Source of the DNA: Aurantiochytrium sp. KH105
Lineage: Eukaryota; Sar; Bigyra; Thraustochytrida; Thraustochytriidae
Direction of reading: 5' to 3'
Length of the DNA stretch: 64,000 bases
NCBI GenBank assembly: GCA_003116975.1
Contig: BGKB01000031.1
Coordinates: forward strand, 372,001-436,000
Of the stretch, positions 1-64,000 are shown piece after piece. The notes beneath the pieces are model-generated. The model did no database searches and was not told where the DNA came from. It saw only the letters and a list, made by a program, of their open reading frames with translations. A program made the position numbers and the translations under genes. Position 1 is the stretch's first letter. Every line of letters starts with the position of its first letter.

Positions 1-1
1 C

Positions 2-691
2 ACCTCCTTCGCTACGGACGGCGAAGAACCCATGGCTGTCTTTCGCGAGCGCAACGAGACCGCCTTTGAGTCTTTGCAAATCATGCTCCCCATCTACTAC
101 AGCATCTACCTCTTCTTCTCGCTTCTCCTCTTTGTCAAGGCGCAGATTAATATGCGTTGCCGTTGTTCGCTGCGCGCACCGCTCCTCCTTGTGGTACCCC
201 TGTCCGTCCTGATCCACTATTATCGTGCCGTGTGGCTTCCATCGATGCGCGACGAGAAGCCGAAAATGGAGTCCGTGTACTGGGCGGCCTACGCAGGTGC
301 CTTTTTGCTACAATTTGGACTCATCACCTGCTGCGCCAAGGCTCCCGGGAAAAAGGAGGATGATCTCGAACTTCCCCTCCTCTCCGCCAAGACTGCAGGA
401 CGTGCCCACGGTCACCGCGTCGCGGAAGCCCAAGAGTCCCAGGAAGGCCACGTCATTAATGTCTCTGCCGACGTCCTCGGTCCCGAAGATGTCACTGAAT
501 CCCTCACCGAAGGCGCGGAGCGCGTGCGCGACAAAGCGAGCGCTATTGCAGAATCCTTCAAGACAGGCCGCTCCGTAAAGGATATTGAGTCTGACCAGCG
601 CAAGTCTAAAAAGTCCACCAAGAAGAAGAAAAAGAAGAAACAGCCCTCGACTGACGATCTTGAGTCTCTGGAGGACCGCAAGGTTGACTAA
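2..691 (+). CDS. C-terminal part of a multipass membrane protein (5' end outside window)
   Basis: The reading frame is open from the left edge, so the first in-frame ATG (position 32) may be internal; I treat this as the 3' part of a larger gene. About 230 residues are visible. Counted from that ATG there are three hydrophobic segments, near residues 18-37, 49-69 and 82-101, followed by a hydrophilic cytosolic-looking tail of about 115 residues. The tail ends in a lysine-rich run just before an acidic terminus. No family signature is recognisable, so no function is assigned. It could be the last three helices of a receptor, transporter or TMEM-type protein. That the frame codes is supported by hydrophobic segments alternating with charged loops. 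Confidence 0.6.
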   Translation, partial: TSFATDGEEPMAVFRERNETAFESLQIMLPIYYSIYLFFSLLLFVKAQINMRCRCSLRAPLLLVVPLSVLIHYYRAVWLPSMRDEKPKMESVYWAAYAGAFLLQFGLITCCAKAPGKKEDDLELPLLSAKTAGRAHGHRVAEAQESQEGHVINVSADVLGPEDVTESLTEGAERVRDKASAIAESFKTGRSVKDIESDQRKSKKSTKKKKKKKQPSTDDLESLEDRKVD

Positions 692-1138
692 AAGGTTGAT
701 AGGGACCGTGCTGATCTCTGTAGCGAGAGCGATCAGTGGTCGACGGCTAGTCTGTCCAAACCTGAACCACTCCGAATCCCCAGGCTACTCATTCATCATC
801 TCGAAAATAAAACATGATAGAGACGTTTCTGTGTTCTTTCGCTTCTCTTGTTTTAGTGAAGAGCATGCCGATGAGATCAACATCATCGGAGTCTCTTCCT
901 TGCTACCTCTCTTCTTTCTTTTCGCGTATCATTGCTGGGCGTACTTGTTCACCATGGCCGAAATTTGTAGGTCGCTTTCTTTTCATTTCTTGTTGACTTC
1001 CGTGCCACGTAGCCATCCGCGTCGCGTCCGACTAGTCCTTATCTCAACTTTTTGCTCATCTGGTACTATATAGTATACCAAGAAGATCACCATCAAATTG
1101 CATGCTTTGCTTACTTTACTCACTTTGCTCATTCTTTT

Positions 1139-1160
1139 CTTGCTTGCTTGCTTGCTTGCT
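1139..1160. repeat. (CTTG)n microsatellite
   Basis: About five tandem CTTG units. The same tetranucleotide (CAAG on the other strand) recurs in the flanks of several other genes in this window. Confidence 0.9.
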
Positions 1161-1730
1161 CACTTGCCTTTGAAAAGGGGGGGAAATCCATCTTTGCTGC
1201 TGTCACATCCATCTCGCACGAAGAAAAGTCCTGGCTGGGACCATTCCAATCGGCGGCACGTCCCCCTGCCGCAGCCGTGTCAATCAATTAAGTCTGCCCG
1301 GAAAGGAAAAAGATCCGCAAATCGAACGAAGGACCGAATGGAAATGCTCTGCGCCCCCGCGCAACCACCCACTCGCCAGACAGCTCTAGTTCCTATTGAA
1401 TGTCAACTGTCAGTCCTGCAGCTCTTCTCGGCGCTCTCGCGCGCCGTCTCGCGTACCGCGCACTTCGGCCTTTCTTCGAGGCACCCAATGGCGGTACCTT
1501 TGGAAGAAATTTTACCCGAGACATCTCGGTCCCCTAAATCTACTAGGTCAAACTTCGGGACGACTCGTTTCCTACTCCCAGTATGCTCCCCCGGGAAAAC
1601 AAGAAGCGGACCCGCGAGCGCCGGCCGGGTCCAGATCTTCCAACTTTCAAAACACGATCAATCTGCAAATCGCCAACTCGAGACCACGGAGCTGCCGCGC
1701 GCAGAGCTCTGCTTGCCTGCGTGTCTGCGT

Positions 1731-1760
1731 GCTCGCTCGCTCGCTCGCTCGCTTGCTTGC
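1731..1760. repeat. (GCTC)n/(GCTT)n microsatellite
   Basis: Tandem GCTC units pass into GCTT units about 180 bp upstream of the chosen F-box/LRR start codon. Confidence 0.9.
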
Positions 1761-1938
1761 GCTGCCCGCCCGCGCTGCTCGCAGACGCTAGGGGCGCTGC
1801 CTGCTCCGCGCGACCCCGCCGGCCTCCGGCGCGGCGTCCGTCCCTGTTCTCTTGCTCGCCAGGAGGGCGATCACAGCAGATTGCCGGCACCATTCCCCGC
1901 CGGGCAGCCCCAGACGCGAAGCCTGCGAGAAAACCACG

Positions 1939-4479
1939 ATGCCGAACAGGAGCGGCGGCGGCGCCACCGGCGCCACCGTCGCCAAGCTGAACGCCCTCGC
2001 TGCAGACAAGAGCGGCAAGAGCGACAAGCGCAAGCTGCTAATGTCCGGCGAGAGACACAACGTGGCGTTCATGACGGCCCTGCTGGCGGGCCTCGTGGCA
2101 CCGCGCTTCTTTAGCCTGCCCGACAAGGTCGCAGAGGACACCGTAATCAGTTTCCTCAGTCTCCGCGACGCCATGATCGTGCGCACGGCCTCTACACAGC
2201 TCCGCGCTCTCGTGGAAGCCTCGCTCGCCCGACGCACGGTCGTCGATATTTCGCGAGTCAGCGCTTCCGACGAGGATATCGTCGCGCTTCTCAACATGTG
2301 CCCCGCGGCCGAGACTCTGACCTTGCGCGAAAACATCTTTGCTGGACCTGACTTCGGACGTGCGCTCAGCCCCAATCTCCGTAGACTCGAAATTGTGAAC
2401 TGTCCCGAACTCCGGGTCTCCTCCACGCCCTCGTCCGAGGAGCCCCCCATGGCAAAAATTCTTGCGCATTGCCGAGACCTCGAGATTCTCATCTCCAACG
2501 CAATGTGCGATCGCGCTCTTCGCGCGCTCGCAGACGCATGCGGACCATCGCTTCGCGAGGTCTCCTGCCGTGAGTCGGGCCACCATGTCACCGGCGCAGG
2601 TGTCCTCAATCTCGTCCAGGCGAGTCCACGCCTGCGCGCGCTCGATCTTTCGTGGTGCGCAATGGGCGACGAGCATTTTCAAACCATCGCAGGTGTGCCA
2701 AGTGTGCGGGAGCGGCTCCAAGTCCTCGACATTTCCGGATGCTGTGATGTCCGCGAGCCCTCCCAGCAGCGGCGCCCATATACCTTGACCGAGGAGGGCG
2801 TAGCACTGGGCATCCTGCGCATGCACGCATTGCGCCAATTTGCCTGCGACGGACTTTTCCCCGAAGGCCCGCTCTTTTTCGCCCTGTCGGAACATCGAGG
2901 ATTTCCTCTCGACCTAGATCCCAACTCGACCCGCACAGGTGTCGCGCTGGTACGGTCGACTCTGTCTGCGCTACGTTTTGGTGACTGCCCCCGGCTTGAC
3001 TCCGGCGAGCAGCTTCGCCGCTTCGCTCATGCAGTCGGCCCCAATCTGCGTGTTCTCGAACTCAAGGGCTGCAAGGAGATCTCCGATATTGGCGGGCTCT
3101 GCGAACTCGCCAAGGCCTCTCCGCAGCTCGAGGAAATTTGCTTAAGCGGCTGCATTGGGGCTTCGAACCTCTTCATGCAGACGCTTGCTTCCTCTTGCCC
3201 GCGTCTCCGCAAGGCTGCCTTTCGCCGCGTTGAGCGGCTCTCCGACGTCGGTGTGGAAGCCCTCGTGAGTGGTTGCCACGCCCTCGAGTACGTCGATCTT
3301 TCTGGCTGCCTTGGTATCACGGACCGCGGCCTTCAGCATCTCATGCAATGTACAAACCTGCAAACTCTGCTTATTTATTGCTGCAGCGCCATCACCGACC
3401 ACGGCTTCCTCCGTGCGCTGGGCATCGAGGCCTCCACTGTCGAGCTCGAGGTCGCCCCTCAAGCCGGTACAGAGGAGGCGCTCTCCGAGGCGGCCACAGC
3501 GGCTGCAACTTTTTCGCTCTTCACCGATAAATCCGCGGTCAAGGCGCCTGTGGCGTGGCCCCGCTTGGTACACCTTGATCTGAGCTGGTGCTTCCACATT
3601 TCTGCGCCTTGCTTTCTGGCAATCATGCAGCGCCTTCCGAACCTGCGCAAGCTCTCCATGGAAGGCTTTGACCATTTCACTTCCAAGGATCTTGCCCGGA
3701 TCCAGTGTTTTGGGCCCCGGGTTGTGATCGAAGCCAGTCACCATGCTGACGATGCGATGGAGCGTCATATTCAGCATCTTCACCGTCTTAACATGGTCGA
3801 CGACAAACGTAGTCTGTCCGGATCACGCCAACGCGCGCGCTCGGCCGACTCGACGCAAATGTCGCCCAAGCTTGCTGCCTCGTCAGCCACCAGCCCCACG
3901 GCCAAAAGAGCTGCGGGACCCAAAAAAGGGTTGCGTCGCAAGGGCTCAGGTGACTTTGCGCATCATATCACGCTTTATCAGCCTGTTCCTCATACCGTGG
4001 GAAGCCCTCGTGCGCGCGCACGCAACCGCGCGGCCTCGCTGTCCTCGCCCAAACATAATTTGGCGCTGGACCTGCTTTTGCCGCCCCCGGCGCTTCCCGT
4101 CGTCGATACAGAGCGACGCTGCGAGATTGACACGACTCGCGTTCTTTCGTCACCGCAGCGCATCGGACCCAATGGTGCGCACCTTGTGCGTCGCGTATCC
4201 CTGGAAGATCTCGAGGCCATGGAAAGCCCGATTGGACCTGGAGATCTGCTACAAGCGCGTCCCCGAGCATACTCGGAGGCCCTTACGGGGGAAAGTGTCC
4301 CTGATGCAAAGGTAACCTTGGGTCGAGCTAGTTCTTTCCGTTCAAGCTCAAGTGGAACTTTTTTGGGCGAATCTCGCGGCGAGACGCTGAGCAGAGATCA
4401 TGGAAATCTATGCCGGCGCCGTTTCGGTGACGATCAGCAGGACCTCTCCCGCCTCAGTGCCTTTGCTGCTGCAAAGTGA
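1939..4479 (+). CDS. F-box and leucine-rich-repeat protein (FBXL/AMN1 type)
   Basis: Predicted substrate-recognition subunit of an SCF (Skp1-Cullin-F-box) ubiquitin ligase. An F-box-like segment lies near residues 58-100, beginning with the LPDKV stretch. It is followed by a long series of cysteine-containing LRRs (about residues 105-600) with repeated phrases such as LDLSWC, LDISGC, LELKGC and VDLSGCLGIT, typical of FBXL2/FBXL20 and AMN1 proteins. The last ~225 residues are Ser/Arg/Pro-rich, look disordered and hold possible phosphosites. I chose the ATG at 1939 (846 aa) because it has purines in good context; an in-frame ATG at 1852 would add 29 unconserved residues. No intron is needed. 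The gene converges on the DEP/polycystin gene with about 250 bp between stops. The family call is firm; the degradation substrate cannot be read from sequence. Confidence 0.88.
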   Translation: MPNRSGGGATGATVAKLNALAADKSGKSDKRKLLMSGERHNVAFMTALLAGLVAPRFFSLPDKVAEDTVISFLSLRDAMIVRTASTQLRALVEASLARRTVVDISRVSASDEDIVALLNMCPAAETLTLRENIFAGPDFGRALSPNLRRLEIVNCPELRVSSTPSSEEPPMAKILAHCRDLEILISNAMCDRALRALADACGPSLREVSCRESGHHVTGAGVLNLVQASPRLRALDLSWCAMGDEHFQTIAGVPSVRERLQVLDISGCCDVREPSQQRRPYTLTEEGVALGILRMHALRQFACDGLFPEGPLFFALSEHRGFPLDLDPNSTRTGVALVRSTLSALRFGDCPRLDSGEQLRRFAHAVGPNLRVLELKGCKEISDIGGLCELAKASPQLEEICLSGCIGASNLFMQTLASSCPRLRKAAFRRVERLSDVGVEALVSGCHALEYVDLSGCLGITDRGLQHLMQCTNLQTLLIYCCSAITDHGFLRALGIEASTVELEVAPQAGTEEALSEAATAAATFSLFTDKSAVKAPVAWPRLVHLDLSWCFHISAPCFLAIMQRLPNLRKLSMEGFDHFTSKDLARIQCFGPRVVIEASHHADDAMERHIQHLHRLNMVDDKRSLSGSRQRARSADSTQMSPKLAASSATSPTAKRAAGPKKGLRRKGSGDFAHHITLYQPVPHTVGSPRARARNRAASLSSPKHNLALDLLLPPPALPVVDTERRCEIDTTRVLSSPQRIGPNGAHLVRRVSLEDLEAMESPIGPGDLLQARPRAYSEALTGESVPDAKVTLGRASSFRSSSSGTFLGESRGETLSRDHGNLCRRRFGDDQQDLSRLSAFAAAK

Positions 4480-4727
4480 GGCAATTAGCGGGAGCGGATG
4501 AAACGAGATCGACCGCAAGGTTGCGTCTCGCCCTCGCTTACTTTATTGTTACTTTATTTACAAAACAAAAGCTAACTTCTTTTTTCATTTTCAAAAGTTT
4601 ATCACAAGGGTCCAGGGCATGGCACCTGCGCAAGAGAAAAGTTTCGGTTATGCGGACTTGCTCAAGTCGATCGATCGAGTATAAGCCATACGGCAAAAGG
4701 ATGAACGAGAACAATACTACGAAAATA

Positions 4728-7700
4728 TCATTCATTATCTTTCACGAGAACCATGCGAGATCCGCTGACGAGAGCGCTGTCTCTGCGAAATTCAAGGTCC
4801 GCTTCAGGAACAATCTTTGTGGGCACGAGACGATTCCGTTTCGGGCCCTCTGAAGCACGTAAGAGACGGGTTTCGGCTGCGAGTTCGTCAAAAGAATACG
4901 CCTTGGCCACCTCGTCGCTCTCACCCATCATTTCAGGCATCCATTGCCCGGCACGCTTCATCGAATACAGAGAGTCCGAGCCCGAAGTCGCAAGAGGTTC
5001 TCGCCTCATCGAGTGCAAAATCTCCTTGTCCGTCGCAGATGAGCGCACAAGGGGCCCGTTGGCTCGAGACGAGGCATCCGGGCTTCGCGTCAACCACACC
5101 TTGAGCGTTTCGAGTTCGCTTGCGGCCTCATCCGTGTACATGTGTCGCTTGAGCTCATTGTTGAGAGCGTATTCTTGCTTTTTTTGGTGCTGGAAGGACT
5201 CCAACATCAGCGCCTGGAAGAGGGAGAGGAGCACGAAGATCGAGAAGAAGAGATAAAAACCAAGCAACAAGAATCCTGTTGTCCCTGTGAGTAAACTTGG
5301 AACCGCACTTGCGTGAAAGGACTTCCACGGCGCTCCACCAAACATGGACCCGAAAAAGGTCATTGCTGACATCGTTGGACTCTTGAACTCGGGTGCTGAG
5401 GATTGCATGATGGCATATGCGGACATGGAGAACGCCACAAAATTTCCAAGGAACGAAAGTACAATGATCTCCACCTCTCTGCTCACACCCCCAAGTGTTC
5501 GCATAATCACGGCGAAAATGTCGTATCTCGCGCCGCCAAGCTTGGCCATGAGCCCTACACATGTAAAGAACATTGCTGCTACCAGACACGTGTGCGACGC
5601 GTTGCCGGCATTAAAGAGATACTCAAAGGGGTCGTGCGCATATTGGGAGTCTTCTTGGGAACGCGCGTGCCACGCGTTTCCAGATTCCACAACACCCTCC
5701 AAGTATTCGCGCTGTCGGGCAGTGTGCTCAGCATGCAGCACAAGACCCACCAAAGATAAGACCACTCGCGACATCATGCTGGCCGATCGAAGCGAGCGCA
5801 TGTAGCGCCCTTGCGTGTACCACGCGGCCACAGCATACTCAATAACACAGAGAGACCAAGCGATCCAAAGGAGCCCCGTGGCCCAGTGTTGGTGCTCGAG
5901 TTCTATTGCTGAGGTTCGAACGACAACCTCATTGCGCACGGGACCCATGTGGGCCAGGGCGCGAATGACTGCTACCGTGGGCGGTTGGGTCTGCGCAGAA
6001 AGGATCACAAGTTGAAGCGCAAGCCGGCTCGGTTGCAGGTGGTCGGGTTGCTCTCCCATTTTCTGGAACATATCTGAATTGGCCATTTGGCTCGCGCTTC
6101 CTGTATAGTTGTTTGCTTGCCAAAGCATCGTGCGACGGGAAGAGAAGTTGTCAATGTGTACCAGGCCGCTCGTCGTAGCTCGCGAATCGCGAAAGCAAGG
6201 AATCGCATCAATCTGTGTGAGATTCTCGCCCTGAAATCCTGCAATGCTCGCAGCGCGAGCACGAAAGTTTCGTTCCGACACTGCGTCTGTGGTGCAATCC
6301 ACAGCTTCCGGAACCGAAACCAATAAGGTGGGGTAGTCGATGAGCGCAAAGTGTCGACCGAGCCAAGGGAATCCAGGCTCAAGCATCGAATCCTCAAGCC
6401 AGCGGGCAAAGTCGGAAATGGTGCTAAGATGATCGAATTGACTCTGCGTAAAAGTGTCCTGGATCCCGGACGTGAGAGCAAGTGTCGAGGTCACACCCAG
6501 AGAAACCTCGAGAACAAGTGCAATTGCCATGAACACGTGCACAAACTTGGAGAGCAACTTGAGTCCTCGTGACAGCGGTGTCATAGGAGCGTGCGAGAGC
6601 CGTGCGGCAGCCCCACTGAGCTGCGCGAGAAGGCAGAGAGCCCGACGTTGCGCTTCGCGCTGACTGATTTTGCCCACAACATCAATGGGTTTATTTGGAT
6701 CGTATACCACAGGATCGTAATTTTGACTGTGATTTCCGCCAAAACCGTATGTGAGGCTCCCAAAACCACCAATGCTCCCTGTCGGAAAGACGTTGGAGCT
6801 CTGACTCGGATCAAAGGGACGCAACTTGACGATGCTTCGATTGTCGTCGAGAGCATTGTCAATGTCGTGGACGTTGAGGGTGCGAGCCGACCTGGAAAAC
6901 GCAGACGAGGCCGTGGTCCGTTCTACGATTGGCTGTTTCGATGGAGCAAAAAACCCCGGAGGGGTGGCAGAGCCTGCTCGTGGAATAACCTCAATGCGTT
7001 TTTTCTCGAGCAGCCTGTCCAGCAAGTAGCGCGCCTTGGTATCGTGGCAATCTTGCACGAGATCTTTGATAATCGTGACGCTCTCTCCGACGCTAAGGTG
7101 TGCGACCTTGCGGGCGTCCTTTTGTCTGTCATATTCCTTGGAGAAGCGGTTCACAAAATGTTCGAGAAGCCTACCTCGAAGGTTGATGTTACCGCAATAG
7201 GTGTCCTTGTGCTGGCATAGAGCGTGTGCGCTGTCGAGGAAGCGGGCGCTCCCATTGACATTGTAGATGTAACCCTCGTCCAAGAGTTGTTGCGCAATCT
7301 GTATGGCTCTTTCGCGCGGATAAACGTTGCGCACTGACACGCACCAGTCCACAAGCTCCGATGCGACAAAGCAGTGCTTGATGAGCTTTCCGTACGCGAT
7401 TCTGTCCTTGAGCTTTGGGCCCGAGTTGTCGCGAAGCTGGCGATGCAGCAGATTGAGGTCCGAAGGCGCCACGAGCAAGTTCACGGTATAAGGGTGCGCC
7501 ACCCGGAATAAGAGATTCCGGCTGTTCTCGAAGGGTTTAAAGCGCTGCGTTCCGTGCGAAATGAGGCCTCGTGTCCACATTTCTTCGCAGATGAGCACGG
7601 CGAGGTGCTCCGTTGTTCCGTACGTTTTCATGATCCACTGCACAAGCTCGCTCGCAACAAAGCATGCCTTGACGACATACCGCCCGACCCTGCGATCAGC

Positions 7701-7844
7701 AATATCGACCCCGCCATTTCTCTGCATGCGGATCGCAAGTTGTTGGATCTCGAATTGTACTTTATCACGCTCCTCCAGACGCTTGCGCACCGCCACCTCC
7801 TCCTCATTGCGAGCCTCGATGCATATGCCACGCAGATTCTTCAT
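4728..7844 (-). CDS. Two DEP domains fused to a polycystin-like (PKD/TRPP) cation channel
   Basis: Predicted 1038-residue membrane channel. The N-terminal half is cytosolic and carries two DEP domains (about residues 36-115 and 120-215), each with the CFVASELV core followed by Trp, as in Dishevelled/Egl-10/Pleckstrin modules that bind membranes or GPCR partners. A linker of ~200 residues leads to a hydrophobic segment near 430. A ~170-residue extracytosolic loop follows, as in polycystins, then five further hydrophobic segments. Between the last two, the motif TFFGSMFGG lies at the pore-helix position. The final helix ends FQALMLESFQ, matching in layout the S6 end of PKD2 channels. The acidic residue of the PKD2 selectivity filter appears to be Gly here. 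A single exon reads without breaks. TRPML or another TRP-like channel is the alternative for the channel half. Confidence 0.72.
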   Translation of the reverse strand: MKNLRGICIEARNEEEVAVRKRLEERDKVQFEIQQLAIRMQRNGGVDIADRRVGRYVVKACFVASELVQWIMKTYGTTEHLAVLICEEMWTRGLISHGTQRFKPFENSRNLLFRVAHPYTVNLLVAPSDLNLLHRQLRDNSGPKLKDRIAYGKLIKHCFVASELVDWCVSVRNVYPRERAIQIAQQLLDEGYIYNVNGSARFLDSAHALCQHKDTYCGNINLRGRLLEHFVNRFSKEYDRQKDARKVAHLSVGESVTIIKDLVQDCHDTKARYLLDRLLEKKRIEVIPRAGSATPPGFFAPSKQPIVERTTASSAFSRSARTLNVHDIDNALDDNRSIVKLRPFDPSQSSNVFPTGSIGGFGSLTYGFGGNHSQNYDPVVYDPNKPIDVVGKISQREAQRRALCLLAQLSGAAARLSHAPMTPLSRGLKLLSKFVHVFMAIALVLEVSLGVTSTLALTSGIQDTFTQSQFDHLSTISDFARWLEDSMLEPGFPWLGRHFALIDYPTLLVSVPEAVDCTTDAVSERNFRARAASIAGFQGENLTQIDAIPCFRDSRATTSGLVHIDNFSSRRTMLWQANNYTGSASQMANSDMFQKMGEQPDHLQPSRLALQLVILSAQTQPPTVAVIRALAHMGPVRNEVVVRTSAIELEHQHWATGLLWIAWSLCVIEYAVAAWYTQGRYMRSLRSASMMSRVVLSLVGLVLHAEHTARQREYLEGVVESGNAWHARSQEDSQYAHDPFEYLFNAGNASHTCLVAAMFFTCVGLMAKLGGARYDIFAVIMRTLGGVSREVEIIVLSFLGNFVAFSMSAYAIMQSSAPEFKSPTMSAMTFFGSMFGGAPWKSFHASAVPSLLTGTTGFLLLGFYLFFSIFVLLSLFQALMLESFQHQKKQEYALNNELKRHMYTDEAASELETLKVWLTRSPDASSRANGPLVRSSATDKEILHSMRREPLATSGSDSLYSMKRAGQWMPEMMGESDEVAKAYSFDELAAETRLLRASEGPKRNRLVPTKIVPEADLEFRRDSALVSGSRMVLVKDNE

Positions 7845-8851
7845 GGGACCAATTAAAATCGAGCGATCGATCGATCAATCTCGCGGCGCCGGCTGCGGCG
7901 CCCGAGCCGAAGCCGCTTTGCTCTCCAATGCTTTCAAGTTGCTCTACAATGCTTTGCTCTCCCATGCTTCCCTCTTCTATGGTGCGCTTTCTGGGGGTCA
8001 GTCAGCATAGCTTCTGCGGCGAGCCGTTGATGCGAGTCGTGCCCGGCCGCGGCGGCTCCTCGATCCGGATCGAAAGCGCTTGTGCGGTAGAGGGAAAGTG
8101 GAGGAAGATGACCGTTCCACCGCATTTGATACCACCGGTCCGCAGGAGCACACAATCGATGAATGAAAATAGGTCATGGCGGTTGGTCGGTCATCTTCGA
8201 GTTGTGTGGGGTCGACGCGCGGCCGCCAGCGGTGCGGCCGTCAACGTTTCTGTTATAGGAAAAGGTACTATAGGTATAGATCGAATAGAGACAGCGCAGA
8301 CACACCCGTTGCATCGCATCGCATCGCATCGCATCGCATCGTATTGCATCGCATCGCATCATACTGCATCTCATTGCATCGCATTGCATCCACAGGTTCG
8401 GTCGGTCATGCGGGCGGGCGGGCGGTCGGGCGGTCACCTTTCGCATCGATTGGGAATGACGTGGGTGTGTGAATAAAGAGAAACGTGCACCAGATTTGCC
8501 CGATGCAGCAGCGCAAGTTGAGAAGCGTCCGCGGCGGTCCTTGCTATGACTGTAACTTAAGGAGGAAGACATGGCGCCGTCGCAACGATCACAACAAACA
8601 GATTCCCCTCTGCTTTCGGTTAGGTTTGGGGTTAGGTTAGGTTCGCTGGGCCTGCGGCTCCGCTGCCACTGCAGCGGCAGAAGCAGAAGAGCCAAGCAGC
8701 AAGCACGCGTGCAGGAGGCGAGCGAGCGAGTGTGAGTGCGACGCGGGCGGGCCAGGCGAGGGAGGGCGACAGCGAGCCAACTAACCCGGGGACCTCGGAA
8801 ACCCTTGGCCTGGACAAAGGTCGGCGCAGGGAGAGCGAAACGAAAGGCACC
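7845..8851. other. Divergent intergenic region between the DEP-channel and NDUFA8 genes
   Basis: Promoter-bearing space of about 1 kb between two divergent genes. It holds a GATC-rich tract at 7864-7879 about 20 bp upstream of the channel start, a GCATC pentanucleotide array at 8311-8390 and a TTAGG-like run at 8618-8643. I see no convincing coding region. Confidence 0.6.
8311..8390. repeat. (GCATC)n pentanucleotide array, imperfect
   Basis: About sixteen 5-bp units, the first six perfect GCATC and the rest with substitutions (GTATT, ATACT, GCATT). A related GCATT array lies at 59265-59294. Confidence 0.92.
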
Positions 8852-9270
8852 ATGAGCGAGGGCGTCTCGACCAAGTACATGGCGCTGCTGGCTGCCGCGC
8901 CTGCCATCTCGGACAACTGCTTGGACCAGAACAGGGCCTTCATCAAGTGCAAGCAGAAGGACGGCAACCCCGCTGCCTGCCTCTCAGAAGGCGAGAAGGT
9001 CACCGCTTGCGCGCTCAAGGTGTAAGTGAATGGAGGATTCTACCAAAGAAAAAACAAAACAAATCGGCACCATACTGACGAACTAACTCATGACTGACTG
9101 ATCGACGATTGACATTGTGTAGCCTGCGTCGCTGCGAAGAGAAGTGCGGTGAACCATTCTTCAAGTATCAAAAGTGCCTCGAGCTCAACAGCCGTCAGTT
9201 CAACCGCTGCCGCGAGGAGCAAAAGGCATTCGAAGTTTGCTTCGCCGCCGAGGATGTTGAGGAGAACTAG
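8852..9270 (+). CDS. NDUFA8: NADH dehydrogenase (complex I) 1 alpha subcomplex subunit 8, two exons
   Basis: Accessory subunit of mitochondrial complex I on the intermembrane-space side. Exons are 8852-9021 and 9123-9270; the 101-bp intron has donor GTAAGT and acceptor TGTAG, and joining gives 105 residues. The protein is built of twin-cysteine CHCH motifs (CLDQNRAFIKC, CLSEGEKVTAC, CEEKCGEPFF, CLELNSRQFNRC, then CREEQ and a late VCF), the pattern of NDUFA8/PGIV imported by the MIA40 disulfide relay. The stretch EGEKVTACAL is close to the equivalent of animal NDUFA8. It is shorter than the ~170-residue animal protein, lacking the C-terminal tail. The ATG at 8852 has ACC just before it. Other CHCH proteins (COX19, CHCHD) are less likely because two double-CX9C-like units are present. 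Confidence 0.85.
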
Positions 9271-10074
9271 GTTGGCCTATCCCTGCCTTGCAAGTCTAGA
9301 GTCTTGTCATCGGCCCTTAAAATTCCGCCGAAGGATTCATAGATCATGCTAGCTAGCCCTTCCTCGCTCGAGGAAAGCCCTGAACGAAGAGGCAGCTAGC
9401 TATACTAGCTAGCGAGTCTCCTTCTTGCCCCCATTTTACACACACTTAACACATGTAGCCAGCCAGCGGTCCCGAGGCTTGGCTATCCGGCCTACGAGCT
9501 AGCTGCCGGACTCGCTTCTGTGCGCGCGCTTGCTTTTCCGGCGATGCGTCGCTCATCTACATCTACAAGCAAGCGAGTGAGTCCGTTAGCCAAGCTTGCA
9601 AGCTCAGTCAGACATGTCGTCCCGTCCACCTGCCCATTGACTGTCGGGTCCCCACGAATGACCCTTTTGGTGTTCGCTCGCCACACTAGCAGCTAGCTCT
9701 AGAGTAGCGCGTTAGACCGAAAATAAGTTGCAATCGTGACGCTTTATAAATCCGCACCCTCCTTTTCCTTGACTGTGACGCGGCGGATCCTCTTCGTTCT
9801 CGGAACCAGAACGGAACGATCCCGGATCGCAAAAATTACCATCCTCTTCCTCCGTCCAACTCAAAGACACTCACCGTCAGGTTGGCCGAGCAGAGTCTGC
9901 CGACAAACCTTGAACTCATTCCATCTTCGAAGGTATACAGCCCGCCCGTATACCTTTCATTTGGCCACGTACAGCAACGCGCAACTCTTGCACTCACACG
10001 AGCAGGAAAGAAAAGAAAAGAGAAGAAACAGGGAAAAAGTTTACATTCCTGGTAAGGAAAGAAATCGCGAGACC
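9271..10074. other. Intergenic region, NDUFA8 3' side and RNA-repair gene 5' side
   Basis: No gene seen. A set of CTAGCTAG-type short repeats and a small perfect hairpin (TTCCTCG-CT-CGAGGAA) lie around 9347-9415. The frame of the next gene stays open upstream to 9736, but that extension is unconserved-looking and basic, so I regard it as 5' UTR. Confidence 0.55.
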
Positions 10075-13000
10075 ATGAGGCCCGCAATGGACGTGGTGAA
10101 CCGCATCCTCTGGGACGAACGTCTCCCCGATCACGCCTTTGTCGTCGGATACCTCGATCGCTTTGTGGGGGTCAAGGAAAAAGCCATCTCGGCTTTCAAT
10201 TTCCACGATGATCTCGGCAGCATCAGCCACACCGAGACAGCCATTCCACAAACGCGCATCCAATATCTCAAATATGTGCACCAAGATGGATCGCGTCTCG
10301 TTTGGGATCGACGTCCAGAGACTCGCGCCGACGATTTTTTTGGCAGCTTCCCACGCGGAAATGGAACCAACATTGAGCAGATCATGGCTCGACATCCGCC
10401 CCGAAATACATCTGACGAGAATGCTGCCTCGGCAAACCCAGAACGCGCAATCAATGGCTTGAACGCTGGGAACCCAGACAGGCCAAACTTTTTTGTATGC
10501 TTTCGTGTGCTATCGCCGCGGATCGTGAAAAGGGCTCAAGAGATGCAGCTGCTCTCCCCAGAGGCTCATGAAGGTGCGCTCCCGACACACCGCTTGCATT
10601 TTACAATGCTCACGCTTCGCCTTCGAAACGAACTCGAGCTGGAACGCGCACGTGAAGCATTGGCAACCTTTGACATTGGCAAGTCTCTGTCGTCTGATCA
10701 GCCAATTCATGTGCGAGGCGTGGACTGCTTTCGAGATCGCGTCTTGCATGCGCGAGTTGATCCCGCTGATGGAAGTTTGCGAGCGCTCCTCCATCTTCAC
10801 GAAGCCCTTCGCAACCACATGATTGCAGCACTTGGCGTCCAGGCTTGGAAAGGACAAGACCAGCAGTCGTTTGTCCCACACATGACCATCACCAAGTGCA
10901 ATCGTGAAATGTCCCGCCGGGGCGCCTTTTTTCATTCAAGCCTTTACAGCCCTCTCGCAGCGCAGAGCCTTGGTAAAGTGCGGGTTCGCGCGCTTCATCT
11001 TTGCCGTATGGCTGCGCCCACTGACCCGAGCGAATTTTACGAGACCTTTGGCTCGAGCATACCGAACCTGTCCCGCTGGAGCGAAGACGACGAAATCCTC
11101 GGCACAGACGTCATCTCTTGGGAAGAAGCCCAGCAAGGAAAAGCAAAAGCGCTGCGCGCGCGGGGACGCCAGGTGCTCAAGAAGCGCGGAACACTTGTTG
11201 TGGTACGAGGCTTCGCATGCGCCAGTAAAGACGCTTTCATGCAGAGCGAGTATCCGCAAGGAAAACGCTGTTCAAGCTCTTCGGCCTTTCGGGCTGCCAT
11301 AACGTCGGAAGCTGCTGACCAAGAGGACGCCACAATTCTTTTGAGCCAAGATTTTGGGCAAATCTGGGAGTACGAGGGAGCCCTTCAGCTTGCCAAAGCA
11401 GCTGGCTTTGAGTGTCAGGTTGTCCAACCTTGCCGCGGGTACAAGGCGTGGTTTGAAGAGGCCTTGAAAAGCGGCCATTCAATGAAGAAAGCTCTCCAGG
11501 TCGCAAAGCTCGCGCTTTCCTTTGAGCACGACCCGGCTTCGCTCTGGTTCCCTTTGCGCACGGCCGGTCCGATGCCTGCACCGCAAGAATTGTACGTGTT
11601 TGACTTTGATCACACGCTTTTCGATACGGCAGATCCCGTCGGCCAATGGCGGGGACGTGGTGGACTCTTTGTTTCGCTTCCGCTTTCGCTGCAAGACGAG
11701 ACAACAGTCAGCCCCGGGCCGGCTTTGGCATCCTGGAAACGTGCCCTTGAGCGCCCGCACGCAACCATGGTGGTCCTTACGGGTCGCAAAGAAATTTTGG
11801 AGCCGCAAGTACGGTCAATTCTCGATCGTTACCAGCTTGTACCCGATGCACTTCTGATGAAACCCGCAGACACCTTTCAGTCGGCATCATTTAAAGCCAC
11901 CAAGGTGCAAGAGCTCAGCGAACTCGGTTTCTACTCCGTTTCATTTTTCGATGACGACCCTCTCGCACGCGAGGCAGTTTGCCAGCGAATGGCAGGTTGT
12001 CCTGCCTTCCGCAGCATCGACGCGAACAGTTTGCGCAGAGAGGACGCGGGTCAAGCCGCCGAAAGTTCACACAATTTGCACGAGGCCGCACTCTGCGCGG
12101 TCACGCGTCAACTGCACGAGCTTGTTTCCAAGGCCCACCCCGAGATGCTTCAAGTCGACCCCGAGGCGCTCGCGATTGTCTTTGGCTCGACCATGTACGG
12201 CCGCGAGTCAAACGATCTCGATGTGTGTCTCATTTGCCCCCACGTCGATGTGGCCGGCGGTCTTTTGCAAGCCCTCTATGACCGTCTCCGACGCGGATCA
12301 ATTTTACGTAGGGATCGCAGCGAAGAGATGCGCGTCCTTGACTCTCATCTTGCCAAGCGATCGAAGTGCCCGCGCATCGCAATGCACGTGCAGCACATTG
12401 CTAGTTGTGAGACCTTTGACGTGGACATTGTCCTGGCTATGTTGGACCCAAGTCGCGCCGTGGAAAGATTTTGCAATGCGCCAAGTACTCACACGTATGA
12501 CAAGACAATTCTTGAGGAATGGCGATCAATCTGCGTCGACAAGGCCAGTGAACGGAGCCTTGAAGGCGCGATCTTCGGCGCCGGTCTAATCGCGCGAACC
12601 GAGACCGCCTGTGGTGCTCTTGGACCGCATCTCATGCGTGCGCTCGTGGACAAGGCTGATGAGCGTCTCGTGGCGCATGGCCTTCGCGGACGACATTTAC
12701 AAATGATACGCACATTTCAGATTGCCATGCTTGTGGTGACCTTTTTGGAGGATCCGCAGACCGCGGTAAGAGGACTCGATGAAGCTGACGCGCTCTTTTC
12801 AGAGTTTTCAAACTATCTCGCAATCTCTCTGACCCAAGAATCCTGGATGCAGGTGCTCGTCGGCTTGCATGACCCGGAATTCGCAGAGTGCCACGCAATG
12901 TACCTTCCTCGGCTCATTGCAGCTTTTCGTGGGGATCCCATCCAGGTCATTTGCCCGTACCTTGCATATGCTCATTTTCAGATCGAGGTCCGTACGCGAA

Positions 13001-13338
13001 GGCCATGGAAGGCGCGTCTCCAGCTCGAAGCTGGATTTCCGCGAGTTTTACGCTCCCTCTCATCGCGCGGAAGCATTTTTGTTTCAGGTGCTGGCCAGCT
13101 TCTATTTCTGCGCGAAGCGACACCTTTTGATGGTTTCTTCTGCGCAGTCATCGACCTATACCTCGCTGTTTCTTCAGATCATCGTGACGACGGTAGTGGT
13201 GCCTCGGCGCTACGGCTTCTCGAGCAGGAGGTCTCGCAGCTCCGCTTGCCCGAGAGCACTTTTGCACGGGTTTTTCTCTCCGAGCAAGTGAACAAGGTCT
13301 TCTCTGCGACTTCATGGTGCGATCCGACTGAGTTTTAG
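10075..13338 (+). CDS. Multidomain RNA end-repair protein ('Swiss Army Knife' type: MJ1316, 2H phosphoesterase, HAD, nucleotidyltransferase)
   Basis: A 1087-residue protein with several RNA-end-processing modules in one chain. (1) Residues ~3-85 resemble the MJ1316/DUF504 RNA cyclic-phosphate end-recognition domain. (2) Residues ~135-280 are a 2H phosphoesterase (AKAP7/LigT-like) with both HxT motifs, H175-F-T177 and H269-M-T271. (3) Residues ~360-480 resemble an N4BP2-type polynucleotide kinase, but the P-loop is degraded. (4) Residues ~505-655 are a HAD phosphatase with D510-x-D512, the VLTGR motif and FFDDD. (5) Residues ~680-1000 contain a pol-beta-type nucleotidyltransferase with FGS at 703-705, D714-x-D716 and a third acidic site near D782/D784. 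The start at 10075 follows GAGACC and begins the conserved domain. Known families imply cyclic-phosphate opening, phosphate removal and nucleotide addition; the combined role is inference. No intron. Confidence 0.82.
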   Translation: MRPAMDVVNRILWDERLPDHAFVVGYLDRFVGVKEKAISAFNFHDDLGSISHTETAIPQTRIQYLKYVHQDGSRLVWDRRPETRADDFFGSFPRGNGTNIEQIMARHPPRNTSDENAASANPERAINGLNAGNPDRPNFFVCFRVLSPRIVKRAQEMQLLSPEAHEGALPTHRLHFTMLTLRLRNELELERAREALATFDIGKSLSSDQPIHVRGVDCFRDRVLHARVDPADGSLRALLHLHEALRNHMIAALGVQAWKGQDQQSFVPHMTITKCNREMSRRGAFFHSSLYSPLAAQSLGKVRVRALHLCRMAAPTDPSEFYETFGSSIPNLSRWSEDDEILGTDVISWEEAQQGKAKALRARGRQVLKKRGTLVVVRGFACASKDAFMQSEYPQGKRCSSSSAFRAAITSEAADQEDATILLSQDFGQIWEYEGALQLAKAAGFECQVVQPCRGYKAWFEEALKSGHSMKKALQVAKLALSFEHDPASLWFPLRTAGPMPAPQELYVFDFDHTLFDTADPVGQWRGRGGLFVSLPLSLQDETTVSPGPALASWKRALERPHATMVVLTGRKEILEPQVRSILDRYQLVPDALLMKPADTFQSASFKATKVQELSELGFYSVSFFDDDPLAREAVCQRMAGCPAFRSIDANSLRREDAGQAAESSHNLHEAALCAVTRQLHELVSKAHPEMLQVDPEALAIVFGSTMYGRESNDLDVCLICPHVDVAGGLLQALYDRLRRGSILRRDRSEEMRVLDSHLAKRSKCPRIAMHVQHIASCETFDVDIVLAMLDPSRAVERFCNAPSTHTYDKTILEEWRSICVDKASERSLEGAIFGAGLIARTETACGALGPHLMRALVDKADERLVAHGLRGRHLQMIRTFQIAMLVVTFLEDPQTAVRGLDEADALFSEFSNYLAISLTQESWMQVLVGLHDPEFAECHAMYLPRLIAAFRGDPIQVICPYLAYAHFQIEVRTRRPWKARLQLEAGFPRVLRSLSSRGSIFVSGAGQLLFLREATPFDGFFCAVIDLYLAVSSDHRDDGSGASALRLLEQEVSQLRLPESTFARVFLSEQVNKVFSATSWCDPTEF

Positions 13339-13879
13339 GAGAGTAAAGAAAGAATGATGGTGGTTTCGTCCTGAACTTGACTGCTGTGTGTGTGGTTCTA
13401 ACTGACACGTGAAAGGACGTGCTTGGGGGAGAGAGGAGGATTTTGTCCGAGAGAGAAGACAGAAATGAGCAAGAACTGCAATTTCGCTTCGCGAGAATAG
13501 CTTACATGTTTCCACAAGAGCGACATTTTCAACAGCGTTCTGTCCAGTACTTTCTCAAGCGTCACCTTTGTCTTGTAGCTGCATATGCACCTGGGCGCGC
13601 TCATTCGTCTCGCAGTCGGCAACCAGGCCAACAACACCATGACTCTTGCAACAAGTTGTGCTACACTCGGTTACACTTATAATGAAGGAGGGAATGCGGG
13701 GAACGGGCCTCTTGGCGGGTGGTCGCGAGGCAATTCTGCATCGAGACGAACCCGATTCCGCTCGCGGTGGTGGCTGCGCTCGCGGGCGAGGCCGGGCGAG
13801 GCGCTGCGAAGGCAGAGTCGGAGCAGCGGGAAAGCGTCTGCAAAGGGCGGAGTCAAGTCTAGACCCAGCGACGGACAAG
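13339..13879. other. Intergenic region upstream of the DRS1-like gene
   Basis: No separate gene seen. The helicase frame stays open upstream to 13646, but the added residues are Arg/Gly-rich without family resemblance and are treated as 5' UTR. Confidence 0.5.
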
Positions 13880-16800
13880 ATGGTCCGCGAGGTGGCGGGC
13901 TTCGTGCTCACCATCGAGAGCGACGACGAGCGGGACTCCGAGGAGGAGGAGGAGGTCAAGAAGACCAAGGCCGGCAGCAGCAAGAGCAAGGCCGACGGCA
14001 AGACCAAGGGCGTGGAATCAAAGGCTGACAAGAGCAAGGCGCAGTCTGCCAAGGTCGCGGAAATTGAGAAAAAGAAACAAAGCAAGGAGAGCAAGACTGC
14101 GAGCGAGGAGGCCGTCTCCGAGACAAAGTCCAAGACTTCGCGGCGCCTGCCTGCTAGCCTTTCATCCCTCGTGTACTCTGCCGGACCTAAGACTACGTCA
14201 AAGGAGCGAAGCGGGTCAAAACAGGAGCAGACCAACGGAATAAAGAAGCAAAAGGACGAAGGCAAGACGAAGGAACCCGAAGACGAGGAAGAGGCTGATG
14301 AAGGTGGCAAGAGCGACGACGACGACGACGAGGAGGAGGACGATGACGATGAGGAAGCCGAAGTCGAGACCGATGGACCGGCGCTTCGCGGAAGCATGTT
14401 CCTTGATGATCTTGACGATGACGAGGATGAGGAGGACGAGGAGGAGGAAGTGATGCCCGAGTCCTGGGACTTTACCAGCGCAATCGAGCGAATTCGCTCC
14501 AAGGAAGACCCTTCGCAACAAATGACAACCTCACTCGATGATAAAATCCAACGGGCACTTCGCGCTCGGGCGCTCCGACAGGCCAAGGAGGAGCTTGCGC
14601 AGGAAGGCAAACTCCGAGGCAAGGCTTCCAAGAAGGCTGTCGCAAAGGACAGCAATGAGGAAGACGCCAGCGACGACGAGGAGGAAAACAGCGATGCCGA
14701 GGGCAATGCCGCGGACGATGCCGCAATGCGCGCCCGCGCCGACGAGATCCAGGCGCGTGCGGCTGCAGTCGCCGCTGCGGAGCTTGCGAGAACTTCCCGT
14801 GCCGAAGGTGAAGACGACAGCGACGATGACGACGATGACGAGGACGCGGCAGGCGAGGATTTCTCGCGCGAAATGGGTACGAATTCCGAAGTGCTCGAAA
14901 AGGTGCGTGCGCGCACGAAGAAGCGCATGGAGCAAATGGAAAAGGAAGCGAAAAAGAACAAGGTCCAGGCAGCGGCCATCGAGACGTTTGCGCAGCTGAA
15001 CTTGTCGCGGCCGCTGATTCGTGCGACGCAGGTGCTCAAGTTTGAGAAACCGACGCCCATTCAGGCGCGCTCGATTCCGTACGCAATGGCAGGTCGGGAT
15101 ATTTGCGGCAGCGCAGCGACGGGTTCGGGCAAAACAGCTGCCTTTGTGCTCCCCGTTCTTGAGCGTCTCCTCTACAGACCGAAGCGACTCAAGGCGACTC
15201 GTGTGCTCATGGTGACCCCGACGCGCGAGCTGACGCAACAGGTGCTGAGCATGACGGAGGCGCTGGCGCAGTTCACAGACATCACGGCAACGGCGGTAGT
15301 GGGCGGTCTGAACATGGACGCGCAGGCACAGGAGCTACGTGCTCGGCCGGATATTGTGGTGGCAACGCCTGGCCGGCTGATCGATCATGTACTAAACACC
15401 AAGTCGGTGGATCTAGACGATGTCGAAATTCTGATTCTCGATGAGGCTGATCGTCTGCTTGAGCTCGGATTCCACGACGAAGTCATGCAGCTTGTTGATT
15501 TCTGTCCCAAGAACCGCCAGACGCTGCTCTTTTCGGCAACCATGACGACTTCTGTGAATGAGCTTGCGGACCTGAGTCTGCGTCGTCCTATTCGCGTGGA
15601 AACAGACCCGCTGTACGATATGGCCAACCGTCTCGTGCAGGAGTTCGTGCGCATCAAGCCTCAGCGCGAGGGCGATCGGGAAGCAATGTTGCTGGCGCTG
15701 TGCAAGCGAAGCTTCACGAGCAAGGTGATTATTTTTTTCCGGGCCAAGGTGCGTACGCACAGATTCGGGATCCTGTTTGGACTGTTCGGGCTCAAGGCAG
15801 CAGAGCTGCATGGCAACCTGACGCAGCGCCAGCGCCTGGAGTCTCTGCAGCAGTTCCGCGACGGCGAGGTCGACTTTCTTCTTTGTACAGATGTCGCGTC
15901 TCGCGGTCTGGACATCAAGGGCGTGGAAGTGGTGATCAACTACGAAATGCCGAATGACCTTTCGACATATGTCCATCGCGTTGGACGTACTGCGCGTGCG
16001 GGCCGCGGAGGGCGGGCCGTGACGCTGACAGGCGAGCGCCAGCGCAAGCTGACAAAGGAGGTCCTGCGTCGCTCGCAGCAGAACGTCAAGAGCCGCACGA
16101 TCCCGGACAGCGTTGTGGAGGCACTGCGGGAGCGTGTTGCCGACTACGAAGAGGAAATTGAGGACGTCTTGCGGCAGGAGCGGGTGGAGCGCGAGCTGCG
16201 GGGCGCCGAGATGGACGCCAACCGTGCGCAGCGGCGCATCGAGAACCGCGAGGAGATCTTTTCCAAGCCGCGCCGCACGTGGTTTCAGTCGCAGCAAGAA
16301 AAGGAACTGATTCGGCAGACAGCGCGCGAGAAGATGTTCGAGGCGGATGCGAAGGCCGAGGACCAGACGCCAGCTGGGCGTGCCCGCGCGCGGCGTCAGG
16401 CGCTCAAGGACGCAGAGGCAGCGGCTTCTGGGGAGAAGAAGGAAAAGAAGCCACACCGACTGACTCGCGCAAAGCGGCGGCGACTCGCCCAGCTCGAGGC
16501 CATGGACGCCGCCGCAAATGCAGAAGCCGAGGCTTTTGCTGATGATGGAGACCGTGATGAAACCAAGCGGGCGCCGAAGAAGCGCGCCTCTGACTATGAA
16601 GACATGCTGCGGAAAGATGAATCCAAGGTGGCAGCCTCTGCGCGCGTGAACAAGCGCAAGCTGCGCGAGCAGGATCAAGAAAAGTATACAACTTCGATTG
16701 ACGAGTCCGAGGCACTCAAGCAGGAGAAGCGCAAACAGAAACAGGCACAGAAGCGGGCTCAGGCCGGGGAGACCGGGGACGACGATAACGCCAAGCGCAA

Positions 16801-17050
16801 GGCGGATAAACCGCTCAAGAAGCGCGTCAAGTTTGGCGGCGGTTCGTTGGCAGGGTTCGGCTCGGAGCTGGCTCCAGGCGAGGGTCTGAACATGCTCGAC
16901 GCGCGCACGCGCAAGAAGAGCCGGAAGAACTCGGCAATGGGCGAGGCGCCGATCTTCAAGGAGGCAGATCTGTCCAAGGGTGGCCTTCGTAAGGGCGGCA
17001 AGATGGGAAGCAGCAAGTTCAAGTCCAAGAAGAAGTTTAAGCGTAGGTAA
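13880..17050 (+). CDS. DRS1: DEAD-box ATP-dependent RNA helicase, DDX27/Drs1 family
   Basis: Nucleolar helicase for pre-rRNA processing and 60S subunit assembly (known role of Drs1/DDX27). The 1056-residue protein has a highly charged acidic N-terminus (about residues 1-330), then the full helicase motif set: Q motif PTPIQ, ATGSGKT (413-419), PTRELT, TPGRL, DEAD (521-524), SAT, VIIFF, TDVASRGLDI and HRVGRTARAG. The long Lys/Arg-rich C-terminal tail, predicted coiled and ending KFKSKKKFKRR, is characteristic of Drs1. The start at 13880 begins MVREV and lies in AAG-ATG-G context; an upstream in-frame ATG at 13646 would add 78 residues that look like UTR. It is one exon of about 3.2 kb. The acidic repeats produce long spurious serine-rich frames on the other strand. 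Confidence 0.93.
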   Translation: MVREVAGFVLTIESDDERDSEEEEEVKKTKAGSSKSKADGKTKGVESKADKSKAQSAKVAEIEKKKQSKESKTASEEAVSETKSKTSRRLPASLSSLVYSAGPKTTSKERSGSKQEQTNGIKKQKDEGKTKEPEDEEEADEGGKSDDDDDEEEDDDDEEAEVETDGPALRGSMFLDDLDDDEDEEDEEEEVMPESWDFTSAIERIRSKEDPSQQMTTSLDDKIQRALRARALRQAKEELAQEGKLRGKASKKAVAKDSNEEDASDDEEENSDAEGNAADDAAMRARADEIQARAAAVAAAELARTSRAEGEDDSDDDDDDEDAAGEDFSREMGTNSEVLEKVRARTKKRMEQMEKEAKKNKVQAAAIETFAQLNLSRPLIRATQVLKFEKPTPIQARSIPYAMAGRDICGSAATGSGKTAAFVLPVLERLLYRPKRLKATRVLMVTPTRELTQQVLSMTEALAQFTDITATAVVGGLNMDAQAQELRARPDIVVATPGRLIDHVLNTKSVDLDDVEILILDEADRLLELGFHDEVMQLVDFCPKNRQTLLFSATMTTSVNELADLSLRRPIRVETDPLYDMANRLVQEFVRIKPQREGDREAMLLALCKRSFTSKVIIFFRAKVRTHRFGILFGLFGLKAAELHGNLTQRQRLESLQQFRDGEVDFLLCTDVASRGLDIKGVEVVINYEMPNDLSTYVHRVGRTARAGRGGRAVTLTGERQRKLTKEVLRRSQQNVKSRTIPDSVVEALRERVADYEEEIEDVLRQERVERELRGAEMDANRAQRRIENREEIFSKPRRTWFQSQQEKELIRQTAREKMFEADAKAEDQTPAGRARARRQALKDAEAAASGEKKEKKPHRLTRAKRRRLAQLEAMDAAANAEAEAFADDGDRDETKRAPKKRASDYEDMLRKDESKVAASARVNKRKLREQDQEKYTTSIDESEALKQEKRKQKQAQKRAQAGETGDDDNAKRKADKPLKKRVKFGGGSLAGFGSELAPGEGLNMLDARTRKKSRKNSAMGEAPIFKEADLSKGGLRKGGKMGSSKFKSKKKFKRR

Positions 17051-17144
17051 ACGAAATGAAACAAAAATGAAGACAAAACAGAACCAGATGTAATGATTCA
17101 CGGTCGTGAGGGCAAGAGAGTGGAGACGTGTTTGGGGCCAAAAT

Positions 17145-17345
17145 GGAATGGTGTTGTGTGTTGTGTAGATGAAGACAGGCGCATGGGTGTGCTTGCGGAA
17201 CAAACAAGACTTTAATTATTGATACTACTTGTTCTCTTTGGTGTTGTGAGGCCTCTGGGACAGGAATGGCATGGAGTTGTGTGCTGTGAGTTGTGAGGGC
17301 GGAGACAGGCGTGTACTTGTGCGTGTGGAATCAACAAGACCTTGC
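17145..17345. repeat. Imperfect direct repeat, two copies ~118 bp apart
   Basis: Copy 1 (about 17145-17213) and copy 2 (about 17263-17336) share in order GGAATGG, GTTGTGTG, GGAGACAGGCG or GAAGACAGGCG, a GTG-rich stretch and ACAAGAC. Identity is partial, with small indels. Confidence 0.6.
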
Positions 17346-17520
17346 TTACCCTGATGGGCGTCGTGAGGCTAGATTGTTGTTCCGAAAGACTTACCTGTAA
17401 ACTCAAGAGGGACTCACGACGTGAAAGTGGCTGGCAACAGATGGGAGAATCGCAATAAAGAATGAAAAAGGCACTGAAAAGAAAGACAAATGACCGTGTT
17501 TGTCACTTTTAAAAAAAAAT

Positions 17521-17539
17521 GGGGGGGGGGGGGGGGGGG
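17521..17539. repeat. Poly-G run (19 nt) preceded by poly-A
   Basis: A homopolymer run of 19 G directly after A9-T. The exact length is likely to be unreliable in an assembly. Confidence 0.9.
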
Positions 17540-18118
17540 TAGGAACGGTCAGAAGATCGCAGTTTAGGCCGTGAAAAATTCCGAAGCCACGACGATCTTA
17601 TGAGCGCGAGCCGAGTCTGAGCTAGGCCCAGCGTGCTTTGTCGAAGACATTTCATGCAGATGCACACACCAGCGCTGCGTACGCTGATTTCTCTCACGAC
17701 ACACGAACGCTGTGGCCAAGCAAGGCGCGAAGTGAACAAGTCAACTCAAGTCAAGGAAAAAAAAGATTTGACACCACCAAAGGAATCAAGCAAAGGCAAT
17801 AGAGCAGCCTCCAGAGAAAATCACCTTGTTCTTTTCTTCATTTCATATCGGCCTAAACCCAAATCCCTCCAACTCCCGAAGTTTGCACGCTGTCGTCTGC
17901 ATTCCGTGAAAAGGTGGGTGGGTATACCACGTGGTAGCGTAACGTCCCGCCACACGAAAGGTAGAGGGGCGGATGGAATATGCGACCAGCCGCTGCACGC
18001 AACGTGCCGCGGAGTCAAAGCGCCCCACGCGTGCGCGCACGCGCGCTGGAAAGAGAAAAGGGGCTGCATTTGTGGTGTGGACTATGGAGAAAAACGCATG
18101 AAAGAGGGGGAAATAAGG

Positions 18119-18583
18119 TCAGCACTGGATACCGACGACACCAAAGGCGATGGCAGGGCCGGCGTTGCCGTTGATCAGGCTCTGCTCCTGGCCACCGAGG
18201 CCAAGGTCATCCTCCTGGCTCATGACGGCAATGGCGCGGCCAATGATCGACTGGGGGCCAATGAGCTTGACGAGCTTGTCGGAGATGCTGACGGTGGCCT
18301 TGCCGTCGGCGTCGGCCTCGACGTTGCCGAGGCTGCCGACGTGGCGCTCGTCAGCGTCGGGGCCGCCGTGGTTCTTGCCGTGCGGGTTGAAGTGCTCGCC
18401 GAGCGAGGTCGGGGCGTTGCTCAGGTCGCCGGACACGAGGACGGCGACGCCATGCTTGCCGGGGGCGAGGCCGGTGATCTCTCCCTGGATCGTGGTCGGC
18501 GCCGCCTCGGAGGCCTGCTCGAGCTTGAGCACGCCCTGGATGGCGCCGTCGACGCTGCTCAGCTTGACGGAGCACTTGGCCAT
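18119..18583 (-). CDS. Cu/Zn superoxide dismutase-like protein lacking the copper site
   Basis: A 154-residue protein that aligns over its full length with eukaryotic Cu/Zn-SOD (human SOD1 is 154 codons with Met). Fold-defining segments remain: HFNP, HGGP, ERHVG, LGNV, DDLG, GNAG and the GVVGI end. Using a +1 offset to human mature numbering, the copper ligands H46, H48 and H120 are A47, L49 and M121. Zinc ligand D83 is S84, while H63, H71 and H80 persist as H64, H72 and H81. The C57-C146 disulfide is P58/F147 and catalytic R143 is A144. So the fold is kept but dismutase chemistry is not expected. The frame is intact, so it is not an obvious pseudogene. I chose ATG at 18583 (AAGATGG context); an in-frame ATG at 18688 would add a 35-residue Arg/Ala/Ser/Gln-rich leader that could be a mitochondrial presequence. 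Confidence 0.85.
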   Translation of the reverse strand: MAKCSVKLSSVDGAIQGVLKLEQASEAAPTTIQGEITGLAPGKHGVAVLVSGDLSNAPTSLGEHFNPHGKNHGGPDADERHVGSLGNVEADADGKATVSISDKLVKLIGPQSIIGRAIAVMSQEDDLGLGGQEQSLINGNAGPAIAFGVVGIQC

Positions 18584-18720
18584 CTTGCTTGCTGCTGTTG
18601 CTTCTGTTGCTTGACTGGCTGCTGCCTGCTTGCTTGCCTGTCTGCTGGCCCGCCTGTCTGCCTGCCTGCCGACCTGCCTCGGGGCCACGGGCTCTCGCTC
18701 CTCGCCCTGGCCTCTGCCTG

Positions 18721-18757
18721 CTGCTGCCGCCGCTGCTGCTGCTGCTGCTGCTGCTGG
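18721..18757. repeat. (CTG)n trinucleotide run
   Basis: Roughly twelve CTG/CCG units upstream of the SOD-like gene. Confidence 0.88.
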
Positions 18758-18816
18758 CCGCGATGTCTGACTGACTGACTGGCTCGTCTCGTCTCGTCTT
18801 GGCCTTGCTCGCGCGC

Positions 18817-18864
18817 GATCGATCGATCGATCGATCGATCAATCAATCGATCGATCGATCGATC
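18817..18864. repeat. (GATC)n microsatellite
   Basis: Twelve GATC-type units with two AATC variants in the middle, about 230 bp upstream of the SOD-like start. Shorter GATC runs lie at 7864-7879 and around 34270-34287. Confidence 0.92.
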
Positions 18865-19845
18865 AGTCGCTCGCTCCATGCGGCACTCAACCACAATCGA
18901 TGGGCCCCCGCCCGCCGCCGCCGCAAGTGCGCGTCCCCGCCATTCTTCACTTGCGCGCCGCTATAGCCCACTTGTCGCCGCGGCCGGTAAAAGCGAGCGA
19001 GCGGCGGGCAGTGGCCGCCGCGCACGCCTCGGCACTGCACGGCAGGCACGCCCACTCTCGCTGCGATCTGCAGCTGATCTCCGACCCGGCCCGACGCGGG
19101 CTCGGGCTCGACGCAGGCAGCGGCCGCGCTTTTCTTGCGCCCTCCGCCCGTCTGCATGCAGCCTCTCGGCCTCGCGGCGCCAGCGCGAGAAAGCGGAGCA
19201 CCAACAACCAACAACAACACATAGAAAAAAAAAAGAAAACAAAAATAAACTCGCAAAAACAAGAACAAAAAGAAAGCGAGAGACTCGGGCCAAAGAGAAA
19301 GGAAATCGACGGCCCAGCGAAAGAGGCCTAACTGTCGCAATAGGCCTCTTCGCGCTGCAGGCCCAGACTCGCGCGTCCCTGCCCTCCGCGGCGTCCTGCG
19401 TCGCCTCGCTGCGCGCCCGAAGCCCCGCGCGCAGGGCGCGGCCGCCCTGCGCGGGTTTCCCGCTCTGCCCGCCAGGGCCTGCCGAGCGCCCGGCCTCGCC
19501 GGGACCCCTCTGCTCTGCACGTCCCATCCCATAGCGGCTTGCGTCTACCTCATCAGCCAGACTAACTGTAACAACCTGGATAGTAGAGTATGGGCCTGTA
19601 GAGCACAATAAATCCAAGCGACAGCGCAATGAGTAAGCCAACGCAAGGAGAAAGCAGGCAGCAGAGAAAGAGAGAAGGGGCAGAGGCCAGCAAGCGCCTC
19701 GAAAGAAGGCGGCGAGGCCGGCGCGGCAGACGAGACAAACTCGATCAAGCAGACCCCGCCGGCGCGAGGCGGCAGCAGAGCGCGCGCGAGCGGCGGCCGG
19801 GGCGGCGAGGCGCGGCGCGGGCGGCGAGCGGCGGCGCGGGGCCGG

Positions 19846-19976
19846 CCGGAGACGCGGCCGCTGGCTGGCTGGCTGGCCGGCGGCTGGCGCGTCGCGCGCT
19901 CGGATCGATCNCCGGAGACGCGGCCGCTGGCTGGCTGGCTGGCCGGCGGCTGGCGCGTCGCGCGCTCGGATCGATC
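19846..19976. repeat. Identical 65-bp copies flanking a single N (assembly join)
   Basis: Bases 19846-19910 and 19912-19976 are identical over 65 bp, separated only by the N at 19911. The simplest explanation is two contig ends that overlap and were joined without merging, so one copy is probably an artefact. Confidence 0.9.
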
Positions 19977-19994
19977 TGACCGCGCGAGCCGCTC

Positions 19995-20038
19995 GGGCGC
20001 GGGCGGGCGCGGGCGGGCGCGGGCGGGCGCGGGCGGGC
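19995..20038. repeat. Tandem GGGCGGGCGC-type decamer array
   Basis: About four 10-bp G/C-only units just upstream of the WD40 gene start. G-quadruplex formation is possible. Confidence 0.85.
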
Positions 20039-20072
20039 TGCGCGCGCGCGAGGGCGGCGCGAGGGCGGCAGG

Positions 20073-21281
20073 ATGAACTTCGGCGGCGGGAATCACAGCG
20101 GCAACAGCAGCCGCGGCGGCGGCGGCGGCAGGGGCCGGGGCCGAGGCGGGTCGAACGCAAACTACAATAACAACAACAACAACAACAACGGCGGACGAGG
20201 AGGACGGGGACGGCGCGGAAACTCGCGCGGCGGGGGCCGCGGCACGAGCGGCCGGGGACGCGGCACGCGCATCAAGTTCGCAGACAGCATCGCCACCTTT
20301 GATGTCTCGGTGGACGCCCACGTCATGCCGGGCAAACCCGGGATCCAGGCCCTGACGCTCTGGGCAGAGAACAACATTCTCTTTTCCGGAGGTGCCGACG
20401 GCATCACGAAAATGTTCGACATCAACAGCGGCACCTGCAACGAGTCTCCCGACGGCAAGGAAGTCAGTAGCCTCTGCTTCGAGCTGGGGTGGCTCTTCGT
20501 GGGCTACTTAGACCAGCCGCAGCCCGGCCAGGACGTGGGCTTTGTCAAGGGCTACAACCTCATGGCTTCTCCCGTCGAAATCTTCAACTTTGAGCTCAAC
20601 GCTCAGTTCCCGGCGGCACACCAGGGACGTGTCACGTCCATTTGCGTCGCCGGTGAGTTCGTTTTCACCGCAAGCGAGGACAAAACCGTCCGCGCCTGGA
20701 AGCTTGACCAGAAATGGAACCTGGTCGGCTCGCTGGGCAACCAATTCGCGCACGACACGCCTGTGCGCAAGGTCGCGGCGTGGAACAACAAAATCTTTAC
20801 GGGTGCCTTCAACGGCGAAATCAAAATTTGGTCCGTCCAGGGCGCTCAGGAGTCTGTCTTTCAGGCCCATTCCGAAATGGTCACAGACATTTGCGGGTGG
20901 ACTGGCCCCAATCAGAACGTTCTCCTCACCTGCTCGGCCGACAAAACCATCAAGGTCTGGGACCTGGCGGCCAACCAGGGCCTCATCGCGCCCAACTCTC
21001 AGCCGGTCTTTTCCTACCCCCCACCGGACAGTCCGTTGCGGCCCAAGGCGCTCACGTGCATGAAGACCCACCAGCTTAGCTCCGGCGTGTCCATTCTCAT
21101 CTGCGGCTTCCTTGACGGCTCCGCACAGGTGCTGGACCTACCAGACTTTACAGATCTTGGTTTCCTCAATGGCCATGATCGCAATTCCACAGTCACTAGC
21201 CTTCAGGTTGTACCGCAGCAGAACCTTCTTTTCCTCGGATCGCTTTCGGGAAAGCTCAGCTGCTACAAGTTTGTGTCCTGA
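20073..21281 (+). CDS. WD40-repeat protein with N-terminal RGG/poly-Asn region
   Basis: A 402-residue protein. The first ~67 residues are Gly/Arg-rich (RGG boxes) with an Asn run, a composition of RNA-binding disordered tails. Residues ~75-402 form a WD40 beta-propeller with blades ending in FDIN, AWKLD, IWSVQ and VWDLA. The blade motifs (TASEDKTVRAWKLD, TCSADKTIKVWDLA) resemble plant ZFWD/CCCH-WD40 proteins, but I see no CCCH zinc finger. Likely an RNA- or RNP-binding scaffold; the partner is unknown. The start codon is in GGCAGGATGA context. The upstream region contains the assembly join ending ~100 bp away, so UTR structure is uncertain, but the coding frame is unbroken. Confidence 0.8.
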   Translation: MNFGGGNHSGNSSRGGGGGRGRGRGGSNANYNNNNNNNNGGRGGRGRRGNSRGGGRGTSGRGRGTRIKFADSIATFDVSVDAHVMPGKPGIQALTLWAENNILFSGGADGITKMFDINSGTCNESPDGKEVSSLCFELGWLFVGYLDQPQPGQDVGFVKGYNLMASPVEIFNFELNAQFPAAHQGRVTSICVAGEFVFTASEDKTVRAWKLDQKWNLVGSLGNQFAHDTPVRKVAAWNNKIFTGAFNGEIKIWSVQGAQESVFQAHSEMVTDICGWTGPNQNVLLTCSADKTIKVWDLAANQGLIAPNSQPVFSYPPPDSPLRPKALTCMKTHQLSSGVSILICGFLDGSAQVLDLPDFTDLGFLNGHDRNSTVTSLQVVPQQNLLFLGSLSGKLSCYKFVS

Positions 21282-21890
21282 GATGCGGACGTCACATTGT
21301 TGCTGCCTGGTAGGTGAGGTCACGTCCGGTCCGGTCAGGTGAGGCTTACATTTTCGGATTCTTTACAGCAGCTCGTGAGTTGTGCAAATCTCTTTTTGTG
21401 GTCAGAGCCAAGCCACATTCGGAATTTCTTCAGTTCGCTCACACGCGGGATCGTTTTCGTCCCTATAACACAAGCAAGAACGTACGCTGATATACCCAGC
21501 ACCAGCTCGCCATTGTATCGTCAACAGCCGTCACTCCTTTTCCTTTTCCTTTTGATAGTACGTAATTCATCGCCAAGCACGATGCATGGCGCATGTGCCT
21601 TTCTTTCTTTCTTTATTCTCTTCATTTTCACCGCCTGCACCTGCAGCTTGACCTCCATCGGGGCGCGCGTCGTCCGTAGGGAACGCCTTTCGGAGTCATC
21701 AGCAAACCCTTGTCCCTTATTCAGCTCACAACAGCGCAGGCTCCAACAGAAGCACGGCATCGGCCTCAGGAGAGCTGAGGTCACGTGTCGCATCTCGAGG
21801 CATCGACGAAGGGAAAGCCTTTTCTCTCTTTCTTTGAGCGCGCACGCGCATGCGCATGCGAGCGCGGCCAGGCGTTCACGTCGCGAGACG

Positions 21891-21981
<91 letters not shown>

Positions 21982-22204
21982 GAAGCAAGGACGCCTGGCT
22001 CGGAGCAGGACTGACACGAGCCTTGCTCACAAACCAAACTCACAAACGCGAACAGAACGAATAGTCGCTTGCGCACAAGCGCGCGAGCGGAAGCGCGCGA
22101 GTGCAAGCGCAAGTCGCGCGCGAGCGTACCTCGCGTGCCTCGCGTGTCTCCTCGTCCGTTTGTCCGGACGCACCCCAAAGAGCTGAAGGGGAAACAGAGC
22201 AGCC
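21282..22204. other. Intergenic region upstream of the lipase gene
   Basis: No gene seen. The dominant element is the long CAAG array at 21891-21980. Frames through it encode repeated KQAS or LACL peptides, which are repeat artefacts. Confidence 0.65.
21891..21980. repeat. (AAGC)n / (CAAG)n microsatellite, ~22 units
   Basis: The longest and most uniform microsatellite in the window, about 90 bp with no interruption until GGAAGCAAGG. It lies about 220 bp upstream of the lipase start codon. Confidence 0.96.
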
Positions 22205-25200
22205 ATGGACGCGGACGTGCCAGGAAATGCGGACGTGCCGCGAAACGTGGACGCGCTGCGGAAGGCGGACGCAGAGGACGCCAAGCCGCTCGTTCTCTTG
22301 GAAATTATCGGGTCGAGGCCCATCAATTGCACGATCATCGCCATGTTCCTGGCCATGGTCATTGGGGCCATGTACACCTTTGTCGTCGTAGGCATCAGCG
22401 TGCCGCTCTGCGGCTCCGTCGCGAGGAACTTTGAGGTCAATCAGTGGTACAAAGTCTTTGATCGGCAAGATGGAGATCTTGCAGATGTGGCAATGGCCGA
22501 ATTTATGATGCGTCAGACGCTGCTCATCGACGTCCCAGATCAAGATCTGGCCGATGGCACAGATGGCATGGTGCCACAGTGTGCCTTTTGCAGTGCAAAC
22601 GACCTCGCCAATTTATCCGCGTATTTCGAGAGGATACCCAGCGAACCTTGGACCTCCGAAATACTTGAGACCTTTTTTGACGACAACACCACCGACACGC
22701 TCAACTCCACCAACGCCACCGATGCAGAGGTGATGGTTGTGGTCGATATCATCCTACCCCTTTTGCTCTTAGTTGACGTCGCCGCCGACGAAGATGTATT
22801 TGGGGGCGCGATGGGCAGCTCCACATGCTTGTGGACCTTTCTTGTCGATTTATACAAGGGCTGGACGCGCAGTAGCTATGTAAACATAGACTCTGTTGCC
22901 GCAAATGGTACCGCGGCAAACGACACAGCGGTTGGCTACGCAAAAATGGTGGAGTGCCTCGTAGGAGATTACGCAGGCTCAGAATGCTACCCGTGCGGGA
23001 ACCTCACTGCAATGGACCTTGAGCTATTATCGTTGGACCCGGAGACCGGGCCCGAATTTCTTGACATCAGCTCAGGTTCCGTCTTGGACGTCCGTGGGTT
23101 ATCGCGTCTTGCGCCCAGGTGCGCAAAGCTCTTAGGCCAGACATTTTTGGCGCCATGCCGGGATGCTAACGACGTCTCGGCCTTTATGAGCATCTTTGAG
23201 GATGACGAGCCATCCAGCGAAGAGCGCGTCTCAAGATCTGCAGCGCCGAGTCCTGCAATATTTGCCGCTCGAATGTTCCAAAGCAGCTCGCAGGTGAGAC
23301 TCGCGCGCGTGACCTCGTCGGAGGTTTCAGAGACGCCCTCGGTTGCCTCTACCACAAGTGTAGCTGCTGCAATTCTGAGGGACTCCTTTCTCACGAGCTC
23401 TTTGGTGAACGCCTCTGGGCATCTTGCCTACCTGTTAAGGGACTTCCAGGACCAGCTGCTTCAGGGCAGTGGTGAGATCATTGATACCTTGAGTTCCAGC
23501 TGTGTTGAGCTTCCGAGCGCCACTTCCCTCTTAGTGTTCGAGGAGGAGAGTATCTTTCGGCAAGAGGCTGGACAGGAATCCGCAACTGTCACGGCAGAAC
23601 GGTGGAGCGAGTGGAGAGCCTGCTGGACGGCTCTGGTGTACTACTACTGGAAAGAGCCAACTTGCTTTGCGCAACTCGGTATAGAACCGAGTCTCAGCAA
23701 TGCATCCAACGCGACCCTGGTTGCACTTGATGAAAATGAGACTGAAACAAACGGGGGCGATGACGAAGACGTTGGATCGTCTGAACGCATTCTGCTAAGT
23801 ATACTTCTTTACAGCCTCTTGAATGCGTCGAGTAGGTCCCTGCCTTCGTCAAGTCAGTATGGCGACGGCTTTTCACTGACTCATTTCGCCGAGGAATGGC
23901 CGCTGCTGGAAGTCGGCAATGACACTGAAGGAATCATCAACAACACCGGGGAGTTAATGCCTTTCACGCGCGACAGCTTTGTGGAGTACGGGCGAGCGTG
24001 CAATGAAAATCTCATGGGGGCCTTTTCCTCCGGAGAGCTTGAGAGCGCATTGGATTTCTTGGGCAAGACCTCTGGCTGCGAGGTTCCTGCAAGGCAGGTC
24101 CGCGTGTCGATTATAGCAGACCTTGCATGCTGGTTTCTCGGGCTGATCCTCCTGTGCGTTCAGTTCTTTTGGATTTTGCAGAGATACTGGACACCGTTCT
24201 CCGTCGCAACGGTGTCCCTCACCGTGGCGGGCATTTGCATTTGTGATAATGGAGCCTTTATATACGAAACATTCGCATGGACGACAGAGGACTTCAAGTT
24301 GCTCATCTTTTTCAATATTGATTCTCACCAGACCAATCTGGAGCAAATGAAGGACTACATCGCAAGCATGAGGTCCCTTGCATTGACCGGCTTCTTCCTT
24401 TTCCATGCATTGACGATGTCGCAGCTATCCCGCAAACCGTTTCCCAAACACATATCGGGAAGCCAATTGAGTCGGTGGCGAACCATCGTCTCATCACGCG
24501 CCAGTCCGGCGATACCCGTGGCACTGGCATATTTCGCTTTCCGTGTGTGCATTGTGAATATTTATCTGGGTGTTCATCCTGGATTCGTGCCTCTGGTCAA
24601 TATGATCACGGTGATTCGCGTGTGCGCGTTGGAAGAAACAACACGCGGCAATTACTGCAGCTCCAGTGACGTGGACCACGAAACTGCAAAGCTTGCTTTT
24701 ATTGGTAACTTTGTTGTCTTCTTTCTCGATGCAGCACTTTGGGCGTACACAACGCGTATTAACTCTCACACGCGAGCGGCTATACGAAAGCTCACCTTTA
24801 TCGAAGCCCGCGACCGCCATCTTGTGTACAACCTTGAGATGCTCTTTATGTCGTTTCTCCTTTTAGCATTGTATGTGTGCGGCATCATGTATGTGAGTAT
24901 CGCGGATGTCCTGGTAGGCTACAGCGGATACTATGCGTTTGAAGATGGCAAGCTTGTTGTAAAAGGAATATCCTTGGACACTACGGGCGTGGATGCATGG
25001 GATCTAGGCTTTACTATCCTTTTGTGGGTTTTCATCATTGGCTGGACGCTGCTTATGGTTCCAATCTCATCCTCGACGGGTTGGCTCTTCTCGAAAGCCT
25101 TCAAGACGATCGGAAAACGTGTGCAAGTTTTTGCTTCTGAGAAAGACGCACTTGACGCGCTGGCACCAAACCTGAAGAACGGCACCAAGATGGCGAGCGA

Positions 25201-26584
25201 GATTGTCTTTGACGAGTCCGTCTTCGTGACGGAAACGCACCTTGTCAACTTTCAGCTCACCCACTCCACGTACCATATCGGCTCGGTCTTTCACTCGGGC
25301 GAAGGCATTCTGCCCAGGGGCATGCACGAACTTGCATACATCAAGGACGATGAGACAGATACTCATGTCTGGGTCCTCGCCACGAGCGATCGCATTCTCA
25401 TTGGTTTTCGGGGCACCACCAGCAAGCGCAACGCGCAAACAGATTTGCACATGGGCTTCAAAACACTGTCTTGGAGGCACACGGGAAAGCGAAAGAAGCG
25501 GAAGCCACGCGAGTCTTCTGCCGAGTCAGTCAAGCCCCCTCATTCCCAACTCAACAAAGAAGCTACTTCCAGCAGCGTCGCTGATACAACGGACCATGAC
25601 TCATCTACCGGCTCAAGACCTGATACTCCCGACTCAGAAGCCAACAACCGAGCCAGTATTTCGGGCCAGCCCTCGGAGTCTGCGGCTGTGACGCGTGCTC
25701 AAAGGGTTCTAGGGTCCTATGCAGAGACTAACCGCTTGCCGAAAATTCATGGGGGCTTTCTTCTCGCGTTCAGCTCCATTCAGGACCAGCTTTACGAGGT
25801 CGTTTCGCAGCATTTAGATTCGCACCCAGAGGTTGACAAAATCATTACCAGTGGCCACTCCTTGGGTGGCGCACTTGCCACAGTTTGCGGATTGTATTTG
25901 TCGACAGCCTTGCCATCGAAGCGGGCACTTGTCCAGGTCTCGACGTTTGGTTCCCCTCGCGTGGGGAACCATGCATTCAAAAGGTATTTCCATCTTCACG
26001 TCCCTTCGTGCTGGCGCTTTGCTAAACGAGGAGACCCAATCAGCAAAACTCCACCTCGCTTGTACGGCTCGAGCCGACATGGGTACACTCATGTAGGCGT
26101 GGAAGTTCTGCTCGAGCAATCCGGAGACGCCATCATTGATCCAACCGTCGTGGAACACTTTGTGCTGCACGGATGTCGCAACGGTGGTGGCGCAGATCAC
26201 AAAGTCGCTGCTTATCTTGCTTCTTTGCTGGGATTTGCTCTGCAGGGAGGTCAGCGCGCGCCGTCTCATGGTCTTCAACCCTTATGGCCGAATTGCGAGG
26301 AGCGAATCAGGGCGCACGCAAAGCTGATTGCTGAGACTTTCCCAAGGACATCAGAAGCAATTCTATCGTTCGTTGGGAAGGCAACCGATGCGAGCGAGAC
26401 TCAATCAAAGATCCGCGATGTCCACAAGATGCTTGAAATGACCGAGTCTGGACGATTTTTCGATCACGATGCCGCTTCTGAACTCTTGGACACTGGTCTG
26501 AGAGCTTGCGTCGATGAGCCAGAAAGCGGTGACAAAGCAGCCCCGAAGCTAAACGAGATATCTCGAGAGCTTAACATCGTCTAA
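22205..26584 (+). CDS. Large multipass membrane protein with C-terminal class 3 (DAG-type) lipase domain
   Basis: A 1459-residue protein. The C-terminal ~350 residues are a lipase class 3 alpha/beta-hydrolase. The nucleophile elbow is GHSLGG with Ser1219, FGSPRVGN follows, a likely acid is the Asp in KRGDP, and a likely His lies in YTHVG. Before it, FRGTTS is the usual oxyanion-strand motif, with a ~90-residue polar insertion (about 1095-1185) between FRGTTS and the elbow. The N-terminal part has one hydrophobic helix (~39-68), a ~570-residue ectodomain rich in NxS/T sites and cysteines, then about seven hydrophobic helices (~635-965). The layout recalls diacylglycerol lipases (DAGL), which carry four TM helices before the lipase, but this is much larger. 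Expected to hydrolyse sn-1 acyl chains of membrane diacylglycerol; substrate not provable here. Start codon in GCCATGG context. Confidence 0.83.
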   Translation: MDADVPGNADVPRNVDALRKADAEDAKPLVLLEIIGSRPINCTIIAMFLAMVIGAMYTFVVVGISVPLCGSVARNFEVNQWYKVFDRQDGDLADVAMAEFMMRQTLLIDVPDQDLADGTDGMVPQCAFCSANDLANLSAYFERIPSEPWTSEILETFFDDNTTDTLNSTNATDAEVMVVVDIILPLLLLVDVAADEDVFGGAMGSSTCLWTFLVDLYKGWTRSSYVNIDSVAANGTAANDTAVGYAKMVECLVGDYAGSECYPCGNLTAMDLELLSLDPETGPEFLDISSGSVLDVRGLSRLAPRCAKLLGQTFLAPCRDANDVSAFMSIFEDDEPSSEERVSRSAAPSPAIFAARMFQSSSQVRLARVTSSEVSETPSVASTTSVAAAILRDSFLTSSLVNASGHLAYLLRDFQDQLLQGSGEIIDTLSSSCVELPSATSLLVFEEESIFRQEAGQESATVTAERWSEWRACWTALVYYYWKEPTCFAQLGIEPSLSNASNATLVALDENETETNGGDDEDVGSSERILLSILLYSLLNASSRSLPSSSQYGDGFSLTHFAEEWPLLEVGNDTEGIINNTGELMPFTRDSFVEYGRACNENLMGAFSSGELESALDFLGKTSGCEVPARQVRVSIIADLACWFLGLILLCVQFFWILQRYWTPFSVATVSLTVAGICICDNGAFIYETFAWTTEDFKLLIFFNIDSHQTNLEQMKDYIASMRSLALTGFFLFHALTMSQLSRKPFPKHISGSQLSRWRTIVSSRASPAIPVALAYFAFRVCIVNIYLGVHPGFVPLVNMITVIRVCALEETTRGNYCSSSDVDHETAKLAFIGNFVVFFLDAALWAYTTRINSHTRAAIRKLTFIEARDRHLVYNLEMLFMSFLLLALYVCGIMYVSIADVLVGYSGYYAFEDGKLVVKGISLDTTGVDAWDLGFTILLWVFIIGWTLLMVPISSSTGWLFSKAFKTIGKRVQVFASEKDALDALAPNLKNGTKMASEIVFDESVFVTETHLVNFQLTHSTYHIGSVFHSGEGILPRGMHELAYIKDDETDTHVWVLATSDRILIGFRGTTSKRNAQTDLHMGFKTLSWRHTGKRKKRKPRESSAESVKPPHSQLNKEATSSSVADTTDHDSSTGSRPDTPDSEANNRASISGQPSESAAVTRAQRVLGSYAETNRLPKIHGGFLLAFSSIQDQLYEVVSQHLDSHPEVDKIITSGHSLGGALATVCGLYLSTALPSKRALVQVSTFGSPRVGNHAFKRYFHLHVPSCWRFAKRGDPISKTPPRLYGSSRHGYTHVGVEVLLEQSGDAIIDPTVVEHFVLHGCRNGGGADHKVAAYLASLLGFALQGGQRAPSHGLQPLWPNCEERIRAHAKLIAETFPRTSEAILSFVGKATDASETQSKIRDVHKMLEMTESGRFFDHDAASELLDTGLRACVDEPESGDKAAPKLNEISRELNIV

Positions 26585-26946
26585 ATAATGCAAATTGTAG
26601 ATCGAATTCGTAGATTGAACAAGGCAAGAAAAGAAAGAAAGAAAGAAAGAAAGAAAGACAAATGCCACACGTCATTTTAGTTAAAACGTCTGGGCAACGA
26701 TGCAATTTCTATTCAGAGTTCTTGTCTGACAAATTTGACGCATTTTCGAAAATCCATTCGGGCCCGCAGCACAAGTTGCGTTTGGCCAATTTGTACGTCA
26801 TTCCTTCTGCATGCGCCGACTCCTTCTTTATTATACGCAAAGAAAGTTTCTGGTACACTTTTGCTGCGAACGAGATCAATATGGCGCATTTGATTGACGC
26901 TTCAAGAAATACAAAGGCTAGATGTTGCGCATCGTCACTTGACGCT
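26585..26946. other. Convergent 3' region of lipase and sulfotransferase genes
   Basis: No gene seen. It contains an AAAG microsatellite at 26628-26658 and an imperfect duplicate (about 26890-26918) of the 3' end of the sulfotransferase gene. Confidence 0.6.
26628..26658. repeat. (AAAG)n microsatellite
   Basis: About seven to eight AAAG units, 45 bp downstream of the lipase stop codon. Confidence 0.92.
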
Positions 26947-28593
26947 TCAAGAGAAACCAAAGGCGGGAATCTCGGAACATGACGCCACGGGCTGCCAAGG
27001 GTCAATGCCGTACCCGAGGGCCTGATATGCTCGTCGTATTATTAAATTTCCTGCTGCAGCTTGCGTGAATTCGCGGCGTTGCGTAGCTGAATACTTGTTG
27101 CCAAAGTACCGATCCTTTTTGACAGTAAAGAGACGAATACTCTTGCCAATGACGTTGTCTGCGCGAGCACGCGAAGTACCTGAGAAGTCAGCAAGACGTT
27201 GAAAGCAGCTCGGGTCGCCGAGAACAAAGTCTTCGATCCGTACGACCATGAACTGTTTGGGATCAAAGTTCTCGCGCGCAAAGCGCAAAATGTCGAGATT
27301 GAGACGTGCCCAAAGTTCGAGCTTATTCTCATACTTGTCTGTGCAAAGTTCCGAGTCTGGACCGTGATACTTTTTGCAAATTGAGTTGAAAAAGTACTGA
27401 TTGTCTCCAGCGGCAATGTCGCGACCATCTCGCACAATATGCACGTACTTGAAGTTACCATCGAGCACATGATTAATGTATGGCAGAATGAAGGAAGCTC
27501 TTGGATGCTTGAAACCCCATAGCCCAAAGGCATACATTTCTCGATTGGCTGCTTTGGGGGTGTATGTTTTCGTGTCTCTCCATAAGGTGCGAAGGAGGGC
27601 AGATGTCCATTGCGTCCCTCGATTCCAAGTGAGTTCGTTCGAAATGCAAGATTGGTTGTAGGCAAGCGATCCACACGGCGCCAGCGACCTGCTGTAGAAT
27701 ACATACGATTTGACGATGCCTTCCACAGTTGACACACCGTCCTCGTCGCAGGCTACTGTATTGAAGCCATTGATGAAAAGTCTAGAATCTCTCGAATCCT
27801 TTTTCACAGTCTCACCATACTTGCCCATCCACACGCCCAACTGCGTCACGAGATATGCAACTGCGCGCGTGCCCGAGTCGCCAATGCCTCCGAGCACCAA
27901 GGGTTCAGAAGCATTTCGTACTTCTGCGCGAAGCTGCGCGAGCTCTATCGACGCTGCGTGGGCACTATCTCGATAACACTGCGCATCTGTGTTCAAATTT
28001 TGCACAGTCCTAGTAGCTTTCTTGTGTGCAATATTTGCATTTTGAAGCGTTTGTACATCCTCATGTTGAACATCTTCTAGTGCCGTGGTGAGCAACTCTT
28101 GGGACTGGTGGTGGCCAGATTCAGCGTCAAGCTGGAACTGATTACTTTCAGATTGAGCGTCAAGCTTGCTCTGGGCTGTATCTGCATTGGGAATTATGTG
28201 GTGAGCGATCACAATGCTGTATACAACCACGAGAGCGTAGATTGCGAGCCATCTCCAGCTCGCAAGCTCTCTGCGTACGCCGGGGTCAGCGATAATCTTG
28301 CGCAGGGAAAATGACTGCAATGAGCACTCATCGTTGACGAGGTCGTCAAGGCTAACTCCAAAGCTTGTGATCCTTGGCTTCTTCGTCGGTGTGCCCCCAA
28401 GCTCGGGTTTGCGGAGAGAGTCTGGGTCTTGGTCTGCGCGTAGTCTCTTGTCGTTGTTGCTAGTTTGACCTTTTCGCTTTGCGTCGCTTTGGGTCGTGGA
28501 CGCATTGCTTTGCTGTCCGCAAGCACGCGTGCGTCGCGCACCTCGCGTCGTCGTCTTTATCGACACGTCAAGTTGCAGTTGTTCCCGCCCCAT
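26947..28593 (-). CDS. Type II membrane sulfotransferase
   Basis: A 548-residue predicted Golgi sulfotransferase that transfers sulfate from PAPS. It has a polar N-terminal cytosolic tail (~1-112), one signal-anchor helix (~113-131), a Gln/Asp/His-rich stem (~140-225) that may be coiled coil, and a catalytic domain. The PAPS-binding elements are seen as GGIGDSGTRAV (5'-phosphosulfate loop position, less canonical than the usual GxxRSGTT) and HIVRDGRDIA (3'-phosphate region, typical RDPRD form here RDGRD). A later MVVRIEDF matches the conserved segment following in such enzymes. Four or so cysteines in the lumenal domain could form disulfides. The acceptor (carbohydrate or tyrosine) is not evident. 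Single exon. No close neighbour suggests a pathway. Confidence 0.8.
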   Translation of the reverse strand: MGREQLQLDVSIKTTTRGARRTRACGQQSNASTTQSDAKRKGQTSNNDKRLRADQDPDSLRKPELGGTPTKKPRITSFGVSLDDLVNDECSLQSFSLRKIIADPGVRRELASWRWLAIYALVVVYSIVIAHHIIPNADTAQSKLDAQSESNQFQLDAESGHHQSQELLTTALEDVQHEDVQTLQNANIAHKKATRTVQNLNTDAQCYRDSAHAASIELAQLRAEVRNASEPLVLGGIGDSGTRAVAYLVTQLGVWMGKYGETVKKDSRDSRLFINGFNTVACDEDGVSTVEGIVKSYVFYSRSLAPCGSLAYNQSCISNELTWNRGTQWTSALLRTLWRDTKTYTPKAANREMYAFGLWGFKHPRASFILPYINHVLDGNFKYVHIVRDGRDIAAGDNQYFFNSICKKYHGPDSELCTDKYENKLELWARLNLDILRFARENFDPKQFMVVRIEDFVLGDPSCFQRLADFSGTSRARADNVIGKSIRLFTVKKDRYFGNKYSATQRREFTQAAAGNLIIRRAYQALGYGIDPWQPVASCSEIPAFGFS

Positions 28594-30177
28594 CGCGTTG
28601 TCTTACTCCTCGGCAAGGCGAGCGAGCTCTTGGTCTGCGCCGTGTCGCGATGAACACTGGCCGTACAGTGTTTGCACCATTGACCGTTTCGTGAGATCGA
28701 GTCTCGTTCTATTTACAATGCCCTGCTCGAGCTTAGTTTGGCAGGTAATTTCGGGATACGTTGCATGTAGCCCACGCCTGGGTCTCCTTGTATACTATGT
28801 AGTATGTGTAGACAGAGAGTTCCATGGGGAGTAGTAACGGGTCTCTGCGAAACCCATTTTGACTGGAGGTCTCTCTGCACTTCTGCAGTGCAGAAGCGGT
28901 GCGGATGGATCCCCAGGTTGCCGCTACTTTTGGCTTGTTGCTCGACGAGAGGAGAAGAAAGCCGTGAATTTAATCTTTTTGGTCTGGTCTTTGGGATGGG
29001 CCATGGGCAAAGTGACAGAGCAACACATACACGCCAAAGAGTGAGGACATTTAATTTTTTATTTTTTTTATTTTTTTTAACACGGAGTTCGCGAGTAAAG
29101 TGCCACCTGGCCTCTCCTTCTCCGAAGGCCTCCTGGGCATCAGCCCTGTGCGGCTTTGCTTCGATCCGCGCGCGGCTGCGGCAGCGTGCCCGCGCCCCCG
29201 GGGGAGGACGCCGGCCGGAAGGGCGCGGGCGTGCGGGCCGTCCCTGCAAAGTTGCTTCGGCCCGGCAAAGACCTAATCAGCAGCTAATCATCAGCAAGCA
29301 TCTTAGGGAACAAGCAGGCAGAACCGGGACCTGCGAGNACCGCGAGCCCGCCGCACCCCTGCGATCCCCGTCTGCTCCCGCCGTTAGGCGCGCCGCCCTC
29401 CCCCTTCTGCTCCGCCCTTCACGCGCCCGCCTGCCCATATATTATATAGGGCGCCCCGGGGCGCCCGCGGTCTAACTTTGCAACGAGTTGACTTTGCAGA
29501 CCAAGACTGCGGCAATCGACGTTTCTCGCCGGTGGGCGAACGGTCGACCAACCGATTCGAAAAAAAAATCAAAGCCGGAGGGGTCTAGGTGCCGATTGGC
29601 CTTCGCAAAATCATGTATTTCTCTCGTGGACTCCGTGTTAATTAAATTAAAAAAAAAATTTAAAAAAAATTCAAAAGTAATGATAGGGTGACATCGATCC
29701 AAAAAGCTCACAACAGGCACAAAGCTTCATCTATGGTGATGGAACAGCTCTTTAATGCGCATGGGCCAGATGAAATACCCATAAGCGTCCACGCTGCAAC
29801 CTCTGTGCACTTCCTTGCTCCGTGAAACGAAAGGAAGAAAGACTGAAAGAATTACAGCCATTGCGCATTTCTTCTTTCTCGTTCGTGCCGCGTCTTCCTC
29901 TGAGCTGGGCGCGTACGCGCACTTGTCTTACATAGGCCTCTCCCAGAATGGAGGCAACCCTTGCTCTTTCCCGCACATTCCCTAGAAAGGGTCATCTGTT
30001 CTTGCCAGTCACGGCGCCACAATGTCAATCCCATAAAACGGTTGGGTTAGGAACAAAACGGTGTGTACTTTTGACGAGAAAAAGAAGTCCACCGGACATA
30101 AAAGATTCCGAAGCGACGAGAGGATAAGAGCGCACCAAGGCAGGAAGCCATCAAGAACACAATACACCACAAAGAGC
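28594..30177. other. Long intergenic region with an assembly N
   Basis: About 1.6 kb without a credible gene. It contains a hairpin CTTCTGC-AGT-GCAGAAG near 28882, T-rich (29050-29080) and A-rich (29637-29671) tracts, a single N at 29338 and a perfect palindrome at 29449-29466. A gene broken by the assembly join cannot be excluded. Confidence 0.5.
29449..29466. repeat. 18-bp perfect GC palindrome
   Basis: GGGCGCCCCGGGGCGCCC reads the same on both strands. It follows directly on an AT-only stretch with TATATA elements. Confidence 0.85.
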
Positions 30178-32417
30178 ATGTCTCGCGCAGCGGAGAGCGG
30201 CAAGAGCGTGCGCCACGGGTACTTTCTAGACCCAGGGCGGTTTCGCAAGGTACGTGCGTAGAGCAAGTCATCTAAGAAAAAAGTCAAACAATCTGAAGCG
30301 AAGCATACGCTAACAATAATCGTGGGTGCGGTGCTTATCACGACATGCAGGCACTTGGTGATAATGTATATGACTCATTGCGATACTATGAAGCTGCAGC
30401 GGAAATTGTCCAAGACACGGACGACCCCAAGGCAGCCAAAAAGTTTCATCGCATCGTCCTGCTCACAGAGGCAGTGCTCTTCGTTCTGGACATCAGCAAA
30501 CAAGAAGGAAAGCGAAACATTTGGGCCGGTGAAGGTGCGCATCCGCCCATCATGCTGCAGGACGTAATATCAGTGAATCCATTGCCTAAGCGCTCCGAAA
30601 TCTTCGCCGAGGATGAAATCAATAAGACGGTCCGTCATTTTGAGGTGACGTACCTTGTAAAGCAAGATCGGAAGGTCGTCGAGCTTGCCGCGTGGGAGAC
30701 AGGAAGTTTGCTATTAAATCAGATCGAGAGTGCGTGGACGAGTCTACACATGCGACTCTGTCAAGATATTCCCATCGAGGTGAGACTTGATCCGGACGAG
30801 TCTCAGAGCCTCATGCATGAACTTTTCACGGAAATTGCTGCAGACATAATGGTCCGGCAGGTTGAGAATCCGGGCAAAGTGCTACAGAGCATTGACGAAC
30901 TCGCAGATGCAGCGCTTCATGATCGCGAGCTCAAGCGACTCTTTTTTATCATGCCTGCACTCTTTCACCACCTGGTCTCGGAGTTGCAGGCAAACCGGCT
31001 TCCTCCCCGTGGTCTGGCGCGTTCGAACACGCTTGATCCAGGCCACGGAGAGGACAGACTTACGCAGCGTGCAGGGTTCCTCGCGGGCGTTAGTGTTTTG
31101 CGCGGCAAAGTTTCGTTCCCGAGTCGCACGCAACAACTTGGGTACATTCGCGCAATTCTGAGGCTCTTGTACTGCATGCTCTTCAACTCGCAGACCGTGC
31201 TCGACCGCAGCAACATCCTCACACCGACACCTCTTAGTTTCGTGGAACTTTTGCAAGCACTCACAATTCAGTATGACGCCAGGAGTGTTTCCCGAGCCTT
31301 GCATCGTCTCGAAGTTGCGCGGGTAAGTGCTGCAGAAGAAGTGCAGCGCCAACAGGGCCCAGGAGAGAGACAGCGACGGGCAAGTCTTGATAGCCAATGC
31401 TCGGGTGCCTCTGCTACACGCCATGCCCATCGTGAACGCAAGTGGGCGTCTGGGGATGACGAGTCTGATACGTCTAGTTCCGATGACGATGACGACGATG
31501 ACGACGACGATGTCGATCTTGACGATGCTCTGGCTAATGAGGGAGAGACGGATGGTCTAGGCAAAGCCAAGAGAAGCCGAAAGACTCATTCACTCGACAG
31601 TGACAGCGACGAGACCAGCAGTAGGGACGATAACGACGACGACGCCGACGACAAAGTGCCGAAATCAAGGCTCAAGGGCTCGAAGGCACGAGCGTCGGCC
31701 TACAAACAAAGTTTTGGACATAAAAGCAAGAAGCGAGGAAAGCAAGGACAAGTGAAAGCGGTTGACGCCTTCGACGATAATTTTGTTCAAGAAGGCGAGG
31801 GAAATGGTAAAGAAAAAGGAGGGAATGGCAAGAAGCGTGTGGCTGGTGGAGGAGGCGATTTACTGCGTGCTATCTCCGAGTACCAAGTCTCGATTCTTCT
31901 CGAGCTTGACAATGTTGTGACATTTGCGATTTGGCAAGGACGATCTCGAGCCGTTGTTTCCGAAACACTTGCGACGCAACTGAGCAAAGCTGGGACCGAA
32001 TTTACGCGGCATGCATTGGCAAAGATTGTTCGTCGCTTTGTGGAGCTCATCGAGCAGTGGCGCTGTCTGACGGGCACGGTCGGCAAAGTGAAGGACCAAA
32101 CGGCGCACAAGAGTCTAGGCTCGTTCGCAGTTCGCATTTATCAGCACGCACGGTTGCTGCAGGTGCTTATGCTCGGCAATTACCGTGTATTGCGGCACAT
32201 TTTGGAAAATAGCGAGGAAGAGCTTCGATATTACTTGTTCAAACCAAGTTTCTACAGCAGTCTCACCGATGTTCCGAGTGCCGCAGCGCATTTCAAGCAG
32301 ATCGTCGTGCTGAATCGAATCTCCAAGGCCATTGTCGAGGATATGCGCTCGGCGATTGACTCCCTCGAAATGCAGAAAAAACGGGCAGTGCAGGAACACT
32401 CGGTGCTGCTCATATAA
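30178..32417 (+). CDS. Unrecognised two-exon acidic/basic protein
   Basis: Exons are 30178-30249 and 30351-32417; the 101-bp intron has donor GTACGT and acceptor TGCAG and preserves frame. The product is 712 residues. The N-terminal ~330 residues and C-terminal ~190 residues look helical and globular, with regular hydrophobic spacing (for example LLTEAVLFVLDI and YQHARLLQVLMLGNYRVLR). A central ~185-residue segment is low complexity, with an Asp run (DDDDDDDDDVDLDD) then Lys/Arg clusters such as KSKKRGKQGQVK that could be nuclear localisation signals. I do not recognise the family and assign no function. The intron, the strong frame length and the globular ends support a real gene. The small first exon encodes only 24 residues. 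Confidence 0.75.
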
Positions 32418-32708
32418 TGAGAGCAGAGCGTCAGCCAGTTGCTCATGTATTGTTTTCGGCAAAGGCTGACTGAGAGGATGAAACTGATATGCCGATTTGC
32501 TCCCCGGAAGTGCTACATTGCTTTGGAAAAAGCCCGATAAACTATGTTAATGTCTTATGCTTGAGGGCTAATTAGCTGACTGGCTGGCTACTGGCCTTTT
32601 GTTGGGATGAACGAATGATTCATCGTGATGGTGGGACACGGACATGGACATGGACGGAGCGTTGCTTTCCGTCCGTAATGGCAATGCGAGAAAGAAAAAG
32701 GGGGCAGC

Positions 32709-33640
32709 TTAAATATCGCTACCAACGTTGAGAAGAACCTTTGTTCCGTCTCCGCGGACCTCAATGGGCGGCTTGGTGCCCGAATCAAAGGTGGGCAGAC
32801 CAAGGTACGGGCACGAGGCGCAGCGGAAGGCATCACCCTTGGCGCAGTTGCCGCAGGCAGAGGCGCTCGGTTGCGCAACGGCTCCACCCTTCTCTTCGGC
32901 ATCTTGAATCTCCTTGAGACCGCACGAGCAGTTCTTGCAGGCACGCTTCTTACCCGTCGTGGCATCAGGGCCGCACTCGGCAGGGTTCGGTTTGGTGGGC
33001 ATCTCGTCGCCAGCGAGGAGCGAATCCTCATCGGCGAGCTCATCGTCCTCTCCGAGGTCGTTCGCCATGAGCTTCCACACGGCGGCCTTGCTGCTGCTAC
33101 CATCGGCCTTGCTGTCAGTGGGCTTCTTGAGCGGCGCGCCCTTGGCCTCGAAAGAGGGCTTGCCGGCGCGAACGAGACCCTCGCCAGCCTCGGCAACGTC
33201 GACAAAGCCGCACATGAGCAGAGAGCCCTTGACGGACACAAGGCGATCGCCCGTAGCACCATCGACCACGAGGTTGGCACCGGGGCGGAGACGGGTGAGT
33301 GCCGCCTCTGCGGCTCCGTTCACGCAAGCATCGGAGGTCAGAACCGCCGCGTCAAAGTACTGTGCGTCCTTGAGCGTGTCACGCGCTGGGTTGTATCGAA
33401 GGATCGTTGCATTTACGTTGTGCATCACAAGCGAACAACAACACAAAGAGTCAGTGTCCCCTGGCCACAAGGACGGTCCTTTTTCCTCCATTATTCTCGC
33501 AAGCAAGGTCAAAATAACGTACCGATCTCTGCGTCGGGCGCGGCCAGAACGCGCTTGCCTTCAATGGCCTTTTGCGCGTCAGCGCTCAGGCTCGAGCTTT
33601 GGCCAATGACCAGAACAATTTTGACATCATCCCCAAACAT
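32709..33640 (-). CDS. DRE2: Anamorsin/CIAPIN1/Dre2, cytosolic Fe-S assembly electron carrier, two exons
   Basis: Part of the cytosolic iron-sulfur assembly pathway, receiving electrons from the diflavin reductase Tah18/NDOR1. The C-terminal half shows both cluster motifs: CX11CX2CXC (Cys of AECG through CKNCSC) and CX2CX7CX2C ([15 protein letters not shown]), followed by the conserved PYLGLPTF. The N-terminal part is a degenerate methyltransferase-like domain. Reading the minus strand, exon 1 is 33640-33523 (donor GTACGT) and exon 2 is most likely 33385-32709 after acceptor CCCAG, giving 264 residues and a 137-bp intron. A CCAG acceptor at 33461-33464 is also in frame and would add 25 residues; I prefer the former because it is the first AG after the pyrimidine/GT-rich tract. 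The family call is very strong. Confidence 0.9.
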
Positions 33641-34944
33641 TGTCTTTTGCGATACGTCCTCGGCGCTGCTTCTTCTTGCCAGTCTGCGCTCGCCGCATCG
33701 TCGTCATCATCATCGTCAATCGCCATCGTCATCGTCATCGTCATCGTCAGTCATACATTCCCTCGCTCCTTCTCGTCCGCCTTTCCCCCCTCCGCATGCG
33801 CACAGACGAGCACGCCGGCAGCGCAAGCAAGCGTGCAAGCAAGCGTCCCCGCGTTGCCGGGGCCAGTCTCCCGAGGCCCCGAGCTCCGCATGCACCGCAC
33901 CATCCGCGTCGCGAGCCCGTCGTCGTCTCCAGGCGCCTGGAGGGAGGGCGCGCGGAGCGCTCTCGCGCGCGCGGCCGTCTCCTGCGCGCCCTCGCTCCCG
34001 CGCGCAAGCCCGCTCGCTCGCGCCTCCCGCCCGCGCGCCGCACTCACCTGCCGCGCCGTCTCCGCTCTGTCTCTCGCGATTCCGGAATGATGAAGCCGCG
34101 CAAGGGCGGCCCTGCCCCGCCCCACCTTTGTCCCCCCGCCGCGCGGCACAAACGTGCCGCCGCCTCTGCCGGCACAAGTGAGGGCTTCGCAGAGGGCACA
34201 TTCGTGCCGCCCCGCGCCGCGCGACTTTGGCACTTTGGCCGCCGCCGCCGCCGGTTCGCTCGAGCGCTTGCTCGATCGAGCGATCGATTCGCGGGTGGAC
34301 GCAGGGCTCCGTGGCTCGACGGACGCTCGAGCAGGAGCTCCACGGGACGGATCGCCGCGGCGCGCCGTGGCGAGGACTGCGGAGTTGGTCTCGCGCAAGG
34401 CTTGGTTGATCGCGACGACCGCGATGGATAAAGAGTGCACAACTTGGCGAAGACCAACCTGGCATGCTTGCTAAAGAAAAAGCAGCAACAGCAAGCAGAC
34501 CCGCTACTGCTATCTATCGTCGCGCGAGACACACGAGGTACGCGGCGCAGGCGCGCAGGCGCGAGCGAGCGAGCGAGGGGAGGGGCCGCGGGAGGCTTCG
34601 CGCCGTACGCGCCCGAAGATCGGGCCGGGAGCGAGGAGAAATGGTCTGCCAAGGCGCCGGGGGGGGATGATCATGGAGATGCTGATGTTGATGATATAGC
34701 AAAGAAGGCGCGTGTGGGACAGCTCCCGTCGAGGACCGCGCGAGGCTCAAGGACCTCACTTTCCAGCACGGGAAGGTTCTGATGGCCGGGGAGTGAGGAC
34801 GGCGAGTAAAGAGTGGCGTAGAGAGGAAAGGGGCGACGCGTGGACCGTAGGCTGACGTGTATGAATGAATGGGATCGCGATACATTTGCATGCACCCAGA
34901 CAGGTTACGGAACGGTAGACCAAGTTCACACAAAAAAAAACAAG
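33641..34944. other. Divergent intergenic region between DRE2 and the DUF4833 gene
   Basis: About 1.3 kb, GC-rich and with no gene seen. It contains a TCATCG array at 33696-33749, short CAAG repeats near 33826-33843 and GATC-like motifs near 34270-34287. Open frames in all directions here are Arg/Ala-rich and not credible. Confidence 0.6.
33696..33749. repeat. (TCATCG)n hexanucleotide array
   Basis: Imperfect TCATCG/TCGTCA units upstream of the DRE2 start. Confidence 0.88.
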
Positions 34945-35466
34945 ATGCCCACCAAGGACCGTTTCGCGGGCGCAATGCCTGCCGGCGCCACGTCGGAGGA
35001 GCTGCAGAGCACCTTTTGCGGCAAGAATGTGCTCTTCTACATTGAGCGCAGCAACAACAGTAATGCCGTCATCTACGAGGCGAACGTGGGTGCTGACGGC
35101 AAGCTTGTGACGGAAGAGCCCGTCAAGGTGTACTGGATCCTGTACGCTCGCAAGCCCATCGTTGAGGAAGGTTTGACCATGATCGAGCGCAACACGGCAT
35201 ACGGCAGCAAGACCTCTCCGCTTCCTGCCAAGGGCGAGGGCCACTTTGAGATTGCTCTCTCGGCTCTGCCAGAGAAGAAGATCCACGTCTACCAGGATGA
35301 GGCCGGCGAGCTCCACGCGACGACCGAGATCGAGGGCTCGGAGAAGGAGCTTCTCCACGTGTTTGTGGAGAACACTAGCTTTATGGGAATTCCCAAGGTC
35401 AAGCACATCGACATCAAGGGCCGCAGCCCCGACGGCAACCTTTCGGTCGAGCGCAAGATGGCGTAG
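34945..35466 (+). CDS. DUF4833-type protein
   Basis: A 173-residue soluble protein without signal peptide or membrane helix. The central region (about residues 28-150) has the feel of the DUF4833 family: an early FYIERSNNSN phrase, VKVYWILYA, later KIHVYQDE and LLHVFVEN, and the closing VKHIDIKG. I identify it from memory of that family, whose function is unknown. The ATG at 34945 lies in an AACAAGATGCCC context after a poly-A stretch; an in-frame ATG at 34840 would add 35 residues with no pattern. Single exon. It ends 133 bp before the stop of the SWEET gene on the other strand. Confidence 0.65.
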   Translation: MPTKDRFAGAMPAGATSEELQSTFCGKNVLFYIERSNNSNAVIYEANVGADGKLVTEEPVKVYWILYARKPIVEEGLTMIERNTAYGSKTSPLPAKGEGHFEIALSALPEKKIHVYQDEAGELHATTEIEGSEKELLHVFVENTSFMGIPKVKHIDIKGRSPDGNLSVERKMA

Positions 35467-35599
35467 ACGCGAAGCATTCTCCATGCACGCACACCATGAC
35501 ACGACGTGGCTTGCAAGTAAATAAGAATCACCATCTCATCTTGTTCTGTTTTGCTTTTGCTTTTGCTTTCGCTTTTGTTTTCGAATTTCATTTTCTTTT

Positions 35600-36349
35600 C
35601 TAGACCATGTCTTTTTCTTGTGAGACGGGCAAAAAGGTGGGCGTTGCCGAGACTTGCGTGGCAAAGTACGCGTGGACGAGGAGCTGGATGGTGCCTGCTG
35701 ATCCACCAAGAAAATTGGGAATATACACGGTCGGATCGTTCGCCACGAGCGCGCCGTAACCGGCCCAGAGTGCGCCGTTCATGAAAAGTGTCAACGAAGT
35801 CTGAAAGGGCATCGATTCGGTCGATCGCGTGCGAAAGACTGTGAGAAGAGCGGCGAGTGGCGAGGCCGCGAAGAAGACGCTGCTTGAGGCTGCAACGAAT
35901 CCGAGCAAAAGCAAGTTGTCTTCGGGCGAGAGAATAAGAAAGGACACACCAATACTGCCGAGAATCCCTGCTGCAATGTACAGCTGTCGCATGAGTTGGT
36001 CCATGTTGCCTACGAAGTGCGAAAAGAAGATCGACGTGTACATGGTGCCCATGGTAACACCGACGAGGTTAGGCACAATGATTGGCATAGCCTTGACGAG
36101 GATGCCATATCCGAGCCAAAGCATACTCTGTACCGCCATGCACAGAAACGGGAGAAGAGGCAGGTCTCCTGTGCTGTTTGCCTTTCTGATCTTGAGCACC
36201 GTGGACATGGGAATGAGAAAGCACGATATGGACGCAAGCGGACCCGCTACTGAAAAGAACAATCCGAGCGCTGAGTCTGCCGGTACGCTCCCGAAGACGC
36301 CGCCACCGTCAGCGTTGCCGCCGGACAAGTCCATGTCGAAGCTCGCCAT
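35600..36349 (-). CDS. SWEET (MtN3/saliva) family sugar transporter
   Basis: A bidirectional sugar uniporter of 249 residues with seven predicted membrane helices made of two MtN3 repeats joined by a linker helix. Diagnostic features are PMSTVLKIRKANSTGDLP in the first repeat, WLGYGILV with IIVPNLVGV (the conserved Asn near the sugar path), and in the second repeat AALLTVFRTRSTESMP, LTLFMNGALWAGYG and YIPNFLGG. Typical SWEETs are 230-290 residues, so the length is normal. The N-terminal ~25 residues are polar and variable. The substrate (mono- or disaccharide) is not predictable. Single exon. Confidence 0.93.
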   Translation of the reverse strand: MASFDMDLSGGNADGGGVFGSVPADSALGLFFSVAGPLASISCFLIPMSTVLKIRKANSTGDLPLLPFLCMAVQSMLWLGYGILVKAMPIIVPNLVGVTMGTMYTSIFFSHFVGNMDQLMRQLYIAAGILGSIGVSFLILSPEDNLLLLGFVAASSSVFFAASPLAALLTVFRTRSTESMPFQTSLTLFMNGALWAGYGALVANDPTVYIPNFLGGSAGTIQLLVHAYFATQVSATPTFLPVSQEKDMV

Positions 36350-36898
36350 CGCTCCTGGGCGCTTTTTTGAACGTGCTTGCTGCGTTTCTTTCTATCTACA
36401 AACTGGGGCAAGCGGCCTTGCTGTCCCTTACGCTTTGCTGCTCCTCGGCGCCAGCTAGGTCTGCTCTTGCTGCCAAAGATCTTGCGCGCGCGCGCGCGAC
36501 AATTATATAGTTTTGCTTCAAAGTAAGTAAGAACATCACCATGGAGAAAAAATGCACGGTGCGCCGCTTCACAGTCAATGGTATGTTTTTACATGGCCAA
36601 GGCTACTTGCCGTCAGGAAGGGAAATGGGAGGGAAGGAAGAGAGAACTGCAATAGGGATCTGTAGAATTTGGAGGCGACGTCAAGATTGCTCGTAAGAAA
36701 TGATAAATGTCTAAGACAGAGAACCAAGTTGCGGCACGGCAAGCAAGAGCAAATACTTCTTCTTCTTCTTCACCTTGAGGCCAAAAAGGAGGCAGACGGG
36801 GGTCTTGAAACAAGAAAGGAAGCCAATCGATGCTTGACTGTTGATTATTCGACATAGCGTCGCTACTTGAAAGAGTTACTTTTGTCGAAATCAAAAGT
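36350..36898. other. Intergenic region between SWEET and RidA genes
   Basis: Carries the SWEET promoter side and the RidA 3' side (both genes on the minus strand). No gene seen; includes a short (CG)n run near 36485-36498 and purine-rich sequence. Confidence 0.55.
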
Positions 36899-37921
36899 TT
36901 ACTCGCTGATCTCGACGATCGCCTCAACCTCGACGGGGATGTTGAGCGGAAGCGAGTTGGTGCCGACAGCGGAGCGGGCGTGCTGTGAGGAGGTGAAAAG
37001 GCATTAAAAAAGAAGAAGAAGAGACATTTCGACAGGCGAAATTTGGTCAGTCTCCATGTAGTGCGACAGAAAAAGGTTCGCGCGGGATCTCCCGACTTGA
37101 ACTTACGAGTCCACGCTCTCCGAGGACCTCGGCGAAGAGGTCGGAGGCGCCGTTGATGACCTGAGGCTGCTGCGCAAAGCCGTCAGCGCAGTTGACAAAG
37201 CCAACAACCTTGACGACGCGCGCGACGCGGTCGAGGTCACCGAGCTCGGCTGTTTATAAAGTTACATTTACAGTTTCCACGATCAAAGAGAGCGTGAGTC
37301 TTTCTTTTTTTTTTCTTTCTTTCACGCACGCAGTCAACTTGGCGACATAAAATGCATGTCGCAGGATGCCGTCGCCTTAACTTAAAAACTTACCCTTGAG
37401 GGTGGCGAGGATGCTGAGAGCGCAGTACTGCGCGGCCTTGTTGGCCTCCTCAACGCTGAGGTCGACGCCAACCTTGCCAACGAGAAGGTCGCCGTTGGCC
37501 GGCTGCGGAAGGTGGCCAGCCGTGAACATCTGGTTGCCGGAGCGGACGCCTGTGTCAATGCACGCGCAAAGAAACGAGCGAATGCACAACGAGACGAAAC
37601 GGTGTTCCGCAGAGCTGTGAGTGTACGTTTTCTTCTTTCAATCTTTATCGGGCACATCCATCTGATTGCTGATCAGATCAGGTTGGATCAGATCAGATCA
37701 GGCTAGATCGAGGCTGATCGATTTGGATCTGGCTGCGAGCGTTGAAACTTACAAAGCTGGTAGCTGCCCTTGGGGCTGGCGACCTGGGGCAGCGTGTAGC
37801 CGAGCTTCTCGAGCTTGGCCTCGGTATGCACGCCGCGCATGAGCACGGGCGCGGCCTGGAGGGCCTGCGTCTTCTGCGCGACGGCGGCGCGGCGCGCGAC
37901 GTTGGCGAGGGAAGCCTGCAT
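36899..37921 (-). CDS. Mitochondrial RidA/YjgF/UK114 family protein, four exons
   Basis: Reactive enamine/imine deaminase that protects PLP enzymes from 2-aminoacrylate-type intermediates (known RidA role). Reading the minus strand, exons are 37921-37753, 37549-37394, 37249-37107 and 36982-36899; introns of 203, 144 and 124 bp all start GTAAGT and end with AG, phases 1, 1 and 0. Joined, 183 residues. Residues 1-30 are Arg/Ala-rich without acids, a probable mitochondrial presequence. The RidA core follows: VRSGNQMFTAGHLP, VNCADGF and the end HARSAVGTNSLPLNIPVEVEAIVEI, in which the Arg before SAVG is the conserved substrate carboxylate-binding residue. The most intron-rich gene in the window. 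It is divergent from the Rab GGTase beta gene. Confidence 0.92.
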
Positions 37922-38399
37922 CTTTCCTTTACTCGTTCACCCCGGGGCGTGCGTGCGTGCCTGCGTGCGTGTCTGCCTTTTCGTGCGCTGGCGCGAGGAA
38001 AATCTTCTGCTGCAGTTTGTGGTCTGCAGCGGCGCCGTCTTTTCAATGTGCGCTTTTGTGGTTCTTGCGAGCCCTTTCTTTCTTTTCTCCTTGTTCTTTG
38101 CTACTAGGCCTACTAGGCCTCGGTTGTTTCTTATGAGACAGGCGCGCAAGCAAGCAAGCAAGGCGCGCAAGCAGGGCGAGCGACCGGCGCCCTCTCGACA
38201 ACCTGCGAACACGACCAACTTCACCGGCGCCTTCGTCTCGCTCGCCGTCTTTGTCCTCTTCTTCTCCTCCTCCTTCTTCGGCTCGCCGCTGCTGCCGGAC
38301 CACCCCGCGGAGAGGGCCGCGACGCGACGCGACGCGACGCGACGCGACGCCGCGCGGGAGATCGATCGAGCAGCGCGCGAGTGCGAGAGGAGAGCGAGC
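37922..38399. promoter_or_regulatory. Probable shared divergent promoter region of RidA and Rab GGTase beta
   Basis: A 478-bp space between two divergent start codons. It contains a CAAG run at 38148-38162 and a GACGC array at 38321-38350. No promoter motif can be named; the regulatory role is inferred from position only. Confidence 0.45.
38321..38350. repeat. (GACGC)n pentanucleotide array
   Basis: Six perfect GACGC units ending 50 bp upstream of the Rab GGTase beta start codon. Confidence 0.94.
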
Positions 38400-39485
38400 A
38401 TGGCCGAGGCCGCGGAGCAGGCGCTGCGCGCGCGGGTGGGCGTGCTGGAGGCGGAGAGCGCGGCGCGCGGCGCGGAGATCGACAGGCTGGAAAGGGAGCT
38501 GCGCAAGCGCGACGGCGACGTGGACGGCTTCATGCGCGAGAAACATGTCGCGTACGTGCTCGACTTTTGGCGCAAGGAAAAAGAGACCAAAGATACGCTC
38601 GAAATGCTCTCGATCGAGCACATCCGGGTACAAGGCGTCTTCTGGGCCTTTGGCTCGCTGCAGATCTTGAGTGCTCAGGACAAGGTAAACACCGAAGAAA
38701 TTGTCGCCTGGGCGCTCAAGTGCCAGGACAAGACCTCTGCAGGCTTTGCGGGAAACGTCGGCCACGATACCAACGTCATCAATACGCAGTTTGCAGTCTA
38801 CGTGTTGGCGCAGTGCGGCGCGCTCGACAAGATTGACGCTGACGCCGTCGCTGCCTACGTGGCCGCACGTCAACAGCCAGACGGATCCTTTGCGGACGAG
38901 TGGTCTGGCGAAAAGGACACACGCTACACTTGCTGTGCGCTCTTTTGTCTTCAAATCCTTGGTCGTCTCGAGGTCGTCGACCTTGCTGGCGCAGTTCGCT
39001 ACGTGCTGAGCTGCCGCAACGCCGCAGACGGCGGTTTCGGACAGGTCCCGCACGCCGAGTCGCATGCTGCGTTCACGTACACGGCCTTGGGGGCGCTCAA
39101 GGTCGCAGGCCACGAGCTGCCTGCGGACGAAGCCGACGAACTTGCCTGGTGGCTCGCAGAGCGCCAATGTGACTCGGGCGGGCTCAACGGGCGTCCGGAG
39201 AAACAGGCCGACGTTTGCTACAGCTTTTGGGCGCTCACCTGTCTCAAGATGCTTGGGCGCATCGACTGGATCGACCGTGACCGCCTCTGCAAATTCATTC
39301 TCGAGTGCCAGGACGAGGACGCCGGTGGAATCGCGGACCGTCCGGGCAATGTTAGTGACTTGTTCCACACGTTCTTCGGGCTCTGTGGTCTCGAACTCCT
39401 ACACAGCATTGCAACGCCAGCTCAGATCTCGCCGGTGCTGGCATTGCCCATGAGCGTGCTCCCGCCGCACGCTTCGCTCTGCTAG
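38400..39485 (+). CDS. RABGGTB: Geranylgeranyl transferase type 2 (Rab) subunit beta
   Basis: Catalytic beta subunit that, with alpha subunit and REP, adds geranylgeranyl groups to C-terminal cysteines of Rab proteins. 361 residues from ATG 38400. The alpha-alpha barrel repeats are visible (GFAGNVGHDTN, DGSFADEWSGEKDTRYT, DGGFGQVPHAESH, SGGLNGRPEKQADVCYSFW and GIADRPGNVSDLFHTFFGL). Zinc ligands are the Asp and Cys of ADVCYSFW and the His of DLFHTF, all present. An N-terminal ~45-residue charged, probably coiled-coil, segment precedes the core. The frame stays open further upstream, but that extension overlaps the RidA exon 1 and repeats, so I reject it. A Rab5 substrate gene lies 3 kb away. 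Single exon. Confidence 0.93.
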   Translation: MAEAAEQALRARVGVLEAESAARGAEIDRLERELRKRDGDVDGFMREKHVAYVLDFWRKEKETKDTLEMLSIEHIRVQGVFWAFGSLQILSAQDKVNTEEIVAWALKCQDKTSAGFAGNVGHDTNVINTQFAVYVLAQCGALDKIDADAVAAYVAARQQPDGSFADEWSGEKDTRYTCCALFCLQILGRLEVVDLAGAVRYVLSCRNAADGGFGQVPHAESHAAFTYTALGALKVAGHELPADEADELAWWLAERQCDSGGLNGRPEKQADVCYSFWALTCLKMLGRIDWIDRDRLCKFILECQDEDAGGIADRPGNVSDLFHTFFGLCGLELLHSIATPAQISPVLALPMSVLPPHASLC

Positions 39486-39986
39486 CTTGACGGTTCGGCT
39501 CATTCCTCCCTCGCTTGCTTGCTCTTCCTTCTGCCAGCAACATTGACAATGTATTAGTATGTAATGGGCTTTACGTCCTCTTTTCATTCTCCTTCCTCTT
39601 GGCATTTCGTTCTTCGAGCTCGTCTTCGTTTTCCTCCATCACCTGTGTCGAGCATGCCTTGGCTAGCTATAGCTTGCTGTCATGCATGTATGGAACGAAG
39701 GCTATGTTCTTGTATAGTAGCCTATGCAAAGAGCAAGTTGGTGAGTAAATTAGTAAAGAACAAAGCGGCGGCGGCTGGTTGACTCATTGATTGATTGTAT
39801 CAATTCTCGATTGCGCGCGCGCGCGGGGAGGCAGGCCACCGAGACTTCCGCCATCGTCTGCTCGCCTTCTCACTCGCCTGCGGACCTGCCTGCACGCTTG
39901 CGCTTGCATATTCGCGGCCCCAAGCTCGCGGTCTCTTGCGCCAAACTGGCACGCACGAGACGAGACAGGGGCACGAGAGCAGCGCC
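39486..39986. other. Intergenic region between Rab GGTase beta and EMC8/9 genes
   Basis: No gene seen. Contains CTTG-rich sequence near 39513-39525 and a (GC)n stretch near 39815. Confidence 0.55.
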
Positions 39987-40812
39987 ATGGGCGACAAGGT
40001 GGATGAAGTGAGCGAGTTGGCTGCTGCCGCCAAGGAGGCGCTGGCGCCTGCGCAGGGCGGAATTGTGGGCCGGCAGGCGCACCTCAAGGTCCTCTTGCAC
40101 GCAGCAAAACACCCGTGGGCAGAAACGAGCGGTAAGTCTTCTTTCTTTCTTGCTATTCTTCTCTTACTCTCACGGCGGCCCCTGCCATGCTTTTACAACG
40201 ACAATGACGCGTTTTTCGCCACAATCATGGCCAATAGCGTGTCTATTTTCTAAAGAACAAGACTGACACAGCTAGTTACCGCTGTGATTTCTACTTTTCG
40301 CGATTACTTTCACAGGTATGCTCATTGGCACGGAAACCAAGGGTAAGATCTCGGTCACGGATGCGATCCCCTTTTGCCATGCGCCCATGATGGCTCCCAT
40401 TGTCGAAATCGGCACTGCGTTCGTGGAGGAGTACTGCAAGAGCGAACAGACCCCCGAAGGCTCTAAAATCGTCGGCTGGTACTATGCGACCTCTCGCGGC
40501 AACGTCGACACTGTACCCAAGCCTACCCTTGCCGTCTTCAAGAAGTTGCAGACCGTCTCGGGCACCCAGGGAACGTGCCTTGTGAGAGTTCTAAACAAAA
40601 ACCTGAGCGACGAAAGCACGACCGCCTTGGACATCATGACACTCAAGAGCAGTGGTGATGGCTTTTCTTCATCCAGTCAGTGGAAGACTGAGCTCGATAA
40701 CACGAAAGAGTTCACCAAGCTCCTCAAAGAGGGCCGCCAAGACATCGTTTTTGATATGGACGACTTTATGCACGATTCCACCTCGGATTGGAGGAACCTT
40801 AATCTTGTGTAG
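39987..40812 (+). CDS. EMC8: ER membrane protein complex subunit 8/9, two exons
   Basis: Cytosolic subunit of the EMC insertase, which inserts tail-anchored and multipass proteins in the ER. Exons are 39987-40131 and 40316-40812; the 184-bp intron has donor GTAAGT and acceptor TTTCACAG, phase 1. The product is 213 residues. The UPF0172/EMC8-9 (MPN-like, inactive) fold is recognised from LKVLLHAAKHPWAETSG, MLIGTE, IPFCHAPMMAPIVEI and VGWYYATSRG. As in other EMC8/9 proteins, the JAMM metal-binding motif of active MPN proteases is absent. The start is in GCGCCATGG context. EMC8 and EMC9 are vertebrate paralogues, so a single-copy protist gene is best called EMC8/9. Confidence 0.88.
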
Positions 40813-41426
40813 CAACCGGCCAGGCCATCAACTCAGTTCCCACCTATTCAAAACATTTTATTTTAGAGGAAGGGGGAAAGCAGTCGTAGAAGAGGAGAAA
40901 CCCTCACCACTTGAGATCTCGATCAAGCGAGAATTGAGATCCGTGGCAGAAGCTAATCAGATGTCGATCAGCATCGGGGAATGAATTATCGAAGGCCGCG
41001 ACCCTACTTTTCAGTTCGACTTGACTTCAAGCCGCTGATGATAGTGCCGCGCGAAACGCAGCTCTGCATCGTGAAAGCTATTTGGAAAATTGGAGGAAAG
41101 CGGAAAAAAAAAGTGCAGGTCGAGTGACGGCATCGTCAACAAAGTGCTTGTACGCCCTTGTCTCTTTCTGTTTGATGTCTCGGCAGCAATATTTCTTTTT
41201 ACAATCAATTCGCAAATCATCCGTGGGATCGGCGTCCAAAAAGGCGAGGAAGAAGGCAACAAATCGTAAGCGCAAAACTATGGTAAAATATACCTTTTTA
41301 CCAGTAGTTTGGTTTCTACAGGGCGAATAACCTTGGTCAACTCGAAAAGCACGAGGATCAAATGGAAAGGTGGAAAAGAATAAAGGACTGAGGTCGGCGT
41401 AAAGATCCAAAGAATGAAGAAGCGCA
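40813..41426. other. Convergent 3' region of EMC8/9 and Rab5 genes
   Basis: No gene seen; mixed AT- and purine-rich sequence that probably holds both 3' UTRs. Confidence 0.55.
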
Positions 41427-42011
41427 TTAGCAGCAGCCGCGCTTCTCTTCGCTGACGTCATCCGTGACGGGAAATGCGGACGCTTCGTCGGCCTGCTCCG
41501 TCTTGGGAAGCTTGTTGGCAATTTCTACAAAGAGCTCCCGCACGTTTTGTGCCGTCTTGGCTGAAGTCTCAAAAAAGACAATTCCATTCTCGTTGGCGTA
41601 CTCTTGAACCTCCTCTTTGGGAACCTGTCGCTGCTCTTCGTTGTCGACCTTGTTGCCTGCGAGTGCCAGAATCACATTGGGGTCTCCGCGACGCTGCAGC
41701 TCGGTGATCCATGATTTTGCACCATCATAAGACTCGCGGTTCGTCATGTCGTACACTACGACCGCGGCCGAGGCGCCGCGATAGTACATTGGCGCAAGGC
41801 TTCGGTACCGCTCCTGGCCGGCCGTGTCCCAGATCTCGAACTTCACAGTTGCATCGTCGAGCGTCACTGTTTGCGTCAAAAAGGCTGCGCCAATGGTCGG
41901 CTCCTGGAACTCGAAAAACTCGTCGCGCACGAACCGCACGACCAGGCACGACTTGCCCACGGCGGTGTCCCCCAAGAGGACGAGCTTCGAGTGGTGCGTC
42001 TTTCCCGACAT
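41427..42011 (-). CDS. RAB5: Rab5-family small GTPase
   Basis: Early-endosome Rab that controls endocytic fusion. 194 residues. G1 GDTAVGKS (14-21), switch [13 protein letters not shown], which is diagnostic of Rab5, G3 [20 protein letters not shown] (from 61), G4 NKVD (120-123) and G5 ETSAKT. The C-terminus is CC, the double-geranylgeranylation signal used by Rab geranylgeranyltransferase. The Gln of the catalytic DTAGQE is present, so GTP hydrolysis is expected. It lacks the N-terminal extension typical of many Rab5 proteins (MSGKTHHSK only). Single exon. Confidence 0.93.
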
Positions 42012-42261
42012 TTTTGCTCGCTCGCTCGCTCAAGTGCGTCCGTCAGTCGCTTATACGCTCCACCGCCGCGACGCGCACTTGCACGCACGCACGCACGCAC
42101 GCAGAGGCTCCGAGCGCCGCTCTGTGCCGCGCGAGGTCGACGCAGGCGGGCTGCGCGCCGTGTCTCAGCCAGGCCGTCCGCTGCAGCGCGACCCCCCGTC
42201 GGGCGGAGTCGTGCCAGGTCGGTCACCTTCGCCTCAGCGCTTTCTGCGCGGGGCCAGGCCA

Positions 42262-42322
42262 GGCGCGGGCGCGGGCGCGGGCGGGCGGGCGGGCGCGGGC
42301 GGGCGGGCGGGCGGGCGCGGGC
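42262..42322. repeat. (GGGC)n G-rich array
   Basis: A run of GGGC/GCGGGC units; G-quadruplex formation on the plus strand is possible. Confidence 0.88.
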
Positions 42323-42433
42323 GTCCTCGGCGGGGCGCGGTCGTCCGTCCGCGTCTCCTCGCGCAAGCGATCAAGCGAGAGGGCTGGTCGCGAAGAACCG
42401 TCGCGAAGACGGAGAAGAGAGAATTCGGTTTTG

Positions 42434-42440
<7 letters not shown>

Positions 42441-42468
<28 letters not shown>
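42441..42468. repeat. (TC)n dinucleotide run
   Basis: Fourteen uninterrupted TC units. Confidence 0.93.
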
Positions 42469-42471
<3 letters not shown>

Positions 42472-42930
42472 AAACAAACAGCGATTCGTTCATTCGTTCA
42501 TTCATACATAGGCCTACGAGTTGGATCCTCGTTGGCACTCCGCCGAGACTGGACTGGCGAAGGCGGCCAAAGCGGAAGCGCCTGGCTGCAGCTCTCGCTC
42601 TCGAGGCAGGTGGCGGCACGCTCCGACGTGCGTGCCCCTCGACGGCCTTGCTTGCCTCCCGAGGCACCTGGCAAGGACGGAGAGCCAGGACCAGGCAGGA
42701 AGGAACTCGCCTCACTTGAGCATCACAGTCAGAGTCACAGTCAGTCAGTCAGCCAGTCAGCCGGACGCACACAGAGCATAGTCGTATAAACTAGTTTCGA
42801 TAGTTCTGGAGCTGTGGAAAGAGGCTGTGCGAGGATATGGTGCGCCGCAGCGCCAACCAAAACGCGAGCAAAGGCAGCGGCTCACGGGAGTGAGCTGTCT
42901 GCGGAGACCGACGTAGACGCGGCCAGCGCC

Positions 42931-44315
42931 ATGAGCGACCTCTACGACGACATCGTCGGCGATGACGGCGCCAACGATCGCGAGGAGGAAGTCGCCGCCA
43001 GCAAGGGGGATCGCGAAGGCACCAACGGTGACGCCAACAACGACGACAACGAGAACGACGACGACCGCCACCGCCAGGGCGCCAAGAACGTAGAGGCCGA
43101 CCAGGATGGCGATGACGGTGCAAGAGGCGATGAAGACGCCGCTGGTGATGAAGACGCAGGCAACGGCGACTCTGCCCGTGATGGCGAGGATGACCCCCGC
43201 GAGCGCCGCGAACGCCGCGAGCGCGACGACCGCGAATACGATGACGAGGACGGAGACGACGACAGGAGACGTCGCGGGCATCGTGACGATGGTCGCGATT
43301 ATGATAGAGGCCATGGACGTCGCGAACGCGAGTTTGATGAGCGTAGTCGTGGATCTCGCAGGGAGGACCGGCGAGAGAGGGGCCGAGGCCGCGGAGGTCC
43401 CCCGCCGAGACGTGGTGGAGGAGGCCCTGTGCAGACGTCGATTCTCGTGAAAAACATCGAAGATGGTCTCAACACGACCGACCTTCGCGAATTTTTCAAG
43501 GAATTTGGAAATATTGTCGATTGCTACATTCCTCGCGACTACCATACGCGCAGACCCAAGGGCTTTGGTTTTGTCGAGTTCGAAAGTCACGAAGCCGTCG
43601 ATGAGGCAATTGCCAAGGCCAATGGCAAGGAGATGGGCAGTCGCCAAATTATTGTTGAGAAGGCCCGACGCGGCCGGCGCTCTGCTGATGAGATGCGCGG
43701 AGGGTTCGGAGGCGGTCGCCGTGGTGGAGGACGCAGGTACGTTTTGTTTCGTCGGAAAAAGGATGGGCAATACCCACTTTTCACCCGACCCCACTCGCCG
43801 ATTTTAGAATGCGTCAGGTTTTGCCTTGTATTGTGAATGTCTTTTGGATACTAACTCTTGCAATGCGTGTGGGTGCTACGTATAATAATAATTTCCCAAC
43901 AAATTGGATTGTGACGAAACGCAGGCATCGCTCGCCGCCGCGCGATCGCTATCGGGATGAACCGCCCGCTGACCCCTACTACGATCGCCGTGACCGCTAC
44001 GATCGCTACGATCGCTATGATCGTCGTGACCGCTACGATGATCGTAGAGATTATGGTCGTGATCGCTACGATCGTCACGACTACCGCGATTATGATCGCG
44101 GGTACCGAGGAGGATATGACTACCGTCGCGACGATTACTACGACCGCCGCCCTCCCCGGGACGACTACTACGACGATCATCGTGGCGGTCCTCCTCGCGA
44201 TGGGCCCTATGAAGACCGACGGGGGCCGCCGCCTCCTCGCTCGGACCGAGGCCGATCTCGCTCCGCGCCGCGTGAGGCGTCGCCCCCTCCCGCGCCGATG
44301 GACGAGGCGCAATAG
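42931..44315 (+). CDS. SR-like RNA-binding protein with one RRM, two exons
   Basis: Probable splicing regulator. Exons are 42931-43736 and 43925-44315; the 188-bp intron has donor GTACGT and acceptor CGCAG, phase 2. The product is 398 residues. It has an acidic then Arg/Asp-rich N-terminus (1-165), one RRM (about 168-247) with RNP2 ILVKNI and RNP1 KGFGFVEF, a Gly/Arg segment, and a C-terminal region of DRYDRYD-type repeats ending in SDRGRSRSAPREASPP. The RRM resembles SRSF2/SRSF10 and plant SCL proteins. Unlike classical SR proteins the Arg dipeptides are mainly RD/RE rather than RS, so it may respond less to SR kinases. Reading through the intron gives a stop 33 codons later, so intron retention would truncate the C-terminus. 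Confidence 0.85.
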
Positions 44316-45134
44316 AAGTCAAAATTGATTGTCTTGTCTCCCTACAATGGAGATCATCTTTGAAAAGGAATTTGTAGCGAATAATCATGACAACAACAAC
44401 AACAACAAGGCATCATGAAGAAGCAGGTTATCATTGTCAAGATCTTCATAAAGAAGAACGAAAGCAAGGCGAGTGTATTCTGGCAGCTCACGCTGCAATT
44501 GATGCGACTGAAACCCTCTGGGGTTTTGCAAGAGTATTTTTTTATGAAAGAGTCGAGAGGCAAAGCGAGCGCTGCAAGCAAGTGTCAGAAAAACAAGCAA
44601 GCAAGCAGACAGGCGGGCAGAATTGTCCCACAAGACGCATGAGAGAGTGTGGGTCACTTTGAGCTTGTATTCTTTTCTTGACGAATGGGTCTACTCTGTC
44701 TCTGGCTGCAGCTGCAGCTAAGCTAGCTCATGGCGAACTTGTTTGCTGATAACTAGTTCAGTTCCTTTTCAGCAGAACGAAGGAGGGAGCACGAAATCGA
44801 TCGCTTTTCTTGAAAGCTACTCAGCAGAAACAGACAAGATCTCTCGAGGTGAGAAACTGCCAAACAAAACCAAGGCCTGACTTGCTCTTTTTCTTCCTCT
44901 TTCAAAGCAAGGCTGATAATTTGCAAAAACCACTAGAAAGTAACAGAGAGGCTCTCCTCGAAGAAACTTTTTTGCAAATGAAGAATTGAGTCTAAGCTCC
45001 AGTTGAACATATTCTTTGCCTAGTCTGAGCTAGTCCACCATGATAGTCTACCTTCTTTTGGTCTTGCCTAGCCGCGTTTAATCTCGTCTGATCTCGACTC
45101 GACTCGTCTATTCTACGGGTATGGAAACTTAGAC
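44316..45134. other. Convergent 3' region of the RRM protein and TPR-methyltransferase genes
   Basis: About 0.8 kb without a gene; includes (ACA)n at 44388-44408 and CTGCAG/AGCTAGC-type short repeats near 44705-44731. Confidence 0.6.
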
Positions 45135-46949
45135 TTACTTGGAGGCGTCGTCCGTCGGGATGCCTCGAAGCATGGCCATAAAAAAGTCAGGCTCCTCATG
45201 AATCATGAGCCCCGCGAGCGCAGATGCCAAGTTACCCTGTTCTGTCTCGCGAATATCACGCAAAAGAGATGCTTCGCGTACCCTCGTGTACTCGCAAGAG
45301 GTGACCTTGCAGAGTTGATCCAAGAATTCGCGCTCGCGACGTCCTTGACGCTCTTCAAAAGACATCAAGACCGATGTTTTGGGGTCATGCTGTACCGCCT
45401 GTTGCAAAGTGGCCCCTAGACTTTCAAGAAGGTTGTCGCGAATGCCAACATAGACAAGATCGCTTGCGAGAACAAGATCAAACGGCCCAAAGCGCGTCTG
45501 CAAGTCGGCAAAACTTTGCGCGTCTCCCCACGCAAGAGGCGCGCAGACAGCCTGATCCTTGGACAAGCCATTGAGCTCGACATTCGCTTCCATGGTTGCC
45601 ACTTGCTTGGCACCAATGTCCGTGAGCACAACGTTGGCGCCCAGCTTGGCGCACGCAATGCCCAGGACTCCGAGACCAGCGCTCAGATCCAGTACGCGCT
45701 TGCCCTTCCACCACGCAGCGCCCGCTCCGCCCGTTAGCGCCGGGTATCCGGGCAAAGCATTGCCAGCGAGCTCGGTCTCCAGGAAACGAAGAATGACGTA
45801 GCTCGCGTTCCACACAGTCCAACCGGTGGTGCCCTCCATGGCGGCGCCGTCGACCGCATCCTTGGCCTGGTCCATCTCCATGTCGCCTTCGCCTTCTTCA
45901 TCGTCTTGATTGTCAATATCGATGTCGCCGTCGTTGTCGTTTTCCGAGCTAGTTTGCATGCTTGTGGTGGGTTGGTCGCTGTTGCTGCAAACGCCCCCAG
46001 CAGGCTCGCGCAGCAAAATGAAGTGTCCACCAAAAGGCAAGACGAAGCATTTAGGATGTTTCGCTTGCATAACAGCGAGCGCAAACCACGGCTCGCCTCT
46101 TACGCTCGCAAGGTCTTCATCCTCTTCCAAAATGCTCGCGTCCGGAATACCGCCCGTCTGTTGCGCCCTCATGAGCCAAGAACGGCACTCTTGCGCAGCG
46201 ATAGCGCGATGCTCCTGGTCGTGAGCACTGCTAGCCACCTCTTGCGCTGCGATGCAGGCCAAATTGTACGCAGGAAATCCAGGTGCCTCATCCTGTGCAC
46301 GTCGCAAAAGGCCCTTGGCCTGCTCGAGCAAGGGGCCTTGCTCCTGAGGCGCTGCCGTGCGCGTTTTCTCGATGAGTAGAGTGGCAAAGTTGTTCATGAC
46401 AGCCACGTTGCCAGGCTGCAGAGCCAGTACCTTGGTGTACAGGTTTGCGGCTTCGTCCTTTTCCTGAAAGACCTCATCGAGAATGGTGGCAAAACAGTAC
46501 AGACTGTCACAATTCTCCTCATTCAGGGCAAGGCTCTGCTGAAAGGCCTCGACGGCATTTTCAAAGTCGCCAACGGCGCGGCTGAGCAGAACGCCACGGA
46601 GTCCAAAGGCGGCGCTCAGCTGGTTATCATCTGCAACATCCTTGGCCTTGCAGCATGCCGCAAGAACCTGGTCCACTTTTCGCACTTCGTCCGGTGACAT
46701 ACCGTGCAGGTTGCAGCGGACGGCGAGCGAGGCGAGGCTGAGTTTGGCGTAAAAGGCGTCGCGGGCAGTTTCCTCGCGAGAACCCTGTGCGCCCTGGTTT
46801 TCTTCGCTCGCTTGTTGCTGCTGTCTCAGCTTCTTCTCGCCCTGCTCGGCCAGATTCACGGCCTGCTCGAGGGCCTGCAGCGCGGTGCCGAGATCCCCGG
46901 CCGCCTCGAGGTCTTCGGCCTGGGCCACGAGTTCCCGCACGGCCTCCAT
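45135..46949 (-). CDS. TPR protein fused to a family-16 (METTL21/FAM86-like) protein methyltransferase
   Basis: A 604-residue protein. The N-terminal ~335 residues hold tetratricopeptide-like helices (for example LGTALQALEQAVNLAEQG, FENAVEAFQQSLALNEEN and AANLYTKVLALQPGNVAVMNN). A polar linker with an acidic run follows (about 360-400). The C-terminal ~200 residues are a Rossmann SAM-dependent methyltransferase of the lysine-methylating family 16. W-x-x-W-like WTVWNAS is followed by motif I RVLDLSAGLGVLGI, motif II VVLTDIG and the post-II segment FDLVLASDLVY. Likely methylates a lysine on a translation factor, chaperone or other protein; the target is inference only. The start at 46949 is in ACGATGG context; the frame is open upstream to 47540 but that part is repeat-derived. 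Confidence 0.83.
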   Translation of the reverse strand: MEAVRELVAQAEDLEAAGDLGTALQALEQAVNLAEQGEKKLRQQQQASEENQGAQGSREETARDAFYAKLSLASLAVRCNLHGMSPDEVRKVDQVLAACCKAKDVADDNQLSAAFGLRGVLLSRAVGDFENAVEAFQQSLALNEENCDSLYCFATILDEVFQEKDEAANLYTKVLALQPGNVAVMNNFATLLIEKTRTAAPQEQGPLLEQAKGLLRRAQDEAPGFPAYNLACIAAQEVASSAHDQEHRAIAAQECRSWLMRAQQTGGIPDASILEEDEDLASVRGEPWFALAVMQAKHPKCFVLPFGGHFILLREPAGGVCSNSDQPTTSMQTSSENDNDGDIDIDNQDDEEGEGDMEMDQAKDAVDGAAMEGTTGWTVWNASYVILRFLETELAGNALPGYPALTGGAGAAWWKGKRVLDLSAGLGVLGIACAKLGANVVLTDIGAKQVATMEANVELNGLSKDQAVCAPLAWGDAQSFADLQTRFGPFDLVLASDLVYVGIRDNLLESLGATLQQAVQHDPKTSVLMSFEERQGRREREFLDQLCKVTSCEYTRVREASLLRDIRETEQGNLASALAGLMIHEEPDFFMAMLRGIPTDDASK

Positions 46950-47225
46950 CGTGGTCTTCCGTCCACCACGAACGAACCGGGTAACTCGTGCAGAAAGTTT
47001 GGGCTCTCTCTCGCTGCGTCGCACGAGCACCAGCAAGCGCGCGAGCGAGCGTCCGACTCGGGTCCAGCCCCTGCGTCCCTCTGCCCGCGAGCAGGCGGCC
47101 GCGGCGCGCGGGCGTCTCGAGCGCTCGGGCCTGCCTGGCGGCGAGACGAAGCTGCGCTCGGGCCTCTCCTCGCCTCCAGCCAGTGGCGACCTGGGCCAAA
47201 CCGGATTTGCTCGTCGCGTTACTTC

Positions 47226-47255
47226 GCTTGCTTGCTTGCGGCTTGCTTGCTTGCT
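47226..47255. repeat. (CTTG)n microsatellite
   Basis: Two blocks of CTTG units separated by CGG, about 280 bp upstream of the TPR-methyltransferase start. Confidence 0.9.
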
Positions 47256-47440
47256 CCGCCTGAGCGGGTGGACGCGAGCCGCGCGAGAGCGGGCCCGGCG
47301 GAGATGCGCGTGCGCGATGGAGGCGGCATCGCGCGGTACGTGAGCCGCGCGCTGCTCGAGCTGGAGCAGGAGGTGAGTCGCGAGGTCGCGCCGGACGCGG
47401 AGGGATGGCGCGGGCGAGGCCCAGGCTCGGAGGGCTCGGG

Positions 47441-47478
47441 CTGCCTTGGCCGCCTTGGCCGCCTTGGCCGCCTTGGCG
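47441..47478. repeat. 9-bp tandem array (GCCTTGGCC)n
   Basis: Four tandem nonamer units. Confidence 0.9.
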
Positions 47479-47942
47479 GGCGCTCGAGGGAATCGCTGAG
47501 GGAGGGCAGGGAGAGCTGACACGATGTTTTGCGATACCATGCGATGCGCTGCGCTGCGATGTTATATGATGCGAATCACCAGGGGAAAAGCAGCATCGAG
47601 GGCGAGGGTAAGACGGTCGAAAAGGTGGTCTCGATTGCCGAAGTTGTCAAGCGCACGTGGACCGGGGAAAACGGGGACGGCGCGCTGGAACAGGTGCGTG
47701 AAATCCAATGAAATGGAATGGAATCCAATGAAAGAGTCGGCCACCAAGTCATTGCAAAATAAAATGGAGAGCTCAAACGACTGACGTTTCCGGGGCCTGG
47801 TTGCTAAAAAATGTAATTGCAATGCAGACCACGCTACTGAGTCGAAGCGAAAACGGGGACAAGCCTCGTCTCGTTGTGGAACTCAAGTTGTCGAAGTGAA
47901 AAAGGAAAAAAAAGAAGGGCTTGATCAATCAGAGACAGGAAG

Positions 47943-48509
47943 CTAAATGATGACAATCATCCACGCAATGACGAGGTAAAATAGACCGACGGGGAAAACT
48001 GCAAGCGCTTTCTTCTCCTCGGATACGAGCTGTGCCATAAAGACAACAGGCGCCCGCATCGCCCATGCGTAGCCAGCGGCGACAAGCGCCAATTTGAAAA
48101 AGATATTATTCCAGAGCATGCCCAGAACTGCTGCAAGAACGAGCGGGCAGATGCAATAACCAAGAACACAGACGCTTTGAAAATTTGGAACCTTGCCCCC
48201 CAAAAGCTGGACGTTGAGTGTCACAATAAAGGCACCGACCCAGACCACGACAAAGACGCAGGCAAAGACCGTCGATCCCTGGTCTTCAGACGCCGAAACG
48301 CTGAGAACCACGGAGAGAATTAGACAAAACAGAAGCGGGCCCCACAAGTCCCACTTGCGCAGCTCTGCGATAGTATCCTCGGACTTGGCCGTGGGCATGA
48401 AGACGAACTTGAGCTTGGCCCCGATCATCTTGAGATCGCGCTTGATCGTTTCTAGCACCGGCTCATCGAGCGTCATGAGCTCCGCATCGTGCTGCGAGGT
48501 TTCTGTCAT
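47943..48509 (-). CDS. YIPF6: YIPF6/Yip4-family Golgi membrane protein
   Basis: A 188-residue member of the Yip1 family, Golgi/ER-exit membrane proteins that interact with Rab GTPases. The polar N-terminus contains the conserved DEPVLETIKRDL followed by LKFVFMP and LRKWDLWGPLLFCL. Then come five predicted membrane helices, with the family motif VTLNVQLLGGK and the segment FQSVCVLGYCICPL. Length and motif order match YIPF6/Yip4 rather than YIPF5/Yip1, which has a longer N-terminus. Divergent from the DnaJ gene. Single exon. Confidence 0.9.
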   Translation of the reverse strand: MTETSQHDAELMTLDEPVLETIKRDLKMIGAKLKFVFMPTAKSEDTIAELRKWDLWGPLLFCLILSVVLSVSASEDQGSTVFACVFVVVWVGAFIVTLNVQLLGGKVPNFQSVCVLGYCICPLVLAAVLGMLWNNIFFKLALVAAGYAWAMRAPVVFMAQLVSEEKKALAVFPVGLFYLVIAWMIVII

Positions 48510-49178
48510 TCTTGCTCGTTGTGCCTAAGTCCCCCGTCAGGTAGACCAGGCAAGAAGCCAAGTCAGCAAGCAAGCAAGCAAGCGAGAAGCCACAGCTCCA
48601 CCAAGGAGCCGCTCTCGCTAGAGCTCGCGCCGCCTCGCTTGGCCCAGCCGCAGCCGATCCCGCCTTGCGAGCTTTTCGAGCGGAAGTCGACGCAGTCGAG
48701 CCGGCGCCGGGTCGAGGTGCGCGCCCCGCCTTCGCTGCCCTCGACGCGCAAAAAGCTCTGCGCCGCGAGCGCGAGGTCAAAACTGTTCCTCTTTTGCCAG
48801 CTCCTCCCCTCCAGCCGGATGTGACTGTCTTGCTTTCAACACCTAGAAAGAACTCTTCAAGACCAACTCTTATATTTGTTTCACTTGGCCGATTCTTTTG
48901 TTTTTGTTGTATTCGGTTGTATTTGTAGTTTGTAGTTTGTTGTTGTTGTTGTTGTTGTTGTCAGCAGCCTCCGGTGAGTCCTTCGCGACGCCAGCTCGGC
49001 AAGGCAGACCTCGCTCGTCGCTGCGAGGGCTACGCGCGGCGCAGCGACCTCACCTCCAAAGTGCGTGCGTAGAGGGTTGCATTCCTTGCACTCGTTCCCT
49101 TTTATTGCCTTCCTCGGCTTGGCTTGCCTTGGCTTGCCTTGGCTCTGGTGACCCGCGGCACGGGCAGCGTCGCCCGCC
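48510..49178. promoter_or_regulatory. Divergent intergenic region between YIPF6 and DnaJ genes
   Basis: 669 bp between divergent starts, so presumably holding both promoters. Contains a CAAG run (48565-48583), a GTT run near 48939-48960 and CTTGG repeats near 49119-49143. No gene seen. Confidence 0.45.
48565..48583. repeat. (CAAG)n microsatellite
   Basis: Four to five CAAG units about 55 bp upstream of the YIPF6 start codon. Confidence 0.9.
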
Positions 49179-49892
49179 ATGACAGAGCAAAGCGCGACCT
49201 CGCGCGACGAGGAGACTGCCGCGCTTGTGGCACGCATCTTAAAGGAAGAGGACTACTTTGAGGTGCTCAGCATCGAGAAGACAGCCTCCGAGAAGGAGGT
49301 CATCAAAGCGTACAGAAAGCTCGCGCTGCGAGTGCATCCGGACAAGACCAAGGTAGAAGGCGCGGAAGAGGCCTTCAAGCGTGTGTCCTCCGCTTTTGCC
49401 TGTCTCCGCGATGCCGATAGCCGCAGCCATTACGAGCGTTTCGGCAGAGACCCTTCGCAATCACAAGTTGGCGGTCAACAGGGCAACCCATTTGCTGGTC
49501 ACATGGACCCGAATGACCTGTTTCGAGAAATGTTTGCCGAGATGCAGCGTGCACAGGCCGCACAAGGCATGGGGCGTGGACCTGGCGGAATGCCTGCTGG
49601 TTTCACCTTTGTCGGGGGACCAGGATTGGGTGGCTTTGGAGGCCAGGGTCAGGGCGGACCCTTTGTAGTGAATGGCGTGAATCTGCGCGAGCACATTCCG
49701 CCGGGGCTGAGGCCCCTTTACGATGTGCTCCCCGGCAATGTGCTTGCAATGATTTTCGGGCTGCTTTTCTTCTTTATCATTCAACAGGTGAATTGGCCGC
49801 TCTTTATGCTCGTCTCAATTGGTGCTCCGAGTCAACTCAAGGGGCCGCTCATGATTGGAATTGTGCTTGGCAGCCTCTTGGGCTTTGTGTGA
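49179..49892 (+). CDS. Membrane-anchored DnaJ (Hsp40) protein
   Basis: Co-chaperone of 237 residues that should stimulate Hsp70 ATPase. J domain at about 24-90 with the HPD triad at 53-55 (RVHPDKT), preceded by AYRKLAL. A Gly/Met-rich linker (about 93-170) follows, then hydrophobic segments at about 187-205 and 215-235 near the C-terminus, so the protein is likely anchored in a membrane with the J domain cytosolic. The arrangement is similar to DNAJB12/DNAJB14, which sit in the ER, but here there is no DUF1977 domain after the membrane segment. Start in CGCCATGA context. Single exon. Confidence 0.85.
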   Translation: MTEQSATSRDEETAALVARILKEEDYFEVLSIEKTASEKEVIKAYRKLALRVHPDKTKVEGAEEAFKRVSSAFACLRDADSRSHYERFGRDPSQSQVGGQQGNPFAGHMDPNDLFREMFAEMQRAQAAQGMGRGPGGMPAGFTFVGGPGLGGFGGQGQGGPFVVNGVNLREHIPPGLRPLYDVLPGNVLAMIFGLLFFFIIQQVNWPLFMLVSIGAPSQLKGPLMIGIVLGSLLGFV

Positions 49893-50473
49893 AGCGGCAT
49901 GCTATCCGCCGCGCGATAGTTATTAGACTTGATCCCGTTATCGTTTCAGAGACACCATGTGGAGTCAGTGATTCTCCTGTTGTGGAAAGTTAGATCAGGG
50001 CTGACCACTCTAGATCACGGGATTTCAACACGTAATCGACGGATTGGTCTTTGGTGAGGAAAATCGGTTTAATTTTTCTTCTGCGAGCTGTTTTCCTAGG
50101 ATTGTTATGAGCAGCACGTCGCAGTCGCTAGAAATATCCTGAAGGGGCGTCTGCCCAAGTCAAGTTTAGGTGTCTCTATTCTTTCTCTCCCTTTTTCTTT
50201 TCGTAAGCCTCAAACCTGTATTGAATGCTGATTTGTAAAAGAGACCCGTTTGCAGACTTCGTCATATTTTGGCGCAGGACTACGTCCACGAGTTTGGATC
50301 TAGTGCGCATTTTATGCGTAGACATCGAGAGAAGTGCCGGCTCGACCCTCGTACTGATGCTTTGGTGAACGCATTAATTGAATGTTGTTAGAGTCCTAAA
50401 AAAAAATACTCTGTCTTACTGTTTCTTGTCTGAGCAAACGCGTATCTGCGCACAATCTACGAGAATGGCTAGT
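49893..50473. other. Convergent 3' region of DnaJ and UPRT genes
   Basis: No gene seen; about 580 bp of comparatively AT-rich sequence. Confidence 0.55.
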
Positions 50474-51229
50474 TCATTCCTTGCGCTGGCGCTTTGGGGA
50501 GGGAGGGATCGTGCCGGCGGCAACGTCGCGGGTGTCAAAGAGTCGGTCACCAACATCGCCAATACCAGGAATAATCTCACCGTCCTCGGAGAGGTTGTCG
50601 TCAATGGCGGCAATGTGGATCTTGACGCTCGGGTGCGCGTCAAGAAGGCTGCTCAGCCCAGCGCGCGAACCGACGACAGACATGACGTGGATGTCCTCGA
50701 CACCCCACTCCTTGAGGATCTGCACGACAGCGCTGCTGGTGCCCGCAGTAGCAATCACGGGCTCCAAGATGATGGCGCGGTTGATGGTGCATTCACGCGG
50801 AAGGCGGTTGTAGTACAGGGTTGATACCAAGGAGTTTTTGCCCTTGTACATGCCAATGTGCAGCACCTGGGCGGTGGTGAGAATCTCGAGCATTGCATCG
50901 ACCATGCCGAGGCCCGACCTAAGCACTGGGACAAGGCCCACGTCCATGTCAAGCTCTGCCCCGGTGTGCTTGGCCTGCGGCGTTTGCACAACGCAAGGCT
51001 TGGTGGTAAGGTCCTTGGTTGCCTCGTATCCGAGGTACATGGTCAGTTCCCGCATCAACTCGCGAAAATGCTTGCTTGATGTCTCTTTGCGTCGCAGCTG
51101 AGTCATCTTATGTCGGGCCACGGGGTGGTCCAGCAAGTGCACCTTGCTCTTGAGCGTCTCAAGGTCCAGTACGGGCACTTCCTCGTCCATGGTGTTGGCC
51201 GTCGTCGCCGCGGCTGCGTCTTCCGCCAT
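50474..51229 (-). CDS. Uracil phosphoribosyltransferase
   Basis: Pyrimidine salvage: uracil + PRPP to UMP + PPi. 251 residues. Recognised from VPVLRSGLGMVDAML (the bacterial Upp-like segment), the PRPP-binding loop ILEPVIATAGTSSA (family form usually LLDPMLATGGS) and the uracil-recognition end IIPGIGDVGDRLFDT (family form usually PGLGDAGDRxFGT). Two changes, Asp to Glu at the PRPP loop and Gly to Asp in the final FGT, are unusual. The N-terminal ~18 and C-terminal ~15 residues are extra to the core. The RSGLGMVDAML and HIGMYK phrases look more bacterial than the yeast FUR1 type. Single exon; start in AAAATGG context. Confidence 0.9.
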   Translation of the reverse strand: MAEDAAAATTANTMDEEVPVLDLETLKSKVHLLDHPVARHKMTQLRRKETSSKHFRELMRELTMYLGYEATKDLTTKPCVVQTPQAKHTGAELDMDVGLVPVLRSGLGMVDAMLEILTTAQVLHIGMYKGKNSLVSTLYYNRLPRECTINRAIILEPVIATAGTSSAVVQILKEWGVEDIHVMSVVGSRAGLSSLLDAHPSVKIHIAAIDDNLSEDGEIIPGIGDVGDRLFDTRDVAAGTIPPSPKRQRKE

Positions 51230-51931
51230 TTTCCGCTCCTGAGATTTCTCTCCTCTCCTCTCCTCTCCTCTCCTCTTCGTTCTCCTTCTCCGTCCCTTTC
51301 CTTCTCCTTTCCGTTTGTTTCGTCTCGTTTCGTCTCACTCCAATGGCTTTGGGCAGGGCGTCGGCCCCGGCGCCTTCGCGTCGCGCGCGACAGCTCTCCG
51401 CAGACGTCTCGCTCCTCGCGCAGGCAGGCTCCAGCTCAACGGTTTGCGATCTGTGGAAAATGCTTCGCTGGGTTCTTTCCTTTTCCTTTCCCTTGCCTTC
51501 TTCTTTTCAGTGACATCGAGAAGCAAAATCTTCTTCCGTTTGCGTTGCGCAGATCCCTGCTTTTGCGTTGCGCAGCCGTATCGAGCTGACACGGCCTGTG
51601 CCTGTGCCTTGCAACGAGCAGACAGGCGGAGAGACAGAGACGCAGACGAGCCAGCAGACAGACCGCTTCTCGGGCGGCACTGCGGCGCGGCGCGGTGGCG
51701 CAGCGGAGAGCCGCGGCGGCGCGCGGGCTAGCGAAGCGAGAGCGCGAGAGCGCGAGACCCGGCGAGGCGTTTGGGCTCGAGCGGCTCGCAGCCGTGCACG
51801 GCGCCAGTCGCTAGCTTTAGTAGGAGTAGTACACCATACTTTGAACAGCGGCGACCAGCAGTGGCCCCCTCGACTTCACGCGAGCGGAGGACCAGCGAGC
51901 GACGCAGGCACGCAAGCCACACGCACGTAGG
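51230..51931. promoter_or_regulatory. Divergent intergenic region between UPRT and RMND1-like genes
   Basis: About 700 bp between divergent starts, so presumably holding both promoters. Contains a CTCCT array (51249-51275). No gene seen. Confidence 0.45.
51249..51275. repeat. (CTCCT)n pentanucleotide array
   Basis: Five pyrimidine-only pentamers about 20 bp upstream of the UPRT start codon. Confidence 0.92.
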
Positions 51932-53269
51932 ATGTGGCTCGCGGCGGTTCAGGGCGCGGGGAGGCTGGCCTCGCGCCGGCGACCGAACGCGAGCATGACG
52001 CGGTCGTTCTCAACGGCCCTGGAGTCGTACGAGGCGTACACGGAGTCGGGGAGCAGCAGCGGGAGCAGCAGCAGCGACAGCGGGCAATACCCCAAACGCT
52101 TCGTGGTGCCACGCGCAGAGGGCGCGGGCAATGTGCGTGCGTACTACATTGCGAAAAAGATCAATGTTGTTCCTATGTTTCAGAAAATGTACGGCAGGCA
52201 ACGAAATTGGCTCGAGGTGGACAGCTTGATTGTCTCCTTCCCGCACGGCCGCATGCCCTTTGCGCAAGCAGCGGCAGAGAACGACCATGGCGAAAGCTCG
52301 CACCGATCGCGTCGACATCAGCGAGATGATCCTGATGCAGACGATTCCGGCGTTCCTGCGCGTGGGGCTCCCCCTGCCCCACCGCCGCCTCCGTCGGAAC
52401 CAGCGCCCGGAAGCCGGGCCAAGCTCGGTCTCGGACCCTTTGGCCCGAAACGAACCAGCGAGGCCAAAGCAAAGGCCGAGGGCGACCAAAGCGGAAGCAA
52501 CGTCGAGGTTCCGGCTGTAAAGGCGACCTTTGGAAAGGCTCGCAATATTCTTAGCAAGAGCGAAGGCGGCCACCCTTGCGCTGTGTTCTTTGACTATGGC
52601 GCTGTGGTCTTTTTTGATTGCGATGAGGTCCTACAGACAGAGAGCATCACCCAGGCGGAACAGTTTTGTGTCGGATATCTGGACACGGGCGGCGCCGCAG
52701 GCGCGGACGACTTCATGGTGGAGGTGGACCCCACTCAAGAGTCTTGGAGCACCTTCAAGTCAAATCGACTCGTCGTGCAAAAGATGGACATGAACAATAT
52801 TCGTGTCATTGCGTCCGTTTTGGGCCAGTCCGTGGCGTTGGGCCACTTTGAGCGCGTCGTGGACGGCATGCTGCAGAGTTTTGAGTCCGCCAATTCGGAA
52901 GAAACTCTTGGTGCGCATTCCTACACGCCGTCGCGAACAAAGCTTCTCTATCGCATGTTGAGCGAGAGCAACTCGGTTCTGAGCGAGGTCATCGTCAAGC
53001 TCGGTGTGCTTGATCGCACGCGAATGAAGGAGGCGTGGAGGTTTCCCAAGTATGGTGTGATCTGGGAAGGCCTTCGCGAGGAATTTGAAATCAGCGATCG
53101 CTTCTCGGTGTTGGAGATGAAGGCTTCTTATCTGCAGAGCAACATGCGCTTCCTCGTCGAGCTTATTCACTCCCACAAGGGGGAGCGCCTCGAGTGGATG
53201 ATTATCGTCCTAATTACCCTCGAGCTTATTGTCTCTGTGTATGGCTTGTTCACTGGCGCGCCGCACTAG
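51932..53269 (+). CDS. RMND1/Sif2-Sif3 (DUF155) family mitochondrial protein
   Basis: A 445-residue protein of the DUF155 family, whose animal member RMND1 supports mitochondrial translation at the inner membrane. The N-terminus (1-30, MWLAAVQG with several Arg and no acids) is a likely mitochondrial presequence. A Ser-rich stretch and a ~90-residue Pro/Ala/charged insertion (about 115-205) interrupt the first part. The DUF155 core follows, with CAVFFDYGAVVFFDCDE, NNIRVIASVLGQSVALGHFE and the closing RLEWMIIVLITLELIVSVYGLF, one C-terminal membrane helix. The insertion makes it longer than most relatives. Start in AGGATGTGG context; single exon. Confidence 0.88.
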   Translation: MWLAAVQGAGRLASRRRPNASMTRSFSTALESYEAYTESGSSSGSSSSDSGQYPKRFVVPRAEGAGNVRAYYIAKKINVVPMFQKMYGRQRNWLEVDSLIVSFPHGRMPFAQAAAENDHGESSHRSRRHQRDDPDADDSGVPARGAPPAPPPPPSEPAPGSRAKLGLGPFGPKRTSEAKAKAEGDQSGSNVEVPAVKATFGKARNILSKSEGGHPCAVFFDYGAVVFFDCDEVLQTESITQAEQFCVGYLDTGGAAGADDFMVEVDPTQESWSTFKSNRLVVQKMDMNNIRVIASVLGQSVALGHFERVVDGMLQSFESANSEETLGAHSYTPSRTKLLYRMLSESNSVLSEVIVKLGVLDRTRMKEAWRFPKYGVIWEGLREEFEISDRFSVLEMKASYLQSNMRFLVELIHSHKGERLEWMIIVLITLELIVSVYGLFTGAPH

Positions 53270-54064
53270 GCCATGCACTCTGGATGTTCGTTTCTAGATA
53301 AATGCAAGCATGTACAACTGTGACTGTTCTGTATCTTGCCGCCTCTTTCTTTCGTCTTTAGCTGTCGTACATCTCGTCCTTTGCAGTCAGATTTGCGCGC
53401 CATTTTCAAAGCCCGCAATGGCTTCGTTCATATGCCATCGTGCTCTTCGTCTTTTGCAGTCAGCTTTCGGACCCACCATTTTAGGTCCTCTTCGCGATGT
53501 TTCATTGCTTTGCGCGGCCGTTTTCTCGATGTCTTGCCTTTACGTTGCGTGAAGTGAAGTGAACTAAAGTGAAGTGACTGCAGCATGGAACACATGCGAG
53601 CGAGCGAGTGAGCGAGCTTCTCTTCTGCCAGGCGTCGCCGACACGAGTCAGATTGGTGCCGCCATTTCCCGAAGACATCGCGTGCTGCCATCAGCCACTG
53701 GCTCGTCGGAGTGAGCGCTGCAGCTGAGACTCACAGTGAGATAAAACTAACAGGCCAGCCGACGGGCTCTTTTCCTCTCTCCCTCTCACGCTGTGTCTCG
53801 GACCTTGCTTTACGTTGCTTCCCAAACATTCCCTGGCCTTTCTCTTATCTTATAACGAGGGCGGAGCGGGAATGTGGCGGCGATCGCGAGTGGCAACGAC
53901 TTCGTAGATTGGCGTTGGCGATGTGGGCCACTGGCAAGATTCCTTTTTACTTTTCTCTCCTCATTCTCCTCAACCTACTTGAAGGGGCAGCTAACCGACC
54001 TTTCCTGGCTGGCGGCAAGTCTGAATTTTGCACTGTTCTGGCTCTGGGCCAGCCACTGCTAGTA

Positions 54065-54079
54065 CCCCCCCCCCCCCCC
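54065..54079. repeat. Poly-C run (15 nt)
   Basis: Fifteen consecutive C. Confidence 0.92.
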
Positions 54080-54628
54080 AAGTGGCTAACTGCTCGACTG
54101 CCACAGTGGCGACGCAGCGAAAATTGCTAATCAACTAATCAACCGCCCGCCGCGGGCAACCAACCAACTAATGTAAGCTATACCTGAAAACTCGATCCGT
54201 GGATGGAAAGCCTTCGGTTATGCGATTCATGTTACCGGTGTAGGCACCCCTCCCTCCCTGTCGGCCCGGCCTTGTCGGTAGTATCCGCTGAGCCGGTACG
54301 CGAGCTGGGCTATCAGACTTTCTCAGCTAGCTCGCTTCTCGTGGCCCTGCACTGACTGCACTGCAGGCCCTCAACGGCCAGCCCTGCCAAGCTTAGACAG
54401 CCGCACCGAGGCAGACGGCTTAAAATGGGTCGTTTCGCCGCGAAGTTGAGTTGGTCTGCGAAGGATGAAAGTTGTCGAGACGCAGACGGCGATCACGAGC
54501 GCGAGCGGGAGCGGCGTCCGCTCCGAGGCTCCACTGTGTAAGTAACGGTGGAGCCTGAGCAGCGCCTGGCCCACTGTTCATGCCCTACTTGCACGGCTCG
54601 CGGCGGCGCCCTCGAGCAGCAGGCGGCA

Positions 54629-54675
54629 GATGGATGGATGGATGGATGGATGGATGGATGAATGGATGTGGATGG
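54629..54675. repeat. (GATG)n microsatellite
   Basis: About eight GATG units, then degenerate copies (AATGGATGTGGATG). Confidence 0.92.
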
Positions 54676-55530
54676 AGCGGCCGCGTGGTCGCGAAAGGCG
54701 AGGCGAGGCAGGTAGCGGAACGGGAGCCTTGAGATGGAGCTAGCTAGTGAGCTAGTGGCCCAGCCCAGCTTAGCTGCTGCTGCCAGTGGGTTCTTTCCCT
54801 GCCCCCCGGGGGGCACGGCCTGCGCGGCGGCGCAGATACGAGTTTAGGCGGGACGCAAGGGCGGAGGATTCGAAGCAAGGGCGCCAAGCAGGGAGCGAGA
54901 AGAGCAGCTCAAATCCGAAACCCGTTGAGCCGCTCGACCGGTCGAGCCACCGGCCGCGGCAGGGTCTGCGCTCCATCCGCCCCGTCGCTCCCTCGTCCGC
55001 ACGCCTGCCCGCACGCCCGCACGCCCGCACGCCCCCCCCCGCGCGCGCACGCGCGCACGCACGCCGCCACCGTCGCACCCGCCGCTGCGGCAGCGACGGC
55101 GCGGGACGCGAACCCGGAGCCCGGTTTCGAAAAAGGGGAGAAGAAGGCGCAAAGGCGACCACACGCGAGGCGCAGGCGCAGGCGCAGACGCGGGCGCGGA
55201 GGCAAGGGAGGCGCCACACGCCTCGGGCGGAAAGGCACGCTTGTGAGCAAGCTAGCCTTGCTTGCTTTGCTTGCTGAGCTAGCTTGCCAGCCAGGTCAAT
55301 CGGGCCTTCGGACGGAGTGGAGTATCTTGGTGTGTTTTCATCTGTACAGAACCGCAACGTCTCGGGACCTGAAAAGAGAGCAGAGCCCCTCTTGCAGGCG
55401 TCAAGGCCGCGACCTGCGGAGCGGCGACGCCGGAGGTTCTCAAGGTGAGACGTGGCCCGTCTGACGCCGGAAGACCGGAAAAAGGAGGAAACAAACGAAC
55501 GTAGCAAGGTCAAGAAGAGCTAGAGCCAAG

Positions 55531-58500
55531 ATGACGACCGTTGCCTTTGGCTGGAATCAGAATCATCAGCTGGGACTCGGCGACACCCAGCTTCGCGTGG
55601 TGCCCCAAGTCGTCACTGCGCTCGAGGGAAGCGTCGTTGTCAGCGTCGTATGCGGAAGCCGCTACACGGTCGCCCTCTCCAAGGAGGGAAATGTGTACTC
55701 TTGGGGCCGCGGCGATGACAATCAGCTTGGCCTCAGCAAAGGCGGTGCCCTCGCCACGGTGCCACGCCTCGTCCAGACACTCGAGTCCGTGCGCATCGTG
55801 AGCATTGCTGCGCGTGGCGCACATACCCTTGCGCTCTCAGCAGAGGGACGCGTGTTCGCGTGGGGAAGGTAAGTTGTTGTTGATGAACCACCCATCATGT
55901 GCTGCAGTGCTTTTCTTTACATCGCCAATCGATCTCTCCCACATTGACGCCGCTTTTTGGCGCGCACAAAAAGTACCTTGCAGCACATATGGTCATTTGC
56001 CGCGCACACGGAACACTAACGATCAGACCTGACGACGGTCTCCTTTTTCTCGATTTATTTCGTTTCATTGCCTTTATGCAGAAATGATGAGGGCCAACTT
56101 GGTCTCGGCCACCGCGACCCATGCAAAACGCCCACCGAGATCTCGTTCTTTCGCGAACACGAGACTCTTGTGACGAAAATTGCCTGCGGGAAAGTACATT
56201 CAGTCGCCATCTCCAGGGCCGGGTACCTGTACTCTTGGGGAGATGATGACGATGGCGCCACCGGACTTGCCGCTGGGGAAGCCGTCCTGGAACCGCGCAG
56301 ACTACCTTCGCTCTCCGACGTCACGGATGTGGCTTGCGGCTCCCGCCACACTCTTGTCCTTGTCGATGATACGAATGTCGACGCAGAAATCACCGTTCCG
56401 CGATACATGTGCAATCAGCTCTTTGCCTTTGGCTGGGGAACTTACGGTCAGCTCGGCACAGGCGAGCGCAAGGCTCGCTCCGAGCCAACTCCAGTCTACT
56501 TTCCGGCCCCGCTCCGCGCTACACAAAAAGTCCGCATCACCCAGATTGCTTGCGGATACCGCCACAGTCTCGCCGTGCTGACTTCGTTCGAACCAAATGA
56601 AGACGAGGAGTTTTCGAACCTTTTTGCCTTTGGCTGGAACCAGTACGGCCAGCTTGGCGTCACGACACAGGGATCGAGCATGGCGCTCGAGCCCATGCTA
56701 GTGACCTCGCTCCCGAGCTCAGTCCTCCACGTCTGTGGCGGTGGCCGCCACACCATTGCCGTTGTGCAGCGCGATAGCGATGGCGCCAAGCGCATGTTTG
56801 CTTGGGGCCGCAATGACGATGGCCAGCTGGGCGCCGGGACCACTTTCTCTGACCAAACTTCGCCTCTGCGCGTGAAGTGCTTCGGTCGCGATGTGGCCTT
56901 CGTTGCTGCGGGCTGGTCACACACCGTCGCCATTCTCTCGGATCGCGTAGGGTCCCCGGACACGGAAGAAGGGCCCGAGAATGAGCACTACTACGTCCCG
57001 CGGTCGCCCTCGACGCAGTTCCTCTTTGAGCGCCGCCAGGAGATGATGCGCCACAAAAATAGCTTCTTCTCTCGTATGCCACTTGGCTCAAAGCTGGCTC
57101 AATTTCGCGAGCTCTTTGGGGGCGTCTTCACCTACGGCAACCTTGACGCTGGTTTTGCCCAGTTTCTCAACACGCTGATCCTCCTTCTCAACCTCTTGAG
57201 TTCGATGCGCATCCGGGTCGGCGTAGAGCAAAGTTTGGTTGTGGGCAAGATTGTCCCTGGCGCGACCTTGACTGTTTTCCTGAGCAACATTGTCTTTGGC
57301 GCGTGGGCTGACCTCAAGGCGAGGCGGGCCGAGGGCGAAGACTTTACTGCGCTCCCTCACGGCATCAACACGGTTCTCTTTTTCGCCTTCACCATGCTCA
57401 TCATGGCACCTGTTTTCGAAAAGACTGGTGACGCTGAGCTTGCGTACCACACCGGCCTTGCCTGCTGCTTTGTTCTGGGCGTTCTTGAGCTCCCGGCGCT
57501 CTTCCTCGTCGAGCACATTCGCAAAGTCGTGCCGCGCGCGGCCATGATGTCCGCCATGGCTGGCGTCTCGCTTACTTTCATTGCAATGACCTTTACCGTG
57601 CAGATCTTCTCCAACCCGGCCGTGGCCATCATTCCCATGGTCGTCATTCTCACTTGTTACGGATCAAACGTGCAGCTCCCATACAAGGTTCCCGCAGGAC
57701 TTGTCGCGCTCGTGTTGGGCAGCATCATTGTTGCCGTGGCTCGTGCCTTTGATCTGCAGCTCATGGACCCAGCTTCGGAGCAAAATCCCGCTGCCGACGG
57801 ATCCTTGCACAGTGGGACGGGCTTTTACCTTCCCTCGAGCTCGCTGCCCGACGTGTTCCACGCTCTCCTCGATTCGCGGACATGGCCCTACATTACGGTA
57901 GTTGTGCCAATGCTCATTGTCAACATTGTGACGAACCTTTCATGCTTTGAAGCCTCCGAGGCCGTCGGCGACTCGTACAGCATCCGACAAGGCTTGGCGT
58001 TGGACGCGGGAATGACCATCCTTGGCTCGCTCATGGGCTGCCCCTTTCCCACGTGCGTTTACATTGGTCACGGCGCTTTCAAATCAATGGGGGCTTCTGG
58101 CGGCTACAGTTACATTAGCGCAGTGGCGGTCTTGCTCCTTGGTTTGTTCAATGGAACCTCGGCTGTCATGACTGTGGTTCCCGAGGTGGCTGGTGTTGGC
58201 ATTCTCATGTGGATTGGCATCGTCGTCACGGCGCAGGCCTTTGATCGCGATGACGACTACCAGATGGAGTCGAGTAGCTCAGGCTCCCACGCAGCTGCTG
58301 TGGCGCTAGGTCTCTTGCCCGCACTTGCTTCCTGGGGCATGCAGTACATCCAAGCCACAGTCCCGGCCTGCGGCATGGTTCTCAGTAACCCGAGCATGGG
58401 TCTCTCCGAGGTGCACGTGCCCTTTGACAAGGTCATGCGCAACCTCGAGGCCAATGGAGTCTACGTGTATGGTCTCATTGCGCTGTCGCGAGGCTATCTG

Positions 58501-59112
58501 CTTTCCTCTATTTTCCTTGCAAGCGCACTCGTAGAGATCATCGATCGCAAGTTCTTCAACGCAGCCGCTTGGATGCTCGTGGGTGCCGCGCTTTCCTTTG
58601 TGGGCGCCGTTCACTCGTTTGAGCTCGACGAGCACGGCGTGTCCTCCTCGTATGGCTTTCCTGCCAAGACCGAGGGTGATTTCCCCATCAAGTATGCCTT
58701 TGCGTACTCTGGTGCTGCCGTGCTTTTACTCCTTTTCGAGATTCGGGAAGGCGACGGAAGCTCTTTTGATGGCATGGTGCGTGGCGTGCGACATTTTGTG
58801 CGTCGTCGATTGCTAGGCAAAAAGGGTCGAGGCGTCGAGTCTGGTGCTGTAACGCGTCATGACATGGCGCCCGCTCAGCTGGCTCCGGTGACGGCGCTCA
58901 ACTACACGGCCAGCTTTGATGCGGATGAGGACGACTACTCTTCGGTCAACGAAACCACTCCCCTTCAGTTCTCGCCCTCTTCGGGCCCCATTTACTCGTC
59001 AACGATTCCACAAATGTCCCCTAACACGGGCAGCGCTGCGGTGCTCGCAGAGGATGACGACGAGGAAGACGAGGAAGAGGAAGAGGACGACGACCCAAGG
59101 CTCACATTCTAA
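55531..59112 (+). CDS. RCC1-repeat propeller fused to an NCS2-type (xanthine/uracil permease-like) transporter, two exons
   Basis: Exons are 55531-55868 and 56082-59112; the 213-bp intron has donor GTAAGT and acceptor TGCAG, phase 2, and falls inside an RCC1 repeat, so the join is well supported. The product is 1122 residues. Residues 1-~405 contain about seven RCC1 blades (FGWNQNHQLGLGD, SWGRGDDNQLGL, AWGR/NDEGQLGLG, FGWGTYGQLGTG, FGWNQYGQLGV, AWGRNDDGQLGAG). Residues ~450-~990 have roughly 11-13 hydrophobic helices resembling the NCS2/AzgA purine permease superfamily, with FTYGNLDAGFAQFLNTL, SNVQLPYKVPAG and a polar loop FEASEAVGDSYSIRQG. The C-terminal tail is acidic with a final ~17-residue Asp/Glu run. 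Likely a solute transporter with a cytosolic propeller; substrate (purine or other) is inference. SulP transporters are the main alternative for the membrane half. Confidence 0.8.
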
Positions 59113-59264
59113 GAAAGAAAAGGAAGAGTGTAGATGAAAGCTGCGACACTGATATGGGGCGATTGTGTGTCTTCAACCTCCGCGAAGGATCATCTGCTGG
59201 AAGCTCACATTGCATCCGAGATTGCCAGATTTCACCTATCATTTCACTTTTAGCCAACTGCTTT

Positions 59265-59294
59265 TGCATTGCATTGCATTGCATTGCATTGCAT
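59265..59294. repeat. (GCATT)n pentanucleotide array
   Basis: Six GCATT units; related to the GCATC array at 8311-8390. Confidence 0.93.
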
Positions 59295-59511
59295 CATTTT
59301 CGTAGTCCACAAGCAAGCAACCCGCCAATTTTCTTATATAACCTCTTTCTGTCAAAATGACAAGTCGGACGGTCGCTCATGTTTCTTTCTCATTAGCTTG
59401 CAAGTCTTGCGCATGCTTTCGCGCATGCTTTCGCCCTCGCCTCAGCGCTGGTTTCTCTTGTGCGTCCTAACCTTCCCACTGCTTGCGATGCGAGGTTCCC
59501 AAAAGCGGGTT

Positions 59512-59522
59512 GGGGGGGGGGG
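59512..59522. repeat. Poly-G run (about 11 nt)
   Basis: A homopolymer G run upstream of the eS24 gene. Confidence 0.85.
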
Positions 59523-59899
59523 TACGCGCACACCGCGTCCCCGGAGGCCAATCGAAGGGTGCGCGCCAAACTAGGGTAGGGTTACAGAACGCTTGTTCCA
59601 ATCGTTCTGTTCTTCGCAAGGGAATGGGTGGAAGGAGCGGGCGGCGGGGGCGCGCGCAAGTGCGGCACGGGCTCCGGGCAAGTGCGGCAAAGGCGCGGCG
59701 CAAGTGCGCTATAGGGCGCGCAAGTGGGGCAAGGCGGGTGGCTGGCTGGCTGGGTGGAGGGAAAGAGAAGGAAGGGGGCAGAGTCGAGTGGAGTCGAGTC
59801 GAGGCGAGGGGAGTCGCGAGCAAAGCCGTGTGGAGCAGCAGGCAGCAGGCAGCAGCAGCGAGGGCAGGCAGCAGCAGGCAGCAGCGAGACTCGGGCACG

Positions 59900-60313
59900 A
59901 TGTCGGGCAACAACGCCGTGACGATCCGCACGCGCAAGTTCGTGTCGAACCCGCTCATGGCGCGGCGGCAGTTCATCCTCGACGTGCTCCACCCGGGGCG
60001 CGCCGGCGTGTCCAAGGCCGACCTCAAGGAGAAGATCGCCAAGATGTTCAAGGTCAAGGACGCGGACTCGATCATCCTCTTCAACTTTAAGATCGCCTTT
60101 GGTGGCGGCAAGAGCACCGGCTTCTGCTGCATCTACAACACCGTGGAGGACGCCAAGAAGCTCCACGCCAAGCACACGCTCGTGCGCCTTGGCCTTGTCG
60201 AGGCCCCCGTCAAGAAGGGTCGCAAGGGTATCAAGGAGGCCAAGAACCGCGGCAAGAAGATCCGTGGTGTCGGCCGCCGCCTGGCACGCAAGAAGGCAAA
60301 GCGCGCCGAGTAA
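59900..60313 (+). CDS. RPS24: 40S ribosomal protein eS24
   Basis: A 137-residue small-subunit ribosomal protein. The family pattern is plain: [19 protein letters not shown] near the start, [34 protein letters not shown] and a highly basic C-terminal tail ([17 protein letters not shown]). The start ATG 59900 begins MSGNNAV; the frame is open upstream to 59483, but that extension is Arg/Gly/Ser-rich and the known family starts here. Single exon. It is convergent with the CNB-domain gene. Confidence 0.96.
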
Positions 60314-60792
60314 GAAGCCGTCCTTTGACGCGCTTTTGCTTGGCTCTTTCTGTCGTGACGGCCCCTGGGGCAGTTCGTCAGGAAGATGTCTTATTGATAC
60401 CTGTCGAGGCCGCGGTTTGCTCCATGTGCTCGGGTTTCTCGTCGGCCGGCCATGCCTTGTCTTTAGACGGCATGCGGATGGTCCTCGCCCACTCTCGGCC
60501 GTTTTTTGGCCGGGTGAGAAGGGGCGGCCGGCCTGTGTCCTGCGCGCGTGCACGCAATATCGCGAACTCTTTGATGCAACGGCAGTCGCCATCACACAAG
60601 CGACCCCGCGGCCTGGCTACGGCCTCATTTTCCCGCGGGAGCCCAATCAACCAAGACCTCTGCCATTTGCAACACATTTACCCCAATCTTCAATCCCCGC
60701 TTTTTCTTCTTTCTTTCTGTTTTACTGACCTTTGACCTTGGAGCTCGATGCTGCCTACCCAGCCTTTGTTGGCTTTTCCCTCCTTGGGTTAG
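60314..60792. other. Convergent 3' region of eS24 and the CNB-domain gene
   Basis: No gene seen; 479 bp presumably holding both 3' UTRs. Confidence 0.55.
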
Positions 60793-63700
60793 TTAGCTTG
60801 CGTCGTTGCCGACGTTTTTCTTGAGACGGAGACCCTCGAGTAAAGTCTCCACATGCTTGCATACCTGAAGCTGATCTTTGTGTATGCATATCAGCGTCAC
60901 GTATGTGTCCGCGACGACAGTGTACTCCTCTCGGCCGTAATAAGGATCGAGTAGTGCGGCCTCGCCAAAGACGTTGCCCGGGTATATCGTACCCGTGTCG
61001 ATAAGCTTGGTTCGAGGTGGCTTGACTTCGCCACTCTCCAGTGCCGCCAACCTGACCTTGAGGCTTTCAATCTCTCGCAGTCGCTCCTCGTGCTGCTCCT
61101 TGACCCGCGCAACGCGCATCATCGTGCGAGCATCCTGCTTGTTCTGGTGATGCACTGCAAAGCTCATCTCGAATTGTTCGCAGGCGTGCTCCAAATTACG
61201 GATACGCTTTCGCGTGTCGGCGCCAGCGTCGCTGTAGCGCAGCGTGCGGCAAATGCCGCTCACCAAAACGCAAAATCGTGACGTGGCTTCGCCCTGCCGA
61301 AGCACTACCGAGTTGTGTTCCAACTCGACGGTGCGGGAAATTTTGCACAAGTCCTCAAAGGCGGCTTCCTCCATGGTTTCGAAGATCTGACAGTTGCGAA
61401 GTATCGAGGACGTCCGATTGCGATCTGTCGCGATTGTCTCTGCGAGTTGTGTTTGCTGGAAGAGGGCTTTCGATATGATGAAGATGAGAGCAGGCTCGCC
61501 ATCGGAAGGGACAACGATATTGACCTCCCGCTTCGAGCCATTGATGAGCGCATTCTCCCCAAAGCATTCGCCATGATACATGCGATGAATGACATGTTCC
61601 GATTCCACCTCACTCAGGTCCACCGTGACGTGAACCTCGCCCTCGAGAATCGCAAAGAAATTGTACGCCGACGCGCCCTGCTGAATCACATAGTCTCCGG
61701 GGAGGACGCTGGCCAGCCGAATCTCGCGCGCCAGCTCACGAATATAACGCTGCGGCATCTTACGGAACAGGGTGATCTCGCGACATGCATGGAAAATCAT
61801 CTTGAGGTCGTCCGCTGTACGCATACCTGGTGCCTTGCTGCATGCAATCTCGATATCAGAACGCTTTTGGAAAATCTCCGCGTAAACGCTGTCGCAACGC
61901 TGGGTCGCAGAGGTGAACTCGGCGAGATCAACACGGCCATCGTAGTTTGTGTCCCACTTTTTCTTTTGCTTGAGTCCGTCGCGCTGGGCGGCTTCCGACA
62001 TGGACGCTGTGGCGCGGAGAGCGTCCTCTTCTGGATTCTTGGGACTTTCTGGCTCGTCGCTATCGGATGAACCCGAGTCGGAATCTTCAGAGCCAGACCC
62101 CGACCCTGTGGCGCTTGCAGCGCGACCGCGTAGCTGCCGACGTCTCTCTCGACGACGCTCTTTTCGCTTGTTTGCGCGCGCTTCACGCTCTTGCTTACGA
62201 CGTCGCAGCTGCACGGCAGCTAGATCAGCCGCGGCCTTGTAATCTTCTTGAGCGCGCGCAAAATCGCCGCATCGACGCCGAATAAACGCGCGAAAGGCAA
62301 TCAAGCCCTCATCTGTCTTATCGAGAGCAATCGCTTCGTCGAGCTCTCGAATTGCGGCATGATCGCGATGTTCGTTGGAAAAAATAAGGGCGCGATTGAA
62401 TCGAGCGCTTGTGCTCTTGGGGTCAATGCGCAAGCATTGTGTAAAGTCCTGCATTGCTGATTCGTCGTCCCCAAGCATGTGATAGGCAACGCCTCGGCAC
62501 AGGTGAGCTGCTGAGTAGCGTTTTTCGGCCAGTGTGGCGCGCGTATAGAGCCGAATGGCCCCTGGGAGGTCCCCCTTGAGTTTGAGCTCGTAGCCCTTTT
62601 GGAGAAACCGCTGTCCGCTGGTCGCGCTTTTCGACCTGGGGACATGCTCGCGAAATTCACTTTGCAAAATATCGCGAGCTCTGACGTGCGGCACGCTTCC
62701 ATACTCTTTTTCAATGTTTTCTAGACGCTTCTTTTCCCATGGAAGCTGAATATGCGACACCTGACCGCGAAAATTCACCAATAGCGGCAGGGCGCCTTCC
62801 AGACGGGTTTTCTTTTGCGCCATGCCGGCAATCACTGAGATGACCAGCTTTGCGTCTGAACTATCGAGAGATGCGCGCAGCGCAGTCCTCGCACGGGGCC
62901 TTGAGCTCGATTTTGCCTGTTGCGTGTCACTTGAACCTTCTCTTGTTCCCTCGCGTCCAGGGGACCCTTCGTTTACGCTTTGGATCGCACGTTGAACAAA
63001 GGTCGTTCTTTGTTTTGGCTTTGCTGGTTTGCCGCTGTAGCGACGGACACCTTTGCGATGACCTCGGACGCCAGGATCGCGCGTGTGCACGGCAAAATTA
63101 GATTCCAGTCGCCGCAGCTCACTTGCACGCTCGACGCGGACCCGTGCTTGGTGTGCTGCCTTCGTGCGCTTCAATGCAAGCCCAAATTTACTGCCGGCTT
63201 TACTGCGGCCGTCGACGCCTTGCGTGTCCACACTCGATACCGCTCGTGGAGTCTTGGTGGGCATTCCGCTGACAACAAAGCCGCCGACAGACTTGCGGCC
63301 TTCGTGTTTATGAGATTCGAGCATGAGCTGTCGCGTTTGCTTCGTGATATAGTCTGGATCGTTAAAGTCAACCATGCGCTTGAACTCTTGCGCCGCGCTG
63401 TGGAAGCGCTTCATCAGATCGCGCAGACGTCTGTCCAGAGGCTCGCGCTTCACAGGTTTCACCATATATGCGCTGGCACCGAGTTCGATGGCGCGCGCAA
63501 CGAGCTCACTCGTGTTTTCACGTTTATTCATGAAAGACATGGACATTTTCAGAGACCTGAGCGAGCTATATGGATTGTCCACTGACGACATTGGGGAACC
63601 GACCTCCATGTCCGGAGACTCTTCGGGACAGAGCTCGCTCAGATCGCAGGATTCTGCGGAAAGAGTCAGAAGCACAGGCATTTTGACCGGCCCCACCGCT

Positions 63701-63957
63701 TCAAGAAATCGAAGAGTCTCGTATCCGGGTCCGCGCAGACCGAGCACGAGGACGTCAAAGTTTGCGCGGCGTTCTTGGAAAACGCGAAGGGCCTGTTCGG
63801 GCTCAGAGACGGACAAGACGGAGAATTGGAGGCTTTCGAGCGCCTCAACGGTATGCTTGCTTTCGTATTCGTCTTCATCGAAGACGAGCACGAGTCTTTC
63901 TCGTGCATTCGAAGCAGATGCGTACCTGTCAATCTGGTTGCAGTGCAGTTGATCCAT
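60793..63957 (-). CDS. Pseudo-receiver, TPR, EF-hand and double cyclic-nucleotide-binding signalling protein
   Basis: A 1054-residue predicted sensor. Order: a response-regulator receiver-like fold (about 20-200) with DEDE in the acidic-pair position and the conserved Lys in AYMVKPV, but the phospho-acceptor Asp replaced (VLVLGLRGPG), so a pseudo-receiver. Next are a basic Ser-rich linker (~205-440), three TPR-like helix pairs (~450-590), an Arg/Glu then Ser/Asp low-complexity segment, one EF-hand loop (DTNYDGRVDLAEF, ~665-680), and two cyclic-nucleotide-binding domains (~725-845 with GECFGENALI, and ~860-1045 with GNVFGEAALLD). No kinase domain is seen, so it is not PKG itself; it could be a regulatory or scaffold protein responding to cAMP/cGMP and Ca2+. 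The receiver is divided by a ~60-residue insertion. The start at 63957 lies 43 bp from the window edge, so a further 5' exon cannot be excluded. Confidence 0.77.
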   Translation of the reverse strand: MDQLHCNQIDRYASASNARERLVLVFDEDEYESKHTVEALESLQFSVLSVSEPEQALRVFQERRANFDVLVLGLRGPGYETLRFLEAVGPVKMPVLLTLSAESCDLSELCPEESPDMEVGSPMSSVDNPYSSLRSLKMSMSFMNKRENTSELVARAIELGASAYMVKPVKREPLDRRLRDLMKRFHSAAQEFKRMVDFNDPDYITKQTRQLMLESHKHEGRKSVGGFVVSGMPTKTPRAVSSVDTQGVDGRSKAGSKFGLALKRTKAAHQARVRVERASELRRLESNFAVHTRDPGVRGHRKGVRRYSGKPAKPKQRTTFVQRAIQSVNEGSPGREGTREGSSDTQQAKSSSRPRARTALRASLDSSDAKLVISVIAGMAQKKTRLEGALPLLVNFRGQVSHIQLPWEKKRLENIEKEYGSVPHVRARDILQSEFREHVPRSKSATSGQRFLQKGYELKLKGDLPGAIRLYTRATLAEKRYSAAHLCRGVAYHMLGDDESAMQDFTQCLRIDPKSTSARFNRALIFSNEHRDHAAIRELDEAIALDKTDEGLIAFRAFIRRRCGDFARAQEDYKAAADLAAVQLRRRKQEREARANKRKERRRERRRQLRGRAASATGSGSGSEDSDSGSSDSDEPESPKNPEEDALRATASMSEAAQRDGLKQKKKWDTNYDGRVDLAEFTSATQRCDSVYAEIFQKRSDIEIACSKAPGMRTADDLKMIFHACREITLFRKMPQRYIRELAREIRLASVLPGDYVIQQGASAYNFFAILEGEVHVTVDLSEVESEHVIHRMYHGECFGENALINGSKREVNIVVPSDGEPALIFIISKALFQQTQLAETIATDRNRTSSILRNCQIFETMEEAAFEDLCKISRTVELEHNSVVLRQGEATSRFCVLVSGICRTLRYSDAGADTRKRIRNLEHACEQFEMSFAVHHQNKQDARTMMRVARVKEQHEERLREIESLKVRLAALESGEVKPPRTKLIDTGTIYPGNVFGEAALLDPYYGREEYTVVADTYVTLICIHKDQLQVCKHVETLLEGLRLKKNVGNDAS

Positions 63958-64000
63958 CGATACGCTGCGCTGTGCACTCTCAGCTTTTGATCCTCGGTCG

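Follow-up and report, generated by a model that had tools for sequence, protein, structure and literature searches.

A predicted multidomain RNA 3′-end repair enzyme encoded in the Aurantiochytrium sp. KH105 genome

The gene and its two alleles

The window analyzed here is a 64-kb stretch of the Aurantiochytrium sp. KH105 genome, from an assembly of 76 Mb in 367 contigs. Positions 10075–13338 (+) form one uninterrupted frame of 1087 codons, with an ATG at 10075 and a stop at 13336–13338. The surrounding genes of the window, which encode DEP/ion channel, RCC1, DEAD helicase, and prenyltransferase proteins, are eukaryotic. The gene and the parts of its product are as follows.

10075..13338, +: whole gene, 1087 codons; an intron-free reading suffices and is open in two alleles
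10075..10311, +: MJ1316 RNA cyclic-end recognition domain (PF04457), residues 1–79
10483..11055, +: AKAP7-type 2H phosphoesterase (PF10469), residues 137–327
10597..10605, +: first HxT motif, H175-F-T, seen in the sequence
10879..10887, +: second HxT motif, H269-M-T, seen in the sequence
11188..11523, +: tentative degenerate P-loop polynucleotide-kinase-like segment, residues 372–483
11209..11232, +: P-loop-like GFACASKD, residues 379–386; the K is kept and the G preceding it is replaced by S
11572..12030, +: HAD phosphatase, predicted polynucleotide-kinase type, residues 500–652; D510/D512, T569, K607, D626/D627
12109..12444, +: putative nucleotidyltransferase (NTase) palm, probably poly(A)-polymerase (PAP) type, about residues 679–790; GS704, D714/D716, D782/D784
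12472..13335, +: C-terminal region, possibly a remote PAP central domain, residues 800–1087; no Pfam match

A second copy of the gene lies on another contig (G000:C93), is 97% identical, and keeps the full 1087 codons. The DNA flanking both copies also aligns, at 95–97% over long pieces, as would be expected if they were two haplotypes. The alleles differ at 102 nucleotides, of which 70 lie in third codon positions; 65 of the changes are synonymous and 37 are not, and dN/dS over the entire frame is 0.168. By segment, each value resting on few changes, dN/dS is 0.415 for MJ1316, 0.093 for 2H, 0.071 for the kinase-like segment, 0.106 for HAD, 0.331 for the NTase, and 0.242 for the C-terminus. 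Purifying selection acts on the frame end to end, in all six segments tested.

In the window allele, the frame is open upstream to 9727. A GTG start at 9736 was ruled out and 10075 is the likely start, because the second allele has a stop six codons upstream of the same ATG. The earlier note had described one 1087-residue protein at coordinates that are exact, and had named two or more separate genes as the alternative. This alternative was ruled out, as the second allele retains the whole frame under purifying selection, so the single gene stands. Its product is one constrained chain in which the MJ1316, 2H, and HAD motifs are intact.

Domains of the encoded protein

The N-terminus matches Pfam MJ1316 at an E value of 8.3e-20 and 71.7 bits, over the cut-off of 26.3. 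PMC6514570 describes MJ1316 as recognizing RNA 2′,3′-cyclic ends, and the Pfam name of the family likewise says RNA 2′,3′-cyclic-end recognition. The 2H region matches AKAP7_NLS (5.6e-21, 75.8 bits, cut-off 24.4) and 2_5_RNA_ligase2 (3.9e-10), and a PDB search matched it to AKAP7_NLS chain ms64 (1.8e-6). Both HxT motifs are present, HFT at 175 and HMT at 269. These results confirm the MJ1316-like N-terminus and the 2H phosphoesterase of the earlier note. Pfam searches at E values up to 10 detected no EEP domain and no zinc finger in the protein.

All four HAD catalytic motifs are present: DFD at 510, TGR at 569, K607 (placed by alignment), and DD at 626. The segment matches PHROG_415, a group of polynucleotide-kinase phosphatases, at 9.6e-9. 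The HAD shuffle tests included HADs fetched by similarity to the query and are partly circular, which does not apply to the PHROG_415 match. HAD_SAK_1 scores 13.5 to 17.5 bits, under the Pfam cut-off of 25.6; its profile, run over the genome, found this gene as the sole place (15.9 bits), and the control searches were silent. From these profiles and the predicted structure, the HAD is judged nearer to polynucleotide-kinase-type phosphatases than to Pfam HAD_SAK_1. The DxD motif previously reported belongs to a full set of four, and the HAD_SAK_1 match is weaker than the earlier note implied.

Structure prediction used residues 345–665 and an alignment with five HAD rows. VIA-align of the resulting model spanned both domains of T4 Pnkp and just the HAD of Pnkp1, a kinase plus phosphatase according to PMC4411300. 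A search of phages with the kinase-HAD segment gave 244 records, the best of them at E 0.01.

Residues 372–483 were absent from the earlier note. They sit just ahead of the HAD, which is the kinase position in Pnkp.

The GFACASKD stretch is identical in both alleles and departs from the standard P-loop, GxxxxGK[ST]. In an alignment, the HD-kinase of a cyanobacterial operon described below has GLPGAGKD at this place. Foldseek with the predicted model ranked kinase-HAD fusions 1, 2, 3, and 5, over 309–316 columns at an rmsd of 17–21; pLDDT by block is 31–61 in the kinase half of the model. A T4-type kinase profile scored equally high on 255/1000 shuffles, and an AAA_33 profile as high on 65/1000 shuffles and 14/171 real-protein windows (hhalign, 72/200). 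HD-Pnk and pooled kinase profiles were picked after the operon kinase had been seen; shuffles scored as high in 36/5000 and 68/5000 cases and real-protein windows in 7/185 and 8/185, respectively, counts that are uncorrected for the several profiles tried. A DNTN-type kinase motif, used as a DNA pattern in viral contigs, gave four loci, all unrelated. The similarities, no more than suggestive, read as a P-loop kinase that lost its P-loop. Tentatively, the segment is probably what remains of a kinase once fused to the phosphatase and no longer phosphorylates 5′ ends.

The GS704, DLD714, and DVD782 motifs, the last giving the third Asp, fit a Pol-beta palm, and the second allele retains the NTase Asp residues. 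The nearest Pfam family of the palm, MTPAP-like_central, scores 19 bits (E 0.0016), below its cut-off of 27. A palm profile combined five cyanobacterial proteins with two encoded by this genome, its PAP and a Trf4-like protein; 2/5000 shuffles and 0/171 segments of other window proteins scored as high. Assignment of the predicted palm to the poly(A)-polymerase type is moderately supported. The GS and DxD motifs of the earlier note hold, its profile support is weaker than it implied, and it missed the likely PAP nature of the domain.

PAP_central, which scores 154 bits on the genome's canonical PAP, has no match in residues 655–1087 or in shorter pieces. With hhalign, the C-terminal region falls weakly into a plausible PAP register. 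In PAP profile tests, 6/1000 shuffles scored as high, and hhalign on residues 655–1087 gave 29/200. Comparing the window protein by BLASTP with the PAP that this genome encodes returned nothing usable. An AlphaFold model of residues 655–1087 made without an alignment had a pLDDT of 36 and was set aside. Alignments of residues 345–1087 (with HAD and PAP fragments) and 655–1087 (with cyanobacterial PAPs) were not folded because their PAP part was out of register. With PAP_central undetected and weak results from full-length PAP profiles, the NTase could make something other than a poly(A) tail.

Predicted RNA 3′-end repair

From the parts present in the chain, we infer its substrate, the order of steps, the nucleotide added, and the purpose. 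The protein is probably a "Swiss Army Knife" type of multidomain enzyme for RNA 3′-end repair, which would dock a cyclic end, open it, dephosphorylate it, and extend it. MJ1316 would dock a 2′,3′-cyclic-phosphate RNA end, and the 2H domain would open the cyclic phosphate. The polynucleotide-kinase-type HAD would then remove the remaining phosphate to give a 3′-OH, to which the poly(A)-polymerase-type NTase would add nucleotides. LigT-type 2H enzymes leave a 2′-phosphate. If the 2H domain here does so, the HAD must accept that phosphate; the genome encodes a Tpt1 2′-phosphotransferase that could do this step instead.

The proposed steps have precedents. For phage RNA repair, PMC7824862 proposes that a 2H enzyme opens the end and that a HAD dephosphorylates it next. 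In animal mitochondria, according to PMC9525292, MTPAP can polyadenylate only once ANGEL2 has taken off a 3′ phosphate. Given the domain roles and these precedents, a single chain that carries every one of these modules would first heal a cyclic-phosphate end and afterwards lengthen it. ANGEL2 and MTPAP resemble the scheme predicted for the window chain in removing the phosphate first and polyadenylating second, but they are two proteins, their phosphatase is an EEP and not a HAD, and MJ1316 and 2H do not belong to the system described there.

No ligase domain was found in the window protein. For this reason, and because it probably has no working 5′-kinase, it is predicted to heal and tail 3′ ends and not to be a complete repair machine. 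The "self-contained RNA or tRNA healing machine" of the earlier note goes too far, as the kinase-like segment also lacks the P-loop glycine ahead of the lysine and no evidence singles out tRNA.

Related architectures are known. Pfam names PF10307 (HAD_SAK_1) after Swiss Army Knife RNA repair proteins, for which Burroughs and Aravind 2016 is reportedly the founding paper. The window protein shares with them MJ1316, 2H, and HAD in one chain and a predicted role in RNA end repair, but differs in its sub-threshold HAD_SAK_1 match and a HAD that appears closer to polynucleotide-kinase phosphatases. LENG9 combines an AKAP7-type 2H with MJ1316 and a CCCH zinc finger. The window protein has the first two, but no detected zinc finger, an N-terminal MJ1316, and an added HAD and NTase. 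As in Pnkp1 and T4 polynucleotide kinase/phosphatase, its HAD is preceded by a tentatively P-loop-kinase-like segment; unlike in Pnkp, that segment has no standard P-loop, and Pnkp has no MJ1316, 2H, or NTase. Among the papers searched, which do not include Burroughs and Aravind 2016, none describes, by experiment or otherwise, a single chain that combines MJ1316, 2H, and HAD with a PAP-type NTase. The kind itself is already known.

Cyanobacterial counterparts and alternative readings

A tblastn search of plasmids with the window protein gave one record (E 0.04), the MJ1316 domain of a Calothrix plasmid protein. This protein, NIES22_69490, has 991 residues and is annotated as an RNA 2′,3′-cyclic phosphodiesterase. 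It contains MJ1316, Exo_endo_phos, 2_5_RNA_ligase2, PAP_NTPase, and PAP_central, each over its Pfam cut-off. By BLASTP, its MJ1316 is 35% identical to that of the window protein over 81 columns, and significant similarity is confined there. An MJ1316 alignment search yielded 12 cyanobacterial loci, among them the Calothrix gene itself (L030) and a near-identical one (L041). Eleven of the 12 encode 977–1051 residues, and L040 encodes 426. Five proteins were scanned (L028, which equals L030, L036, L037, L039, and L040); four carry MJ1316, EEP, 2H, and PAP, the full set, and in L040 just MJ1316 and PAP are present. In viral contigs, no close relatives of the whole protein were confirmed, and the MJ1316 alignment had no match.

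The full-set cyanobacterial proteins resemble the window protein in beginning with MJ1316, in placing 2H before a C-terminal PAP-type NTase, and in a length of about 1000 residues. They carry an EEP domain between MJ1316 and 2H, whereas the window protein has the kinase-like segment and the HAD between 2H and NTase.

At L031, L033, and L038, genes for an RNA ligase and an HD plus AAA_33 kinase lie directly upstream on the same strand. Pfam assigns the ligases of L031 and L038 to PF09414, and tblastn identified the one in L033. These three of the 12 loci are an RNA-repair operon. The other nine showed no such gene pair in the flanking sequence examined, which in two of them extends only 3.4 and 1.6 kb upstream: L040 has the HD-kinase gene and no ligase, and the other eight have neither in the flanks examined. 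The predicted sequence of recognizing, opening, removing, and adding that the earlier note had proposed fits the domains and is strengthened by these ligase and kinase neighbors.

The same neighbors suit a second reading, in which the protein would serve a separate RNA ligase as its healing factor within a heal-and-seal system, preparing 3′ ends and filling in lost nucleotides by short repair additions and not tails. CCA-adding/poly(A) polymerases and RNA ligases are also comparably placed in the Thg1 contextual network of PMC2904730. However, there is no ligase among the scanned genes of the window. Of the ligase families searched in the genome, RtcB has no match at E 0.01 (controls positive in 9/14), and RNA_lig_T4_1 has none either, with its own controls silent. 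We consider this reading rather unlikely.

A housekeeping RNA 3′-processing enzyme, for example an organellar one, would take the products of programmed cleavage, rather than damaged RNA, as its substrates. The genome carries one MJ1316 place per haplotype, which together with the steady purifying selection is consistent with such a role, as are the mitochondrial ANGEL2-MTPAP precedent (PMC9525292) and the eukaryotic C12orf65-MJ1316 fusions reported in PMC6514570. The cyanobacterial pattern is instead accessory. MJ1316 matches are sparse in the phylum, with 4 among the 386 genomes sampled, the centre genome of the sample included, one counterpart sits on a plasmid typed as conjugative, and three are in the repair operon. 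A housekeeping role is unlikely. The ligase-healing and housekeeping readings differ from predicted 3′-end repair mainly in purpose and overlap it, and the odds given to them do not sum to one.

PADLOC matched an oligonucleotide cyclase in the PAP region of a cyanobacterial counterpart (1.9e-7). AKAP7-type 2H enzymes can act on 2′,5′-oligoadenylate. The protein might accordingly handle nucleotide signals, with 2H degrading 2′,5′-oligoadenylate-like messengers and the NTase making or modifying them. Against this, PADLOC returns nothing for the window protein at E 0.1, and we know of no role for MJ1316 or a polynucleotide-kinase-type HAD in such signaling. This reading is highly improbable.

Within the favored 3′-end repair reading, a narrower proposal is possible, though doubtful: a "heal-and-tail" enzyme, a single polypeptide that would convert a ribonuclease-type 2′,3′-cyclic-phosphate end to a 3′-OH and add a tail at once. 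The cleaved RNA would then be marked or lengthened and not resealed. The enzyme would do so on a kinase-dead Pnkp platform, and cyanobacteria would have arrived at this plan with EEP, a phosphatase not homologous to HAD. Cleaved RNA with cyclic-phosphate ends is usually discussed as something for resealing. A chain that ends in a PAP-type module and has no ligase raises a testable alternative, in which healing of the RNA ends is followed by their extension. The cyanobacterial protein, which would use an unrelated phosphatase for this step and has ligase and kinase genes beside it, is a bacterial test system. A swap between HAD and EEP would clearly amount to replacement by a non-homologous enzyme within a single repair chain, and the reading would give a function to a cyanobacterial gene annotated only as a cyclic phosphodiesterase.

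Cyanobacterial counterparts

Three cyanobacterial loci (L031, L033 and L038) encode, in order, an RNA ligase, an HD and P-loop kinase protein, and an MJ1316-EEP-2H-PAP protein (PAP, poly(A) polymerase). The row is an apparent RNA-repair operon.

Gene rows of RNA ligase, HD-kinase and MJ1316-EEP-2H-PAP
L031:3826-8997
L033:3850-9012
L038:4032-8976

In one cyanobacterial MAG (L040:4881-7278), the MJ1316 protein consists of MJ1316 and PAP only (426 residues), with neither EEP nor 2H, and its gene is preceded by an HD-kinase gene split into two pieces. This arrangement may reflect decay or an assembly error. The plasmid MJ1316 gene of Calothrix (L030) is also present as a second, chromosomal copy (G001, L049:822-3563), whose open frame of 914 codons is shorter than that of the plasmid gene. 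First 2H motifs were compared in the 2H domains of L036, L038 and L030. In translations, L036 has HIT at this motif, whereas the proteins from Calothrix and Argonema have HIN.

RNA-end enzymes of the host genome

A search of the Aurantiochytrium genome for RtcB returned no match. One open frame carrying two tandem Tpt1/KptA 2′-phosphotransferase domains was found on two contigs.

Tandem Tpt1/KptA frame in the host assembly (G000)
C155:160001-161269
C72:299326-300594

Neighbors of the main gene

A DEAD-box helicase gene lies directly downstream on the same strand. An antisense frame of 501 codons had no match in a Pfam scan and is probably spurious. Elsewhere in the window, a single frame encodes a protein that combines DEP domains with a region of polycystin-type ion channel.

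Window features
13643-17050 (+), DEAD-box helicase
13555-15060, antisense frame
4728-7844 (-), DEP domains and polycystin-type channel region
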